In this document: in pieces, positions 1-49,233 of the stretch
Numbering within the stretch: the stretch's first letter is position 1
How the letters are laid out: every line of letters begins with the position of its first letter
IMG/VR virus record: IMGVR_UViG_3300002142_000006
Coordinates: 1 to 49,233 of that record
Direction: 5' to 3' (one strand)
Length of the DNA: 49,233 bases
Source: a virus
Position numbers and translations under genes: made by a program
Notes under the pieces: generated by a model
Databases searched by the model: none
Told to the model about the DNA's origin: nothing
Seen by the model: only the letters and a program-made list of their open reading frames with translations

Positions 1-1
1 A

Positions 2-82
2 TTCCCTGGCATAGACATTGATAATATATCAGAAGGTAAAATTTTATCAGAATTAACGTGGGATGAAGACGTAGTATCTTGA
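2..82 (+). CDS. C-terminal end of an unidentified protein
   Basis: An open frame enters from the left edge and stops with TGA at 80-82, leaving 26 residues ending TWDEDVVS. It lies directly upstream of a late promoter and the neck genes. In T4 the gene before 13 is the whisker/fibritin gene wac, but this tail is too short to identify and shows nothing diagnostic. Confidence 0.5.
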   Translation, partial: FPGIDIDNISEGKILSELTWDEDVVS

Positions 83-121
83 AAACTTAATACTATTTCA
101 TAAATAACACATTTAAAAATG

Positions 122-129
122 TATAAATA
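122..129 (+). promoter_or_regulatory. Late promoter (TATAAATA), neck/terminase genes
   Basis: Exact TATAAATA, the T4 late -10 box read by the gp55 sigma factor. By T4 spacing, transcription would start near 135. It heads the run gp13 to gp17, in which no other late box was seen. The box overlaps the left arm of a terminator-like hairpin. Confidence 0.75.
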
Positions 130-166
130 GTGATAGAGGGTTATATCCTTATCACTATTTTTTTTA
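127..166 (+). terminator. Terminator-like hairpin overlapping a late promoter
   Basis: ATAGTGATA (127-135) pairs with TATCACTAT (150-158) and is followed at once by a run of T. It would stop transcripts arriving from the upstream gene. RNA started at the late promoter at about 135 would lack the left arm and escape. Confidence 0.6.
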
Positions 167-180
167 TTTGTGGAGAATTT

Positions 181-312
181 ATGATTGTTCAGAACCTAAA
201 AGTTGGTCTTGCTTCAACTTTTCATATCAGTAATATCCTTGAAAAAAGAATTGTATCACATCGTAAATATGAATGGGTGTTAAGTTCATTCTTAAACAAA
301 TCGGCGGAATAA
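181..312 (+). CDS. Small hypothetical protein (43 aa)
   Basis: Not recognised. ATG 181 is preceded by GGAG at 172-175. An upstream in-frame alternative start lies inside the promoter/terminator hairpin and is rejected. The product is mildly basic and has no clear domain or membrane segment. It is the first gene of the late neck/terminase operon and ends one base before gp13, so it is probably translated with it. Confidence 0.6.
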   Translation: MIVQNLKVGLASTFHISNILEKRIVSHRKYEWVLSSFLNKSAE

Positions 313-313
313 A

Positions 314-1063
314 ATGGCAAACCCAATATCAAGAGATACATTAATAGAATATTGCTTACGAAGACTTGGGGCCCCAGTTATCGAAATTAATGTTGACGAA
401 GAACAAGTATCAGATCGTATAGATGATGCATTACAGTTTTATCAAGAATATCATTCTGATGCTGTACAAAAAGTTTATTTAAAACATTTACTAACACCTA
501 CCGATATAGTAAACCAATATATTCCAGTAACAGATGCAACTATATCTGTGAGTAGAGTATTACCAATTTCTAGTTCACTGTCATCAAGTAGTATGTTCAG
601 TGCAAAATATCAAATGTATTTAAATGACTTATATAATTTAAATTATATGGGATCACTTACAAATTACGTTCAAACAATGCAATACATGTCACTGATAGAT
701 ACTATCATTAGTGGTTCCGGCACTGAGATTGTACAATTCAATCGCCATACAAATAAATTACATCTTAGAATGGATTGGTCTAATGTTATATCAGGGCAAT
801 ATATTATTGTTGAAGGTTATCAAATTATCGATCCTGAAACATACACAGATGTGTACAATGATATGTTTCTCAAACAGTACGCAACTGCATTGATTAAAAA
901 CCAATGGGGTGCAAACTTAATTAAATTTGAAGGTATGGTACTTCCTGGTGGTGTAACATTAAATGGTCGTCAAATGTTTGATGATTCAAATGTTGAGATC
1001 GCACAAATACGAGAAGCCATGCAACTTGCATATGAGATGCCTCCAATGATGATGGTGGGATAA
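314..1063 (+). CDS. gp13: gp13-like neck protein
   Basis: A neck (head completion) protein that closes the filled head and forms the collar where the tail docks. The N-terminus (SRDTLIEYCLRRLGAP, then a V-x-E-x-Q-V-x-D-R-I-D-D-A segment at about residues 26-39) is typical of gp13 in marine T4-like phages. It has 249 residues; T4 gp13 has 309. It sits first in the canonical order 13-14-15-16-17 and ends 6 bases before gp14. Identification rests on family resemblance plus strict synteny. Confidence 0.88.
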   Translation: MANPISRDTLIEYCLRRLGAPVIEINVDEEQVSDRIDDALQFYQEYHSDAVQKVYLKHLLTPTDIVNQYIPVTDATISVSRVLPISSSLSSSSMFSAKYQMYLNDLYNLNYMGSLTNYVQTMQYMSLIDTIISGSGTEIVQFNRHTNKLHLRMDWSNVISGQYIIVEGYQIIDPETYTDVYNDMFLKQYATALIKNQWGANLIKFEGMVLPGGVTLNGRQMFDDSNVEIAQIREAMQLAYEMPPMMMVG

Positions 1064-1069
1064 TAAAAA

Positions 1070-2089
1070 ATGGCAACTAGTGTATATTTTTCCCAAAATG
1101 TAAAATCAGAGCAATTCTTATACGAAGACATTGTTATTGAGTCTTTAAAGATGTACGGGCAAGATGTTATGTACATGCCAAGAGAGATGACCAGGGATAG
1201 ATTATTAAATGAAGTAATTGAAAGTCGTTTCACTGATGCATACAGTATTGAAATGTATATTGAAGACGTACAAGGTTTTGGTGGTGATGGTGCATTGATG
1301 TCTAAGTTTGGTTTAGAGATGCGTGATCAGGCTACATTTATTGTTGCTCGACGTAGTTGGGAAAATTTAATTGGACTTTTTAATAATAATATATCTAATC
1401 GAAGGCCAATGGAAGGAGATTTATTATATCACCCATTAACACAATCGTTCTTCGAAATAAAATTTGTTGAACATGAACAACCATTTTATCAACTGTCTAA
1501 TTTAACTGTATATAAATTACAGTGTGAATTATTTGAATATAGTAATGAAGTTATTAATACTGGTGATCCAGATATTGATAATTTGCAAAGGGTAGATGCT
1601 AATTCCACTATCATATTAGTAGATAGTGGAATTAATAATGGTATAGAATATATTATAGGTGAAACTATAACTCAAGAATTTTCAGAGTTCTCAATAACTG
1701 CTGAATTACTTAATATAGAATATATAAATGTTTTACAAAGAAAGATTTCGGTATCTAACATACAGACTTCTGACGGCCAATATCATGAATTTTTATCTGG
1801 ATCTAGAATAGTCGGAACAGAGTCTGAAGCTAGTTGGAATGCTGTGACAATATATGACATATCAAACCAATATGTTGATAATACATTTATTGATAGTGGA
1901 CAAGCACAGAACAGAGAATTTGAATTGTTGGCAAATGATTATGTAGACTTTAGTGAGAATAACCCATTTGGGGATCCAAGTCAAACATTTGGGCTTGTGT
2001 CGTATTCTTCAAATATACCAACAGCATTAAAACGAATGGATAGTTCAACTCACACAGTAGATTCTATAACTACGATGGATCAACTTTAA
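1070..2089 (+). CDS. gp14: gp14-like neck protein
   Basis: Second neck/head-completion protein, which works with gp13 to complete the DNA-filled head. The N-terminal part is strongly gp14-like: it begins ATSVYFSQNVKSEQFLYEDI and continues with MPREM at about residues 36-40 and FGLEMRDQ at about 80-87. It has 339 residues against 256 in T4, and the extra length is C-terminal (after about residue 190), as in marine relatives. It overlaps no other gene and follows gp13 in the same late operon. Confidence 0.88.
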   Translation: MATSVYFSQNVKSEQFLYEDIVIESLKMYGQDVMYMPREMTRDRLLNEVIESRFTDAYSIEMYIEDVQGFGGDGALMSKFGLEMRDQATFIVARRSWENLIGLFNNNISNRRPMEGDLLYHPLTQSFFEIKFVEHEQPFYQLSNLTVYKLQCELFEYSNEVINTGDPDIDNLQRVDANSTIILVDSGINNGIEYIIGETITQEFSEFSITAELLNIEYINVLQRKISVSNIQTSDGQYHEFLSGSRIVGTESEASWNAVTIYDISNQYVDNTFIDSGQAQNREFELLANDYVDFSENNPFGDPSQTFGLVSYSSNIPTALKRMDSSTHTVDSITTMDQL

Positions 2090-2102
2090 GGATACATAAT
2101 AA

Positions 2103-2306
2103 ATGGCACAATTAATAGTTAATACAGGTACAATTGCAAATGATGGTACAGGGGACACTCTCCGTGGTGCTGCAATTAAAATCAATACTAATTTCACTGA
2201 AATATATACAACGGTTGGTGCTACAGTAAATATCGTAGAGTTAAAATCAATTGTTGCAAATTCCACTGATTTTGTAGACTTCCAGTCTAGAATTGCTGCA
2301 TTATAA
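2103..2306 (+). CDS. Short virion protein with fibre-type N-terminal motif (67 aa)
   Basis: The motif NTGTIANDGTGDTLRGAAIK followed by INTNFTEIYT is the N-terminal module of many phage fibre/structural proteins. Here it stands nearly alone, with about 25 further residues. It lies between gp14 and gp15 in the late neck operon, so a small virion or attachment role is likely. It could be a natural short adaptor or the remnant of a longer fibre. No downstream continuation of the frame is visible. Confidence 0.65.
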   Translation: MAQLIVNTGTIANDGTGDTLRGAAIKINTNFTEIYTTVGATVNIVELKSIVANSTDFVDFQSRIAAL

Positions 2307-2316
2307 GGAATATTTA

Positions 2317-3300
2317 ATGTTTGGTGATCACTTCTATCATGCCACAGTACGAAGATTCGTTGCTGTATTTGGCACATTGTTTAATGATATTTCTATTATT
2401 AGAAAAGATTCTACAGGTGCAGTTAAATCTATTATACGAGTTCCTTTAGCATATGGCCCAAAAGAAAAATTCCTTGCCAGAATGGACGAAGAACCAGATT
2501 TAAGCATCCGAAGTGCTATTAAACTTCCAAGGATGTCTTTTGAAATTCTTAACATTTCATATGATACTCAAAGTAAGTTAAATCGTAATAATAAAATTCA
2601 AATTGGAGATAAATTATATTATACATTTGCACCATATAATATAAGTATTAACCTTTCTATTATAGCAAAGAATCAAGATGATGCATTGCAAATCATTGAA
2701 CAGATTATCCCATATTTTCAACCAGAATATACTGTGACAATTAAAGAAGGTGTATCAGATACATTGAAAACAGATATACCAATCACATTATCTACAATTG
2801 ATATGCAAGAAGATTATGAAGGCGATTTTATGAGTCGTCGTGCAATAATATATACATTATCATTTGATGCAAAGGTTAGGTTCTATGGCCCCGAACGTAA
2901 CTCTAAACAAATTAAAACTGTTATTGTCAACACGTTCGATACAGATAATGTATTAAAAGGATATGAACAACAAACTAATAGTATCAATCCAACACAATCA
3001 AAATCTTCAGAAGAGTATACTATTATACAAGAGATAAATTTTTTAGATGATCCTAAACGTGCTGTGATAAACCTTCAGTCTTATGAATATGGTGGTAATG
3101 GTCAAACATATGTTTTGGTTGAACAAGTTATAGGTACAACTTCAGGAGCAATTGGTGTAGTACAAGAATATACTGTTGGTTCTCAATTAGTTATTGCCGT
3201 TACAAGTGATATTAATTTTATTCCAAATGAATTGGTTGTTGGTTCTATATCTGGAGCACAATGGGTATCAAAAGATTTTACTTTAGCTAAAGGGTATTAA
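2317..3300 (+). CDS. gp15: gp15-like tail sheath stabiliser / tail terminator
   Basis: The protein that caps the tail tube and sheath end and joins the tail to the neck. ATG 2317 (MFGDHFYHATVRRFVAVFGT) is chosen because AAGGA at 2305-2309 is well placed. An in-frame TTG at 2293 lies inside the preceding gene. The N-terminal half (FGTLFNDI, RVPLAYGPKEKFLAR) is characteristic of gp15. It has 327 residues against 272 in T4. The last 70 residues are repetitive and Val/Gly-rich and may be an extra decoration domain. Confidence 0.88.
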   Translation: MFGDHFYHATVRRFVAVFGTLFNDISIIRKDSTGAVKSIIRVPLAYGPKEKFLARMDEEPDLSIRSAIKLPRMSFEILNISYDTQSKLNRNNKIQIGDKLYYTFAPYNISINLSIIAKNQDDALQIIEQIIPYFQPEYTVTIKEGVSDTLKTDIPITLSTIDMQEDYEGDFMSRRAIIYTLSFDAKVRFYGPERNSKQIKTVIVNTFDTDNVLKGYEQQTNSINPTQSKSSEEYTIIQEINFLDDPKRAVINLQSYEYGGNGQTYVLVEQVIGTTSGAIGVVQEYTVGSQLVIAVTSDINFIPNELVVGSISGAQWVSKDFTLAKGY

Positions 3301-3306
3301 TATATT

Positions 3307-3771
3307 ATGAGTACAATAAAGTCAGCAGAATTGCTAGACAAAATGGTTCAACACCTCCCAGTAAAAGATTCTAGGGATAATAAATTATCAACAAAACAAA
3401 ATCTTGTAGAACAAGATGTAGATTCAGATTACGAATACTCAAGGAATACATACAAAACATTAGTAGATAAAGGGCAAATTGCAATTGACAGCATGATGGA
3501 ACTTGCACTTCAAAGTGATCACCCTCGTGCATTTGAAGTTCTTGGTAATATGATGAAAAATGTTTCTGATATGACTGATAAAATTATGGTGTTACATAAA
3601 ACTACTGATGCTATTAAAGGCACTGGTAAAAACAAGGGTCCATCGGCAGATGGACTTTCTGTAACTAACAACAATGTCTTTGTCGGATCTACAACCGATC
3701 TGCAAAAATTTATTATATCTCAACAACAAAAACCAATTACCGTAGATATAAAAGATTCTGAGGACAAATAA
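3307..3771 (+). CDS. gp16: gp16-like small terminase subunit
   Basis: Small terminase, the oligomeric DNA-recognition partner that regulates the gp17 packaging motor. It has 154 residues (T4: 164), is largely helical, and has a central segment DSMMELALQSDHPRAFEVLG at about residues 59-78 followed by a coiled-coil-like helix. This is the usual pattern of marine gp16. Its stop overlaps the gp17 start (TAATG at 3769-3773), so the two subunits are translationally coupled. Confidence 0.88.
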   Translation: MSTIKSAELLDKMVQHLPVKDSRDNKLSTKQNLVEQDVDSDYEYSRNTYKTLVDKGQIAIDSMMELALQSDHPRAFEVLGNMMKNVSDMTDKIMVLHKTTDAIKGTGKNKGPSADGLSVTNNNVFVGSTTDLQKFIISQQQKPITVDIKDSEDK

Positions 3772-5372
3772 TGTCTAAAATGAATTTAGTCAATAATGAC
3801 TATGGGTATCTTGGCAATCCAAACGTTAAACGTGATGGCGTACAGCAAGTATTCACAAACGAAGAGTTTCAAGAATATGTAAAATGTATGTCTGATCTAC
3901 CGTACTTTGCAAGAAAGTATGTTAAAGTTATTAATCTTGATGAAGGTTTAGTACCATTCAATTTATATCCATATCAAGAACAGATGTTTGACCATTTTAT
4001 TAATAATCGGTTTTCAATTGTTCTTGCGTGTAGGCAATCTGGTAAATCAATTTCATCTGTAATATATTTGTTATGGTATGCTATATTTAAACCCGACCAA
4101 ACAATCGTTATCCTTGCAAACAAAGGTGCAACATCTCAAGAAATGTTATCAAGGGTGACACTTGCACTTGAAAATCTCCCTTTCTTTTTACAGCCAGGAA
4201 CTAAATCTTTAAATAGGCGTAATATTGATTTCTCAAATAATTCTAGGATAATTTCATCTGGTACATCTGGATCTTCTATTCGAGGGTTATCTGTTAATTT
4301 GCTTTTCCTTGATGAGTTTGCATTTGTTGATAACGATGCCAAATTTTATACTTCTACATATCCAGTAGTTACATCTGGTAAATCAACCAGAGTTATTATT
4401 ACTTCTACTGCAAATGGTATAGGTAATGTATTTCATAAATTATGGGAAGGTTCAGTACAAAATACAAATGATTATAAACCGTTCAGGGTAGATTGGTGGG
4501 ATGTTCCAGGAAGAGATGCAGAGTGGAAAAGGTTAACCATATCAAATACTTCAGAACTACAATTTCAGCAAGAATTTGGCAATACGTTTCATGGGTCTGG
4601 TAATACATTAATCTCTGCTAATGTTTTATTATCGTTGAAGGCCCATGCACCCATACTTGAACAAAATAATGTTAAAGTATATGATAAACCAAATCAAGAT
4701 TGTCAATATTTAATGTTTGTTGATGTTGCAAAGGGTCGTGGGCAAGATTATTCTACATTTAACATAATTGACATTAGTTCTCGGCCATTTAAACAAGTTT
4801 GTGTGTTTAGAGATAATATGATATCTCCATTGTTATTCCCAGATATTATATACAAATGGGCAAATTATTTCAATAAGGCATATGTTATCATAGAAAATAA
4901 TGATGCTGGAGTAGTAGTATGCAATGGGTTATACTATGACCTTGAATATGAAGAAATGTTTTTAGAGTCTGTAGTTAAATCTGGTGGTATCGGTGTGACC
5001 ATGACTAAAAAAGTTAAACGAATTGGATGTTCCAATATTAAAGATTTAATTGAACAACATAAAATAGAAATTGTTGATGCAGATACTATTATAGAAATGT
5101 CTACTTTTATTGCTAAAGGTGCGTCATATGAAGCAAACGATAATAGTCACGATGACTTAATGATGAACTTTGTTTTATTTGGTTGGTATGCAACAACTCA
5201 AATGTTTATTAATGAAACTGATATTAATGTCCGGAAATTGCTATTTGATGAGAGGTCAAGAGCCATTGAGGATGAGGTATTACCATTCGGTATAGTATCA
5301 AACCCGCAAATAATTGAACCAATTGGAGAATATTATGCCGGGGATAGATGGATAACTGTAGAAAATACTTAA
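3771..5372 (+). CDS. gp17: gp17-like large terminase (packaging ATPase/nuclease)
   Basis: DNA packaging motor: an N-terminal ATPase and C-terminal RNase H-fold nuclease that cuts concatemers into headfuls. Visible motifs are Walker A CRQSGKS (87-93), Walker B LLFLDE (177-182), and nuclease acids D318 (FVDVAKG), E375 (VIIENNDAG) and D461/D462 (SHDDLMM). It has 533 residues; T4 gp17 has 610. Start ATG 3771 overlaps the gp16 stop. Two late promoters follow the stop. Confidence 0.96.
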   Translation: MSKMNLVNNDYGYLGNPNVKRDGVQQVFTNEEFQEYVKCMSDLPYFARKYVKVINLDEGLVPFNLYPYQEQMFDHFINNRFSIVLACRQSGKSISSVIYLLWYAIFKPDQTIVILANKGATSQEMLSRVTLALENLPFFLQPGTKSLNRRNIDFSNNSRIISSGTSGSSIRGLSVNLLFLDEFAFVDNDAKFYTSTYPVVTSGKSTRVIITSTANGIGNVFHKLWEGSVQNTNDYKPFRVDWWDVPGRDAEWKRLTISNTSELQFQQEFGNTFHGSGNTLISANVLLSLKAHAPILEQNNVKVYDKPNQDCQYLMFVDVAKGRGQDYSTFNIIDISSRPFKQVCVFRDNMISPLLFPDIIYKWANYFNKAYVIIENNDAGVVVCNGLYYDLEYEEMFLESVVKSGGIGVTMTKKVKRIGCSNIKDLIEQHKIEIVDADTIIEMSTFIAKGASYEANDNSHDDLMMNFVLFGWYATTQMFINETDINVRKLLFDERSRAIEDEVLPFGIVSNPQIIEPIGEYYAGDRWITVENT

Positions 5373-5378
5373 TAAATG

Positions 5379-5402
5379 TATAAATATAGAAAAGTATAAA
5401 TA
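5379..5402 (+). promoter_or_regulatory. Tandem late promoters before gp18
   Basis: Two exact TATAAATA boxes 16 bases apart (5379-5386 and 5395-5402). By T4 spacing the second would start RNA near 5408, at the first base of a small stem AGTGAT (5408-5413)/ATTACT (5430-5435). Two boxes fit the high demand for sheath and tube protein. Confidence 0.75.
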
Positions 5403-5465
5403 TAAGTAGTGATTTAAACCGTATTATGTATTACTCTTATAAACCCATTGCAAAGGAAACCGATT

Positions 5466-7178
5466 ATGGCTTTTCAAGTATCTCCAGGCGTCGAAGTCAA
5501 AGAAGTTGACTTGACAAACGTCGTTCCGGCAATATCTACCTCTATTGGTGGTATCGCTGGTTCGTTCAATTGGGGCCCCGTTGACCAAATTACAACTCTT
5601 AGTTCTGAAAAAGAATTAGCATCTATATTTGGTAAACCGGACTCTAACACATTCCCATATTTTATGTCTGCTGCTGCATTCTTGAAATATGGAAGCACTC
5701 TAAAAGTAGTTCGTGCGGCCTCAGGGCATACAAATGCTACTGCCGGTGGCGCAGGCCTATTGATTAAAAACCGTGACGACTACGAATCAATTACAACAAG
5801 TGGTTCTGGTACATTTGGTGCAAAATATCCTGGCATTTTAGGTAACTCTATTGACGTTATAATATGTCCAGCTGATGCAACTGCATGGGCAGCATTTAAT
5901 AATTCATACAACGGTGTATCGTATGACTATTCTTCTGGATTTGATTCTATCCCAGGCACTTCAACTTATGCTGATGGTGTTGGTTCAAGTAAAGATGAGA
6001 TGCATATCGTAATAGTTGATAGCAATGGTGCATGGACAGGAACTCCTGGAACTGTACTAGAAAAATTTGTTGGTGTCTCTCAAGGTTCTGATGCTAAAAA
6101 AACTGATGGTACAAGTAATTATTATGTCGATGTAGTGAATGGTAGCTCCCAATATATTTGGTGGTTAGACCATGCAGTATCTTTAACCGACTCTGGTGAT
6201 ACATGTGTTCAAGTTGGTGATTTTGCTACTGGTACAAGTATAATAACATCTATCTTATCTGGTGGTACAGATGATAACGCCCCTACAACCGGAGAAATAT
6301 TTACTGGTTTTGGATTATTTGCTGACCCAGATACAGTAGATGTAAATCTATTAATTTCTGGTCCAATCCCAAGTGGTGCTACTGGTGTATCTTTATCTAA
6401 TGATTTAATTAGCCTTGCAGAAGCTCGCAAAGATGTGGTAGTATTTCTATCACCCCCAATCGATGCAACCGTAGGAACAAGTACTCCAGTTTCAGATGTA
6501 AAAACCCATGTCGACCAATTAACATCAAGTTCATATGCAGTAATGGATTCAACCGCATTGAAAGTTTACGACAAGTATTCTGACGTTTTCCGTTGGATTC
6601 CTGGTTGTGGCCATACTGCTGGTTTATGTGCTAAGACTGATTCTACTAATGATCCTTGGTTCTCTCCTGCTGGTTACAATCGTGGTCAATTACTTGGTAT
6701 TACCAAGTTGGCACATAATCCATCTAAATCAGATCGTGATACATTGTACAAAGCTCGTATTAACCCAATTGTTTCCTTTCCAGGCGATGGTATAGTGTTG
6801 TTTGGTGACAAGACTATGCTTTCTAAACCAAGTGCATTTGATCGTATCAATGTACGCCGTTTGTTTATCATCCTTGAAAAATCAATTTCAACCGCATCTA
6901 GATATCAACTGTTTGAATTTAACGATCAGTTTACTCGTGCAATGTTTAAAAACATGGTCGAACCATTCCTACGTGACATAAAAGGTCGTCGTGGAGTTAC
7001 GGATTTCTTGGTCGTTTGTGATACTACAAACAATACCGGCGAAGTTATTGACAAGAATGAATTCGTTGCAGATATCTACATCAAACCAGCTCGTTCAATT
7101 AACTTTATCTCTCTTAACTTTATTGCCACTCGTACTGGTGTAGAGTTCTCTGAGATTGTTGGTTTAACTGCTGCTTAA
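5466..7178 (+). CDS. gp18: gp18-like tail sheath protein
   Basis: Contractile tail sheath subunit. ATG 5466 (MAFQVSPGVEVKEVDLTNVV) is chosen over an in-frame ATG at 5448, because sheath proteins begin this way and AAGGAAA (5453-5459) lies at the right distance. The N-terminal SPGVEVKEVD and C-terminal tail (IYIKPARSINFISLNFIATR) are the typical conserved ends of sheath proteins. It has 570 residues against 659 in T4; the middle domains are variable. It has its own tandem late promoters and is followed by gp19. Confidence 0.96.
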   Translation: MAFQVSPGVEVKEVDLTNVVPAISTSIGGIAGSFNWGPVDQITTLSSEKELASIFGKPDSNTFPYFMSAAAFLKYGSTLKVVRAASGHTNATAGGAGLLIKNRDDYESITTSGSGTFGAKYPGILGNSIDVIICPADATAWAAFNNSYNGVSYDYSSGFDSIPGTSTYADGVGSSKDEMHIVIVDSNGAWTGTPGTVLEKFVGVSQGSDAKKTDGTSNYYVDVVNGSSQYIWWLDHAVSLTDSGDTCVQVGDFATGTSIITSILSGGTDDNAPTTGEIFTGFGLFADPDTVDVNLLISGPIPSGATGVSLSNDLISLAEARKDVVVFLSPPIDATVGTSTPVSDVKTHVDQLTSSSYAVMDSTALKVYDKYSDVFRWIPGCGHTAGLCAKTDSTNDPWFSPAGYNRGQLLGITKLAHNPSKSDRDTLYKARINPIVSFPGDGIVLFGDKTMLSKPSAFDRINVRRLFIILEKSISTASRYQLFEFNDQFTRAMFKNMVEPFLRDIKGRRGVTDFLVVCDTTNNTGEVIDKNEFVADIYIKPARSINFISLNFIATRTGVEFSEIVGLTAA

Positions 7179-7197
7179 TTAATAAAGGATAACTAAA

Positions 7198-7725
7198 ATG
7201 GCAACTTTAAGCGTAGATGATTTCAAAGCAAAACTTATCGGTGGTGGTGCTCGTCCAAACCTATTCCAAGCAACTTTAAATTTCCCTGGTTATGCAGCTG
7301 GAAATGTTGAACTTGCTGCGTTTATGTGTAAAGGCGCACAATTACCAGGCAGTACAATCTCTCCAATACCTGTTCCGTTTCGTGGTCGTCAACTGCAACT
7401 TGCAGGGGATCGTACATTCGAACCTTGGACAGTTACAATTGTAAATGATACCGGCATGGAAATTCGTAATGCAATGGAAAGATGGATGAACGGTATTAAC
7501 TCTCATACAGAAAATACTGGCCTTTCAAACCCTATTGATTACATTGCAGACATGGTTGTAGAACAATATGACAAAGCTGGAAATGTTACTAAACGCTATG
7601 ATATGCGTGGTGTATGGCCATCAATGATTTCATCGATTGAATTATCTTATGAAAGTAATGATCAAATCGAAGAGTTTACAGTTGAGTTCCAAATTGCATA
7701 TTGGGAATCAAATACTACTAGTTAA
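7198..7725 (+). CDS. gp19: gp19-like tail tube protein
   Basis: Inner tail tube subunit that stacks inside the gp18 sheath. It has 175 residues (T4: 163). The ARPNLFQATLNFPGY start, the LPGSTISPIPVPFRGRQLQLAGDR core and the C-terminal SYESNDQIEEFTVEFQIAYW are tube-protein hallmarks. AAGGA lies at 7185-7189. A hairpin follows the stop. Confidence 0.96.
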   Translation: MATLSVDDFKAKLIGGGARPNLFQATLNFPGYAAGNVELAAFMCKGAQLPGSTISPIPVPFRGRQLQLAGDRTFEPWTVTIVNDTGMEIRNAMERWMNGINSHTENTGLSNPIDYIADMVVEQYDKAGNVTKRYDMRGVWPSMISSIELSYESNDQIEEFTVEFQIAYWESNTTS

Positions 7726-7732
7726 AAACTTG

Positions 7733-7740
7733 TATAAGTA
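7733..7740 (+). promoter_or_regulatory. Variant late promoter (TATAAGTA) before gp20
   Basis: TATAAGTA is one base off the late consensus. T4-like spacing puts +1 at about 7746, exactly the first G of the GGGGAT stem arm that follows. It is weaker than neighbouring late boxes, which fits the low copy number of the portal. Confidence 0.5.
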
Positions 7741-7772
7741 ATAGTGGGGATTGGTAAAACTATCCCCTCTAT
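7741..7772 (+). terminator. Hairpin between gp19 and gp20
   Basis: ATAG-T-GGGGAT (7741-7751) pairs with ATCCCC-T-CTAT (7762-7772) apart from one T-T mismatch, with a 10-base loop. The following sequence is T/A-rich without a clean T run. It may be a weak terminator or processing stem for the abundant gp18-gp19 message, or a 5' hairpin of the gp20 message. Confidence 0.5.
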
Positions 7773-7797
7773 TATATTATAAAGTATAGGGATTAAA

Positions 7798-9354
7798 ATG
7801 GAATTATTTGGATTTGAATTAAAACGAAAATATCAAGAAACGGAAGATAATAAAAAAATATCTTTTGTTCCTAAAGAAGATGAAGATGGCAGTGGTGCTA
7901 TTGCTGCCGGTGGTCATTTTGGATCCTATGTAGATCTTGACGGCACAACTGCCAAAAGTGATGCAGATTTAATTTTAAAGTATAGACAACTTGCAGAACA
8001 ACCAGAGTGTGATGCTGCGATTGAAGATATTGTCAACGAATCTATCGTTTCTGATGAGGACTCATCTCCTGTTGATATCATCATGGATGACTTAGAACAA
8101 CCAGATAAAGTTAAAAAACTAATCAAAGAATCTTTTGATGAAGTAACTTCATTGTTAAATTTTAATCAAACTGGGCATGATACTTTTCGTAAATGGTATG
8201 TAGATGGGCGACTATTCTATCATATTATTGTAGATGAAAAAAATATTAAAAAAGGTATCCTAGAATTACGTCCAATAGATCCAACTAAAATTCGAAAAGT
8301 ACGTGAAGTCAAAAAAGACAAACGTGATATGGCGACAGGTTCAGCATTAATTACAAGTACAGATGAATATTTTATATATCAAGACCAAAGTATGGGCAAG
8401 AGTGGTTCTGGTTTGAAAATCAGTAAAGATGCTATATGTTATGTAACATCTGGTTTGTTGGATTCTAGTAGAAAACGAGTCCTTTCGTATTTACAGAAAG
8501 CGATGAAGCCTATTAACCAATTACGGATGATGGAAGACTCATTAGTTATCTATCGTTTGGCTCGTGCCCCAGAACGTCGTATTTTTTATATTGACGTAGG
8601 TAATCTACCAAGAGGTAAAGCAGAAGAATATTTACGTTCTGTCATGTCTCAATATCGTAACAAGTTAGTATACGATGCAAATACTGGTGAGATTAAAGAT
8701 GACCGTAAACATATGTCTATGTTGGAAGATTTTTGGCTACCAAGGCGTGAAGGTGGCCGTGGTACAGAAATTACCTCATTGCCTGGTGGAGAAAATTTAG
8801 GTCAAATTGATGACGTAGTATTCTTCCAAAAGAAAGTATATAGATCACTAAATGTTCCTGTAGGTCGTTTAGAAACTGAAGGCGGGTTTTCCCTCGGGAG
8901 ATCTTCAGAAATTACTCGTGATGAATTAAAATTCCAAAAATTTATTAATCGTTTACGTAAACGGTTTTCTAATTTATTCATGGAATTATTAAAAACCCAA
9001 TTAATATTAAAGGGTATTATCAATAATGATGACTGGGCTGAACTCAGAGATAATATTAATATAGATTTCTTAAAAGATAATCATTTTTCTGAGTTGAAAG
9101 ACTCTGAGATGTTGCGTGAAAGGTTAAACACAGTTCAGTTGATGGAAAATTATGTTGGGCAGTATTTTTCTCGTGCATGGATACGTCGTAACGTATTACG
9201 AATGAGTGATGAAGATGTTGAACAGATGGAAGAAGAGATGGAAGAAGAAAAAGAAGAATCGCCAGAAAATGTGAACATTTCTCCTGGGCAAGATATGTCA
9301 GTTCAAGGTGAAGAAGAACCACCAGAAGAGGAAGTGGACCTAAATCAAAAGTGA
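7798..9354 (+). CDS. gp20: gp20-like portal vertex protein
   Basis: Dodecameric portal, the gate for DNA entry and exit and the start point of prohead assembly. It has 518 residues (T4: 524). Family features are the ECDAAIEDIVNESI segment near residues 63-76, KWYVDGRLFYH, and the long C-terminal half with RRKGRGTEI-like text (RREGGRGTEITSLPGG). It ends in an extremely acidic tail (residues about 480-518, mostly Glu). It is followed by the prohead core gene. Confidence 0.96.
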   Translation: MELFGFELKRKYQETEDNKKISFVPKEDEDGSGAIAAGGHFGSYVDLDGTTAKSDADLILKYRQLAEQPECDAAIEDIVNESIVSDEDSSPVDIIMDDLEQPDKVKKLIKESFDEVTSLLNFNQTGHDTFRKWYVDGRLFYHIIVDEKNIKKGILELRPIDPTKIRKVREVKKDKRDMATGSALITSTDEYFIYQDQSMGKSGSGLKISKDAICYVTSGLLDSSRKRVLSYLQKAMKPINQLRMMEDSLVIYRLARAPERRIFYIDVGNLPRGKAEEYLRSVMSQYRNKLVYDANTGEIKDDRKHMSMLEDFWLPRREGGRGTEITSLPGGENLGQIDDVVFFQKKVYRSLNVPVGRLETEGGFSLGRSSEITRDELKFQKFINRLRKRFSNLFMELLKTQLILKGIINNDDWAELRDNINIDFLKDNHFSELKDSEMLRERLNTVQLMENYVGQYFSRAWIRRNVLRMSDEDVEQMEEEMEEEKEESPENVNISPGQDMSVQGEEEPPEEEVDLNQK

Positions 9355-9356
9355 AG

Positions 9357-9379
9357 AATCTATTTTGTATAAATAGATT
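9357..9379 (+). promoter_or_regulatory. Late promoter inside a perfect inverted repeat
   Basis: TATAAATA at 9368-9375 lies within the palindrome AATCTATTT (9357-9365) / AAATAGATT (9371-9379), with a 5-base centre. RNA would start near 9381 and head the prohead core, protease and scaffold genes. The palindrome might bind a dimeric regulator or form a stem in read-through RNA. Confidence 0.65.
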
Positions 9380-9411
9380 AACTAGTGTAAAATATATTTT
9401 GGAGTAAATGA

Positions 9412-9609
9412 ATGAGTAATACACATATTAGAGCAATGATAGATTCAGTTGGTGAAAAAGATTTTACATCAGCGGCAGTTTCATTTAATGCAGCTCTACA
9501 GGACAGATTAAGTAGTGAAATGGATTCTCGTAGAATTGAGATTGCAAGTAAAATTTATAATGATGTAGTACCTTCCGATGAAGAAAAAGTTTCTTCAGAA
9601 GAAGAATAA
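9412..9609 (+). CDS. gp67: Prohead core protein (gp67-like)
   Basis: A small prohead core protein, 65 residues (T4 gp67: 80). The pattern of a helix with DKxxxAxxxFNAALQDRL, then a D-S-R-R-I-E-I-A segment and an acidic tail (SDEEKVSSEEE), is shared by small core proteins next to gp20/gp21 in marine T4-like phages. Position between portal and protease supports the call. Whether it matches T4 gp67 or gp68 is not resolved. Confidence 0.75.
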   Translation: MSNTHIRAMIDSVGEKDFTSAAVSFNAALQDRLSSEMDSRRIEIASKIYNDVVPSDEEKVSSEEE

Positions 9610-9636
9610 AAATAAACTTAAATTTATTGGAAATAA

Positions 9637-10287
9637 ATGAAACTCATTACAGAACACATTGACGGTGACATTAATGTTATCACCGAATCAAAAAAAGATG
9701 GAACTAAAGGTTACATCATTGAAGGTGTATTCATGCAAGCAGAAGCACCTAATCGTAATGGGCGTGTATATAAAAAAGAAATAATGGAATCAGCTGTGAA
9801 CAAATATGTCACAGAACAAGTTAATAAAGGTCGTGCAGTAGGTGAATTGAATCATCCAGAAGGCCCAACAATTAACTTAGATAAAGTTTCGCATCGCATC
9901 ACTAAACTCAAATTTGAGGGCAATGATGTAATAGGAAAGGCTACCATATTGAATACCCCTATGGGAAAGATCGTTCAAGGTCTACTCGAAGGTGGTGTGC
10001 AATTGGGAGTCTCTAGTCGTGGTATGGGTAGTCTCGAGAAAGGCAGAGATGGCGTAATGTATGTACAACCAGACTTTATGTTATCAACCGTAGATATTGT
10101 GCAAGATCCTTCCGCACCTGAAGCTTTCGTAAATGGAATCATGGAAGGTGTCGAATGGATATGGGAAAACGGTATGCTAAAACCTCAGCAAATTGAGAAA
10201 TATGAGACAGAAATTAAAAGGGCTCCTTTAAACAAGCTTGCAGAAGCGAAGTTACAGGTCTTTCAAGATTTCCTCTCAAAACTTTAA
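9637..10287 (+). CDS. gp21: gp21-like prohead core protease
   Basis: Serine protease that cleaves scaffold and capsid precursors during head maturation. Visible features are NHPEG with catalytic-type His73 and LGVSSRG with Ser126/127, plus the VDIVQDPSAPEAFV segment typical of the herpesvirus-assemblin/T4 gp21 fold. It has 216 residues (T4: 212). It is flanked by core and scaffold genes. A likely target site (LNE before Ala57) is visible in gp23. Confidence 0.94.
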   Translation: MKLITEHIDGDINVITESKKDGTKGYIIEGVFMQAEAPNRNGRVYKKEIMESAVNKYVTEQVNKGRAVGELNHPEGPTINLDKVSHRITKLKFEGNDVIGKATILNTPMGKIVQGLLEGGVQLGVSSRGMGSLEKGRDGVMYVQPDFMLSTVDIVQDPSAPEAFVNGIMEGVEWIWENGMLKPQQIEKYETEIKRAPLNKLAEAKLQVFQDFLSKL

Positions 10288-10305
10288 CCTTATAGGAGTA
10301 TGCTA

Positions 10306-11451
10306 ATGTCGAAAACGCAGTTAGATCAAGTAATTGATCAAGAGCAAGACATTCTTGTGGAAGAACTCCAGGATGAGCAAATTGATACGGTAGTTGAAGT
10401 TTCTGATGAGGAAACTGTAATCGCCGAACAAAGTGCTGATACTGTAGAAGAAGCCGCAGACGCTGAAAAAGAAGTTAATGGTGCTATGGCCGCCGATGAA
10501 GTTGCAGACACAATTAAAAAGTCCGCATCTAAAAAGGCAGTACAACCAAAAACTAAGGCTGGTCTAATCAACGCAGCTTATCAGCAAATGTCTAAGATGA
10601 CTAAAGAAGAATTATCTTCAGCTTACGACAAATTGGTTAGTGTCCAAGAAACCTCTGTAGAAACAACCGAAGAAATAGTATCAGAAGAAATAGTATCAGA
10701 AGAACTGCAAGTAGAAGTAAAGATCGACTTCCAAGAAGATCTAAACGCACTTGTATCTGAAGATGCTGATTTATCTGAAGATTTTAAAGAGAAGGCTAGT
10801 ATCATATTTGAAACTGCCGTCAAATCTAAGTTGTCTGCTGAGATTAGCCGTTTAGAAGAACAGTATACTACTGAACTTTCTGAAGAAATAGAACAAATCA
10901 AAACTGATTTGGTCGAAAAGGTTGATGGATACTTGTCATATGTTGTAGAATCGTGGATGGAAGAAAACAAACTTGCAGTTGAAACCGGCCTCCGTGCTGA
11001 GATTGCAGAATCGTTCATCAATGGTTTAAAAGGCTTGTTTGAACAACACTATGTAGATGTGCCAGAAACTAAGTATAACTTAGTTGATGACCTTGCTACA
11101 AAGGTAAACGAACTTGAAGATCAATTAAACAAGTCAACTGAAAACAATATTAAATTGTCAGAGCAGGTCACAGACTTACGCCGTGAACAGATTGTTGTGG
11201 AAGCAACTTCTGGAATGGTTGAGATTGATGCCGCTAAATTGAAGTCACTTGTCGAAGATATCGATTTTGAATCAGAAGAAACTTTCGTTAAGAAAGTTAC
11301 TGTTATTAAAGAATCTTATTTTAAGACAAAGAAAACTTCAGTCGTTGATGAAACAACTGACCTAGCAACAGATGAAAAGGGTACTGAAATTGGAATTAAT
11401 AGCCCAATAATGTCTCTTTATACTAATGCTATCTCTAGAACTACCAAATAA
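10306..11451 (+). CDS. gp22: gp22-like prohead scaffold protein
   Basis: The major scaffold of the prohead core, later digested by gp21. It has 381 residues, is very Glu/Asp-rich and predominantly coiled-coil. ATG 10306 is preferred over ATG 10300 because AGGAG at 10294-10298 is 7 bases from the former and only 1 from the latter. A 15-base tandem duplication gives repeated EEIVS. T4 gp22 has 269 residues, so this one is extended at the N-terminus with an acidic low-complexity region. Confidence 0.9.
   Translation: MSKTQLDQVIDQEQDILVEELQDEQIDTVVEVSDEETVIAEQSADTVEEAADAEKEVNGAMAADEVADTIKKSASKKAVQPKTKAGLINAAYQQMSKMTKEELSSAYDKLVSVQETSVETTEEIVSEEIVSEELQVEVKIDFQEDLNALVSEDADLSEDFKEKASIIFETAVKSKLSAEISRLEEQYTTELSEEIEQIKTDLVEKVDGYLSYVVESWMEENKLAVETGLRAEIAESFINGLKGLFEQHYVDVPETKYNLVDDLATKVNELEDQLNKSTENNIKLSEQVTDLRREQIVVEATSGMVEIDAAKLKSLVEDIDFESEETFVKKVTVIKESYFKTKKTSVVDETTDLATDEKGTEIGINSPIMSLYTNAISRTTK
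10669..10698 (+). repeat. 15-bp perfect tandem duplication in gp22
   Basis: GAAGAAATAGTATCA occurs twice in a row at 10669-10683 and 10684-10698, in frame, encoding repeated EEIVS. It looks like a recent slippage event in an acidic low-complexity region. Confidence 0.85.
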
Positions 11452-11470
11452 CCCAATAGGAGAACAATAA

Positions 11471-12763
11471 ATGTTCAATGCAGAAAAATTACAAGAAAAA
11501 TGGGCTCCAGTAATCGAGCACGCTGATCTTTCCCCAATCAAAGATGGATACCGTAAATCTGTTTTAGCTGTAGTCTTGGAAAACCAAGAAAAAGCTATGC
11601 GTGAAGAGCGTGGTCAACAATCTTATAGTCTAAACGAAGCAGCACCTGCTAACTCTACTGGTTCCGGTGTTGATAACTGGGATCCAATCTTGATCTCTTT
11701 GGTCCGCCGTTCTATGCCTAACCTTATCGCTTATGATATCGCCGGTGTACAACCTATGTCTGGCCCAACAGGTTTGATTTTCGCAATGAAGAGCAAGTAC
11801 TCCACACAAGGTGGTACTGAAGCTTTGTACAACGAAGCAAATACTGCTTTCTCTGGTACTGGTACTCACGCTGAAGATTCTTCTTCATTGGGTGGTACTG
11901 ATACTACTCCTGCTGATGGCGTTAATGACGCTTTCGGTGTTGGTGGAGGTATGTCTACTGCTGCTGGTGAAGATCTTGCATTTGGTGAAATGGCATTCTC
12001 AATCGAAAAAGCAACAGTGACTGCAAAGACACGTGCTTTGAAAGCTGAGTATACTATGGAACTCGCACAAGACTTAAAAGCTGTTCATGGTTTAGACGCT
12101 GAGTCTGAATTGGCAAACATTCTGTCCGCAGAAATTCTTTCTGAAATCAACCGTGAAGTTATCCGTACTATCAACGTTAAAGCTAAAGCTGGTGCTCAAC
12201 AATCAAATGTGGCCACTGCTGGTGTATTTGATCTAACTACTGATGCCGATGGTCGTTGGTCTGTTGAGAAATTCAAAGGTATGTTGATGCAAATAGAACG
12301 TGAAGCAAACGTAATCGCTAAAGAGACACGTCGTGGTAAAGGTAATTTCATCGTCTGTTCTTCAGATGTTGCTTCTGCTTTAGCCGCTGCTGGTATGTTG
12401 GATTACACTCCTGCTTTGTCAACTTCTTTGAATGTTGATGATACAGGTAATACTTTTGCCGGTGTATTGAATGGTCGCACAAAGGTCTATATTGATCCAT
12501 ATGCATCAGTTGACTATGTTACTGTTGGCTATCGTGGTACTTCAGCATATGATGCTGGTATTTTCTATTGCCCATACGTTCCATTGACAATGGTTCGTGC
12601 TGTTGGTGAGAATTCATTCCAACCTAAAATTGGTTTCAAGACTCGCTACGGTATGGTTGCTAACCCATTTGCTGGGGCATCTGCGGTTGACAATGCTGGA
12701 ACAAATCGTGCTAACTCTTACTATCGCATTTTCCGTGTAGACGGATTGATGGCAAGCGTTTAA
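11471..12763 (+). CDS. gp23: gp23-like major capsid protein
   Basis: Main head shell protein with the HK97 fold. It has 430 residues (T4: 521 before processing). The N-terminus (MFNAEKLQEKWAPVIEHADL) and the region LIAYDIAGVQPMSGPTGLIF at about residues 79-98 are highly typical. A gp21-type cleavage site is visible as LNE before Ala57, so residues 1-56 are probably removed. Codons are richer in C/G-ended choices than in neighbours, as expected for the most abundant protein. A strong terminator follows. Confidence 0.97.
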   Translation: MFNAEKLQEKWAPVIEHADLSPIKDGYRKSVLAVVLENQEKAMREERGQQSYSLNEAAPANSTGSGVDNWDPILISLVRRSMPNLIAYDIAGVQPMSGPTGLIFAMKSKYSTQGGTEALYNEANTAFSGTGTHAEDSSSLGGTDTTPADGVNDAFGVGGGMSTAAGEDLAFGEMAFSIEKATVTAKTRALKAEYTMELAQDLKAVHGLDAESELANILSAEILSEINREVIRTINVKAKAGAQQSNVATAGVFDLTTDADGRWSVEKFKGMLMQIEREANVIAKETRRGKGNFIVCSSDVASALAAAGMLDYTPALSTSLNVDDTGNTFAGVLNGRTKVYIDPYASVDYVTVGYRGTSAYDAGIFYCPYVPLTMVRAVGENSFQPKIGFKTRYGMVANPFAGASAVDNAGTNRANSYYRIFRVDGLMASV

Positions 12764-12789
12764 TCTAAAAAGATTAAACTAAGTAAACT

Positions 12790-12818
12790 AAAAAGGGGGA
12801 CTTCGGTTCCCCTTTTTT
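12790..12818 (+). terminator. Strong intrinsic terminator after gp23
   Basis: A 12-bp stem (AAAAAGGGGGAC 12790-12801 with GTTCCCCTTTTT 12806-12817) is capped by a stable TTCG tetraloop and ends in T. It separates the capsid operon from the next late promoter, only 5 bases away. Confidence 0.93.
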
Positions 12819-12822
12819 ATTG

Positions 12823-12830
12823 TATAAATA
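12823..12830 (+). promoter_or_regulatory. Late promoter after gp23 terminator
   Basis: Exact TATAAATA with predicted start near 12836, 26 bases before the next ATG. It gives the tail-tube-like gene its own late transcript, independent of gp23. Confidence 0.8.
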
Positions 12831-12861
12831 CTATTACATATGAACATGGAGATTATCCAAA

Positions 12862-13389
12862 ATGGCAATAGATGTAAACATTAACCTTTTAAGTCCGACT
12901 GGGTTTAAGATGATATTTGCTAAACCAGAATTAAAAGGTTTAGAGTTTTTCCTACAATCGGTTGATTTACCTACTGTATCAGTTGGTGAGGCGCAATATG
13001 CTACACCTAAATTAAATCTTATGATGGGTGGTGATAAGTTAATGTATGATCCATTTACTACAAACATTCTTTGCGATGAAAAGATGGATAATTTTGCCGC
13101 AATATATAAATGGTTAAACGAGACAGTTGATAAAAATCAAAATTCAAATTTAATATGTGATGCATCATTAATTATATTAAACAGTTCTAACAATGAAACA
13201 AGGTCTATTGATTTTAAAAACTGTTATCCTAATAGTATGTCTGGAATTGCATTTGACGTTGGTGCAACCGAAATTCAATATGCATCGTTTACAGTAACAT
13301 TTAGATATGATTACTATACAGTAACTCCAGGGTTTGATACTGCTGGTTTCCAACAAATACCATTGAGTTTACCAGTTGTACATAATTAA
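12862..13389 (+). CDS. Tail-tube-family protein (tube initiator/terminator type)
   Basis: A virion tail component with the tube-protein fold. Features are LKGLEFFLQSVDLPTVSVGE at residues 25-44, GDKLMYDPFTTNILCDEKMD, then Y-K-W-L-N at about 86-90, and a C-terminal FTVTFRYDYYTV strand. These match the pattern shared by T4 gp19 and gp54 (D-P-L/F, D-E-x-x-N, F-x-V-x-F-x-Y). In marine relatives the gene between 23 and uvsY is often called gp3 (tail completion), and the 175-residue length fits T4 gp3 (176). Sequence pattern favours the tube family. I leave the symbol empty. Confidence 0.7.
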   Translation: MAIDVNINLLSPTGFKMIFAKPELKGLEFFLQSVDLPTVSVGEAQYATPKLNLMMGGDKLMYDPFTTNILCDEKMDNFAAIYKWLNETVDKNQNSNLICDASLIILNSSNNETRSIDFKNCYPNSMSGIAFDVGATEIQYASFTVTFRYDYYTVTPGFDTAGFQQIPLSLPVVHN

Positions 13390-13404
13390 TATATAGTGTA
13401 TAAT
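13376..13404 (+). promoter_or_regulatory. Early/middle sigma70-type promoter, uvsY-uvsW
   Basis: TTGTAC (13376-13381), 17 bases, TATAAT (13399-13404) with TG just upstream of the -10 box. The -35 overlaps the end of the preceding gene. It puts the recombination genes under early control although they follow a late gene. Confidence 0.75.
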
Positions 13405-13433
13405 AGCTAATTTATTGAATTGGAGTTTTTATT

Positions 13434-13886
13434 ATGAGCATGACGATAGATGACATCATTGAGATGTGGAAACGAGACGCAGAGATTGAAGAAATGAATC
13501 TTGACGAATCCTCAAGACTAACCCCCAAACTACACGCAAAATACTTAGAACTTCTAACTGTATCTAAACTACAGTTGAAACGTAAGGATATGCAGCAAAA
13601 AATATTATTACGTGATAAGTGGTTATATTATACTGGGGTGATGGAAAAAAGTGAGATGGATGAACGTGGATGGGACTATAACCCATTTAAAGGTGCAAGA
13701 AAACCATTGAAAAGCGATCTAGGGTATTTCTATGATTCAGACCCTGATTTGCAAAAGTCACAAGCTGGAATTGATTACATACAATCAACAATAGAAACTT
13801 TAGAATCTATTATGACCAACATCACTTGGCGTCACCAGACAATAGGTAATATGATTAAATGGAGACAATTCACTTCTGGTGCATAA
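13434..13886 (+). CDS. uvsY: UvsY recombination mediator
   Basis: Loads UvsX recombinase onto gp32-coated single-stranded DNA. It has 150 residues (T4: 137). The start TIDDIIEMWKRDAEIEEMNL, the LHAKYLELL segment and the C-terminal WRHQTIGNMIKWRQFTSG are conserved UvsY signatures. GGAG is placed before ATG 13434. It is followed after 9 bases by UvsW. UvsX itself is encoded 29 kb downstream. Confidence 0.94.
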   Translation: MSMTIDDIIEMWKRDAEIEEMNLDESSRLTPKLHAKYLELLTVSKLQLKRKDMQQKILLRDKWLYYTGVMEKSEMDERGWDYNPFKGARKPLKSDLGYFYDSDPDLQKSQAGIDYIQSTIETLESIMTNITWRHQTIGNMIKWRQFTSGA

Positions 13887-13895
13887 TATTATATA

Positions 13896-15422
13896 ATGGA
13901 TAAATTAATAATAAAAAAGAAGAATGAAGTATTTCTCCAAGTCTATACAGATCCTGGAACTGCAATGGAACTATCGCAGTTCTTTGAATTCTATGTTCCA
14001 GGTTATAAATTTATGCCAGCATTTCGTAACAAGATTTGGGATGGTAAGATTCGGTTATATAATCAACTAACTAAAGAGTTGTACATTGGCTTATTACCTT
14101 ATGTAAAAGAGTATGCCGAAGTAAGAGAAATTGAAATCCAATATGATATGAATGATCAATATGGATTACCCGATGTCACTGAACACGTTAATGGTGATTT
14201 TCTAAATGAGTTTATAACTTCTTTAAATCTTCATTCAAAAAATCAACCAATCACACCAAGAGAATATCAAGTACTTGCAGTTAAATATGCAATGGAACAA
14301 AATCGTGCAGTATTGTTAAGCCCAACTGCATCTGGTAAATCTCTTATCATATACATCTTAATGAGATTATTCTTAGAGACAGATCCAAAACAAAAAGCAT
14401 TAATCATTGTACCTACTACTTCATTAGTAGAACAAATGAAATCTGATTTTCTTGATTACAGTTCATACGATGATAGTTTTGGTGATACTGATATGCATAA
14501 GATATACTCTGGAAAAGAAAAGATTACCGATGCAAAGGTCATCATAACTACTTGGCAATCTATCTATAAACTTCCAGGCGCTTGGTTCGAACAATTTGGT
14601 TTTGTAGTTGGTGATGAAGCTCATACATTTAAAGCAAAGTCATTAACATCTATACTTGAGAAATTGCGTGACTGTAAATATCGATACGGTACAACTGGTA
14701 CTTTAGATGGTACTCAAACACATAAATTAGTACTAGAAGGATTATTTGGTAAAGTATTTAAAGTAACTACAACAAGAGAATTAATTGACCAACAATCATT
14801 GTCTGATCTACATGTAACAATTCTATTAATGAAATATAGTGATGAGATTTGTAAAGCAAATCATAAACTAGAATATCAAAAAGAATTAGAGTATATTGTA
14901 ACTAATCCAGCACGTAATAGGTTTATAAAGAACCTTGCACTAGCACAAGATGGTAACACTTTGGTATTGTTTCAATTTGTTGAGAAACATGGTGTTCCGT
15001 TATTCAGGGATATTCAAGAGAAAGTTGCAGAGAATCCAAAATCTACTCGTAAGATATTTTTTGTATCTGGTGCAACTGATGTTGAGAGTAGGGAAAACAT
15101 TCGTGCATTAACTGAGAATGAGACTGATGCAATTATAGTTGCATCTTCAGGGACATTCTCAACTGGTATAAATATTCGTAACCTACACAATATTATATTT
15201 GCATCTCCATCTAAATCCCAAATAAAAATTCTACAATCTATTGGAAGGGGTCTACGTAAATCTGATAATGGTATAGGGACAAAGGTATTTGATCTAGCCG
15301 ATGATCTTCATTGGAAAAGTAAAAAGAACTTTACATTAGAACATGCTGCTGAACGTATTAAAATATATACTAAAGAGAAGTTTGACTATAAAATAATAGA
15401 GGTAAAGTTAGATAATGAGTGA
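13896..15422 (+). CDS. uvsW: UvsW helicase
   Basis: SF2 helicase that unwinds branched DNA and R-loops and helps switch from origin- to recombination-dependent replication. It has 508 residues (T4: 503 or 587 by start). Motifs are Walker A PTASGKS (143-149), DEAH (240-243), TGTLDGT motif III-like, and QSIGRGLRK motif VI near 437-445. It ends overlapping the next gene by 8 bases. Confidence 0.95.
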   Translation: MDKLIIKKKNEVFLQVYTDPGTAMELSQFFEFYVPGYKFMPAFRNKIWDGKIRLYNQLTKELYIGLLPYVKEYAEVREIEIQYDMNDQYGLPDVTEHVNGDFLNEFITSLNLHSKNQPITPREYQVLAVKYAMEQNRAVLLSPTASGKSLIIYILMRLFLETDPKQKALIIVPTTSLVEQMKSDFLDYSSYDDSFGDTDMHKIYSGKEKITDAKVIITTWQSIYKLPGAWFEQFGFVVGDEAHTFKAKSLTSILEKLRDCKYRYGTTGTLDGTQTHKLVLEGLFGKVFKVTTTRELIDQQSLSDLHVTILLMKYSDEICKANHKLEYQKELEYIVTNPARNRFIKNLALAQDGNTLVLFQFVEKHGVPLFRDIQEKVAENPKSTRKIFFVSGATDVESRENIRALTENETDAIIVASSGTFSTGINIRNLHNIIFASPSKSQIKILQSIGRGLRKSDNGIGTKVFDLADDLHWKSKKNFTLEHAAERIKIYTKEKFDYKIIEVKLDNE

Positions 15423-15882
15423 TGATTTAAAACAATACATAGCAGAACTAGACATTCAAGAGTTTAGATTAATATCTGGTGAACATATCATAGCAGAAAT
15501 ACTACAAGAGTATGATGATGAATATGCTATTAAAGATCCATTAATAATTGAAAAGACTCAATCTATGGGTAATGCATACTCTGAATGGTTTCCTTTGTCT
15601 GAACAACAATACTTTAGTTTATCTAAATCACATATACTAACATCTTCTGGAATTACATTCGATGCTAAGGTATTCTTCTGTAGATTAGTTACCGCTAACA
15701 ATGTCAAGAAGTCGGAGGCTAATGGTAAAACTGCTGATAATAATGATTTAGAAATGTTAGCAAACATTGTAAAGTTATCTGCAATTGCTAATCAAGGTAC
15801 AGTTAATCATGTTGAAGATGAACTTAACGAATCAGAATTGATCACATCGTTTATAAATGATATTAGTGGTTATAAACATTAA
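15415..15882 (+). CDS. Sm-like-fold hypothetical protein (155 aa)
   Basis: Not identified to a function. Residues 15-45 (FRLISGEHIIAEILQEYDDE then IKDPLII) read like an LSm/Sm beta barrel, in which a first strand with a G-E-x-I turn is followed by a conserved K-x-P-L. The rest is a variable helical tail. It overlaps the end of uvsW by 8 bases, so it is translated with it. Similar genes follow uvsW in marine T4-like phages. An RNA-binding role is inference from the fold only. Confidence 0.6.
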   Translation: MSDDLKQYIAELDIQEFRLISGEHIIAEILQEYDDEYAIKDPLIIEKTQSMGNAYSEWFPLSEQQYFSLSKSHILTSSGITFDAKVFFCRLVTANNVKKSEANGKTADNNDLEMLANIVKLSAIANQGTVNHVEDELNESELITSFINDISGYKH

Positions 15883-15956
15883 TGTAGCTACTACCCTGCT
15901 GGAGCACTATGTTATTATACCACATAAATAGAATTCTGGCAAGTGTTAAATAACAA

Positions 15957-15985
15957 TTGCATTTTTATTATAATTATGGTATAAT
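15957..15985 (+). promoter_or_regulatory. Early/middle promoter for gp55
   Basis: TTGCAT, 17 bases, TATAAT, with TG one base upstream of the -10 (TGGTATAAT). RNA would begin about 30 bases before the gp55 ATG. Thus the late sigma factor is made by host-type polymerase. A late-like CATAAATA at 15923-15930 lies just upstream and might add late expression. Confidence 0.85.
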
Positions 15986-16021
15986 GTATATTCAAACATT
16001 TGAAATGAAAGGGTTACATAT

Positions 16022-16612
16022 ATGTCCCAAGATAGCATTAGAAAAAGACCACATTATGTTAATAATAAAGAATTTTCGCAAGCATGTGTAGATTATGTAC
16101 GAGAATTTAGATTAGCCCAAGCAGAGGGTAGGGATTCGCCAATCGTACCCAATTACATTGGTGGTGCGTTTTTAAAAATATGTGATGGATTATCTACTAA
16201 GATAAACTTTAACAGATACACATATCGTGAAGAGATGGTGATGGATGCAGTTGAGAATTGTTTAAAAGCAATTATGAACTACGATATCGATACAACAACC
16301 AGAACAGGGTTACCAAACGCTTTCGCATATTTTACTCAGATTGCCTTTTATGCGTTCTTACGTCGTATTGCAAAAGAAAAGAAACAACAAGACATCAAAT
16401 GGAAATATTTAGATAATGCTGATGTTGAACAACTTATGCATTATGATACTTCACAATTAGGTGAGATGCATGACTCAGAACGCCAGTTCATAGATTACTT
16501 ACGTGAACGTATTGACAAGGTTCGTACTCAAGACACTAAGGTTAAAGACTTTGTTAAAAAAGAAAAACGTATTAAGAAAATGTCTGGTCTAGAGTTGTTT
16601 ATGGGTAAATAA
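16022..16612 (+). CDS. gp55: gp55-like late sigma factor
   Basis: Small sigma70-family factor that directs host RNA polymerase to TATAAATA late promoters. It has 196 residues (T4: 185). The N-terminal KRPHYVNNKEFSQACVDYV, the region-2-like helix YREEMVMDAVENCLKAIMNY and FAYFTQIAFYAFLRRIAKEK (-10 recognition) are clear. It sits behind an early promoter and reads into two sugar-nucleotide genes with only one base between. Confidence 0.95.
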   Translation: MSQDSIRKRPHYVNNKEFSQACVDYVREFRLAQAEGRDSPIVPNYIGGAFLKICDGLSTKINFNRYTYREEMVMDAVENCLKAIMNYDIDTTTRTGLPNAFAYFTQIAFYAFLRRIAKEKKQQDIKWKYLDNADVEQLMHYDTSQLGEMHDSERQFIDYLRERIDKVRTQDTKVKDFVKKEKRIKKMSGLELFMGK

Positions 16613-16613
16613 C

Positions 16614-17420
16614 ATGTTAAACCAAATTGTAATAATTGGGTTTGGATTTGTAGGTACTGCTTATGCATCATTACTTAAAAACACTTATCAGATATTAGTA
16701 CAAGATCCACCAAAGAGTATGATTGTACCTGATTCAGTTATTTCTAATGAACATTTAGATGGCGTAATTATTTGCGTACCTACACCAACAACACCATCAG
16801 GTAAATGTGATGACTCTCTAGTTGTAAATGAATACTATAGGATTCGTGAATTAAACAAAACAATACCAATACTTATTAAATCAACAACTTCATTAGATAC
16901 ATTACGATTACTTGGTAATATCAAAGACAATCATCTTGTGTTCTCCCCTGAATTTTTAACTGCAAAAAATGCTATATCTGATTTAAAAAATTCTAATTAT
17001 ATAATTATGTCTCCTAGAAATGATGCTTCTGCTACATGGTCATATATACTGAGCAATTGTTTTAAGAATTATTTGGTTAAATTTTATTATACTGATACAA
17101 TGGAAGAGGCTGGTTTGATAAAGTATACGATAAATAGTTTCCTTTCGACTAAAGTTACATACTTCAATGAGATAAAAGAATTATATGATGAATTGGGTAT
17201 TGGTGATGATTTTAATAAATTTATTAAACTAGTTGGGTTAGACTCTCGTATGGGTATAAGTCATATGATGGTTCCTGGTAATGATGGTAAATATGGTTGG
17301 AGTGGTGCTTGTTTTCCAAAAGATAATGCTGAATTAACAACATTAGCTAGAAGTGCCGATACCCCACTATTGTTATTAGAAACCGCAATTGAATTGAATG
17401 AAAGACATAAATTAAAATGA
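16614..17420 (+). CDS. Short UDP-sugar dehydrogenase-like protein
   Basis: NAD-dependent nucleotide-sugar 6-dehydrogenase family (UDP-glucose/GDP-mannose dehydrogenase), which oxidises a sugar C6 to a carboxylate. It shows the Rossmann motif GFGFVGTA (9-16), CVPTPT near 56-61, the central IKYTINSFLSTKVTYFNE helix with catalytic-type Lys and Asn, and GACFPKD with the catalytic Cys near 237. It has 268 residues against about 390-450 in the family: the C-terminal UDP-binding domain is missing. It starts 1 base after gp55 and overlaps the epimerase by 4 bases. Confidence 0.85.
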   Translation: MLNQIVIIGFGFVGTAYASLLKNTYQILVQDPPKSMIVPDSVISNEHLDGVIICVPTPTTPSGKCDDSLVVNEYYRIRELNKTIPILIKSTTSLDTLRLLGNIKDNHLVFSPEFLTAKNAISDLKNSNYIIMSPRNDASATWSYILSNCFKNYLVKFYYTDTMEEAGLIKYTINSFLSTKVTYFNEIKELYDELGIGDDFNKFIKLVGLDSRMGISHMMVPGNDGKYGWSGACFPKDNAELTTLARSADTPLLLLETAIELNERHKLK

Positions 17421-18139
17421 AAATATTAATGACAGGGTATGATGGGTATATTGGTTCCCATCTTTCTATATATCTTTCTAATAGAGGGTATACAGTAATA
17501 CCTTACATTGGAAATATTTTAAATTTTGATATTTCAGAAGAAGATATCCCTGATATGGTTATACATTTGGCGGCACTTACTGGAGTTAGGAAATCTATTG
17601 AAATGCCAGATGAATATTTTAAAGTTAATGTATTGGGAACTAGAGAAGTTTTCCTAGTTTGTGATATATTAGATATTCCACTAATATTCGCATCTTCATC
17701 AAATGCTAAAGAAGTTAATAATCCATATGCTGAAACTAAACTTATTAATGAGATTGATAGAATTAAAAATTCTTTAGGAGTTAGACCCCATACTGTATTT
17801 CCTGGGAGAGATGATATGTTATATCAATCAATTTTGCGTGGTGATGTTAAATATATTAATGGGGCCCATTATAGAGATTTCACACACATTGATGATTTAT
17901 GCTCAGCCATATTTACATTAATAGATAATTATGGTATAATGGTTGGTAAAGTTGTAGACATAGGAACTGGTATATCGGTTTCTGTTTTAGAAGTTGCAAA
18001 TGCGATGGGTTGGAACGGTGATGTTAAATACGATCCAACTCCAAATGAACGTGTAAAGACTAGTGCAGATATATCTGAACTGAGTAGTCTTGGGTGGAAA
18101 CCAGAAAGAAATATTTTAGATGAACATAGAATCTTATAG
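17417..18139 (+). CDS. NAD-dependent epimerase/dehydratase (short)
   Basis: Extended SDR family acting on a nucleotide sugar. It has GYDGYIG (7-13, the GxxGxxG of the NAD site), HLAALTGV, a Ser-rich SSS followed by YAETK (the catalytic YxxxK), and a C-terminal half with YRDFTHIDD and DIGTG, typical of GalE/RmlB relatives. It has 240 residues against about 310, so substrate loops are reduced. ATGA overlap with the dehydrogenase gene indicates a coupled pair. The sugar cannot be told from sequence. Confidence 0.88.
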   Translation: MKILMTGYDGYIGSHLSIYLSNRGYTVIPYIGNILNFDISEEDIPDMVIHLAALTGVRKSIEMPDEYFKVNVLGTREVFLVCDILDIPLIFASSSNAKEVNNPYAETKLINEIDRIKNSLGVRPHTVFPGRDDMLYQSILRGDVKYINGAHYRDFTHIDDLCSAIFTLIDNYGIMVGKVVDIGTGISVSVLEVANAMGWNGDVKYDPTPNERVKTSADISELSSLGWKPERNILDEHRIL

Positions 18140-18150
18140 GTAATTACATT

Positions 18151-19212
18151 ATGAAATTTGTCATATTGTCGGATACCCATTCTGGTGCCAGAAATAATTC
18201 TGAGATATTTATTAACTATCAAGCGAAGTTTTATAACGAAGTGTTTTTCCCATATTGCATCGAGAACGGTATTTCACATATCGTTCATTTAGGTGATTAT
18301 TATGAACATCGTAAGTTTGTAAACTTCAAAGCCCTTAATGCTAACAGAGAACATTTCTTAGATAAACTCGTTGAATATAAGATGACTATGGATATCATCC
18401 CTGGAAATCACGACGTATTTTTTAAGGATACTAACAGACTCTGCTCGTTAAAAGAGTTGATGGGCCACTACATGAACAACGTTAATATCGTAATGGAACC
18501 TCGTGTCATGGACTACGATGGTTTGAAGTTCGCATTGATACCTTGGATTAACGCAGAGAATCATGTAGAATCCATGAAGTTCGTTAAGAACTGTACAGCT
18601 GACATGGTCGGTGGTCACTTTGAGTTTGAAGGCTTTGAGATGCATAAGGGTGCTATGAATACACATGGCATGTCTACGACAGAGTTTAACCGATTCGAGT
18701 TGGTTATGTCTGGACACTTTCACACCAAGTCGCACAAGGGTAACATTCACTATCTGGGTTCGCAGATAGAGTTCAATTGGGGTGATGAAGGTGATAAGAA
18801 ATACTTCCACGTTATCGATACCGCAGACCGTTCACTGACACCAGTATTGAATCCGTTGACCATATTCCATAAAGTACTTTACAACGATGAGAAAATGGAT
18901 TATAATAATTATTCTGTCGAAGAGATGGTCAATACATTCGTGAAGGTGGTTGTCATTAAGAAGACCGACCTATACATGTTTGATCGGTTTATCGACCGTA
19001 TCCAGCAAGTCAAGACTCATGAACTAAAGATTGCGGAAGACTTCGCTGGGTTTATGGGTGATGCAGTTGATGACGCTAAGGTGTCTGTTGAGGATACCAC
19101 TCAGTTACTTGATACATATATCGAGGCGGTGGAAACTGACCTAGATAAAGATAGATTGAAAAACCTTATGCGTGGGTTATACGTAGAAGCAAGTAACCTT
19201 GATATAGTTTGA
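18151..19212 (+). CDS. gp47: gp47 recombination nuclease subunit (Mre11/SbcD-like)
   Basis: Calcineurin-like phosphoesterase that forms the DNA-end-processing nuclease with gp46. Metal motifs are D8-T-H10, HLGDYYEHRK (D49), GNHD (85-88) and SGHFHTKSH near 189-197. It has 353 residues (T4: 339). It is followed by gp46 with a TGATG overlap. By eye, base composition is clearly richer in G+C than the genes on both sides. Confidence 0.95.
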   Translation: MKFVILSDTHSGARNNSEIFINYQAKFYNEVFFPYCIENGISHIVHLGDYYEHRKFVNFKALNANREHFLDKLVEYKMTMDIIPGNHDVFFKDTNRLCSLKELMGHYMNNVNIVMEPRVMDYDGLKFALIPWINAENHVESMKFVKNCTADMVGGHFEFEGFEMHKGAMNTHGMSTTEFNRFELVMSGHFHTKSHKGNIHYLGSQIEFNWGDEGDKKYFHVIDTADRSLTPVLNPLTIFHKVLYNDEKMDYNNYSVEEMVNTFVKVVVIKKTDLYMFDRFIDRIQQVKTHELKIAEDFAGFMGDAVDDAKVSVEDTTQLLDTYIEAVETDLDKDRLKNLMRGLYVEASNLDIV

Positions 19213-20927
19213 TGATAAAATTTAAGAATGTAAAATGGATTAATTTTCTATCGACTGGTGATAAGTTTACTGAAATTGACTTGACTCGTTCATCATCCAC
19301 TTTGATTGTTGGGCAGAACGGTGCTGGTAAATCTACCATGCTTGATGCATTATCATTTGGATTATTTGGAAAACCTCATCGCAATATTAATAAGCCACAG
19401 TTGATAAATTCTATCAACGGTAAAAATTGTGAGGTCCAGGTAGTATTTGAAGTTGGCGGAGTTAACTTCAATATTGTGCGAGGTATCAAACCTAATAAGT
19501 TCGAGATCTGGCAGAATGGTATTATGATAAACCAGGATGCTAATTCTAGGGATTATCAAAAGTTTCTGGAACAGAACGTATTAAAATTAAATCACAAATC
19601 TTTTCACCAGATCGTGGTTCTTGGTTCTTCATCATTCATCCCTTTTATGCAGTTGCCCACCAATCACCGTCGTGAGGTGATCGAGGATTTTTTGGACATT
19701 CAAGTGTTTACCAAGATGAATGGGTTGCTACGTGAACGGTCTTCTAAGATTAAAGAAGACATGGTCAACATCAACCATCAGTTAGATACGACCAAAGAAA
19801 AGATAGAATTGCAGCGTAGGCATATCAAAAACATAGAAAGCATTAACGCAGAGCAGGTCACCTCAAAGCAAAGTACTGCACGTGATAAGATGGATATCAT
19901 CACTGAATTACAAGCGACAAATAGTTCACTGAGTAAATTCATTGATACTCATATAACAGAAACTACTGCAAAGATGACTAAGTTGTCAGATAAGAAAATG
20001 CAGTTGAATAACTTTAGTTTCCAGATTACCTCAAACATCAAGAAAATTGTCACTGATGCAAAATTCTATACCAATCACGACACATGCCCTACATGTACTC
20101 AGGATATCGGTGATGATATTAAGACAACTAAGATCGCAGAGGCGAAAGCTCGTGCAGTAGAACTACAGGCTGGTCAAACTGAACTAAATACCACTATGAA
20201 TCAGGTTACCGCAGACATTCTTGAGGTAGAAGTATTACAGACACAAATCTTCAATAGTCAATCTACAATTAACAGCAATAATTCTCAAATCAAGTTACTG
20301 CAATCTGATATCGATAAGTTATCAAAAGAAGTTGCATCACTGTCTATCAATTCTGGTGATTTATCTGAAGCAAAATCTGAACTTGAAGAGTTATCTGTTA
20401 ATAAAGATATGTTAAATGATAAGAAACTTAATCTAGTAGATTTACGTACATATCATGAAGTAATTTCAGAAATGTTAAAAGATACTGGTATTAAGACAAA
20501 GGTAATTAAACAATACTTGCCTGTAATGAACAAGTTAATTAACCATTATTTACAAGTGTTAGATTTTTTTGTATCATTTAATCTTAACGAAAACTTTGAG
20601 GAAACTATTTCCTCACGACATCGTGATGACTTTACATATAGTTCATTCTCTGAAGGTGAGAAAATGAAAATTGATTTGGCATTACTATTTACTTGGCGTC
20701 AAATTGCAAAGATGAAGAATAGTGCTTCGACTAATCTATTAGTTATGGATGAAGTTATGGATTCTTCGTTAGACCAAGATGGGTTAGACAATTTTATGAA
20801 AATCATTGATGCTTTAGGATCAGATACAAACCTATTCGTAATCTCACATAAGGGCGAGATTCTTGAAAATAAATTTAGATCAAAAATAGAGTTCGTAAAA
20901 GAACATAACTTTAGTGTAATAAAATGA
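19212..20927 (+). CDS. gp46: gp46 recombination ATPase subunit (Rad50/SbcC-like)
   Basis: ABC-type ATPase with a zinc hook, partner of gp47, which also degrades host DNA in T4. Walker A is GQNGAGKS (34-41), the hook CPTC lies at 292-295 between two coiled coils, signature FSEGEK is at 479-484 and Walker B LLVMDE at 509-514. It has 571 residues (T4: 560). ATG 19212 overlaps the gp47 stop; an in-frame TTG three bases earlier is less likely. The last third of the gene returns to the AT-rich style of its neighbours. Confidence 0.95.
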   Translation: MIKFKNVKWINFLSTGDKFTEIDLTRSSSTLIVGQNGAGKSTMLDALSFGLFGKPHRNINKPQLINSINGKNCEVQVVFEVGGVNFNIVRGIKPNKFEIWQNGIMINQDANSRDYQKFLEQNVLKLNHKSFHQIVVLGSSSFIPFMQLPTNHRREVIEDFLDIQVFTKMNGLLRERSSKIKEDMVNINHQLDTTKEKIELQRRHIKNIESINAEQVTSKQSTARDKMDIITELQATNSSLSKFIDTHITETTAKMTKLSDKKMQLNNFSFQITSNIKKIVTDAKFYTNHDTCPTCTQDIGDDIKTTKIAEAKARAVELQAGQTELNTTMNQVTADILEVEVLQTQIFNSQSTINSNNSQIKLLQSDIDKLSKEVASLSINSGDLSEAKSELEELSVNKDMLNDKKLNLVDLRTYHEVISEMLKDTGIKTKVIKQYLPVMNKLINHYLQVLDFFVSFNLNENFEETISSRHRDDFTYSSFSEGEKMKIDLALLFTWRQIAKMKNSASTNLLVMDEVMDSSLDQDGLDNFMKIIDALGSDTNLFVISHKGEILENKFRSKIEFVKEHNFSVIK

Positions 20928-21055
20928 CAGACGAAGAATTTAAAGTAAAATTTGCAAAGTTTGCAGAGTATTACAATGGAAACTGGCCAGACCCATTGGT
21001 TTTTCCTAAATTATTTGAGTATTATGTTAAGTTATTCAGACACAGCACAAAATAA
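20924..21055 (+). CDS. Small hypothetical protein (43 aa)
   Basis: Not recognised. It starts inside the gp46 stop (ATGA) and encodes an aromatic-rich peptide (EEFKVKFAKFAEYYNGNWPD then FPKLFEYYVKLF). Its last codons run into a 15-bp hairpin. The tight overlap argues for real translation. No function can be proposed. Confidence 0.6.
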   Translation: MTDEEFKVKFAKFAEYYNGNWPDPLVFPKLFEYYVKLFRHSTK

Positions 21056-21095
21056 TAACCCTACACTTGCAAAGGTTATTATTTTGTGTTATACT
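21046..21095 (+). promoter_or_regulatory. Composite hairpin-promoter element, copy 1
   Basis: A perfect 15-bp inverted repeat (21046-21060 and 21074-21088, 13-base loop) carries a promoter: TTGCAA in the loop (21067-21072), 17 bases, TATACT (21090-21095). Upstream RNA would fold the stem. RNA started here would lack it. A nearly identical copy lies at 47429-47480. Confidence 0.8.
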
Positions 21096-21169
21096 TGTCT
21101 TTTCAGTGGGAAATTCGTTAGGTTTCGTTAATCTTTGTTGTTTTTTGACAACATTTACTAAAGTAATCC

Positions 21170-21197
21170 TTGCTAATTCCTAAAATATGTGTATAAT
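21170..21197 (+). promoter_or_regulatory. Early/middle promoter for the CobT-like gene
   Basis: TTGCTA (21170-21175), 16 bases, TATAAT (21192-21197) preceded by TGTG. It lies 30 bases before ATG 21227 and makes a second promoter downstream of the hairpin-promoter element. Confidence 0.7.
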
Positions 21198-21226
21198 AGG
21201 TCGTATCAGTAAAAAATTTAATACTA

Positions 21227-23410
21227 ATGTCACAAACGCAAAATAATCATATAAATTTAGGGGTAAAGTCTGCCGTTGCAAGACTCTTGGCTCAAGAGAA
21301 TATTCAAGTCAATCAAACAAATTCAAGTACGGCATATTTTAATATTGATACTAGAGTACTCAATCTACCACTTTGGGACGTGCCGTTATATGTTTATGAC
21401 ATGCTTGTTGCCCATGAAATTGGTCATGCGTTATTCACTCCTGCTACTGGATGGCATGATTCTGTTATTGAGTTAGAAATTCCACGTTCATACATTAACG
21501 TAGTAGAAGATGCTCGTATCGAAAAAAATACTAAACGGAAATATCCTGGAATAGTTTATACATTCAGTCGTGCATATCAATGGATGAACGATAACGATTT
21601 CTTTAAAATTAATGGCAGGGGTTTAGATACTTTTAAATTAATTGATCGTATTAACATTCACTTCAAACTCGGTCATTGTATAACTGTCCCATTCTTACCT
21701 GAAGAAATTAAATTCGTTAATATGGTAGGCGAATGTGAAACTTTTGAAGAAGTTATTGAAGTTTGTGAACAGATCAAAAAATTCACTGATGAAAATAAAG
21801 ATGATTTCCAAGAAGCATTAGAAAATTTATTTAAAAAAATACAAGATGATGCTATTAAAGAAAACGCTAATTCATCCGATTATTATGGTGATTCTGATGA
21901 TGAAGAAGAAGAGTCTGGTAAAGTTACCGAAAGCTATGCAGAAAACACCGATGGGAAATTAGATTATGGAGACAATATACCTGATCATATTGAATCTAAT
22001 GTGGAATCCCAAAGGCTAAAAAATCCTTTTATAGATTCGCCAGTTGGAGATTTTGAGTATACCGATCCAATAGAAACTGAAGATTCTGAGACAGATATGG
22101 CATTTCGTTCAAATGAACTTAAAATGGTTAGCAATGAAAAGGGTTCAATTTTAAAATTCTTCCCTGAATCTGAGTTGGAACATTGTGTCGTAGATTATAA
22201 AGTTTATCATGATGCCCCTCGTGATGAGTATTGCAGTTACCAATGCCCTGGATATACTCATGGTTATCCACGTGATGTTGATATTAATAAATATAAAGAA
22301 TATTGTCTTGAGAGTTATAAAAAATTTACGTATGATACTAATAAAATTGTTGGATACCTTGCAAAACAATTTGAACAAAAGAAAGCTGCATACCAGTATA
22401 CTCGTGCAAAGGTTAGTAACTCTGGAGTTTTAAATACTTCCGCATTACATAAATATAAATTTAGTGAAGATATATTTAAACGTATCACTACTTTGGCTGA
22501 TGCTAAATCTCATGGTATGTTTATTGGCATTGATATGTCTGGATCAATGGGTGGAAAGGTTATATTTGATACAATTAGACAAGCTTTGAACCTCGCATTA
22601 TTCTGCCGTAGAGTTGCTATCCCATTTGAAATGTATGGCTACACTGATGGATATGTAAAAAATCCACTTGAACCAGTATGGCCACGTGCTGAAATATGGC
22701 CTGAGGGGACTATCGTTCCAGTCGGTTTAAAGTTAATCCAATTCTTTACTACAAAAATGAGTAAACGCAATTTTGAAAATGCAGTTAAATCTACGTATAT
22801 GTTTGGATGTGGAATCGCTAACAAGTTTGATAATTTAAATTCTACTCCAACTAATGAGGCTTTAATAGCATTTAAATATTTAATTAAGAAATTTAAGAAA
22901 GACAGTGGAGTCCAGAAAATTATTAATGTATTGTTAACTGATGGCGAGGCGGGTAAGGTTACGAATTTTAAACATGATTATGCATATAATGGTAATATGT
23001 TACAAATTAGTAATAACAAAGTTATAAGATTAAATAATACATCTCGTCACTTATCTGAAGTATTGTTGAATCACATCCGTGAAGAGTGTGGGACAATTAA
23101 TTTGGGATACTTTTTAGGTGATGCCGGTATCTTGCGTAGAACTTTATATAATACCACTAATAATGATCATTACGCATTTAAAAATGCCCAAACTGAATGT
23201 CGTAAAAATGGTGGATATGTTACTGATAATATCTTCGGGTACGATCGCTATATTGTTTTAAATATTAATAACCTAAAAATACAAGAGGATGACTTTGAAG
23301 TAGACGAGGATGCCTCTAAAGCGACGCTAACGAGAGAATTTGTCAAGTTTACTAAGGGTAGGTTATCTAGTAGAGTATTGCTTGACCGACTTGTCCAAAT
23401 TGTTGTTTAA
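21227..23410 (+). CDS. CobT-like metallopeptidase-VWA protein
   Basis: A 727-residue protein with a zinc-protease-like N-terminus (HEIGH at 63-67 and NVVEDARIEK at 91-100, which supplies a third ligand), an acidic linker (about 215-300), and a C-terminal von Willebrand A domain with MIDAS DMSGS (436-440) and a later TDGE. This is the architecture of CobT-like partners of MoxR ATPases. The next gene is such an ATPase, so the two probably form a remodelling complex. In bacteria CobS-CobT inserts cobalt into corrinoids; here the target is unknown. Confidence 0.85.
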   Translation: MSQTQNNHINLGVKSAVARLLAQENIQVNQTNSSTAYFNIDTRVLNLPLWDVPLYVYDMLVAHEIGHALFTPATGWHDSVIELEIPRSYINVVEDARIEKNTKRKYPGIVYTFSRAYQWMNDNDFFKINGRGLDTFKLIDRINIHFKLGHCITVPFLPEEIKFVNMVGECETFEEVIEVCEQIKKFTDENKDDFQEALENLFKKIQDDAIKENANSSDYYGDSDDEEEESGKVTESYAENTDGKLDYGDNIPDHIESNVESQRLKNPFIDSPVGDFEYTDPIETEDSETDMAFRSNELKMVSNEKGSILKFFPESELEHCVVDYKVYHDAPRDEYCSYQCPGYTHGYPRDVDINKYKEYCLESYKKFTYDTNKIVGYLAKQFEQKKAAYQYTRAKVSNSGVLNTSALHKYKFSEDIFKRITTLADAKSHGMFIGIDMSGSMGGKVIFDTIRQALNLALFCRRVAIPFEMYGYTDGYVKNPLEPVWPRAEIWPEGTIVPVGLKLIQFFTTKMSKRNFENAVKSTYMFGCGIANKFDNLNSTPTNEALIAFKYLIKKFKKDSGVQKIINVLLTDGEAGKVTNFKHDYAYNGNMLQISNNKVIRLNNTSRHLSEVLLNHIREECGTINLGYFLGDAGILRRTLYNTTNNDHYAFKNAQTECRKNGGYVTDNIFGYDRYIVLNINNLKIQEDDFEVDEDASKATLTREFVKFTKGRLSSRVLLDRLVQIVV

Positions 23411-23417
23411 AAACAAC
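23402..23417 (+). terminator. Short hairpin at the CobT-like stop
   Basis: GTTGTTT (23402-23408) and AAACAAC (23411-23417) are perfectly complementary with only AA between them. The stop codon lies inside the stem. There is no T run, so terminator activity is doubtful. Confidence 0.3.
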
Positions 23418-23452
23418 ATGTTGCAGAAAAACAACGGTGTCAAAAATAAGCC

Positions 23453-23480
23453 TTGCAAAATTATAAAATTAATGTATAAT
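23453..23480 (+). promoter_or_regulatory. Early/middle promoter for the CobS-like gene
   Basis: TTGCAA, 16 bases, TATAAT with TG adjacent. The leader contains a small stem AGAGG/CCTCT near 23491-23506, before the start codon. Confidence 0.8.
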
Positions 23481-23535
23481 AGCTATATTGAGAGGATAAA
23501 ACCTCTATTTATATTATGAAAGAGTGTTTAGATAT

Positions 23536-24714
23536 ATGAATGAAATTGCGCTAAAAGTTTTAAATAAAGTTCGTAAGAGTTTTCCAGGGAAAGAAGTTTA
23601 CTCTCGCAGTGATATTTATTATACTGGAAAGAAAATGGGTTTTTCGGAGAGGAAATTCAAAGAACTTTTTAATGATAGTTATAGAATTGCTCGTGGGCAA
23701 TATTCTTTTGATTTCCCAATATTAAATTTTGATTTCCCAATATTAAAAGATGCTAAAATTAAAGTAACTCAAGTTGCTACCAAAAATAAAATTATAGATA
23801 GGTCTATGCATAAGCCTTTACAAGTAATAGATGATGGAGATGTATACGTACCAGAGAAAGATTCTTGCTATATTGCATGGGGGTATTCTACCGATGTAGT
23901 TCAGATAGTTGAGTCTGGTCAATTCTACCCTACTTTTATAACTGGGCTATCTGGTAATGGTAAAACTATGATGGTAGAACAGGCCTGTGCTAAATTGAAA
24001 CGTGAATATGTTCGTGTTCAAATTACCCCTGAAACTGATGAAGACGATTTACTTGGTGGATTCCGATTGGTGAATGGCGAAACTGTTTTTGCTTATGGCC
24101 CAGTAGTTAAAGCGATGAAACGTGGTGCATTGTTATGTATCGATGAAATTGATCGTGGTTCAAATAAATTAATGTGTCTACAGTCTGTACTTGAGGGAAA
24201 ATCTTTATTACTTAAGAAAACAGGCGAAATCGTGGTTCCTGCCGCTGGGTTTAATATCATAGCTACTGCGAATACTAAGGGTAAAGGTTCTGAAGATGGG
24301 CGTTTTACTGCCGCTACAATTTTAGATGACGCTTTCCTAGAACGATTTGTTGACACTATCGAACAGGATTATCCGTCCCCTAAAGTTGAAAAACGAATTG
24401 TTATTAAACATATGGAAAAGTTTAATAACCTTGACGAAGAATTTGCTTCTAATCTTATTACTTGGGCTGAAATTATTCGGAAGACTTACGTATCTGGTGG
24501 AATTGATGAAGTTATTTCAACTCGTCGCCTTTGCCATATCATACAAATCTATTCAATTTTTCCTGATAAATTAAAAGCAATTAGTCGAGGTATCGCTCGT
24601 TTCGATGAAGATACTAAAATGGCATTCGCTGATCTATACACTAAAGTGGATGCTAAGGTTATTCTCCCTGATAATTCTGTAGTAATTACTAATGAGAGTG
24701 ATAACCAAGAATGA
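23536..24714 (+). CDS. cobS: CobS-like MoxR-family AAA+ ATPase
   Basis: AAA+ ATPase of the MoxR/CobS type, common in marine T4-like phages. Walker A is GLSGNGKT (137-144), Walker B CIDEID (202-206 region), and sensor text IIATANTKG follows. Residues 1-55 form a small helical domain, then a duplicated FDFPILN linker. ATG 23536 is preferred; a GTG at 23524 in frame would add four residues. It acts presumably on the neighbouring VWA-metallopeptidase. The true substrate is unknown, and cobalamin synthesis is not supported by any other gene here. Confidence 0.9.
   Translation: MNEIALKVLNKVRKSFPGKEVYSRSDIYYTGKKMGFSERKFKELFNDSYRIARGQYSFDFPILNFDFPILKDAKIKVTQVATKNKIIDRSMHKPLQVIDDGDVYVPEKDSCYIAWGYSTDVVQIVESGQFYPTFITGLSGNGKTMMVEQACAKLKREYVRVQITPETDEDDLLGGFRLVNGETVFAYGPVVKAMKRGALLCIDEIDRGSNKLMCLQSVLEGKSLLLKKTGEIVVPAAGFNIIATANTKGKGSEDGRFTAATILDDAFLERFVDTIEQDYPSPKVEKRIVIKHMEKFNNLDEEFASNLITWAEIIRKTYVSGGIDEVISTRRLCHIIQIYSIFPDKLKAISRGIARFDEDTKMAFADLYTKVDAKVILPDNSVVITNESDNQE
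23706..23747 (+). repeat. 21-bp perfect tandem duplication in the CobS-like gene
   Basis: Two identical 21-base units (23706-23726 and 23727-23747), in frame, encode FDFPILN followed by FDFPILK in the linker before the AAA domain. Perfect identity implies a recent event. Confidence 0.9.
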
Positions 24715-25073
24715 ATCCAGAACAGTTAAACTTTGATTATGATATCCAAACTGCTGGAGAGATTCAATCATCTTGTACCCTTGGGCGTAAATTTGATTCT
24801 GGTAAAACAGAATATGGTTTATTACCGCCAATCATATTAGAAGAAATTGCAAAGGTTATGACTTTTGGTGCGATTAAATACGATCGTGATAATTGGAAAT
24901 ATGTAGATGATGGTAAACGCAGATACTTTGATGCATTTCAAAGACATGTATGGGCTTGGAAACGTGGTGAAGAATTAGACCCCGAATCTGGTCTACATCA
25001 CCTTGCTCATGCTGGTTGCTGTTTAATGTTTCTCGCTGAATTAGCCATTACAAAAATAAATGAAAATAAATGA
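24711..25073 (+). CDS. DUF5664-type dNTP diphosphohydrolase domain protein
   Basis: 120 residues with the pattern RKFDSGKTEYGLLPP, then FGAIKYDRDNWKY, then FDAFQRHVWAWKRGEELDPE and GLHHLAHAGCCLMFL. This resembles the DUF5664 family (described as a dATP/dGTP diphosphohydrolase N-terminal domain), which has MazG-like helices and is common in phages. It overlaps the CobS-like stop by 4 bases. A role in trimming nucleotide pools is inferred. Confidence 0.75.
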   Translation: MNPEQLNFDYDIQTAGEIQSSCTLGRKFDSGKTEYGLLPPIILEEIAKVMTFGAIKYDRDNWKYVDDGKRRYFDAFQRHVWAWKRGEELDPESGLHHLAHAGCCLMFLAELAITKINENK

Positions 25074-25082
25074 AAAAAACAC

Positions 25083-25111
25083 TTGCAATTCTGCAAAAAC
25101 TATGTTATAAT
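25083..25111 (+). promoter_or_regulatory. Early/middle promoter for gp45
   Basis: TTGCAA (25083-25088), 17 bases, TATAAT (25106-25111) with TGT before the -10. It lies 37 bases before the clamp ATG and is one of the closest matches to the window consensus. Confidence 0.88.
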
Positions 25112-25148
25112 GATTATATCAACGGAAACGATACTGGAGTTTTAAATT

Positions 25149-25847
25149 ATGCAATTATCTGACAATACACTTTTTATCCTGAAAAACTTTTCTCTGATAA
25201 ATCCTAATTTGGTATTCCGACCTGGAAATCAAATTAAAACTATATCCTCAGGAAAGAATATTTTAGCTATGGCGACTATAGCGGAGACAATTCCCCAAGA
25301 GTTTGGTATTTATGATTTGAATGAATTTTTAAGTGTCGTGGGTATGTTTGACAATCCTACTCTAGAATTTTCAGACGACAAGTCATTAAAATTTAAGGAT
25401 CCTGCTGGTAAACAGGTGGTGGACTATTTCTTTAGCCCACTTGGAAACCTTACTATTCCAAGTAGAGATTTAAATTTACCAACTTGGGAAATTGAGTTTA
25501 CTATAAGTGAGAATGAATTAAACCAATTACGTAAGGCTGGGACTACTCTTGGTGTAACAGATGTGATTGTTCAAAAATCTGAGTCTGGGGAATTAGAAAT
25601 AGTTGTTAAGGATAAGGAAAAAACTAACCGTACATCAAATTTATATTCATTAACAATTGATAATACTGATATAATTATACCAGATAGAGGTACATTTAGT
25701 ATGGTGTACACTTTAGGTAATTTCAAGTTCGTTGCTGGAAGTTATCGTGTGAAAATTAGTTCAAAACTAATATCACAATTTAAACATACTACGCTCCCAA
25801 TTGAGTACTTTGTTGCTCTTGAGAAATCTACAACCTTTACATCTTAA
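25149..25847 (+). CDS. gp45: gp45 sliding clamp
   Basis: Trimeric processivity clamp for gp43, and in T4 also the mobile activator of late transcription. It has 232 residues (T4: 228). The N-terminal LSDNTLFILKNFSLINPNLV and the FSVVGMFDNP-like text (LNEFLSVVGMFDNPTLEFSD) are diagnostic. TGGAG lies before ATG 25149. It heads the cluster 45-small genes-44-62-regA. Confidence 0.95.
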   Translation: MQLSDNTLFILKNFSLINPNLVFRPGNQIKTISSGKNILAMATIAETIPQEFGIYDLNEFLSVVGMFDNPTLEFSDDKSLKFKDPAGKQVVDYFFSPLGNLTIPSRDLNLPTWEIEFTISENELNQLRKAGTTLGVTDVIVQKSESGELEIVVKDKEKTNRTSNLYSLTIDNTDIIIPDRGTFSMVYTLGNFKFVAGSYRVKISSKLISQFKHTTLPIEYFVALEKSTTFTS

Positions 25848-25862
25848 TTATAGGAAACTAAA

Positions 25863-26123
25863 ATGACAAACGAAACACCGCCAATGCCAGAAGCAAGTCC
25901 AATGACAGAAACAGTTCCATTGGAAGAACAAGATGCTTCTATCTCTTTAAACGACCTGGCACTTGCAGTCCGCATTATTGATCTATCAGTAGAACGTGGT
26001 GGGATCAAAGGTAATGAGGCCACGACAGTAGGTTCAGTACGAGATCGTCTTGCTAAATTTGTAGAGATACAAAATGCTAAGAATATTGCCGCTAAGACTG
26101 CAACAGAACAACCTCCTGTTTAA
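25863..26123 (+). CDS. Hypothetical protein (86 aa)
   Basis: Not recognised. The Pro/Glu-rich N-terminus (NETPPMPEASPMTETVPLEE) is probably unstructured. It is followed by one helical hairpin (LNDLALAVRIIDLSVERGG... VGSVRDRLAKFVEIQNAK). It lies between the clamp and the DsbA-like gene with 15 and 5 base gaps, so it is co-transcribed. Similar small proteins sit here in marine T4-like phages. A replication- or transcription-accessory role is only inferred. Confidence 0.65.
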   Translation: MTNETPPMPEASPMTETVPLEEQDASISLNDLALAVRIIDLSVERGGIKGNEATTVGSVRDRLAKFVEIQNAKNIAAKTATEQPPV

Positions 26124-26128
26124 TAAAA

Positions 26129-26404
26129 ATGACAGTAGTTACTACTAATATTGCTAAAATTCCGCAAGATCCTGCGGAACGCAAAAAAGTTATGGACGCA
26201 TTGATGGAAATTAGTGCATCTATGACTAGGATGGAAGCTGAACGAGATTTGGTAAAATCTATCCTAGAACGTATGGAAGAAGAGTTTGAAATTCCTAAAA
26301 AACCTGCACGTAAACTTGCGAAGATCTACCACAAACAGAACTTCACAGAGGTACAGGCAGAACAGGAAGAACTTGAAACTCTATACGAAACAATCGTTGG
26401 ATAA
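26129..26404 (+). CDS. dsbA: DsbA-like double-stranded DNA-binding regulator
   Basis: 91 residues (T4 DsbA: 89). The C-terminal half (KLAKIYHKQNFTEVQAEQEE then LETLYETIVG) lines up with the end of T4 DsbA as I recall it (LLALYHKDN... EAETEEVVELYDTVFSK). The N-terminal half is a helical pair. T4 DsbA binds double-stranded DNA and is linked to late transcription. Its place beside gp45, the late co-activator, agrees. The match is from memory and should be confirmed by profile search. Confidence 0.75.
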   Translation: MTVVTTNIAKIPQDPAERKKVMDALMEISASMTRMEAERDLVKSILERMEEEFEIPKKPARKLAKIYHKQNFTEVQAEQEELETLYETIVG

Positions 26405-26447
26405 TTCTATTCAACAAATTTATATTATTAATTAAGGAAATTTAAAC

Positions 26448-26705
26448 ATGTCTCAAACAGCAAAACTCGGTACATTCTTGCAATCTACTGGCAATTCTCT
26501 TACAGGTAAACAGATCACAAGCCAATTCGGTTTGAAGAATCCCCGTGAAGCGATTCGCCAGTTGCGCCAAGATGGTGTATGTATTTATGCTAACGAAGCA
26601 ACCCTTGCCAAAGGTGGTAAGACGACTAAGTATCGTGTTGGTCGCCCAACTAAAGCGATGGTTGCTGCTGCCTACGCTGCTTCTGGTAGTGAGTTGTTTG
26701 CATAA
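26448..26705 (+). CDS. Small HTH/winged-helix protein (85 aa)
   Basis: Probable DNA-binding protein. Residues 18-45 (LTGKQITSQFGLKNPREAIR then QLRQDGV) fit a helix-turn-helix that leads to a small beta wing (CIYANEA ... KTTKYRVGRP). The basic wing ends in GRPTKAMV. It has a good AAGGAAA ribosome site. Proteins of this kind are frequent in marine T4-like phages near the clamp genes. The target is unknown. Confidence 0.75.
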   Translation: MSQTAKLGTFLQSTGNSLTGKQITSQFGLKNPREAIRQLRQDGVCIYANEATLAKGGKTTKYRVGRPTKAMVAAAYAASGSELFA

Positions 26706-26733
26706 TATGTAAACAAGTAAATCTAATTATGGG

Positions 26734-26762
26734 TTTACAAAAATAGGGGAATGTGTTATAAT
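26734..26762 (+). promoter_or_regulatory. Early/middle promoter for gp44
   Basis: TTTACA (26734-26739), 17 bases, TATAAT (26757-26762), TGTGT before the -10. The -10 sits in the loop of a hairpin. RNA would begin about 26769, inside the right arm. Confidence 0.82.
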
Positions 26763-26777
26763 AACCGTTCCCCTTTT
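26745..26777 (+). terminator. Terminator hairpin enclosing the gp44 -10 box
   Basis: AGGGGAA (26745-26751) pairs with TTCCCCT (26768-26774), followed by more T. The 16-base loop contains TATAAT. Read-through RNA from the gp45 unit could end here, while RNA started at the enclosed promoter lacks the left arm. Confidence 0.7.
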
Positions 26778-26805
26778 ATATTTTATGATGATGGAGTGAT
26801 GATAG

Positions 26806-27744
26806 ATGCAAGATGATTTCTTATGGGTAGAAAAATATAGACCTCGCAAAATTGAGGATTGTGTATTACCTGAACATATAAAGAAAACATTTCAACAGAT
26901 AGTAGAGTCTGGCGAAATGCATAATATGTTATTATGTGGTACGGCTGGACTTGGTAAGACTACAGTCGCTAAATCTTTATGTAATGAATTAGATTTAGAT
27001 TTTATAACAATCAATGCATCTGAGGATGGTAACATTGATACCCTACGTGGACGTATTAAACAATTCGCTTCTACTGTATCATTTCAAGGTGGATATAAAG
27101 TGGTCATCCTAGATGAGGCTGATTATCTTAATGCTCAATCTACTCAACCGGCACTACGTGGTTTCATTGAAGAGTTTGCAAATAATTGCAGATTCATTAT
27201 GACTTGTAATTTCAAGAATCGTATTATTGAACCATTACATAGTAGATGTGCAGTTATAGAATTCAATATCGCTAAAAAAGATACCCCATCATTGTGTGGT
27301 AAGTTTATGAAGCGATTGAAGGTTATTCTTGATGGTGAAACTGTTAAATATGATGACAAAGTTTTAGCAGAAGTAATCATGAAGTTTGCTCCAGACTGGC
27401 GACGTGTTATAAACGAATGTCAACGGTATGGTGCATCAGGTTCAATTGACACAGGGATGTTATCATGGTTAAATACCAGTGAGATAGCACCACTTATTTC
27501 TTCTTTGAAAGATAAAGACTTTAGAAAAATGCGTCAATGGGTTGCTGATAACATGTCATCAGATCCATCATTCATCTATCGTAAAGTTTATGACGATCTT
27601 AATGATAGTGTCGTTGCTAAATCAATTCCAGAAATTATATTAATACTTGCAGAGTATCAATATAAAAATGCATTTGTAGCAGACCATGAGTTAAATACCG
27701 TTGCGTGTATGATTGAGATTATGGCTTCTGCGGAGTTTAAATAA
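26806..27744 (+). CDS. gp44: gp44 clamp loader large subunit
   Basis: AAA+ ATPase that opens the gp45 clamp and loads it on primer-template. Walker A is GTAGLGKT (45-52), Walker B ILDEAD (101-106), and the arginine finger region PLHSRC is near 145-150. It has 312 residues (T4: 319). It is followed by a small gene and gp62 with overlapping start/stop codons. Confidence 0.95.
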   Translation: MQDDFLWVEKYRPRKIEDCVLPEHIKKTFQQIVESGEMHNMLLCGTAGLGKTTVAKSLCNELDLDFITINASEDGNIDTLRGRIKQFASTVSFQGGYKVVILDEADYLNAQSTQPALRGFIEEFANNCRFIMTCNFKNRIIEPLHSRCAVIEFNIAKKDTPSLCGKFMKRLKVILDGETVKYDDKVLAEVIMKFAPDWRRVINECQRYGASGSIDTGMLSWLNTSEIAPLISSLKDKDFRKMRQWVADNMSSDPSFIYRKVYDDLNDSVVAKSIPEIILILAEYQYKNAFVADHELNTVACMIEIMASAEFK

Positions 27745-27941
27745 TGAAGTTACTAGAACGATACGATAATCCACTACAACCAAATCTGTTTGCAGTATTA
27801 TATGATAATGAAGATACTGGTTGGTATGAATTACATTTCTATGATAAAAACGTTTTAAAAGAAGAACCCCCAGTTGGAATGTTTAAACTAATTGAACAGG
27901 CTAGATATGCTGGCAATTGTTGGGTTGGTTTTGAAGTATGA
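27744..27941 (+). CDS. Hypothetical protein between gp44 and gp62 (65 aa)
   Basis: Not recognised. It starts in the gp44 stop (TAATG) and ends overlapping gp62 by 4 bases, so it is translated with the clamp loader. It is acidic and aromatic (DNEDTGWYELHFYDKN). T4 has no gene at this point. It might be a clamp-loader accessory, but nothing in the sequence proves this. Confidence 0.65.
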   Translation: MKLLERYDNPLQPNLFAVLYDNEDTGWYELHFYDKNVLKEEPPVGMFKLIEQARYAGNCWVGFEV

Positions 27942-28324
27942 GTTCACCCTATGAATTCGTAAAGGCTATTAATTTTACTAAGATTGATATAATGGTGGAT
28001 GACTTTGAAGAAAATAGTTATTCATCTTACATGGTAAATAGAACACTGTCTTATTTTCCAGATACTGCATTGTTAGCTAATGAGATGAACATACATCATC
28101 AATTAGATAGCAGATTGAAATTCGACTTTCTTAGGCACACTATTCGTAAAGGAAAACGTTTCTCCAAATGGATGAAACCAGAATATCCAAAAGACCTTGA
28201 AGCGGTGAAAGAATATTATGGATACAATAATGAGAAAGCTAAAAATGTGATGGGGATACTATCCCAAGAACAAATCGATGAAATTAAAGTTAAGATTCTG
28301 AAAGGTGGTACTTCTAACCGTTGA
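27938..28324 (+). CDS. gp62: gp62 clamp loader small subunit
   Basis: Small clamp-loader subunit, one per four gp44. It has 128 residues against 187 in T4; short versions are usual in marine relatives. The N-terminal SPYEFVKAINFTK, NRTLSYFPDTALLANEMN at about 36-53 and KWMKPEYPKD are typical. ATGA overlap with the preceding gene. A 145-base non-coding stretch follows, with a hairpin and a late promoter. Confidence 0.9.
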   Translation: MSSPYEFVKAINFTKIDIMVDDFEENSYSSYMVNRTLSYFPDTALLANEMNIHHQLDSRLKFDFLRHTIRKGKRFSKWMKPEYPKDLEAVKEYYGYNNEKAKNVMGILSQEQIDEIKVKILKGGTSNR

Positions 28325-28366
28325 TTCCATGATATCTAGATAGATTTTCTTATGTAAAAGTGTTTT

Positions 28367-28385
28367 ATCCTTACCTTTTAAGGAT
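28367..28385 (+). terminator. Hairpin after gp62
   Basis: ATCCTTA (28367-28373) and TAAGGAT (28379-28385) form a 7-bp stem with a 5-base loop. No T run follows. It may be a weak terminator or a processing/regulatory stem upstream of regA. Confidence 0.35.
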
Positions 28386-28413
28386 GCTGACACAGACTTA
28401 AGAATTGAATTTA

Positions 28414-28421
28414 TATAAATA
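28414..28421 (+). promoter_or_regulatory. Late promoter before regA
   Basis: Exact TATAAATA. Predicted start is near 28427, 43 bases before the regA ATG. RegA would thus also be made late, separately from the clamp-loader transcript. Confidence 0.65.
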
Positions 28422-28469
28422 TGAGTAGATATTATAATTTTACTATTCATACTATGAGGTTATACGGAT

Positions 28470-28910
28470 ATGGAACTACAAAACGAGAATTATGAAATTC
28501 AGGGATGGACTGCAGCATCAATGTTAGAAATTACTCTGAATGAACCTGACGATTTTTTAAAGGTGCGTGAGACATTAACCAGAATTGGTGTTGCATCACA
28601 TAAAGAGAATAAATTATATCAGTCGTGTCACATTCTTCATAAGCAAGGACGATATTTTATCGTACACTTTAAAGAATTGTTTTTACTAGATTGTAAACCA
28701 TCCAACTTAATGTTGAATGATATCCAACGTAGAAATGCGATTGCTACACTACTAAGTGATTGGGGATTGGTTAACATTTCCTCCGCTGAAGTAGTAAAAG
28801 ATAAAGCGCCCTTGAGGCAAATTAAGGTCATCTCCCATAAAGAAAAACATGAATGGGAATTATGTCCAAAATATAATATCGGTAATACACGAAAAAGTGT
28901 TGAATCGTGA
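28470..28910 (+). CDS. regA: RegA translational repressor
   Basis: RNA-binding repressor that blocks ribosome loading on early mRNAs. From residue 18 (MLEITLNEPDDFLKVRETLT, later YQSCHILHKQGRYFIVHFKE, KHEWELCPKYNIGN) it follows T4 RegA (122 aa) closely. It has 146 residues with a 17-residue N-terminal extension. ATG 28470 has an upstream GAGG, and the internal Met18 codon has no clear ribosome site, so the extension is probably real. Confidence 0.93.
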   Translation: MELQNENYEIQGWTAASMLEITLNEPDDFLKVRETLTRIGVASHKENKLYQSCHILHKQGRYFIVHFKELFLLDCKPSNLMLNDIQRRNAIATLLSDWGLVNISSAEVVKDKAPLRQIKVISHKEKHEWELCPKYNIGNTRKSVES

Positions 28911-28917
28911 CTAAATA
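28910..28917 (+). promoter_or_regulatory. Possible weak late promoter before hsp20
   Basis: ACTAAATA differs from TATAAATA at two positions. It is noted because T4 spacing would start RNA at about 28923, exactly where a perfect 9-bp hairpin begins. Confidence 0.35.
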
Positions 28918-28922
28918 AATGA

Positions 28923-28955
28923 GTTGAGGGTATCTCATTTTAAAAAACCCTCAAC
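28923..28955 (+). promoter_or_regulatory. Leader hairpin of hsp20
   Basis: GTTGAGGGT (28923-28931) and ACCCTCAAC (28947-28955) pair perfectly over 9 bp with a 15-base loop. With no T run and a gene 63 bases downstream, a 5' mRNA-stabilising stem is more likely than a terminator. Confidence 0.6.
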
Positions 28956-29018
28956 ATTAACCAGAGTACGCTTTCGAGGTATTCTAATTTTAAACTCGCT
29001 TTTTAAGGAGACTAAAGC

Positions 29019-29540
29019 ATGACTTTTACATCTGCCGATTTGGCAACTCTATTTGATCGTTCCAGGAAATTACACGTCGGTTTCGATGACCAATTTAACC
29101 GTATGTGGGCAACCCATAATGCGGCTCAAGGAACATTAACAAATAACTACCCCCCATACAATATCATTCGAGATGGTGAAAACTATTATGTTGAAATTGC
29201 TGTGGCTGGATTCAGGGAAGAAGACCTCGATATCGAAGTCAAAGACTCACATCTTACCATACAAGGAAAGATTAATAATCAAACCCCTGAAGAAAGTCCT
29301 AATTTTATACATCGTGGTATAGCCGCTCGTGAATTTACTAGATCATTTGTAATATCAGATGATGTGGTTGTTCGTGGTGCAAATCTTGCTAATGGTATGT
29401 TAACTATTCATTTAGAACATATTATACCAGAGGAGAAAAAACCTCGCAAAATTGAAATTGGTTTGGGTAAAAATATTTTAACTAAAAGAAATACAAAAAA
29501 ACCTGAACTATTATCTGAAGACTCATCTAATAATGGTTAA
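29019..29540 (+). CDS. Hsp20 small heat-shock protein
   Basis: Alpha-crystallin-type chaperone, very common in marine T4-like phages, here between regA and gp43 as usual. It has 173 residues. The crystallin domain covers about 46-150, starting PPYNIIRDGENYYVEIAVAG and ending with the G-x-L motif NGMLTIHLE. The basic tail may mediate oligomerisation. TAAGGAG gives a strong ribosome site. Confidence 0.95.
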   Translation: MTFTSADLATLFDRSRKLHVGFDDQFNRMWATHNAAQGTLTNNYPPYNIIRDGENYYVEIAVAGFREEDLDIEVKDSHLTIQGKINNQTPEESPNFIHRGIAAREFTRSFVISDDVVVRGANLANGMLTIHLEHIIPEEKKPRKIEIGLGKNILTKRNTKKPELLSEDSSNNG

Positions 29541-29546
29541 CCCTAG

Positions 29547-29554
29547 TATAAATA
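29547..29554 (+). promoter_or_regulatory. Late promoter after hsp20
   Basis: Exact TATAAATA, predicted start near 29560, before the small-gene cluster at 29.6-30.4 kb. Confidence 0.7.
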
Positions 29555-29569
29555 CATTATGAGGGAGAT

Positions 29570-29593
29570 GGGACTGCTCCCCAATTCAGTCCC
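29570..29593 (+). promoter_or_regulatory. Leader hairpin before the small-gene cluster
   Basis: GGGACTG (29570-29576) and CAGTCCC (29587-29593) form a 7-bp stem with a 10-base loop. An alternative stem GGGAG (29563-29567)/CTCCC (29577-29581) uses overlapping bases, so two folds compete. It precedes an AGGAG ribosome site. Confidence 0.5.
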
Positions 29594-29618
29594 AACACAC
29601 TACACACAGGAGACTATT

Positions 29619-29855
29619 ATGTCCAACAAAAACCCTTTCGAAATCCGTTCAGATATACTTAGTATGGCTAAGGATTATATGGATAAACAATATAATTTCA
29701 ATATGAATTTTGCTTCACAAGCGTTTCAACAGGCGCTTGACTCGCAAAAAGTTTCTTATGAACAATGGGAACAATTTGTACCAAAGCAATATGATATAAT
29801 AGAACTAATGGAGAAGGCTTCAGAGTTGTATTCATTTGTTTCTAAGAAAGACTGA
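29619..29855 (+). CDS. Hypothetical protein, phasin-like helical (78 aa)
   Basis: ATG 29619 follows AGGAG. A longer in-frame start at 29559 would translate through the leader hairpin and is rejected. The start KNPFEIRSDILSMAKDYMDK and the all-helical pattern (FASQAFQQALDSQKVSYEQW, then Y-D-I-I-E-L-M-E-K-A) recall small phage proteins found near hsp20 in marine T4-like phages. Function unknown. Confidence 0.75.
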   Translation: MSNKNPFEIRSDILSMAKDYMDKQYNFNMNFASQAFQQALDSQKVSYEQWEQFVPKQYDIIELMEKASELYSFVSKKD

Positions 29856-29860
29856 TCACT

Positions 29861-29908
29861 ATGTGGCCAGTTTCAGACGAAGAATGGGAAGAATGGTTTA
29901 ACCAGTAA
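29861..29908 (+). CDS. Possible 15-residue peptide
   Basis: ATG 29861 to TAA 29908 encodes a Trp/Glu-rich peptide (WPVSDEEWEEWFNQ). It begins 5 bases after the preceding stop and ends before a hairpin. Its unusual composition makes it worth listing, but there is no clear ribosome site, so it may be chance. Confidence 0.3.
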   Translation: MWPVSDEEWEEWFNQ

Positions 29909-29921
29909 TCTTATTTTAGGT

Positions 29922-29950
29922 TCTTCAGAGTGGTGATCCTACTCTGAAGA
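29922..29950 (+). terminator. 10-bp hairpin in the small-gene cluster
   Basis: TCTTCAGAGT (29922-29931) pairs perfectly with ACTCTGAAGA (29941-29950) around a 9-base loop and is followed by TTT. It may partly terminate transcription or separate the messages of the 78-residue protein and the next small genes. Confidence 0.5.
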
Positions 29951-29984
29951 TTTATCAAAACATCTCAAAAGGATAAAACAAAAA

Positions 29985-30134
29985 ATGTTTAAAAAATTAA
30001 TCAAAGCATTGTTCGATAGGAAAAGTCCAGTCGAACGATTCATCAATAGTAAAAACCCACAAAATGCCGCAGAAGTAGAATATTGGTTACGTCATTACGG
30101 ACAAAACACATATGGAGGTTTCTATGGCCGCTAA
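29985..30134 (+). CDS. Small basic protein (49 aa)
   Basis: Starts FKKLIKALFDRKSPVERFIN, then KNPQNAAEVEYWLRHYG. It is an N-terminal amphipathic basic helix followed by a second helix. AAAAGGA lies upstream. Similar short proteins occur near hsp20 in marine T4-like phages. It overlaps the next gene by 11 bases in another frame. Function unknown. Confidence 0.7.
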   Translation: MFKKLIKALFDRKSPVERFINSKNPQNAAEVEYWLRHYGQNTYGGFYGR

Positions 30135-30249
30135 AATCAAATCAAAGGTAAAACAAATACTGCTTTCTATATACAAAGGTATAGAGAAGTCTGGTATGGA
30201 TCGTGCAAGATTGCATTTAAAGCAACGTGGTTATAAGGTAGAATGGTAA
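30124..30249 (+). CDS. Small basic protein (41 aa)
   Basis: Starts inside the preceding gene after GGAGG (30113-30117) and encodes AAKIKSKVKQILLSIYKGIE followed by a basic RARLHLKQRGYKVEW end. It is strongly basic. Its stop overlaps the next start (TAATG), so three small genes are translated as a chain. Function unknown. Confidence 0.65.
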   Translation: MAAKIKSKVKQILLSIYKGIEKSGMDRARLHLKQRGYKVEW

Positions 30250-30368
30250 TGGTAACTCGTTTAATTTCTAAATTTTGGGTATATATCGAGTTGATCGCTA
30301 TAGCAAGAACTGCAACTGAATTGTCCAGGTCTGGAAAATATAAAGAAGCTTCTGCACTTTATAGGTAA
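30249..30368 (+). CDS. Small helical protein (39 aa)
   Basis: Third of the overlapped chain: VTRLISKFWVYIELIAIART then ATELSRSGKYKEASALYR. The first helix is hydrophobic and aromatic and could sit at a membrane. Short proteins of this style are frequent in marine myoviruses. Function unknown. Confidence 0.65.
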   Translation: MVTRLISKFWVYIELIAIARTATELSRSGKYKEASALYR

Positions 30369-30375
30369 ATATCCC

Positions 30376-30404
30376 TTTACATAAATAAGATAGTATGTTA
30401 TAAT
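30376..30404 (+). promoter_or_regulatory. Early/middle promoter
   Basis: TTTACA (30376-30381), 17 bases, TATAAT (30399-30404), TGT before the -10. It rules out translation from ATG 30403, which overlaps the -10 box. Confidence 0.82.
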
Positions 30405-30417
30405 GAAAGAATCTATT

Positions 30418-30627
30418 ATGAAATTACTATCTTTTGAAACTTTACGACGAGGGGATTGGATGTTACGAGTATCTGTACTTGGAACAGATAATGTCCTCGT
30501 GTGTATGCATAACGAGCAAACATTTGAAACGCTTATAAGAGCCTTTGCAGACGAACTCAACGCTAACCTATTCATTGAATATGTTATGTTTAAGCATTTA
30601 TTGAAAGAGGGCGGAGATTACGAGTGA
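30418..30627 (+). CDS. Hypothetical protein (69 aa)
   Basis: Not recognised. ATG 30418 is chosen because the in-frame ATG 30403 lies in the promoter. The product begins KLLSFETLRRGDWMLRVSVL and has alternating strands and one helix (TFETLIRAFADELNA). It has a private early promoter immediately before the polymerase gene, so it may act early in infection. Confidence 0.65.
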   Translation: MKLLSFETLRRGDWMLRVSVLGTDNVLVCMHNEQTFETLIRAFADELNANLFIEYVMFKHLLKEGGDYE

Positions 30628-30641
30628 AGTGAAATAAACAC

Positions 30642-30670
30642 TTGCATATTAATGCATTTTGTGTTATAAT
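30642..30670 (+). promoter_or_regulatory. Early/middle promoter for gp43
   Basis: TTGCAT (30642-30647), 17 bases, TATAAT (30665-30670), GTGT before the -10. It lies 27 bases before the TTG start of the polymerase. Confidence 0.88.
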
Positions 30671-30696
30671 GGTTAATTGTTATGGAGTAGTTTAGT

Positions 30697-33237
30697 TTGG
30701 AATTTTATACATCAGTAAACCGCTATGGCAATTCGATTTTATATCGAGGTTATCAAGACGGTAGGCGAGTAAGTCAACGTGTTCCATTTCAACCAACACT
30801 TTATGTTCCTAACAATAAAGGCGATTGGAATACTATGGATGGTACTAAAGTATCCCCAATGCAATTTGAGGATATGAAAGGTGCAAGAGAATTCATAGGG
30901 CAGTATGGTGAAGTCGAGAACTTTAAAATCTACGGCAATACAAACTATATTGCACAATTTATTCATGACAGGTTTCCTGGCCGTGAGATAAATTTTGATC
31001 CATCTTTAATCAGTGTCGCAAACCTTGATATTGAGGTTGAGTCCGACGATGGTTTCCCAGAACCCGATCAAGCAAAACATCCAGTAACTGCTATCACAAT
31101 AAAAGATAGTATTCGTAATACATATTATGTTTGGGGTCTTGGTGATTGGAGCATAGATAAATCTGAGATGAAAGATGAACTATGTGATAGTTCAGTTAAG
31201 TACACAAAATGCATTGATGAAACTAGTCTCTTAAAACTATTTGTTCAACATTGGTCAACCCCTCATTTAACCCCTGACGTAGTTACTGGATGGAATACAA
31301 GAGGGTTTGATATTCCTTATCTGGTTAATCGTATTAATATTATGTTGGGTGAAGAATGGGTTAAGAAATTATCACCGTGGAAGATGGTTAAGCCTAGGGA
31401 AGAAACCTTCAAGGGTAAAACTCATATAACATATGAATTAATGGGTATCAATCAAATGGATTACATGGACTTGTTTCTCAAGTTCGGATATCAGACTTAT
31501 GGTAATCAGGAAACTTATCGTCTTGATCATATAAGCATGGTTGTACTCGGGGAACGTAAACTCCAATTCGATGGTAATCTATTTACATTGTATAAAACTA
31601 ATTACCAAAAATTTTTAGATTATAATATTCGAGATGTATGGTTGGTTGATCGTATCGATGCTACTACTACATTCATGAATTTGATTTATACCCTTGCATA
31701 TAAGGGTGGTGTTAACTACTCTGATACATTGGGTACGACTGCAATATGGGATTCAATTATCTATCGTAGATTATCAGAACAGAAGATCGCAATACCCCCC
31801 AAGAAAGATACCCCTAAACTAGAATACCCAGGCGCTTACGTCAAGGAACCTATTCCTGGAAAATATGATTGGGTTGTATCCTTTGACTTGAACGCACTAT
31901 ACCCTTCCTTGATCATTCAATTGAATATGGGCCCAGATACTATTATAAATGGTGTTACTAATGGGGTTAATGTAGATAGTTGTCTTGCTGATACTAATAC
32001 ACCTAACAATATACCAAACTCTGCTATGTCTGCGGCAGGTATACATTTTAACACATCGTTTCAGGGTTCGTTACCTAACATCATCGATTCTTTTTATAAT
32101 GAACGTGTGGTCATTAAGACACAAATGTTACGTGCAAAACAGGATAAAGAAAATATAGATCCTGCTAATAAGATTGAGAAATATAAACTTGAGATGGAAG
32201 TTGTTCAATGTAATGTTAAACAAATGGCAATTAAGATTTTATTGAACTCACTTTATGGTGCGATGGGCAACCAATGGTTTAGATATTATGATAACAGGAT
32301 TGCAGAATCTATCACGTTATCTGGTCAATTAACTATTCGTTGGGCAGAACGTGCAGTCAATGACTTTATGAATAAGTCGATGAACACAAAAGATGTTGAT
32401 TATGTTATTGCAATGGACACTGACTCATTGTATTTAAACTTTGGTCCATTTGTTGAAAAGTTCTTGGGTAGTAAACCTGAAACCCAAAAGACAGTTAGAT
32501 TCTTGGATAAAGTATGTGATGATAAATTTACATCCATCCTGGATGATGCTTATGCTAAACTATACGAAAAAATGGGTGGATATGAAAACCGCATGGTAAT
32601 GAAACGTGAGGGTATCTCTGATAAAGCAATTTGGGTTGCTAAAAAACGTTACATCTTAAATGTATGGAATAATGAAGGTGTACAGTACAAAGAGGCCCAA
32701 ACTAAAGTTATGGGTATAGAAGCAGTTAAATCATCTACACCAGAAGTATGTCGAAATAAATTTATGGAATTATTTAAAATATTGATCAATGGTGATAACA
32801 ATGATGTACGTGAGTTTGTAACTAACTTTAAGAATGAATTCCGCAAACTTGAACCGGAACAAGTATCTTTCCCTCGTGGGGTAAGTGATATTACATCTTG
32901 GACTGATCGCAAAACCATATATAAGAAATCTACCCCAATTCATGTTAGGGGGTCTTTGTTATATAATCATTATGTTAAAGACAAAGGGTTAGACAAAAAC
33001 TTGGAATTAATTAAAGATGGTGAACGTATAAAATTCTGTTATCTACGAGTACCTAATCCTATTAAAGAAAACATATTATCTTTTCCAGAAAAGTTCCCAG
33101 AAGAACTCGGATTGAAAACATATATTGATTATGATAAACAATTCGAGAAATCTTTTACCGACCCATTAACTCTTATTTTAGATGCTATTGGGTGGACATT
33201 GGAAGATAGGAATACCCTTGAACAGTTTTTTACTTAA
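30697..33237 (+). CDS. gp43: gp43 DNA polymerase (family B), TTG start
   Basis: Replicative polymerase with 3'-5' exonuclease. Exo I is D111-I-E113, Exo II GWNTRGFD205, Exo III Y309-NIR-D313. Pol motif A is D397LNALYPS, motif B K513...NSLYG (517-521), motif C DTDS (574-577). It has 846 residues (T4: 898). The start is TTG 30697: GGAG (30684-30687) precedes it, and the first residues (EFYTSVNRYGNSILYRG) match the family N-terminus, while no ATG fits. A rare start codon may limit polymerase synthesis. Confidence 0.96.
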   Translation: MEFYTSVNRYGNSILYRGYQDGRRVSQRVPFQPTLYVPNNKGDWNTMDGTKVSPMQFEDMKGAREFIGQYGEVENFKIYGNTNYIAQFIHDRFPGREINFDPSLISVANLDIEVESDDGFPEPDQAKHPVTAITIKDSIRNTYYVWGLGDWSIDKSEMKDELCDSSVKYTKCIDETSLLKLFVQHWSTPHLTPDVVTGWNTRGFDIPYLVNRINIMLGEEWVKKLSPWKMVKPREETFKGKTHITYELMGINQMDYMDLFLKFGYQTYGNQETYRLDHISMVVLGERKLQFDGNLFTLYKTNYQKFLDYNIRDVWLVDRIDATTTFMNLIYTLAYKGGVNYSDTLGTTAIWDSIIYRRLSEQKIAIPPKKDTPKLEYPGAYVKEPIPGKYDWVVSFDLNALYPSLIIQLNMGPDTIINGVTNGVNVDSCLADTNTPNNIPNSAMSAAGIHFNTSFQGSLPNIIDSFYNERVVIKTQMLRAKQDKENIDPANKIEKYKLEMEVVQCNVKQMAIKILLNSLYGAMGNQWFRYYDNRIAESITLSGQLTIRWAERAVNDFMNKSMNTKDVDYVIAMDTDSLYLNFGPFVEKFLGSKPETQKTVRFLDKVCDDKFTSILDDAYAKLYEKMGGYENRMVMKREGISDKAIWVAKKRYILNVWNNEGVQYKEAQTKVMGIEAVKSSTPEVCRNKFMELFKILINGDNNDVREFVTNFKNEFRKLEPEQVSFPRGVSDITSWTDRKTIYKKSTPIHVRGSLLYNHYVKDKGLDKNLELIKDGERIKFCYLRVPNPIKENILSFPEKFPEELGLKTYIDYDKQFEKSFTDPLTLILDAIGWTLEDRNTLEQFFT

Positions 33238-33252
33238 ATGATACAAAAGCCC

Positions 33253-33281
33253 TTGCAAAATCTGCTAGTTTGTGTTATAAT
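33253..33281 (+). promoter_or_regulatory. Early/middle promoter of the DNA-modification operon
   Basis: TTGCAA (33253-33258), 17 bases, TATAAT (33276-33281) with GTGT before the -10, 24 bases before the methyltransferase ATG. The next promoter is at 39526, so this one probably serves all eight genes between. Confidence 0.88.
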
Positions 33282-33304
33282 ATACTTGTATTAGATATAG
33301 GATT

Positions 33305-34504
33305 ATGATGAAATACACTCCATATAATTTAAAAGATGTTCATACTGCATCTTTGCAAAATAAATTTAAAGTTATCTCCACTTTTGCTGGAGGAGGTGGG
33401 TCTTCAACAGGATATAGGCTTGCTGGTGCTAAAGTATTATGCGTCAATGAATTTGTTGAAGAAGCCCAGAAGACTTATGCTGAAAATTACCCAGAGACAT
33501 ATATATTCCCTGGAGATATTAAACAATTAACCGGAAAAGACTTCTTAGACATAACTGGTCTTGCTGTTGGTGAATTAGATATTCTAGATGGTTCCCCACC
33601 ATGCTCTGCATTTTCGGTTTCAGGGAAACTTTCTCATAATATACATGAAGAAAAGTTCGTTGATTTGTACGGTGATGTTACTGTTCAAAAAGTCAGTGGT
33701 AAACATTCAGATGGTTGGGGTAAGACTAAAAATTATTCTGACGGTATGATAGTGGAAAATATTGAAGACTTATTCTTCGAATTTTTAAGAGTCGCTGATG
33801 ATATCAAACCTAAAGTTATAATTGCAGAAAATGTTAAAGGACTAACTATAGGTGAGGCCAAGTCATATTTCAATAAGATTCTTAACACATTTGAAAAAAT
33901 CGGTTATCATGTATCTGCCCAAGTACTAGATAGTCGTTACTATGGAATTGCCCAAACTAGGCAGAGGGTTATATTCATTGGGGTTCGAGAAGATGTTGCT
34001 GATAAAGTTGGAATAAACTTTATGAATCTTCAAAGTATATTCCCAGTACCAATGTCTGATATTGTTACTGTAAAAGAAGCAATGGTTGATTTACAATATG
34101 ACACTGATGAAGTGAAATACCTAACAGATAAATTCTTGGAGACTGCATACTGGAAACAGACTGGTAGTAAGATGGAAATTGATCCACCGAAAGTTTTAAC
34201 TGGTATGGACTACCATCCTAAAGGTCATCACTTTAATTTAAAAAGAGTATCGCAGTATGCCCCAGCACCAACAATTACTGCTATGGGTAGTGGCGATGGT
34301 ACTGCTGGTGCTTTTCATTGGATTGAACCTAGAAAACTTACACTTGGTGAATTGAAAAGGATTATGTCTTTGCCCGATGATTTTAAACTTACTGGAAAGT
34401 GGAATCAAAAAGCAGAACGTATTGGAAGAATGGTGCCACCGTTACTTATGAAGTCGGTGGCAGATTCTGTTTATAAACATGTATTGGAGATATATAATGG
34501 CTGA
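33305..34504 (+). CDS. DNA cytosine-C5 methyltransferase, motif X Asn replaced by Arg
   Basis: Transfers a one-carbon group from a SAM-type donor to cytosine C5. Motif I FAGGGGSSTGY (27-37), motif IV GSPPC with nucleophile Cys100, motif VI AENVKG (174-179), motif VIII QTRQR (217-221) and motif X IGRMVPPLL (373-381) are all present. It has 399 residues and a short target-recognition region (about 245-325), suggesting a short site. Canonical motif X reads GN(S/A)V; here Arg375 replaces Asn. It is the first gene of the modification operon and overlaps the CmoA-like gene by 8 bases. Confidence 0.95.
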   Translation: MMKYTPYNLKDVHTASLQNKFKVISTFAGGGGSSTGYRLAGAKVLCVNEFVEEAQKTYAENYPETYIFPGDIKQLTGKDFLDITGLAVGELDILDGSPPCSAFSVSGKLSHNIHEEKFVDLYGDVTVQKVSGKHSDGWGKTKNYSDGMIVENIEDLFFEFLRVADDIKPKVIIAENVKGLTIGEAKSYFNKILNTFEKIGYHVSAQVLDSRYYGIAQTRQRVIFIGVREDVADKVGINFMNLQSIFPVPMSDIVTVKEAMVDLQYDTDEVKYLTDKFLETAYWKQTGSKMEIDPPKVLTGMDYHPKGHHFNLKRVSQYAPAPTITAMGSGDGTAGAFHWIEPRKLTLGELKRIMSLPDDFKLTGKWNQKAERIGRMVPPLLMKSVADSVYKHVLEIYNG

Positions 34505-35192
34505 TTTTACATTCGCACATAGGGAAGAAGGTTTTGATGAACACATTGAAACTAGTATTCGTGGTTATAGTAACTTATTAGATGATGTGATCGATCTATC
34601 ACGTTATTACGTTGAAGACGGCACCAATATATTTGATATAGGATGTTCTACAGGAAAACTCACTGAACGTATGCTTGATTCAAATCAAGCATTTTGTCAG
34701 GATGCTAATTACATTGGGGTTGAAATCGCAGAAGGTTTTTTTGATAACTTAATAAACAGAAAGAATGATATATCTAAAGCATATCCTTGGGCCAACGTAG
34801 AGTTTATTACAAAGGATATTCGTGATGTAGAAATTACTAATGCGTCCCTAGTGACTTCTATTTTTACATTACAATTTATGTCTAAACGTCATAGACAAGA
34901 CGTTATTAATAAAATCTACGATGGTTTAAATGATGGCGGTGCGTATATATTTTCAGAAAAAACACTTTGTGAAAATGCTAAGTTTCAAGATATGCTTACA
35001 TTCAATTATTATGATTATAAAAGGAAGACCTTCACGACGGAAGATATCATGGATAAAGAAAAAACTTTACGAAATATGATGAAACCTAATACATGGAAAG
35101 AGATAATATCTATGTTAAACATTGCTGGATTTACAGAAATTCAACCGTTCTGGAGAAACTATATGTTTGTAGGCGCAATAGCAATAAAATAA
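34497..35192 (+). CDS. CmoA-like SAM-dependent enzyme
   Basis: Class I SAM-binding fold close to CmoA, which makes carboxy-SAM from SAM and prephenate. ATG 34497 is chosen over 34479 (GGAG at 34485-34488). Shared text with E. coli CmoA as I recall it: RGYSNLL near residue 22, DIGCSTGKL (47-55), DIRDVEITNAS, FTLQF (123-127), KIYDGLNDGGA, SEK, and YDYKR. In an ungapped alignment E. coli Arg199, which holds the carboxylate, falls on Glu188 with Lys189 next to it. So fold and ancestry are clear, but true carboxy-SAM synthesis is uncertain. No CmoB is nearby. Confidence 0.85.
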   Translation: MADFTFAHREEGFDEHIETSIRGYSNLLDDVIDLSRYYVEDGTNIFDIGCSTGKLTERMLDSNQAFCQDANYIGVEIAEGFFDNLINRKNDISKAYPWANVEFITKDIRDVEITNASLVTSIFTLQFMSKRHRQDVINKIYDGLNDGGAYIFSEKTLCENAKFQDMLTFNYYDYKRKTFTTEDIMDKEKTLRNMMKPNTWKEIISMLNIAGFTEIQPFWRNYMFVGAIAIK

Positions 35193-35203
35193 TGGAGGTT
35201 TAA

Positions 35204-35374
35204 ATGGAATTACGATGGTTAAATAATGTCCTACAATATAGAACTTTAAATGAATATGATGACTATGCTTCTTATAATCCAAGGACTGGTCAGCCATTGA
35301 CCAGACATCAATGGACAGAATGGAAATATGTACCAATAGTTAGGGAAGAACAAAATGACAAAAAAACAAGTTGA
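35204..35374 (+). CDS. Hypothetical protein (56 aa)
   Basis: Not recognised. GGAGG (35193-35197) precedes ATG 35204. It is aromatic- and charged-rich (LRWLNNVLQYRTLNEYDDYA, ending with HQWTEWKYVPIV). It overlaps the MazG gene by 20 bases in another frame. It lies inside the modification operon but shows no catalytic motif. Confidence 0.6.
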   Translation: MELRWLNNVLQYRTLNEYDDYASYNPRTGQPLTRHQWTEWKYVPIVREEQNDKKTS

Positions 35375-35774
35375 TTTAAACGAATATACCAAATTCGTAG
35401 ATGCAGTTACATCTAATGAGAGTAATAATATTGATTACTTTCACAGGAGACTAAGTGATTTATCTAATAATAATGATGGATATAACTTTTCCCTATTAAT
35501 GACTTCTGGTATAGGTATTGCTAGTGAAGGCGGTGAGTTTAATGAAATTATTAAAAAGATACTATTTCAGGGGAAGCATTTCAATGATGAGAATGTATTT
35601 CACATGAAACGTGAACTTGGTGATATTATTTGGTATTGGATTAATGCTTGTCGTGCATTGAACCTAGACCCTAATGAGGTTATTGCAGAGAATGTTCGTA
35701 AGTTAGAATCTAGATATCCAGGTGGCACGTTCGATGTTTATAAATCAGAAAATCGTAAAGACGGCGACCTATAA
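35355..35774 (+). CDS. MazG-like nucleotide pyrophosphohydrolase
   Basis: Hydrolyses NTPs or dNTPs to monophosphates. It has the MazG metal motif E58-GG-E61-FNE64 and ELGD with E87/D90, then the conserved WYWINACRALNLDPNEVIAE. It has 139 residues, one MazG domain, close to marine-phage MazG. Embedded in the modification operon, it may clear a competing nucleotide or adjust pools; the substrate is not visible in sequence. Confidence 0.9.
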   Translation: MTKKQVDLNEYTKFVDAVTSNESNNIDYFHRRLSDLSNNNDGYNFSLLMTSGIGIASEGGEFNEIIKKILFQGKHFNDENVFHMKRELGDIIWYWINACRALNLDPNEVIAENVRKLESRYPGGTFDVYKSENRKDGDL

Positions 35775-35776
35775 TG

Positions 35777-35980
35777 ATGGATGCATATAACCTTTCACAT
35801 AAGTTGCTTGATGCATGGCGTGAAACTATGATAGCATCTCAAGATACAGGATCGATAAATAAAACATATCCAGAAATCAATACTTGTGTTATAATGGATG
35901 ATAATGGTAAACGAAGGGTGATCGGTTGTCACATTGACGGAACAGACATTGTATTAGATTTGGAAAGTAATAATGGTTAA
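35777..35980 (+). CDS. Hypothetical protein (67 aa)
   Basis: Not recognised. Two adjacent ATGs (35774, 35777) overlap or follow the MazG stop; the second is used here and the first is equally possible. The product (DAYNLSHKLLDAWRETMIAS, then a short beta pair IMDDNGKRRVIG) ends overlapping the TET-like gene by 8 bases. Co-translated small partner of unknown role. Confidence 0.6.
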   Translation: MDAYNLSHKLLDAWRETMIASQDTGSINKTYPEINTCVIMDDNGKRRVIGCHIDGTDIVLDLESNNG

Positions 35981-37310
35981 AGTAATAGTTGCTCAGGCTA
36001 AGTTTGATGCTGAACATGTTATTGGTACGTTCATTGATGAATCTCACTATGATGAGGTTATTAGTGAAGACTGTGACTTCTATGCCCCAACCCCATATGG
36101 GGAAGATCCGTATGATGAAAGTCGGTTGATATTCAAATTTCGTAAGAATGCATTTACTGAGAAAGAGTATGTTGAAGCATATCTTGGTCTGGTAGATGCA
36201 GCTCAACCTCAGACTAATCGTGGTCTTGCTGCTGGTCCTCGTGGTGAAACTACTGGTGCTCGCGACTTCGTTAAGGCAATAGAGTTCGATATCCTGCGTC
36301 ATTTTATGACTGATAAAACTTCTACTCTATACGAAGACGACACTAGTGACTCTCAGCACATTGAACATATCCGTGCTACACATGCAGCAGGTCAAGTTAA
36401 AGACGAGACTCGTGGTGTAGTGTGGCGTCGTGGCGCAGTTGAAGAAGCTGGTCTGGAATATGGTAACTGGTTCGATCAGTGGGTCACTCAAATGTGTACT
36501 CTATCTAAAGAAGTTCAGTTGGAACGTACAAAGGAAATTTATGAAAAATTTATTTCAGACACTTCTTATGCTGCCGCAGTCAACTCTGGAGTTGCGGGTT
36601 TCTATGATCGCTATCCTCGGTTTCCGTATGGTCGCGTAACATCTTACTCTGCGGCGAATATCAAGTGGGAACTGGCATTTCCTTACCTGAAGCGATTGAA
36701 TGGATACTTCCGCGATTTGGTTCCTGGAAAGTATGCTGCACAGAAACGTGCTGCAGATAAGTTAGATCCTCGTTTTCTAGTTCCTGACAGCGTATTCACT
36801 ACGATCACAGTCAATAAGAACTTTCGTACTGCGGCACACCGTGATGCTGGTGATCTGTCTGAGGGGTTCTCAAACCTCGCCGCTCTGACTGGTCCTGATG
36901 GTAAAGGATGGACTGGTGCATACTTGACATTCCCAGAGTATCGTGTCGCAGTTAATGTTCGTCCAGGAGATCTGCTCTTGGTAAACAACCACGAAGGTAT
37001 CCACGGCAACTCTGCGATCACATCACCCATCGAGGAATCTGACCGTTGCACATTGGTATGTTATTTCCGTGAGAACATGATGGAGTTAGGTTCGTGGGAA
37101 TATGAGAACACTCGTAAAGACTTTGTCGAGTCTCGTAGATTGAACAAAGAACATGCCGACTGGCGTGCTGGTTGGAATGGTGTGTCTCCTGGAATGTGGA
37201 CATCCCGTGAATGGTATGACTTCTGTACCGAAAAGGGTGGATCTGACATGCTTAATAAGTATCATCCAGAAGCGAATGCAGTTGCGTCATCACTTGAGGA
37301 CTTTTTCTAA
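35973..37310 (+). CDS. TET/JBP-family 2-oxoglutarate/Fe(II) dioxygenase
   Basis: Oxidises a C5 substituent on DNA pyrimidines. The double-stranded beta-helix domain occupies about residues 270-370: NFRTAAH289R-D291 gives the iron-binding H-x-D, GYLxFPEYR-type text (GAYLTFPEYRVAVNVRPGDL) follows, the distal His is H344 (HGN) and Arg358 (DRCTLVCYFRENM) should bind 2-oxoglutarate. These are hallmarks of phage TET/JBP proteins. It has 445 residues with a long N-terminal extension. From about codon 70 the gene is richer in G+C and uses CTG leucine, unlike neighbours, suggesting transfer. TAATG overlap with the glycosyltransferase. Confidence 0.92.
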   Translation: MVKVIVAQAKFDAEHVIGTFIDESHYDEVISEDCDFYAPTPYGEDPYDESRLIFKFRKNAFTEKEYVEAYLGLVDAAQPQTNRGLAAGPRGETTGARDFVKAIEFDILRHFMTDKTSTLYEDDTSDSQHIEHIRATHAAGQVKDETRGVVWRRGAVEEAGLEYGNWFDQWVTQMCTLSKEVQLERTKEIYEKFISDTSYAAAVNSGVAGFYDRYPRFPYGRVTSYSAANIKWELAFPYLKRLNGYFRDLVPGKYAAQKRAADKLDPRFLVPDSVFTTITVNKNFRTAAHRDAGDLSEGFSNLAALTGPDGKGWTGAYLTFPEYRVAVNVRPGDLLLVNNHEGIHGNSAITSPIEESDRCTLVCYFRENMMELGSWEYENTRKDFVESRRLNKEHADWRAGWNGVSPGMWTSREWYDFCTEKGGSDMLNKYHPEANAVASSLEDFF

Positions 37311-38116
37311 TGATCATAATTATCCCCACTCACATGCGTGAGCAGAACCAGAAGTGTTACAACAACATGCCGCAGTTCGTTAAGAACATGACTGTACTTG
37401 CGGCACGTTCTGATCGAGTCGCAGAATTAACTAAATATAATCCATCAGCATGTATTATTGATATCGGTGAAACTGATGGTATCGCAGATGTGCGCCAACG
37501 TGTTGTAGACTACGCTAAGGATGAAAAGGTTCTTATTGTAGACGACAGTTGCGTATTCATGCAACGTGATTCTGACCTGAAGTTATCTGAAATCACAGAA
37601 GAAGGTTGGAAAGAAATGCTCAACATGGTTGAGACAATGTTGGATGATTATCCTTGGGTAGGTATCAGCGACCGAGGTGGGAACAATCGAGTTCCAGAGG
37701 ACTTTAAAGAAGTGGCCCGTTCGTACTCTTGTTATGGTATCAATCCCGTCACTATGCGACAACATGGTGTACGCTTTGACGGAATGTATCAAAAGAATAA
37801 AGAAATTAAGTTGTATGAAGATTTCTATGCGACTCTCGCACTACTTACAAAGGGAGTAAAGAATGCCGTTATTTTCAAATATGCTTTTAATCATCCTCAT
37901 GGTAAGCCTGGCGGCAACTCGGTGTTCCGAACAACCGATTTACAAAGAAAATGTTTGGAAGCACTCGCATCAGAGTTCCCTGGTTATGTTAAACTGGTAA
38001 AGAAGGAAGATCCTTCATGGGTTACTGGTAAAGGTGATAAGTTTAGATGGGAAGCGATTATATCATGGTCTGAAGCATTTAAGAGTGGAGGTAACTCCTT
38101 GGAGGACTTCTTTTAA
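37310..38116 (+). CDS. TET-associated-type glycosyltransferase
   Basis: Putative GT-A-fold transferase that would put a sugar on the hydroxyl made by the TET-like enzyme. The N-terminus (IIIIPTHMREQNQ) is a nucleotide-sugar-binding start, D78-D79-S follows VLIV as a DxD-like metal site, and GISDRGGNNR and the C-terminal KFRWEAIISW complete the pattern. It has 268 residues. Start overlaps the dioxygenase stop, indicating coupled synthesis. Both proteins end in the same motif, SLEDFF, an unusual coincidence. The sugar donor is unknown. Confidence 0.85.
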   Translation: MIIIIPTHMREQNQKCYNNMPQFVKNMTVLAARSDRVAELTKYNPSACIIDIGETDGIADVRQRVVDYAKDEKVLIVDDSCVFMQRDSDLKLSEITEEGWKEMLNMVETMLDDYPWVGISDRGGNNRVPEDFKEVARSYSCYGINPVTMRQHGVRFDGMYQKNKEIKLYEDFYATLALLTKGVKNAVIFKYAFNHPHGKPGGNSVFRTTDLQRKCLEALASEFPGYVKLVKKEDPSWVTGKGDKFRWEAIISWSEAFKSGGNSLEDFF

Positions 38117-38122
38117 TAAATA
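38115..38122 (+). promoter_or_regulatory. Possible late promoter before the 459-residue protein
   Basis: AATAAATA is one base from the late consensus, 21 bases before ATG 38143, next to a good GGAGG. It could give the last operon gene extra late expression. Confidence 0.4.
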
Positions 38123-38142
38123 TAGTATTAGGAGGAATTTGA

Positions 38143-39522
38143 ATGGCTAACTTATCCGGTGGTGCATATATAACATTCGCCAAACCATATCTCAACAAAG
38201 TAGCAGATATAATTAAAGATCGTAATAATTTGATATTCGAAGGCGGTGATCATGAAATGGTCACCATGTCTAAAGAAATCAAAGCGTTCTTGGATGCCGT
38301 TAAAAAACAGAATGAGAACGCTATTAATTCTGCTCTAATGGAAGGTAATTCTTACCGTGAAATATTCAATGGTAAGAAGTGGACTCAGATCGATAAGAGT
38401 CAGTTCACTGGTAAAGGTGGAGATAGTATAGGTGCTCCGGACGCAAAGTCTACTGCTATGCAAGAAGTTGCATCTATGTTTGCAATTCAAAAGGGTATTG
38501 AAGCGAATGGTTATAGTGACCAGACACGTTTCTACAAATTGTTTCGTGAAGAGATGATTGAGATATATCCAGACATGAACGAAGAATGGGAAAATACATT
38601 TTTCCAACAGCAAGTAACTACAGTTCGTGAGTTGGGTAAGAGTAAATTTACTGAGTACTCACGTGACGACGGTTTCATGGAATGGATATCTGAATTCGTT
38701 AAGAATAAATATAATATTGTCAAGAAAGACAGTTGGAATCCTGCGGATATTTGGTTGGTTAATGATATGGCTGCGGTTAAGAAAACCCTACAAAAGAAAA
38801 TAATTGATGATGTAACTACTCTACAAGAGTTCAACGCAATTCTACGTGATATGTGGTATGAGAAAAGGGTTATCGGTATCTCTTTGAAGAAGATGTCTGG
38901 TAAAGTTGCAAAATGGGAATTGGTCAACTTAAAAGATATGGATTTATTTGATAACAATGAGTATCAGTTCACTGTAGATAATATTATATGCGACCTCTCT
39001 TTAAAGAGTAAAGGTGAATTCAAGAGTTCTGATACCAAGATCAAGATAATGTCCAAGGAGCAGACTATTAATTTTCAGATTCGACAGAACAGTACTGGCT
39101 TTAACAACTTGAAGATTGAGGGTACTGATATTAGTGCAACTGGCGCTCGGCTAGGTAAGGCTCCACTAGATATGGTTGCGAAAGTATTCGATTCATTCAA
39201 TTTGAAGTTTGATAATAAGAATCAGAACTTCCCTACTACGGCTTCAGATTTTAAAGAAGAATTTGATAAGAAGTGGAAACCTCTATTTAACTCTATTAAG
39301 AAATATACTAACATCGCTAGTGCAGATATATTCAAATCTAATCTGATTGCTGTATACAGTAGTAAACGTCCAGACTACGCCCATACCAAATTAATGCAGA
39401 TGAAACTTATCGCAGAGATACTCAAATTGGATGCTAAAAAACAGAACAACTTGCTAACTAATCTTGCGTTTGTTGCACAGAAGAAGGGGGCGGTATTCGG
39501 GCCGTTCGGTAAACTATATTAA
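38143..39522 (+). CDS. Unknown operon protein, possible PD-(D/E)XK-like nuclease (459 aa)
   Basis: Not confidently recognised. It begins NLSGGAYITFAKPYLNKVAD and has a middle segment SWNPADIWLVND (D202) followed about 45 residues later by GISLKK (245-250). The order 'PAD... S/E-x-K' resembles the core of some restriction-type nucleases, with Ser in place of the usual acidic residue. The C-terminal 150 residues are basic and helical. It is the last gene of the modification operon. A nuclease sensing or cutting unmodified DNA is a reasonable guess; a DNA-binding packaging or structural role is an alternative. Confidence 0.7.
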   Translation: MANLSGGAYITFAKPYLNKVADIIKDRNNLIFEGGDHEMVTMSKEIKAFLDAVKKQNENAINSALMEGNSYREIFNGKKWTQIDKSQFTGKGGDSIGAPDAKSTAMQEVASMFAIQKGIEANGYSDQTRFYKLFREEMIEIYPDMNEEWENTFFQQQVTTVRELGKSKFTEYSRDDGFMEWISEFVKNKYNIVKKDSWNPADIWLVNDMAAVKKTLQKKIIDDVTTLQEFNAILRDMWYEKRVIGISLKKMSGKVAKWELVNLKDMDLFDNNEYQFTVDNIICDLSLKSKGEFKSSDTKIKIMSKEQTINFQIRQNSTGFNNLKIEGTDISATGARLGKAPLDMVAKVFDSFNLKFDNKNQNFPTTASDFKEEFDKKWKPLFNSIKKYTNIASADIFKSNLIAVYSSKRPDYAHTKLMQMKLIAEILKLDAKKQNNLLTNLAFVAQKKGAVFGPFGKLY

Positions 39523-39525
39523 AAC

Positions 39526-39554
39526 TTGCATTATTACCAAAATTGTGGTATAAT
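39526..39554 (+). promoter_or_regulatory. Early/middle promoter, upstream copy of a pair
   Basis: TTGCAT (39526-39531), 17 bases, TATAAT (39549-39554), TGG before the -10. No gene of useful size starts before the second promoter 83 bases on; only a 7-codon frame at 39561 is seen. Confidence 0.82.
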
Positions 39555-39608
39555 AGTTAATATGTTTAACATTAAGACTAGTTGAGATGACAATAGTTGG
39601 ATAAACAC

Positions 39609-39637
39609 TTGCAATTATAGCAAATTTGTGGTATAAT
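39609..39637 (+). promoter_or_regulatory. Early/middle promoter, downstream copy of a pair
   Basis: TTGCAA (39609-39614), 17 bases, TATAAT (39632-39637), TGG before the -10. The ATG at 39647 lies only 10 bases after the -10 box, so this transcript would be nearly leaderless. Confidence 0.85.
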
Positions 39638-39646
39638 AATTATATT

Positions 39647-40594
39647 ATGTATTCGTTAACTTTATTCAATTCATTATTTGATAACAAAACAGACAAACAA
39701 GCGCACCTTAAAACGTGGGATGAGTTTGAAGGTATGTTATATACCTTATCTAAAAAGCCAGGATATAAAGCAAAGAAATATGAAAATAAAAAGTCATCTC
39801 CTTTGGTTTCCCCAGCAATATATGCGGAAAATACAACTCGTTCAAATAAGAATGTATTGTATTGGGGTTCTTGGGCTGCGGTTGATGTTGATGAACATAT
39901 ATTTCAAGGTAATCTTGAAGATGAACTGAAATTACGATTTGGAGCATGGTACTATGTCTGTTATAGTACTGCCAGTTCTACAATCGAAAAACCTAAATTC
40001 AGATTAGTATTTCCCCTTACTGAAAATATCCCTGCTGAAAAGATAAGGCATTTTTGGTATGCACTTAATACTGAACTCAATTCTATAGGTGACAGACAAA
40101 CCAAAGACTTGAGTAGGATGTATTACATTCCTGCCGTATATCCAAATGCGAATAATTTTATATTTACAAACCGTGGCTATTTTATTGATCCTAATACCAT
40201 TATGGCCAATCATAATTTTGTTGACACAGTTGTGCAAGGTAATAGTTTCTTTGACAGATTACCAGAAGATCTTCAGAAAAAAGTTATAGACCATCGGAAA
40301 AATCAAATAAACAATACTAGTTATACATGGAAGTCTTACAGGGATTGCCCATTTATTAATAGGAAATTAGTTTCTGAATATAATACGATATCCGAAACTG
40401 GATGGTATGCTAAGATGTATCAACTAATGGTATCAATAGCGATGAACGCTATTAAAAAGAATTATCCAATTACTGCATTGGAAGTAGCAGAACTTTGCGG
40501 TGAGTTGGATCGTGATAATGGAAATTGGTATGAGAACAGGCCATTGAAACTTGAAAGCGAAAGAGCGATAGAATATGCTTACAGAAATATCTAA
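39647..40594 (+). CDS. Primase-polymerase-like (AEP) protein
   Basis: 315 residues resembling the small archaeo-eukaryotic primase domain of phage and plasmid replication proteins: a DVD acidic pair (80-82), YSTASS (106-111) where such enzymes usually have STxSH, FRLVFPL (118-124) and SRMYYIPA. The usual His of the second motif is not seen, so activity is uncertain. ATG 39647 is chosen because the longer frame starts inside the promoter. No helicase domain follows. It may prime DNA or act at an origin. Confidence 0.7.
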   Translation: MYSLTLFNSLFDNKTDKQAHLKTWDEFEGMLYTLSKKPGYKAKKYENKKSSPLVSPAIYAENTTRSNKNVLYWGSWAAVDVDEHIFQGNLEDELKLRFGAWYYVCYSTASSTIEKPKFRLVFPLTENIPAEKIRHFWYALNTELNSIGDRQTKDLSRMYYIPAVYPNANNFIFTNRGYFIDPNTIMANHNFVDTVVQGNSFFDRLPEDLQKKVIDHRKNQINNTSYTWKSYRDCPFINRKLVSEYNTISETGWYAKMYQLMVSIAMNAIKKNYPITALEVAELCGELDRDNGNWYENRPLKLESERAIEYAYRNI

Positions 40595-41075
40595 TGTATC
40601 TGGTAATAACAAATTTGAATATAAGTACATGTCCAAGTGGGATGAAAGATATTTCAACCTTGCTAAAGAAGTTTCTGGGTGGAGTAAAGATCCATCTAAA
40701 AAAATTGGTGCAGTTATTGTTGGTTTCTACGGTCAAATACTATCACAGGGTTACAACGGATTCCCTCGTGGTATACTAGATTCGGAAGAACGTTATAACG
40801 ATAGACCAACAAAATACCAATATGTTGTTCATGCTGAAATGAACGCAATCTACAATGCGACACTCAATGGTATTAAATGTCAAGGGTCTGAGTTATATAT
40901 TTGGGGGTTACCAGTTTGCGGCGAATGTGCTAAAGGTATTATACAAGTCGGTATATCGAGAGTTAATGTACATAAGAGGTCTTTGAAGATTAATCCTAAA
41001 TGGGATGAAATATTTGAATTCAGTAAGTCTATGTTCGAAGAGAGTGGTGTTAAGTTGATAATACATGAAGATTAA
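40575..41075 (+). CDS. dCMP deaminase
   Basis: Zinc enzyme turning dCMP into dUMP for thymidylate synthesis. HAEMNAI (86-92, catalytic Glu88) and PVCGECAKGI (C115, C118) form the zinc site. It has 166 residues. Most relatives begin at MSKWDERY (codon 19, ATG 40629); the upstream ATG 40575 is given because the frame is open and the later one lacks a ribosome site. It overlaps both neighbours (20 and 11 bases). With ThyX at 46.2 kb it makes a dTMP supply route. Confidence 0.92.
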   Translation: MLTEISNVSGNNKFEYKYMSKWDERYFNLAKEVSGWSKDPSKKIGAVIVGFYGQILSQGYNGFPRGILDSEERYNDRPTKYQYVVHAEMNAIYNATLNGIKCQGSELYIWGLPVCGECAKGIIQVGISRVNVHKRSLKINPKWDEIFEFSKSMFEESGVKLIIHED

Positions 41076-42588
41076 TTTAATCATTCCAGCGGCTGGTCAA
41101 GCAACTAGACTACGACCATTATCTAACAACCAATCTAAAGCGATGGTTCGGGTTAATGGTAAACCTTGTATAGATTTCATTCTGGAAAAGTGTTTAGAAA
41201 AACATGAACTTGAAGAAGTTGTAATTATAGATGGTACTTTAAATGACATTAGGGAATATGTTTCCAGGAGATGGAATCATATAAACATATCGTTTGTTAA
41301 ACAAAAAGTTTTAATCGGGCCCCGTAATGCTATTCAAATAGGGGCCCATATATTAAAAGATTTATCTATACCAAGTGTTGTTTGGTTGGGAGATTCGATC
41401 ATACTAGAAGACAACCTCCCTTTGGGTGAAGATTTCTTATTAACTAAAATCGTATCAGATCATAACAATTGGTGTATGTGGGATCAGATTGAGAACAAGT
41501 TCTATGATAAACCTACTCATACTATTCCAATGGCATCTGCATTAGTTGGGATGTATTCTTTTTCAGATAGTGTTCGTATGCTTTCTGCATTAGATTCAAC
41601 AGTTGATGAATATGATATCTCTGCTATTTTAATTAAGTATGGTAGTAAATTTAATAATATTTCTACGGAAAAATGGTATGATATCGGACAGGTGAGTTCG
41701 TATTATAAAACATGTGCATCACTACTTTCATTGAAGTGCCGAGCATTTAATAGTATTACATATGATTCAGAATTAAATCTAATTAATAAACAACCTGATT
41801 ATCATAATACCAATGCAATAGAAACCATTGAGTCTGAAAAATCATGGTATCGTGGGTTAGACTGGAAACAACAATTGTTTGTTCCAAGATTCATTGATAA
41901 CGGAAATGGGTTAACCTTATCGTATGAACCAGGACTTTTGTTATCTGACTTATTGATGTATGAAGATATGCCGGCATCAACTTGGGAATATATAATAGAT
42001 AAGATATTTCACATCATACGTACATACTTCCACAATCAACCTTGGCCAACCCCACAACTAAGCGAAAGCATATATTCATTTAGTGAAAACTGTCAAATGA
42101 TATGGATTGATAAAACTATAGATAGATTAAAGTCGACCAAATTTTCTAAAGAAATTGTTGAACAAATTACCAATTACGCACATGAGATTTATCGTAAGTC
42201 TATTCCAGTAGCATGTATGCATGGAGACCTACACTTTGGTAATATTCTATATAATGCTCAGAATGACAAACTTGCATTTATAGACCCTAGAGGTAAATAT
42301 GGTTCTATAAATGGAAATGTTGGGGATAATACATATGATTGGGCTAAACTCGCTCAGGAGTTGGTATTCGGATACAATCATTTAGTTTCAAATATCCCAT
42401 ATACTAATCGTGATAAAATAATTGATATATTTAAACGTATGTGTAAAAAATATGATGTAGACTATGACTTAGTAGTAAAAGGTGGATTGGTATTACTTGC
42501 AACTTGTATCCCACTGCATTCAGATAATACTATGCGACAAAAAAGATTTAAGGAGAAGGTAGATGAATACTTCAACAATTGTATTTGA
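41065..42588 (+). CDS. LicC-LicA-like nucleotidyltransferase/kinase fusion
   Basis: Two domains in one chain. Residues 1-225 are a sugar-phosphate/choline-phosphate nucleotidyltransferase (IIPAAGQATRLRPLS at 6-20, K25, LGD at 108-110, WYDIGQVSSYY at 204-213). Residues 255-507 are an aminoglycoside/choline-kinase-like phosphotransferase (HGDLHFGN 386-393, metal FIDPRG 405-410). A LicC-LicA fusion is known in Treponema denticola for CDP-choline. It could phosphorylate and activate a small alcohol or sugar with CTP or another NTP. The following HAD gene overlaps by 26 bases. Confidence 0.85.
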   Translation: MKINLIIPAAGQATRLRPLSNNQSKAMVRVNGKPCIDFILEKCLEKHELEEVVIIDGTLNDIREYVSRRWNHINISFVKQKVLIGPRNAIQIGAHILKDLSIPSVVWLGDSIILEDNLPLGEDFLLTKIVSDHNNWCMWDQIENKFYDKPTHTIPMASALVGMYSFSDSVRMLSALDSTVDEYDISAILIKYGSKFNNISTEKWYDIGQVSSYYKTCASLLSLKCRAFNSITYDSELNLINKQPDYHNTNAIETIESEKSWYRGLDWKQQLFVPRFIDNGNGLTLSYEPGLLLSDLLMYEDMPASTWEYIIDKIFHIIRTYFHNQPWPTPQLSESIYSFSENCQMIWIDKTIDRLKSTKFSKEIVEQITNYAHEIYRKSIPVACMHGDLHFGNILYNAQNDKLAFIDPRGKYGSINGNVGDNTYDWAKLAQELVFGYNHLVSNIPYTNRDKIIDIFKRMCKKYDVDYDLVVKGGLVLLATCIPLHSDNTMRQKRFKEKVDEYFNNCI

Positions 42589-42928
42589 TTTAGACGATAC
42601 TATCTGTTTTCCTAATCATAATGAAACAGATACATATAAAAAATATGGTCTAGCATTACCCAATGTTCCTGTGATTGAGGGTATGCGAAAACTTAGTGAT
42701 GCTGGATACTTTATCACTATTCTATCCAGTCGTCGTATGTTAACACACGATGGTAATCTTGCGAAGATCATTATGGATGTCGCAGAAATCACAGAGGAAT
42801 GGTTGGCTAACCACAAGGTTCCGTACGATGAGATCAAGTATGGTAAACCTTACTCATCAACTTATTACGTAGACGATAAAGCAATGACGCCAGAAATGTT
42901 TTGCCAAAAAGTCAATTTTATGGTATAA
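42563..42928 (+). CDS. HAD-family phosphatase
   Basis: Haloacid-dehalogenase fold. D9-L-D11-D-T is the catalytic loop, SS (55-56) motif II, K95 in GKP motif III and YVDDKA (102-107) motif IV. It has 121 residues, with no cap domain. The layout (CFPNHN, then TYKKYGLALPN, THDGN, WLANHKVPYDEI) resembles HAD proteins of capsule gene clusters. It overlaps the fusion gene by 26 bases and its stop codon lies inside the uvsX promoter -10 box. Probably part of the same small-molecule pathway. Confidence 0.88.
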   Translation: MNTSTIVFDLDDTICFPNHNETDTYKKYGLALPNVPVIEGMRKLSDAGYFITILSSRRMLTHDGNLAKIIMDVAEITEEWLANHKVPYDEIKYGKPYSSTYYVDDKAMTPEMFCQKVNFMV

Positions 42929-42929
42929 T
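42901..42929 (+). promoter_or_regulatory. Early/middle promoter for uvsX
   Basis: TTGCCA (42901-42906), 17 bases, TATAAT (42924-42929), TGG before the -10. It lies inside the last codons of the HAD gene; the TAA stop is part of the -10. Confidence 0.8.
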
Positions 42930-42955
42930 GAATGTTATTCTAGGAGAATTATATA

Positions 42956-44038
42956 ATGTCACTACTTCAAAAACTTAAAAAGAACTCAAAGATCGATTTT
43001 ACATCCGAACTTGATAAATCAATGTTCTTTGCCGAAAAAGATCAAATATCCACGTCAGTCCCCATGATCAATGTAGCACTTAGTGGAAAACTTGATGGGG
43101 GTCTTACAAGTGGTTTAACTGTACTCGCTGGGCCATCTAAACACTTTAAGACTGCATTTGCTTTGTTAATGGCTAAAGCATACTTGGACAAATACGAAGA
43201 TGGAGTTATTCTATTTTATGACTCTGAGTTTGGTACACCTCAGAATTATTTTACTGCATTTGGTATTGATACATCTCGTGTGTTGCATACACCTATTACA
43301 GATGTAGAACAATTAAAGTTTGACATTGTTAATCAGTTGGAAGTTATTGAACGTGAAGAACATGTGATGATAATCATTGATTCTGTTGGTAATCTTGCTT
43401 CCAAGAAAGAACTTGAAGATGCTAAGAATGAGAAATCTGTTGCAGATATGTCTCGTGCAAAAGCATTGAAAGGTTTGTTCAGAATGATTACACCTTATCT
43501 TACTATGAAAGATATTCCATTGGTAGTAGTTAATCACACCTATATGGAAATTGGGATGTTTCCCAAAGCAATCGTGTCTGGCGGTACAGGAATTTATTAT
43601 TCGGCGGACAACATCTGGATTATCGGTCGTCAACAAGACAAGGTCGGAACGGAGATTCAAGGATATCATTTTATTATTAACGTTGAGAAATCACGTTATG
43701 TTAAAGAAAAATCTAAGATCCCAGTTTCAGTATCTTATGATGGTGGAATACAAAAGTACTCTGGACTACTTGAGATCGCTGTTAAAACTGGATATGTTAT
43801 TAAACCGTCTAATGGTTGGTATCAATTAATTGATAAAGAAACTGGTGAGTTGATTGGTGGTAAGGTACGTGAGAAAGAAACTCAAGGTGGTGCGTTCTGG
43901 GAATCTATGATGAAAGATCCAGGTTTTAACAAAGCAGTATCAGACCTATATGTTATTGGTACACGATCAATGTTTAACGATGACAATCCGATTACCATAC
44001 CAGATGAGGTAATGCTTGGAGAAGACTCTGATGAATAA
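42956..44038 (+). CDS. uvsX: UvsX recombinase
   Basis: RecA/Rad51-type strand-exchange protein for recombination-dependent replication. Walker A is GPSKHFKT (59-66), Walker B VMIIIDSVGNL, and VSGGTGIYYSADNIWIIGR is the typical DNA-binding loop area. It has 360 residues (T4: 391). AGGAGAA precedes ATG 42956. It overlaps the next gene by 8 bases. Confidence 0.96.
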   Translation: MSLLQKLKKNSKIDFTSELDKSMFFAEKDQISTSVPMINVALSGKLDGGLTSGLTVLAGPSKHFKTAFALLMAKAYLDKYEDGVILFYDSEFGTPQNYFTAFGIDTSRVLHTPITDVEQLKFDIVNQLEVIEREEHVMIIIDSVGNLASKKELEDAKNEKSVADMSRAKALKGLFRMITPYLTMKDIPLVVVNHTYMEIGMFPKAIVSGGTGIYYSADNIWIIGRQQDKVGTEIQGYHFIINVEKSRYVKEKSKIPVSVSYDGGIQKYSGLLEIAVKTGYVIKPSNGWYQLIDKETGELIGGKVREKETQGGAFWESMMKDPGFNKAVSDLYVIGTRSMFNDDNPITIPDEVMLGEDSDE

Positions 44039-44369
44039 TGATGATTATATTTTTATGGAAAACCCAATGTCTGAAAATTGGGCAGTTCGTTTACTAACTG
44101 GTGAATGGAAAGATGTTTTATATGTGTATGGTAAGATTGGATTACAAGAGCTTCATAATGCGGATAGTGCTGTATTGACATTTAATTATTCTATACTTGA
44201 AACTGCTGATTTTTCTGAAGATGCATTAAAATATAGCGAAGACTTTAATAATCATGTTGGTGATGTGTTATCACATATATTAGATGATTCTATCCAAAAT
44301 AATAAATTCAGAATAGGTAAAAATGAACGAACAGATGCAAATAACGGTTTTAAAGAACTTATTAAATAA
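44031..44369 (+). CDS. Hypothetical protein between uvsX and gp41 (112 aa)
   Basis: No function known. ATG 44031 overlaps the uvsX stop. The product is acidic (NWAVRLLTGEWKDVLYVYGK, then LTFNYSILETADFSEDALKY). Its last 47 bases overlap the start of gp41 in another frame, an unusually long overlap. The gene is found at this position in marine T4-like phages, so it is likely real; a helicase- or recombinase-accessory role is inferred. Confidence 0.75.
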   Translation: MNNDDYIFMENPMSENWAVRLLTGEWKDVLYVYGKIGLQELHNADSAVLTFNYSILETADFSEDALKYSEDFNNHVGDVLSHILDDSIQNNKFRIGKNERTDANNGFKELIK

Positions 44370-45708
44370 TGAAGAATATGTAAGAAGGGTATCACCTTTC
44401 TTACAAACAGAATATTTTGATGGTGAAAATAAAACAGTATTTAAATATATCTATGAACATATACATAAGTATAATGTAAGGCCAAGTAAAGAATCGTTAC
44501 AGATTGATATTCAAAATGCAGATCGTGTTTCCCAAGAAGCACTAGAAGTTGTAAATGTGATATCCCGTGACTATCAGAAGTTAGATGATAAGTGGTTGTA
44601 TGATACTACTGAAAAATGGTGTCGTGATCGAGCAATCTATTTGGCTATCATGGAATCTATTCAGATAATAGATGGTAAGAGCAAAGACCTAACACCAAAT
44701 GCTATTCCTCAAATATTATCTGGTGCTTTGTCTATATCATTTGACCCTAACATTGGGCATGATTATATTAACAGTGCTGAAAGTCGTTATGACTTTTATC
44801 ATAGAGTTGAAGAACGTATTTCATTTGGGTTAGAATACTTTGATAAGATAACAAAAGGTGGGTTACCTCGTAAGACATTGAATATCTGTCTTGCTGGCAC
44901 TGGTGTTGGAAAATCTTTGTTCATGTGTTCTGTTGGTGCGAATATGCTCACTCAGGGTAAGAATGTACTATATATAACTATGGAAATGGCTGAGGAACGG
45001 ATCGCTGAACGTATTGATGCAAACTTAATGAATGTTGCAATTGATCAGTTAGAAAATCTTCCAAGAGAATTGTTTGAAAATAAGATAAGTAAGATTGCTC
45101 AAAAGACTGATGGTAAATTCATTGTAAAAGAGTATCCTACTGGTTCTGCTCATGCTGGTCATTTTCGTGCATTATTAAATGACTTGCGTTTAAAGAAGAA
45201 TTTTAAACCAGACATTATCTTTATCGATTACCTAAACATTTGTGCATCTTCACGGATGAAGGGGCTCGGTGGGGCAGTGAATACTTATTCATACATTAAA
45301 GCTATTGCGGAGGAATTACGTGGACTTGCTGTTGAATTCGATGTACCGATCGTATCGGCGACTCAGACGACTAGGTCTGGTTTTTCAAATACTGATGTTG
45401 GTTTGGAAGACACATCTGAAAGTTTTGGTTTACCGGCGACGGCAGACTTAATGTTTGCTTTAATATCGAGTGAAGAACTTGAGAAACTAGGTCAATTAAT
45501 GGTAAAACAATTAAAGAATAGGTACAATGATCCTACTTCAAATAAACGATTTATTGTAGGAGTCGATCGTGCTAAAATGAAATTGTTTGATGTAGAACAA
45601 TCTGCACAGACTTTAATTCAAGGTGCGGCTCAAGATCCAATACCTGATAAACCACTTAATACTTTTGGGTCACGAGAACGTAAAGACTTTTCAGGATTTA
45701 AAGTATGA
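44323..45708 (+). CDS. gp41: gp41 replicative helicase (DnaB-like)
   Basis: Hexameric 5'-3' helicase of the replisome. Walker A AGTGVGKS (191-198), YITMEMAEERIAERIDAN, Walker B IIFIDYLNI near 294-302, and ESFGLPATADLMFALI follow T4 gp41 closely. It has 461 residues (T4: 475). Start ATG 44323 gives MNEQMQITVLKNLLNNEEYV, in register with family N-termini, so the 47-base overlap with the preceding gene is genuine. It overlaps the next gene by 4 bases. Confidence 0.95.
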   Translation: MNEQMQITVLKNLLNNEEYVRRVSPFLQTEYFDGENKTVFKYIYEHIHKYNVRPSKESLQIDIQNADRVSQEALEVVNVISRDYQKLDDKWLYDTTEKWCRDRAIYLAIMESIQIIDGKSKDLTPNAIPQILSGALSISFDPNIGHDYINSAESRYDFYHRVEERISFGLEYFDKITKGGLPRKTLNICLAGTGVGKSLFMCSVGANMLTQGKNVLYITMEMAEERIAERIDANLMNVAIDQLENLPRELFENKISKIAQKTDGKFIVKEYPTGSAHAGHFRALLNDLRLKKNFKPDIIFIDYLNICASSRMKGLGGAVNTYSYIKAIAEELRGLAVEFDVPIVSATQTTRSGFSNTDVGLEDTSESFGLPATADLMFALISSEELEKLGQLMVKQLKNRYNDPTSNKRFIVGVDRAKMKLFDVEQSAQTLIQGAAQDPIPDKPLNTFGSRERKDFSGFKV

Positions 45709-45917
45709 TTGCAGAATTAAGAGCACTGAGTATATTCTACTCAGACCCGAATAAAGGTATAGATAGACATGCGACAGTAAAAGTGTCTGGAGATTTCGAC
45801 TACATAGTTGATATGTACTATGAAAAAAACTTAATACATTCTCAGGTTATCAATGACCATACACTTTGTTATGCCGAGGATTGTGCCGAGAACTGGGTAA
45901 TAGGAGTAATTAAATGA
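45705..45917 (+). CDS. Hypothetical protein after gp41 (70 aa)
   Basis: Not recognised. ATGA overlap with gp41. It is short, mostly beta (HATVKVSGDFDYIVDMYYEK) with two Cys near the C-terminus (LCYAEDCAENW). Its stop overlaps the following gene. Co-expressed with the helicase. Confidence 0.6.
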   Translation: MIAELRALSIFYSDPNKGIDRHATVKVSGDFDYIVDMYYEKNLIHSQVINDHTLCYAEDCAENWVIGVIK

Positions 45918-46135
45918 TGACCACCGAAGAACAAACTGATAAAATTGAGCATATGACTTTCGCCGAGCGATACCATCAGAAAAAACTGATCAAGAAGGTT
46001 AAGAAGAAGGCTCGTAAAGAGTTGGAGACCCAAGGAATACAACATGGTCAGGCCACAAAAATGGTTAACCAAGCCGTACGAAACATCGTTAATGATAACA
46101 AGCCACCAAAACGATCTACAGGGAGAGGGAGATAA
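45914..46135 (+). CDS. Small basic protein (73 aa)
   Basis: Not recognised. Two adjacent ATGs (45914, 45917). Lys/Arg-rich helix (FAERYHQKKLIKKVKKKARK) and a basic disordered tail (PPKRSTGRGR) suggest nucleic-acid binding. Base composition is more balanced than in gp41. It ends the uvsX-gp41 unit. Confidence 0.6.
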   Translation: MMTTEEQTDKIEHMTFAERYHQKKLIKKVKKKARKELETQGIQHGQATKMVNQAVRNIVNDNKPPKRSTGRGR

Positions 46136-46216
46136 TGGAAATGGCCTTTGCAGTTACATGTGCAGAGTGTTAAATAGGTCAATTTATCCATAAAAGTGGT
46201 ATAAGGAAAATAATTT

Positions 46217-46879
46217 ATGCGGGTGAAGTTAATTAGTTATAGTAAACCGTCTGCAGAAATGTACGGTGAGGGTTTGATGGATATTCAAGATCTTGTGGCG
46301 TTCTGTGCTAGGGTTTCTAATCCATCTAATCAGATGAATAATGAAACATCTGAAAAACTTATTAAATATTTAATAAAACATAAGCACTTTTCACCATTAG
46401 AAATGGTATCTGCTTGTATTGAGATTGAAACGACAAGGGATATTGCACGACAAATTCTTAGACATAGATCATTTTCATTCCAAGAGTTTTCCCAACGATA
46501 TGCTGATCCTACTACTGATCTTGCTTTTGTAACTCGTGATGCAAGATTACAGGATCCTAAGAATAGACAAAACTCTATTCTTAATGAAGATAGAGAGTTG
46601 TGTGCCGAATGGGATAGGAGACAGAAAGAGTTGATTGATTTAGTTAAAGAGAATTATGATTGGGCAATTAGTAATGGTATTGCCAAGGAACAAGCAAGAG
46701 CAATTCTTCCTGAAGGTAATACAGTTTCTAGAATGTATATGAATGGCACGATCAGGAGTTGGTTACATTATATAGAATTACGATGTGCCAACGGTACACA
46801 ATTAGAACATCAAGAAGTTGCCATTGCTTGTGCTGAAGCAATCACAAAAATCTTTCCAATGAATATTACAATAATTTAA
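46217..46879 (+). CDS. thyX: ThyX flavin-dependent thymidylate synthase
   Basis: Makes dTMP from dUMP with FAD and methylene-THF. The ThyX motif RHRSFSFQEFSQR (82-94) fits RHRxxSxxxxSxR exactly. It has 220 residues, normal length. AAGGAAA precedes ATG 46217. It works downstream of the dCMP deaminase at 40.6 kb. T4 itself uses the unrelated ThyA-type enzyme. Confidence 0.96.
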   Translation: MRVKLISYSKPSAEMYGEGLMDIQDLVAFCARVSNPSNQMNNETSEKLIKYLIKHKHFSPLEMVSACIEIETTRDIARQILRHRSFSFQEFSQRYADPTTDLAFVTRDARLQDPKNRQNSILNEDRELCAEWDRRQKELIDLVKENYDWAISNGIAKEQARAILPEGNTVSRMYMNGTIRSWLHYIELRCANGTQLEHQEVAIACAEAITKIFPMNITII

Positions 46880-46925
46880 CATTTAATTTAAGTGTTGTGA
46901 AAATACAACATTTAAAAAATATATC

Positions 46926-46954
46926 TTTACATATACCAATAGTTATGTTATAAT
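46926..46954 (+). promoter_or_regulatory. Early/middle promoter for the peptidase gene
   Basis: TTTACA (46926-46931), 17 bases, TATAAT (46949-46954), TGT before the -10, 29 bases before ATG 46983. Confidence 0.82.
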
Positions 46955-46982
46955 AGTCGGACGATTAAAGGAAAATAATAAT

Positions 46983-47426
46983 ATGATAAAACTGAATAGT
47001 AATGGATATGTAAACAGTATTGGTCATAAAAAGATTATTGCGGCTGCTAACCACTTTATCGGGTTGCTACTGTCCAAAACAGTCGCTAAAAATACAGAGG
47101 TGGTCATAAGTTTAAAGAAATTACCTAAAGAATTTAATGGATTTTGCCAAATTAACGACAAAGAACCTAATCCATACAATCCCAAATCGTTTTTAATAGA
47201 AATCAATGGTCTTATTAACATTGTAGACATGATTAAAACCCTCTCCCACGAGTTTGTACATCTACGCCAGTTTAGAACTAAGGAACTCGGTTATAGGGAC
47301 TCTTATACGACGTTTAGGGGAGTTGCTTACAGGGCAAACTTACCTTACCATCAACATCCTTGGGAAAAAGAAGCATATAAGTTAGAAAAATCCCTCCTAA
47401 AATCATACCTAAAAACTGTTGTTTAA
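46983..47426 (+). CDS. Putative zinc metallopeptidase (147 aa)
   Basis: SH89-E-F-V-H93 is a HExxH zinc motif, and HPWEKEAY near 125-132 supplies a Glu as the likely third ligand. Size and layout are those of minimal SprT/minigluzincin-type proteases. It has an early promoter of its own. A host-protein target is possible but not shown. It is distinct from the HEIGH protein at 21.2 kb. Confidence 0.75.
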   Translation: MIKLNSNGYVNSIGHKKIIAAANHFIGLLLSKTVAKNTEVVISLKKLPKEFNGFCQINDKEPNPYNPKSFLIEINGLINIVDMIKTLSHEFVHLRQFRTKELGYRDSYTTFRGVAYRANLPYHQHPWEKEAYKLEKSLLKSYLKTVV

Positions 47427-47428
47427 AT

Positions 47429-47480
47429 ACCACAGAATAATAACCCTAAAGTTGCAAAGGTTATTATTTTGTGGTATACT
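47429..47480 (+). promoter_or_regulatory. Composite hairpin-promoter element, copy 2
   Basis: A 17-bp inverted repeat with one mismatch (47429-47445 and 47459-47475, 13-base loop) encloses TTGCAA (47452-47457), 17 bases, TATACT (47475-47480). The 13-base loop and arms are nearly identical to the copy at 21046-21095. Confidence 0.8.
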
Positions 47481-47509
47481 ATGTGTACAAAGTTTATTAA
47501 AAACTAATT

Positions 47510-47662
47510 ATGAAAGAATTTAAATTGAAATATACAGTTGAACAGTTATTGTTAATGATTAAAGATGGTGCTATAGATATGGATGATGCAGTTTTAATTT
47601 TGGTAGAATCTGATCCAACTATTAAATATCATACTGCCCTTGAAATGTTTAATTTAAGTTGA
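47510..47662 (+). CDS. Hypothetical protein (50 aa)
   Basis: Not recognised. It starts 30 bases after the composite promoter: KEFKLKYTVEQLLLMIKDGA, then an acidic IDMDDAVLILVESD. The leucine-rich helix and acidic strand form a simple folded unit. A 39-base gap follows. Confidence 0.55.
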   Translation: MKEFKLKYTVEQLLLMIKDGAIDMDDAVLILVESDPTIKYHTALEMFNLS

Positions 47663-47701
47663 ATTAAATTAAACATTAACTTATAGTAACTCTAATATAT
47701 T

Positions 47702-47845
47702 ATGAATACAAAAACATCATTCGATTTAATGGTAGAATACCTAATTAAACCCAGCATATTTCTAACAAAGACGCAAGTCCAAAATATTAGATTAATCCAA
47801 AAGAATATAAAACAAATTAAAGAAATTAGGAAAATTCGATTTTAA
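47702..47845 (+). CDS. Small basic hypothetical protein (47 aa)
   Basis: Not recognised. NTKTSFDLMVEYLIKPSIFL followed by a very basic helix (QVQNIRLIQKNIKQIKEIRK). No clear ribosome site. It ends one base before the next gene. A nucleic-acid-binding peptide is possible. Confidence 0.45.
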   Translation: MNTKTSFDLMVEYLIKPSIFLTKTQVQNIRLIQKNIKQIKEIRKIRF

Positions 47846-47846
47846 A

Positions 47847-48086
47847 ATGGATACTCAATTAAATATAAGCAAAGCCCAAGTTGAACAACTTGCAAAAATA
47901 TCTACTTATTTTAAAGAGATAGATACTTTCACATTACAAATTCAAGATGGTAAAATTAAAGTCGGGTTTGATTTATCTGATTATATACCTAAATTTGATA
48001 TTGCTAAATCAAAATCCAAAGATTCTCTAAGCTATGTACCATATAACGAAGACTTGCTTAATTATGTTAGAGGTGGTAAGATATGA
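47847..48086 (+). CDS. Hypothetical protein (79 aa)
   Basis: Not recognised. Helix (ISKAQVEQLAKISTYFKEID) then a beta pair (FTLQIQDGKIKVGFDLSDYI) and a lysine/serine-rich linker. Its stop overlaps the next start by 4 bases. Confidence 0.55.
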   Translation: MDTQLNISKAQVEQLAKISTYFKEIDTFTLQIQDGKIKVGFDLSDYIPKFDIAKSKSKDSLSYVPYNEDLLNYVRGGKI

Positions 48087-48292
48087 ACGAACGCCTTAGA
48101 GAACTTGCTATTGGGGCTGGTATAATTTCTGCTGAATATAACGGGTTTGACCAGACTCGCTTGTCAATGTCACAGCAAAAGTTCGCCGAGTTGATTGTAG
48201 AGGGATGTGCAAAAATAGCGGATAGGCCACACCCTTTAATTGGAACTCAAATTGGTAACCAAATTAGAACACATTTTGGAGTTAAAGAATGA
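48083..48292 (+). CDS. Short repeat-family protein A (69 aa)
   Basis: First of three related small genes. Shared motif: KFAELIVEGCAKIA at 33-46, and the C-terminal IRTHFGVKE. The start NERLRELAIGAGI is the usual beginning of this common phage family. Function unknown. It overlaps both neighbours by 4 bases. Confidence 0.7.
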   Translation: MNERLRELAIGAGIISAEYNGFDQTRLSMSQQKFAELIVEGCAKIADRPHPLIGTQIGNQIRTHFGVKE

Positions 48293-48678
48293 CCGAAGAT
48301 ATCGAATCGCCATTGGATTGGGAAGACAACAAAGATGGAACCTTTAGTATAACTAAAAAAGAGGTTACGGAAAAACAATGGGTATTAGTTGAATGTGTGA
48401 GCCAATTCCGTCAACGTTACATGGTTGAAGTACCAGTTGGTACAGATCAATTTGGGAAAGACAATAGCGAATGGGCCTTGGATACTGTAACTATGAACGA
48501 AGCTAAAGAATTCAGCCAGGAGCATTTGGGTGAAACCATTGTATCACATCGTGTTATATCCCAAGCAGATGCATTGGCATTGTGCGATGTAGATAATGCG
48601 TATGTTGCAGAATGGACTGAAGAACAGAAACTAGATACTTTCTTCACACGTGAAGGAGAGAAAGTTGATAATGAATGA
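48289..48678 (+). CDS. Hypothetical protein (129 aa)
   Basis: Not recognised. Acidic, Trp- and Glu-rich (DIESPLDWEDNKDGTFSITK). A strand-rich region (KQWVLVECVSQFRQRYMVEV) is followed by a helix (MNEAKEFSQEHLGETIVSHR). It interrupts the family of short repeat genes and overlaps both neighbours, so it is part of the same packed unit. Confidence 0.65.
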   Translation: MTEDIESPLDWEDNKDGTFSITKKEVTEKQWVLVECVSQFRQRYMVEVPVGTDQFGKDNSEWALDTVTMNEAKEFSQEHLGETIVSHRVISQADALALCDVDNAYVAEWTEEQKLDTFFTREGEKVDNE

Positions 48679-48854
48679 TGAATCAAGACAAAGAGTTGAT
48701 TGTGGCAGAATGTCTGAAGAAGGTGGAAGAAGAATATAAGCCTGTGCTAGAGGATAAAGAAATGATGAAGGGCACACATTGGGATGGTTATGTTCAATGT
48801 GGTGTTGATAGTTATGTAGCGATTAGAGAACATTTTTTCGGAGTTGAAGAATGA
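48678..48854 (+). CDS. Short repeat-family protein B (58 aa)
   Basis: Second related small gene. It has ELIVAECLKKVEEEY (6-20) and the C-terminal IREHFFGVEE. It lacks the N-terminal part of copy A. ATG 48678 or the adjacent 48675 overlaps the previous stop. Function unknown. Confidence 0.6.
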   Translation: MNQDKELIVAECLKKVEEEYKPVLEDKEMMKGTHWDGYVQCGVDSYVAIREHFFGVEE

Positions 48855-49048
48855 ACCTACGTATTAAACAATTTGAAAAAAATTCTGGGCTTGAAATATA
48901 TGGTCTAGGACAAGATAGAGTTAAGTGGAAATCGGTTGTAGAAAAGTTCGCTGAGTTGATTGTTAAGGAATGTATGACTAATTTGTATCTAAATGGGTAT
49001 GACGATGCCATGATACAGATTCAAAAACATTTTGGAGTAGAAGAATGA
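48851..49048 (+). CDS. Short repeat-family protein C (65 aa)
   Basis: Third related small gene. KFAELIVKECMTNLYLNGYD at about 32-51 and the C-terminal IQKHFGVEE match copies A and B. ATGA overlap with copy B and with the following gene. Function unknown. Confidence 0.65.
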   Translation: MNLRIKQFEKNSGLEIYGLGQDRVKWKSVVEKFAELIVKECMTNLYLNGYDDAMIQIQKHFGVEE

Positions 49049-49233
49049 ACAAACAAATTAAAAGTATGAACGAAATAATTGACGAGTGGCGTATTACAGA
49101 ACAGACAGAGCTAGAAGTTTGTGTTAAAGAGTTCTTTGAAAAGTATTTAAACCGAACTGAGGAGAGTGATGGTGGTAAGATATTCCACCCAATTACTATT
49201 AGCTGTTGTCGAGCACTTATGCTGCAACCACTG
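49045..49233 (+). CDS. Partial hypothetical protein at the right edge
   Basis: ATG 49045 overlaps the previous stop; 63 codons are open to the window end without a stop. It begins NKQIKSMNEIIDEWRITEQT and has CVKEFFEKYLNR. Not recognised, and no copy of the HFGV ending is visible in the available part. Confidence 0.55.
   Translation, partial: MNKQIKSMNEIIDEWRITEQTELEVCVKEFFEKYLNRTEESDGGKIFHPITISCCRALMLQPL

Follow-up and report, generated by a model that had tools for sequence, protein, structure and literature searches.

Putative cytosine carboxymethylation and thymine oxidation-glycosylation modules sharing an operon in a T4-like phage

Known systems and organization of the locus

Base J in kinetoplastids is produced by thymine hydroxylation by JBP1/2 and subsequent action of the glucosyltransferase JGT, while thymidine hypermodification in phages M6, ViI, and phiW-14 employs a 5hmdU DNA kinase and ADDT, with 5hmdUTP made before replication. 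Acting on cytosine, phage TET clusters have been described in which a C5-methyltransferase (C5-MTase), TET, and glycosyltransferases work in succession (Burke et al., 2021, as cited in PMC12730594). A cytosine carboxymethyltransferase, SpCmoX (PDB 8yf3), was published in December 2025, and the CmoA-CmoX-CmoY system of Synechococcus phage S-B43 converts 5-carboxymethylcytosine (5cxmC) to 5-glycylcarboxymethylcytosine (PMC12783734). In this system, SpCmoA has been proven biochemically to be a carboxy-SAM synthase and supplies CmoX, the carboxymethyl group is bound by R350 of SpCmoX, and Cx-SAM is the only cofactor accepted by the wild-type enzyme (PMC12783734).

The window, the whole 49-kb (49,233 nt) stretch of DNA analysed here, is a fragment of an incomplete genome, and the phage that hosts the operon is T4-like. 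Eight ORFs occupy positions 33305-39522, all on the plus strand, which the initial annotation had read as a hypermodification operon. Their order and coordinates were confirmed, and the overall description holds, as the TET/JBP and TAGT genes are genuine, a C5-MTase fold is present, and one gene is CmoA-like. Neighboring genes overlap by 8 nt (CmoX/CmoA), 20 nt (p56/MazG), 1 nt (MazG/p68), 8 nt (p68/TET), and 1 nt (TET/TAGT), with gaps of 11 nt between CmoA and p56 and 26 nt between TAGT and p459. The CmoX/CmoA overlap takes ATG 34497 as the CmoA start, which is preceded by its own GGAG; the mechanical ORF start is 34479.

The operon promoter (TTGCA-N15-TGTTATAAT, extended -10; 33253-33281) belongs to a set of six exact occurrences of the motif TTGCA-N15-TGNTATAAT in the window, located at 15957, 25083, 30642, 33253, 39526, and 39609, all on the plus strand. 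The last two copies (39526-39554 and 39609-39637) mark the downstream operon boundary, and the motif scan of the window found none between 33253 and 39526, in agreement with the single promoter proposed initially. With up to two mismatches, 13 copies were found in the window vs 4.6 expected, a number reached by none of 100 shuffles. A generic sigma-70 scan of the window returned 36 sites vs 32.5 expected, so a plain sigma-70 scan alone would not have revealed this promoter family.

The gene content, family membership, and active-site residues of the operon, together with the distribution and exchangeability of its modules, point to two separable base-modification modules stacked in one operon, one predicted to carboxymethylate cytosine and the other to oxidize and glycosylate thymine. 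We give this reading a probability of about two in three. Both modules would act post-replicatively and together should shield the genome from restriction. If this is true, a single phage operon acts on two bases, carboxymethylating C and oxidizing and glycosylating T.

The CmoX and CmoA genes

The first gene (33305-34504) encodes a CmoX homologue of 399 aa, a predicted DNA cytosine C5-carboxymethyltransferase. Its C5-MTase fold, as initially annotated, is supported by Pfam DNA_methylase (1.4e-55, above the curated cut-off), and residues 5-395 match PDB 8yf3 (E=5.9e-144), with 61-62% identity to SpCmoX. The SPPC motif lies at residues 97-100, with Cys100 as the nucleophile. All of the SpCmoX residues compared are conserved, with F25, E47, F48, D69, and SPPC/C98 corresponding to F27, E49, F50, D71, and C100 in the window, and Arg350 aligning with Arg375 (codon 34427-34429, motif X), which replaces the SAM-type Asn. 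Since the protein carries this CmoX signature and SpCmoX accepts Cx-SAM only, the assignment as a 5mC writer, the other half of the initial claim, is not supported; the expected product is 5-carboxymethylcytosine, judging from the sequence match.

The second gene (34497-35192) encodes a CmoA homologue of 231 aa, a predicted carboxy-SAM synthase that is 60-61% identical to SpCmoA of S-B43 and matches 4gek (E=6e-31). Its match to NCBIfam TIGR00740 (E=5e-38, 131 bits) is under the 193-bit curated equivalog cut-off, and the protein belongs to a divergent phage branch whose members include the experimentally active SpCmoA. Among 82 CmoX loci, comprising the nearest relatives, S-B43, and S-CRM01, CmoA is present in 81, and the motif-X Arg is found in all 78 scored. 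The CmoA gene is the probable cofactor source for CmoX and not a side gene; it was rightly noticed as CmoA-like and unusual, but it is no extra. The PHROGs label of the CmoA family, "tRNA methyltransferase," would fit a role in tRNA wobble modification (cmo5U) with the host CmoB, CmoX being a decayed or promiscuous methyltransferase. This is scarcely credible in view of the nearly constant co-occurrence of CmoA with CmoX, the supply of CmoX by CmoA in S-B43 (PMC12783734), and the intact CmoX of the window, in which every listed active-site residue is conserved.

In the first module, CmoA would use SAM and prephenate to form carboxy-SAM, from which CmoX would transfer the carboxymethyl group to the C5 of cytosine. 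GC dinucleotides, the sites modified in S-B43, are the probable targets. The catalytic and Cx-SAM residues are the same as in S-B43, and a MazG gene is present in both clusters. In contrast to S-B43, no CmoY ligase is found in the window, and the operon contains TET and TAGT, which are absent from the main text of PMC12783734 and from the other close CmoX loci: none of the approximately 80 CmoX loci examined has TET or TAGT except that of the window's own phage.

The TET/JBP dioxygenase and the TAGT glycosyltransferase

The gene at 35973-37310 encodes a TET/JBP 2OG-Fe(II) dioxygenase of 445 aa. The family assignment made initially is well founded, with Pfam Tet_JBP at 5.6e-19 (68.4 bits vs the 34.9 cut-off), the iron ligands H289, D291, and H344, the 2OG Arg358, and a TET fold. 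These residues are invariant across 39 sequences, as are D294 and R366, which occupy base-contact positions. The AlphaFold model (pLDDT 80.7) has only TET enzymes, CcTet, NgTET1, TET2, and CMD1, as its top Foldseek matches. Profile searches of the PDB gave no match for either the TET family or the P12024L TET; the TET structures were reached only via fold comparison.

The initial annotation had the dioxygenase act on the methyltransferase product, in a single pathway from 5mC through 5hmC to glycosyl-5hmC with CmoA as a side gene. The domains are genuine by Pfam, and the gene order resembles that of known phage C5-MTase/TET/glycosyltransferase clusters, which likewise combine TET/JBP and glycosyltransferase families with a C5-MTase fold; in contrast to those clusters, as cited in PMC12730594, the window MTase is of the CmoX type. 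The pathway is quite improbable, since its first two steps find no support: Arg replaces the SAM-type Asn in an MTase whose proven homologue refuses SAM, and the TET tree places the window TET outside the tested C5-MTase-linked clade (Melnitz type), among relatives without a C5-MTase. That clade has Asp at position R+8, where the window clade has Arg366, and an adjacent C5-MTase at all 59 testable loci. In contrast, none was found in 46 other records with the window TET subfamily (43 virus records and three isolates, several of them >130 kb), nor in S-CBWM1, HTVC112P, or P12024L. Within the window, the sole C5-MTase is of the CmoX type, and because the window is only a 49-kb fragment, a second one may lie elsewhere in the genome. 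A TET adjoining a C5-methyltransferase is thus insufficient to infer 5hmC, since the motif-X residue and the TET clade predict other chemistry.

Among 42 records with window-type TETs, 28 carry the thymidine-tailoring ADDT (PF18724) and 28 carry a P-loop kinase (PF18751). The substrates of ADDT and 5hmdU kinase in these phages are assigned by analogy with characterized relatives. The iterated P-loop kinase profile was rejected as a thymine marker by itself, as the C5-MTase-linked clade also yields 29 ORF matches at its loci; the thymine argument therefore rests on ADDT and the missing C5-MTases. TAGT and ADDT/kinase are alternatives beside window-type TETs, with 56 TET loci having ADDT/kinase only, 17 TAGT only, and one both. 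Loci of the two kinds are interspersed on the TET tree, and L043, with a TAGT of the window type, and the ADDT-linked L046 encode TETs that share 94.7% identity. Neither ADDT nor 5hmdU kinase was found in the window or its own clade. Since its relatives lack a C5-MTase and stand beside thymidine-hypermodification enzymes or TAGT, the window TET most likely oxidizes thymine rather than 5mC, as predicted from this distribution.

The gene at 37310-38116 encodes a TAGT-family glycosyltransferase of 268 aa, which is predicted to attach a sugar to the hydroxylated base. It matches Pfam TAGT (PF20691; 1.7e-7, 31.8 bits vs the 27.5 cut-off), which bears out its initial description as TET-associated, and phrog_842 (8e-44). 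The TET and TAGT of Stenotrophomonas phage DLP6 (KU682439), encoded near each other, share 48% and 60% identity with those of the window, and DLP6 virion DNA resists restriction enzymes (PMC8228603). No C5-MTase, CmoA, or thymidylate-synthase-family hydroxymethylase was found in the complete DLP6 genome. TAGT proteins can take acceptors other than 5hmU; the TAGT of T6-like phages has been proposed to attach a second glucose to glucosyl-hmC (PMC13390438).

In the second module, TET/JBP would hydroxylate thymine in DNA at its methyl group, giving 5-hydroxymethyluracil, onto which TAGT would transfer a sugar to form a base-J-like nucleotide. The proposed order is that of base J, and the window differs in its TAGT-type glycosyltransferase and its phage setting. 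The 5hmU intermediate is shared with M6, ViI, and phiW-14, but the window TET would form it in DNA, and TAGT stands in place of ADDT and kinase. Base-J-type DNA in bacteriophages, called unreported by a 2019 paper (PMC6449724), is predicted by this module, which bears on the origin of the eukaryotic JBP enzymes.

The two sets of genes may instead form one coupled pathway, in which TET hydroxylates the alpha carbon of 5cxmC to 5-(carboxy-hydroxymethyl)cytosine and TAGT glycosylates the hydroxyl, replacing the CmoY amide ligase. Such a fate of 5cxmC would yield an unprecedented sugar-bearing carboxylated cytosine and add a further use of 5cxmC as a handle, alongside the CmoY amides. All of the genes share one promoter, no CmoY accompanies TET and TAGT in the cluster, and 14 positions, including N368 near R366, consistently distinguish the window TET clade from the rest, so a substrate shift is possible. 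However, the checked catalytic and base-contact residues are identical to those of TETs from phages without CmoX, and TET is missing from the nearest CmoX loci outside the window's own phage. Moreover, the sister locus L003, itself a fragment, retains TET and TAGT (91% and 96% identical) with DruA/YunG in place of CmoX/CmoA, which argues that the two modules are separable. We regard the coupled pathway as unlikely and favor two modules with separate substrates.

Accompanying genes

p56 (35204-35374; 56 aa) has matches only in copies of the window's phage and was not found in the sister loci. MazG (35355-35774), a MazG-type nucleotide pyrophosphohydrolase (Pfam MazG 4.2e-9, above the curated cut-off), also occurs in the cmo cluster of S-B43 and at the sister loci, whether CmoX is present or not. 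p68 (35774-35980; 67/68 aa) is conserved between MazG and TET in L003, L004, and L005. An adapter or chimera between CmoA and MazG in L004 was considered and dropped, as inspection by eye showed an IscU-like reading frame in the segment, which contains no adapter word.

The last gene, p459 (38143-39522; 459 aa), matches phrog_1462, a family represented in 103 phage records, of which nearly all carry Synechococcus, Prochlorococcus, or cyanophage in their names. Its neighborhood in S-ShM2 contains neither TET nor CmoX, and an unrelated gene, p270, occupies its position in L003-L006. We judge p459 to be a common T4-like cyanophage gene outside the modification pathway, to which it had initially been assigned. 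A role as a pathway enzyme or PD-(D/E)XK nuclease (D202 in WNPADIWLV, SLKK at 247-250) was rejected, as the model has a pLDDT of 62 and no fold match. A megablast search for near-identical phages returned none. The GC content of TET (0.449) and TAGT (0.414) stands against 0.32-0.37 in the remaining operon genes.

Operon, promoter and genome setting

The eight ORFs of the window operon (33305–39522, + strand), their tight packing, and the promoter were all borne out on the window sequence, and profile searches of the window proteins placed DNA_methylase, MazG, Tet_JBP, and TAGT (TET-associated glycosyltransferase) above the Pfam cut-offs. The promoter motif TTGCA-N15-TGNTATAAT has six exact copies in the window, all on the + strand (15957, 25083, 30642, 33253, 39526, and 39609), with none between 33253 and 39526. 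With up to two mismatches, 13 copies were found against 4.6 expected, a number equaled in none of 100 shuffles. T4-type genes in the window comprise those for DNA polymerase B, UvsX, a DnaB-like helicase, the clamp loader, the major head protein, and ThyX, and the 49-kb virus record is probably a fragment of a genome. With the ThyX-like thymidylate synthase (46217–46879; phrog_85, 3e-70), the phage makes its own dTMP. A 507-residue protein that joins a nucleotidyltransferase to an aminoglycoside/choline-kinase-like domain (41065–42588), conserved in the sister loci, could be a source of activated sugar or alcohol.

Predicted carboxymethylation genes and the TET–TAGT pair

The closest solved structure to the window C5-methyltransferase is 8yf3 (E=5.9e-144), the cytosine C5-carboxymethyltransferase CmoX of Synechococcus phage S-B43 (PMC12783734, Nature Communications, December 2025). 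The cofactor of S-B43 CmoX is carboxy-SAM (Cx-SAM), the only one accepted by the wild-type enzyme, and is supplied by the phage's own CmoA, which was demonstrated to produce it; Arg350, at the position of M.HhaI Asn304, contacts the carboxymethyl group (PMC12783734). The window protein is 61–62% identical to S-B43 CmoX and keeps all the checked cofactor and nucleophile residues of that study (F27, E49, F50, D71, S97-P-P-C100, and R375), while the next gene product is 60% identical to S-B43 CmoA. Among 82 CmoX loci, comprising the nearest relatives plus S-B43 and S-CRM01, CmoA is present in 81, the key motif position is Arg in all 78 scored, and the ligase CmoY occurs in 47; no CmoY homologue was detectable in the window or its sister loci. 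By sequence, the window methyltransferase is identified as CmoX. Because it carries the CmoX residues and adjoins CmoA, the first product of the operon is most likely 5-carboxymethylcytosine (5cxmC) rather than the 5mC proposed in the initial annotation.

The main rival to a TET independent of this product is that TET has gained activity on 5cxmC. The surroundings of the window operon are unchanged in the sister contig L003, whose TET and TAGT are 91% and 96% identical to those of the window, but DruA (Druantia) family and YunG-like genes occupy the CmoX–CmoA site (L003:7835–9327), with DNA polymerase on one side and MazG on the other. Moreover, the GC contents of TET (0.449) and TAGT (0.414) differ from those of the remaining operon genes (0.32–0.37), and the checked catalytic and base-contact residues of TET are identical whether or not CmoX is nearby. 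The swap, the GC difference, and the unchanged residues speak against a dependence of TET and TAGT on 5cxmC. We infer all chemistry of the window operon from its relatives.

The cleanest natural case of TET and TAGT without CmoX and CmoA is phage DLP6, whose TAGT is 60% identical to that of the window; no C5-methyltransferase, CmoA, or thymidylate-synthase-type hydroxymethylase was found in its complete genome. DLP6 DNA is on record as resistant to restriction enzymes (PMC8228603).

Two further differences were observed in another sister phage, L004, in which CmoA and MazG are separated by an insert (L004:5642–9325) with genes for a class II aldolase, DoxX, a HesB-like Fe-S protein, and a DAO-type FAD oxidoreductase as well as an IscU-like frame, and which has a second TAGT-family glycosyltransferase 3' of the helicase (L004:19282–20052).

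TET lineages and their partners

The TET model built from 39 sequences (pLDDT 80.7) had CcTet, NgTET1, TET2, and CMD1 as its top structural matches, a comparison that supports the predicted TET fold. The family search yielded 80 virus loci, most about 47–55% identical, and the isolates DLP6, C48C1, and Cr30. The initial annotation had TET oxidizing the product of the C5-methyltransferase, a role at odds with the absence of PF00145 C5-methyltransferases from 43 of those virus records (seven of them 99–164 kb long) and the three isolates; PF00145 is also absent from S-CBWM1, HTVC112P, and P12024L. The amino acid:DNA transferase ADDT and the P-loop kinase PF18751 were each found in 28 of the 42 TET records tested. 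Thymidine hypermodification, in which these two families are at home, runs via 5-hydroxymethyldeoxyuridine (PMC6449724).

Across all TET loci in the set, 56 have ADDT or the kinase without TAGT, 17 have TAGT without either, only Cr30 combines them, and 14 others, many of which are short, lack both. TAGT-linked and ADDT-linked TETs are intermixed on the maximum-likelihood tree, and TET pairs of 87–88% (L042/L037 and L041/L045) and 94.7% identity (L043/L046) differ in their partners, one TET being accompanied by TAGT and its counterpart by ADDT. The simplest reading of this distribution is that one shared TET product, putatively 5-hydroxymethyluracil, is handed to alternative tailoring enzymes.

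A contrasting clade puts this reading to the test: in Methylophilales phage Melnitz, TET lies directly 3' of a C5-methyltransferase gene. An upstream C5-methyltransferase is present in all 59 loci of this family with enough upstream sequence, Melnitz included, and neither ADDT nor CmoA occurs in the virus loci of the family or in Melnitz. The Melnitz-type TETs form a separate group on a long branch (100/100 support), and the window TET is placed outside the C5-methyltransferase-linked kind. Eight residues past the 2OG-binding Arg, all 64 Melnitz-type TETs have Asp, whereas the window family has an invariant Arg366, which we take to correspond to the base-contacting His1904 of TET2; Asp294 of the window TET presumably stands at the position of TET2 Asn1387. 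The residue difference is suggestive rather than conclusive.

Motif X of the methyltransferases linked to Melnitz-type TETs has Leu (IGLMVAPL) in 67/67 cases (L184:4010–6191, L186–L256), where SAM-type enzymes have Asn and CmoX-type enzymes have Arg, and they are possibly a third class of phage C5-methyltransferase. A myo-inositol-1-phosphate synthase gene near ADDT/kinase-linked TETs (L009, L040, L045, L046, L047, L048, L050, L079, and L081; these TETs include that of Caulobacter phage Cr30, which has both ADDT and a TAGT-like gene) may indicate an inositol-bearing base. Recurrent neighbors of ADDT-linked TETs (L015–L090) are GATase_6 (50 loci), GNAT (43), and amidoligase-like genes (19). The GenBank label "SNF2 DNA repair protein" conceals phage TET/JBP genes in KU682439, KF301602, and MG450654.

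The 459-residue protein

The last gene of the operon (38143–39522), counted among the pathway genes in the initial annotation, encodes a phrog_1462 protein. The 103 phage records with this protein are nearly all from cyanophages; S-ShM2 has it with neither TET nor CmoX nearby. The model of the protein was poor and gave zero fold matches. An unrelated 270-residue gene takes its place 3' of TAGT in the sister loci (L003:12325–13137), and we left the 459-residue protein out of the modification pathway. The 270-residue protein carries a motif, RPDLML...CELKIS, that by eye is PD-(D/E)XK nuclease-like in appearance.
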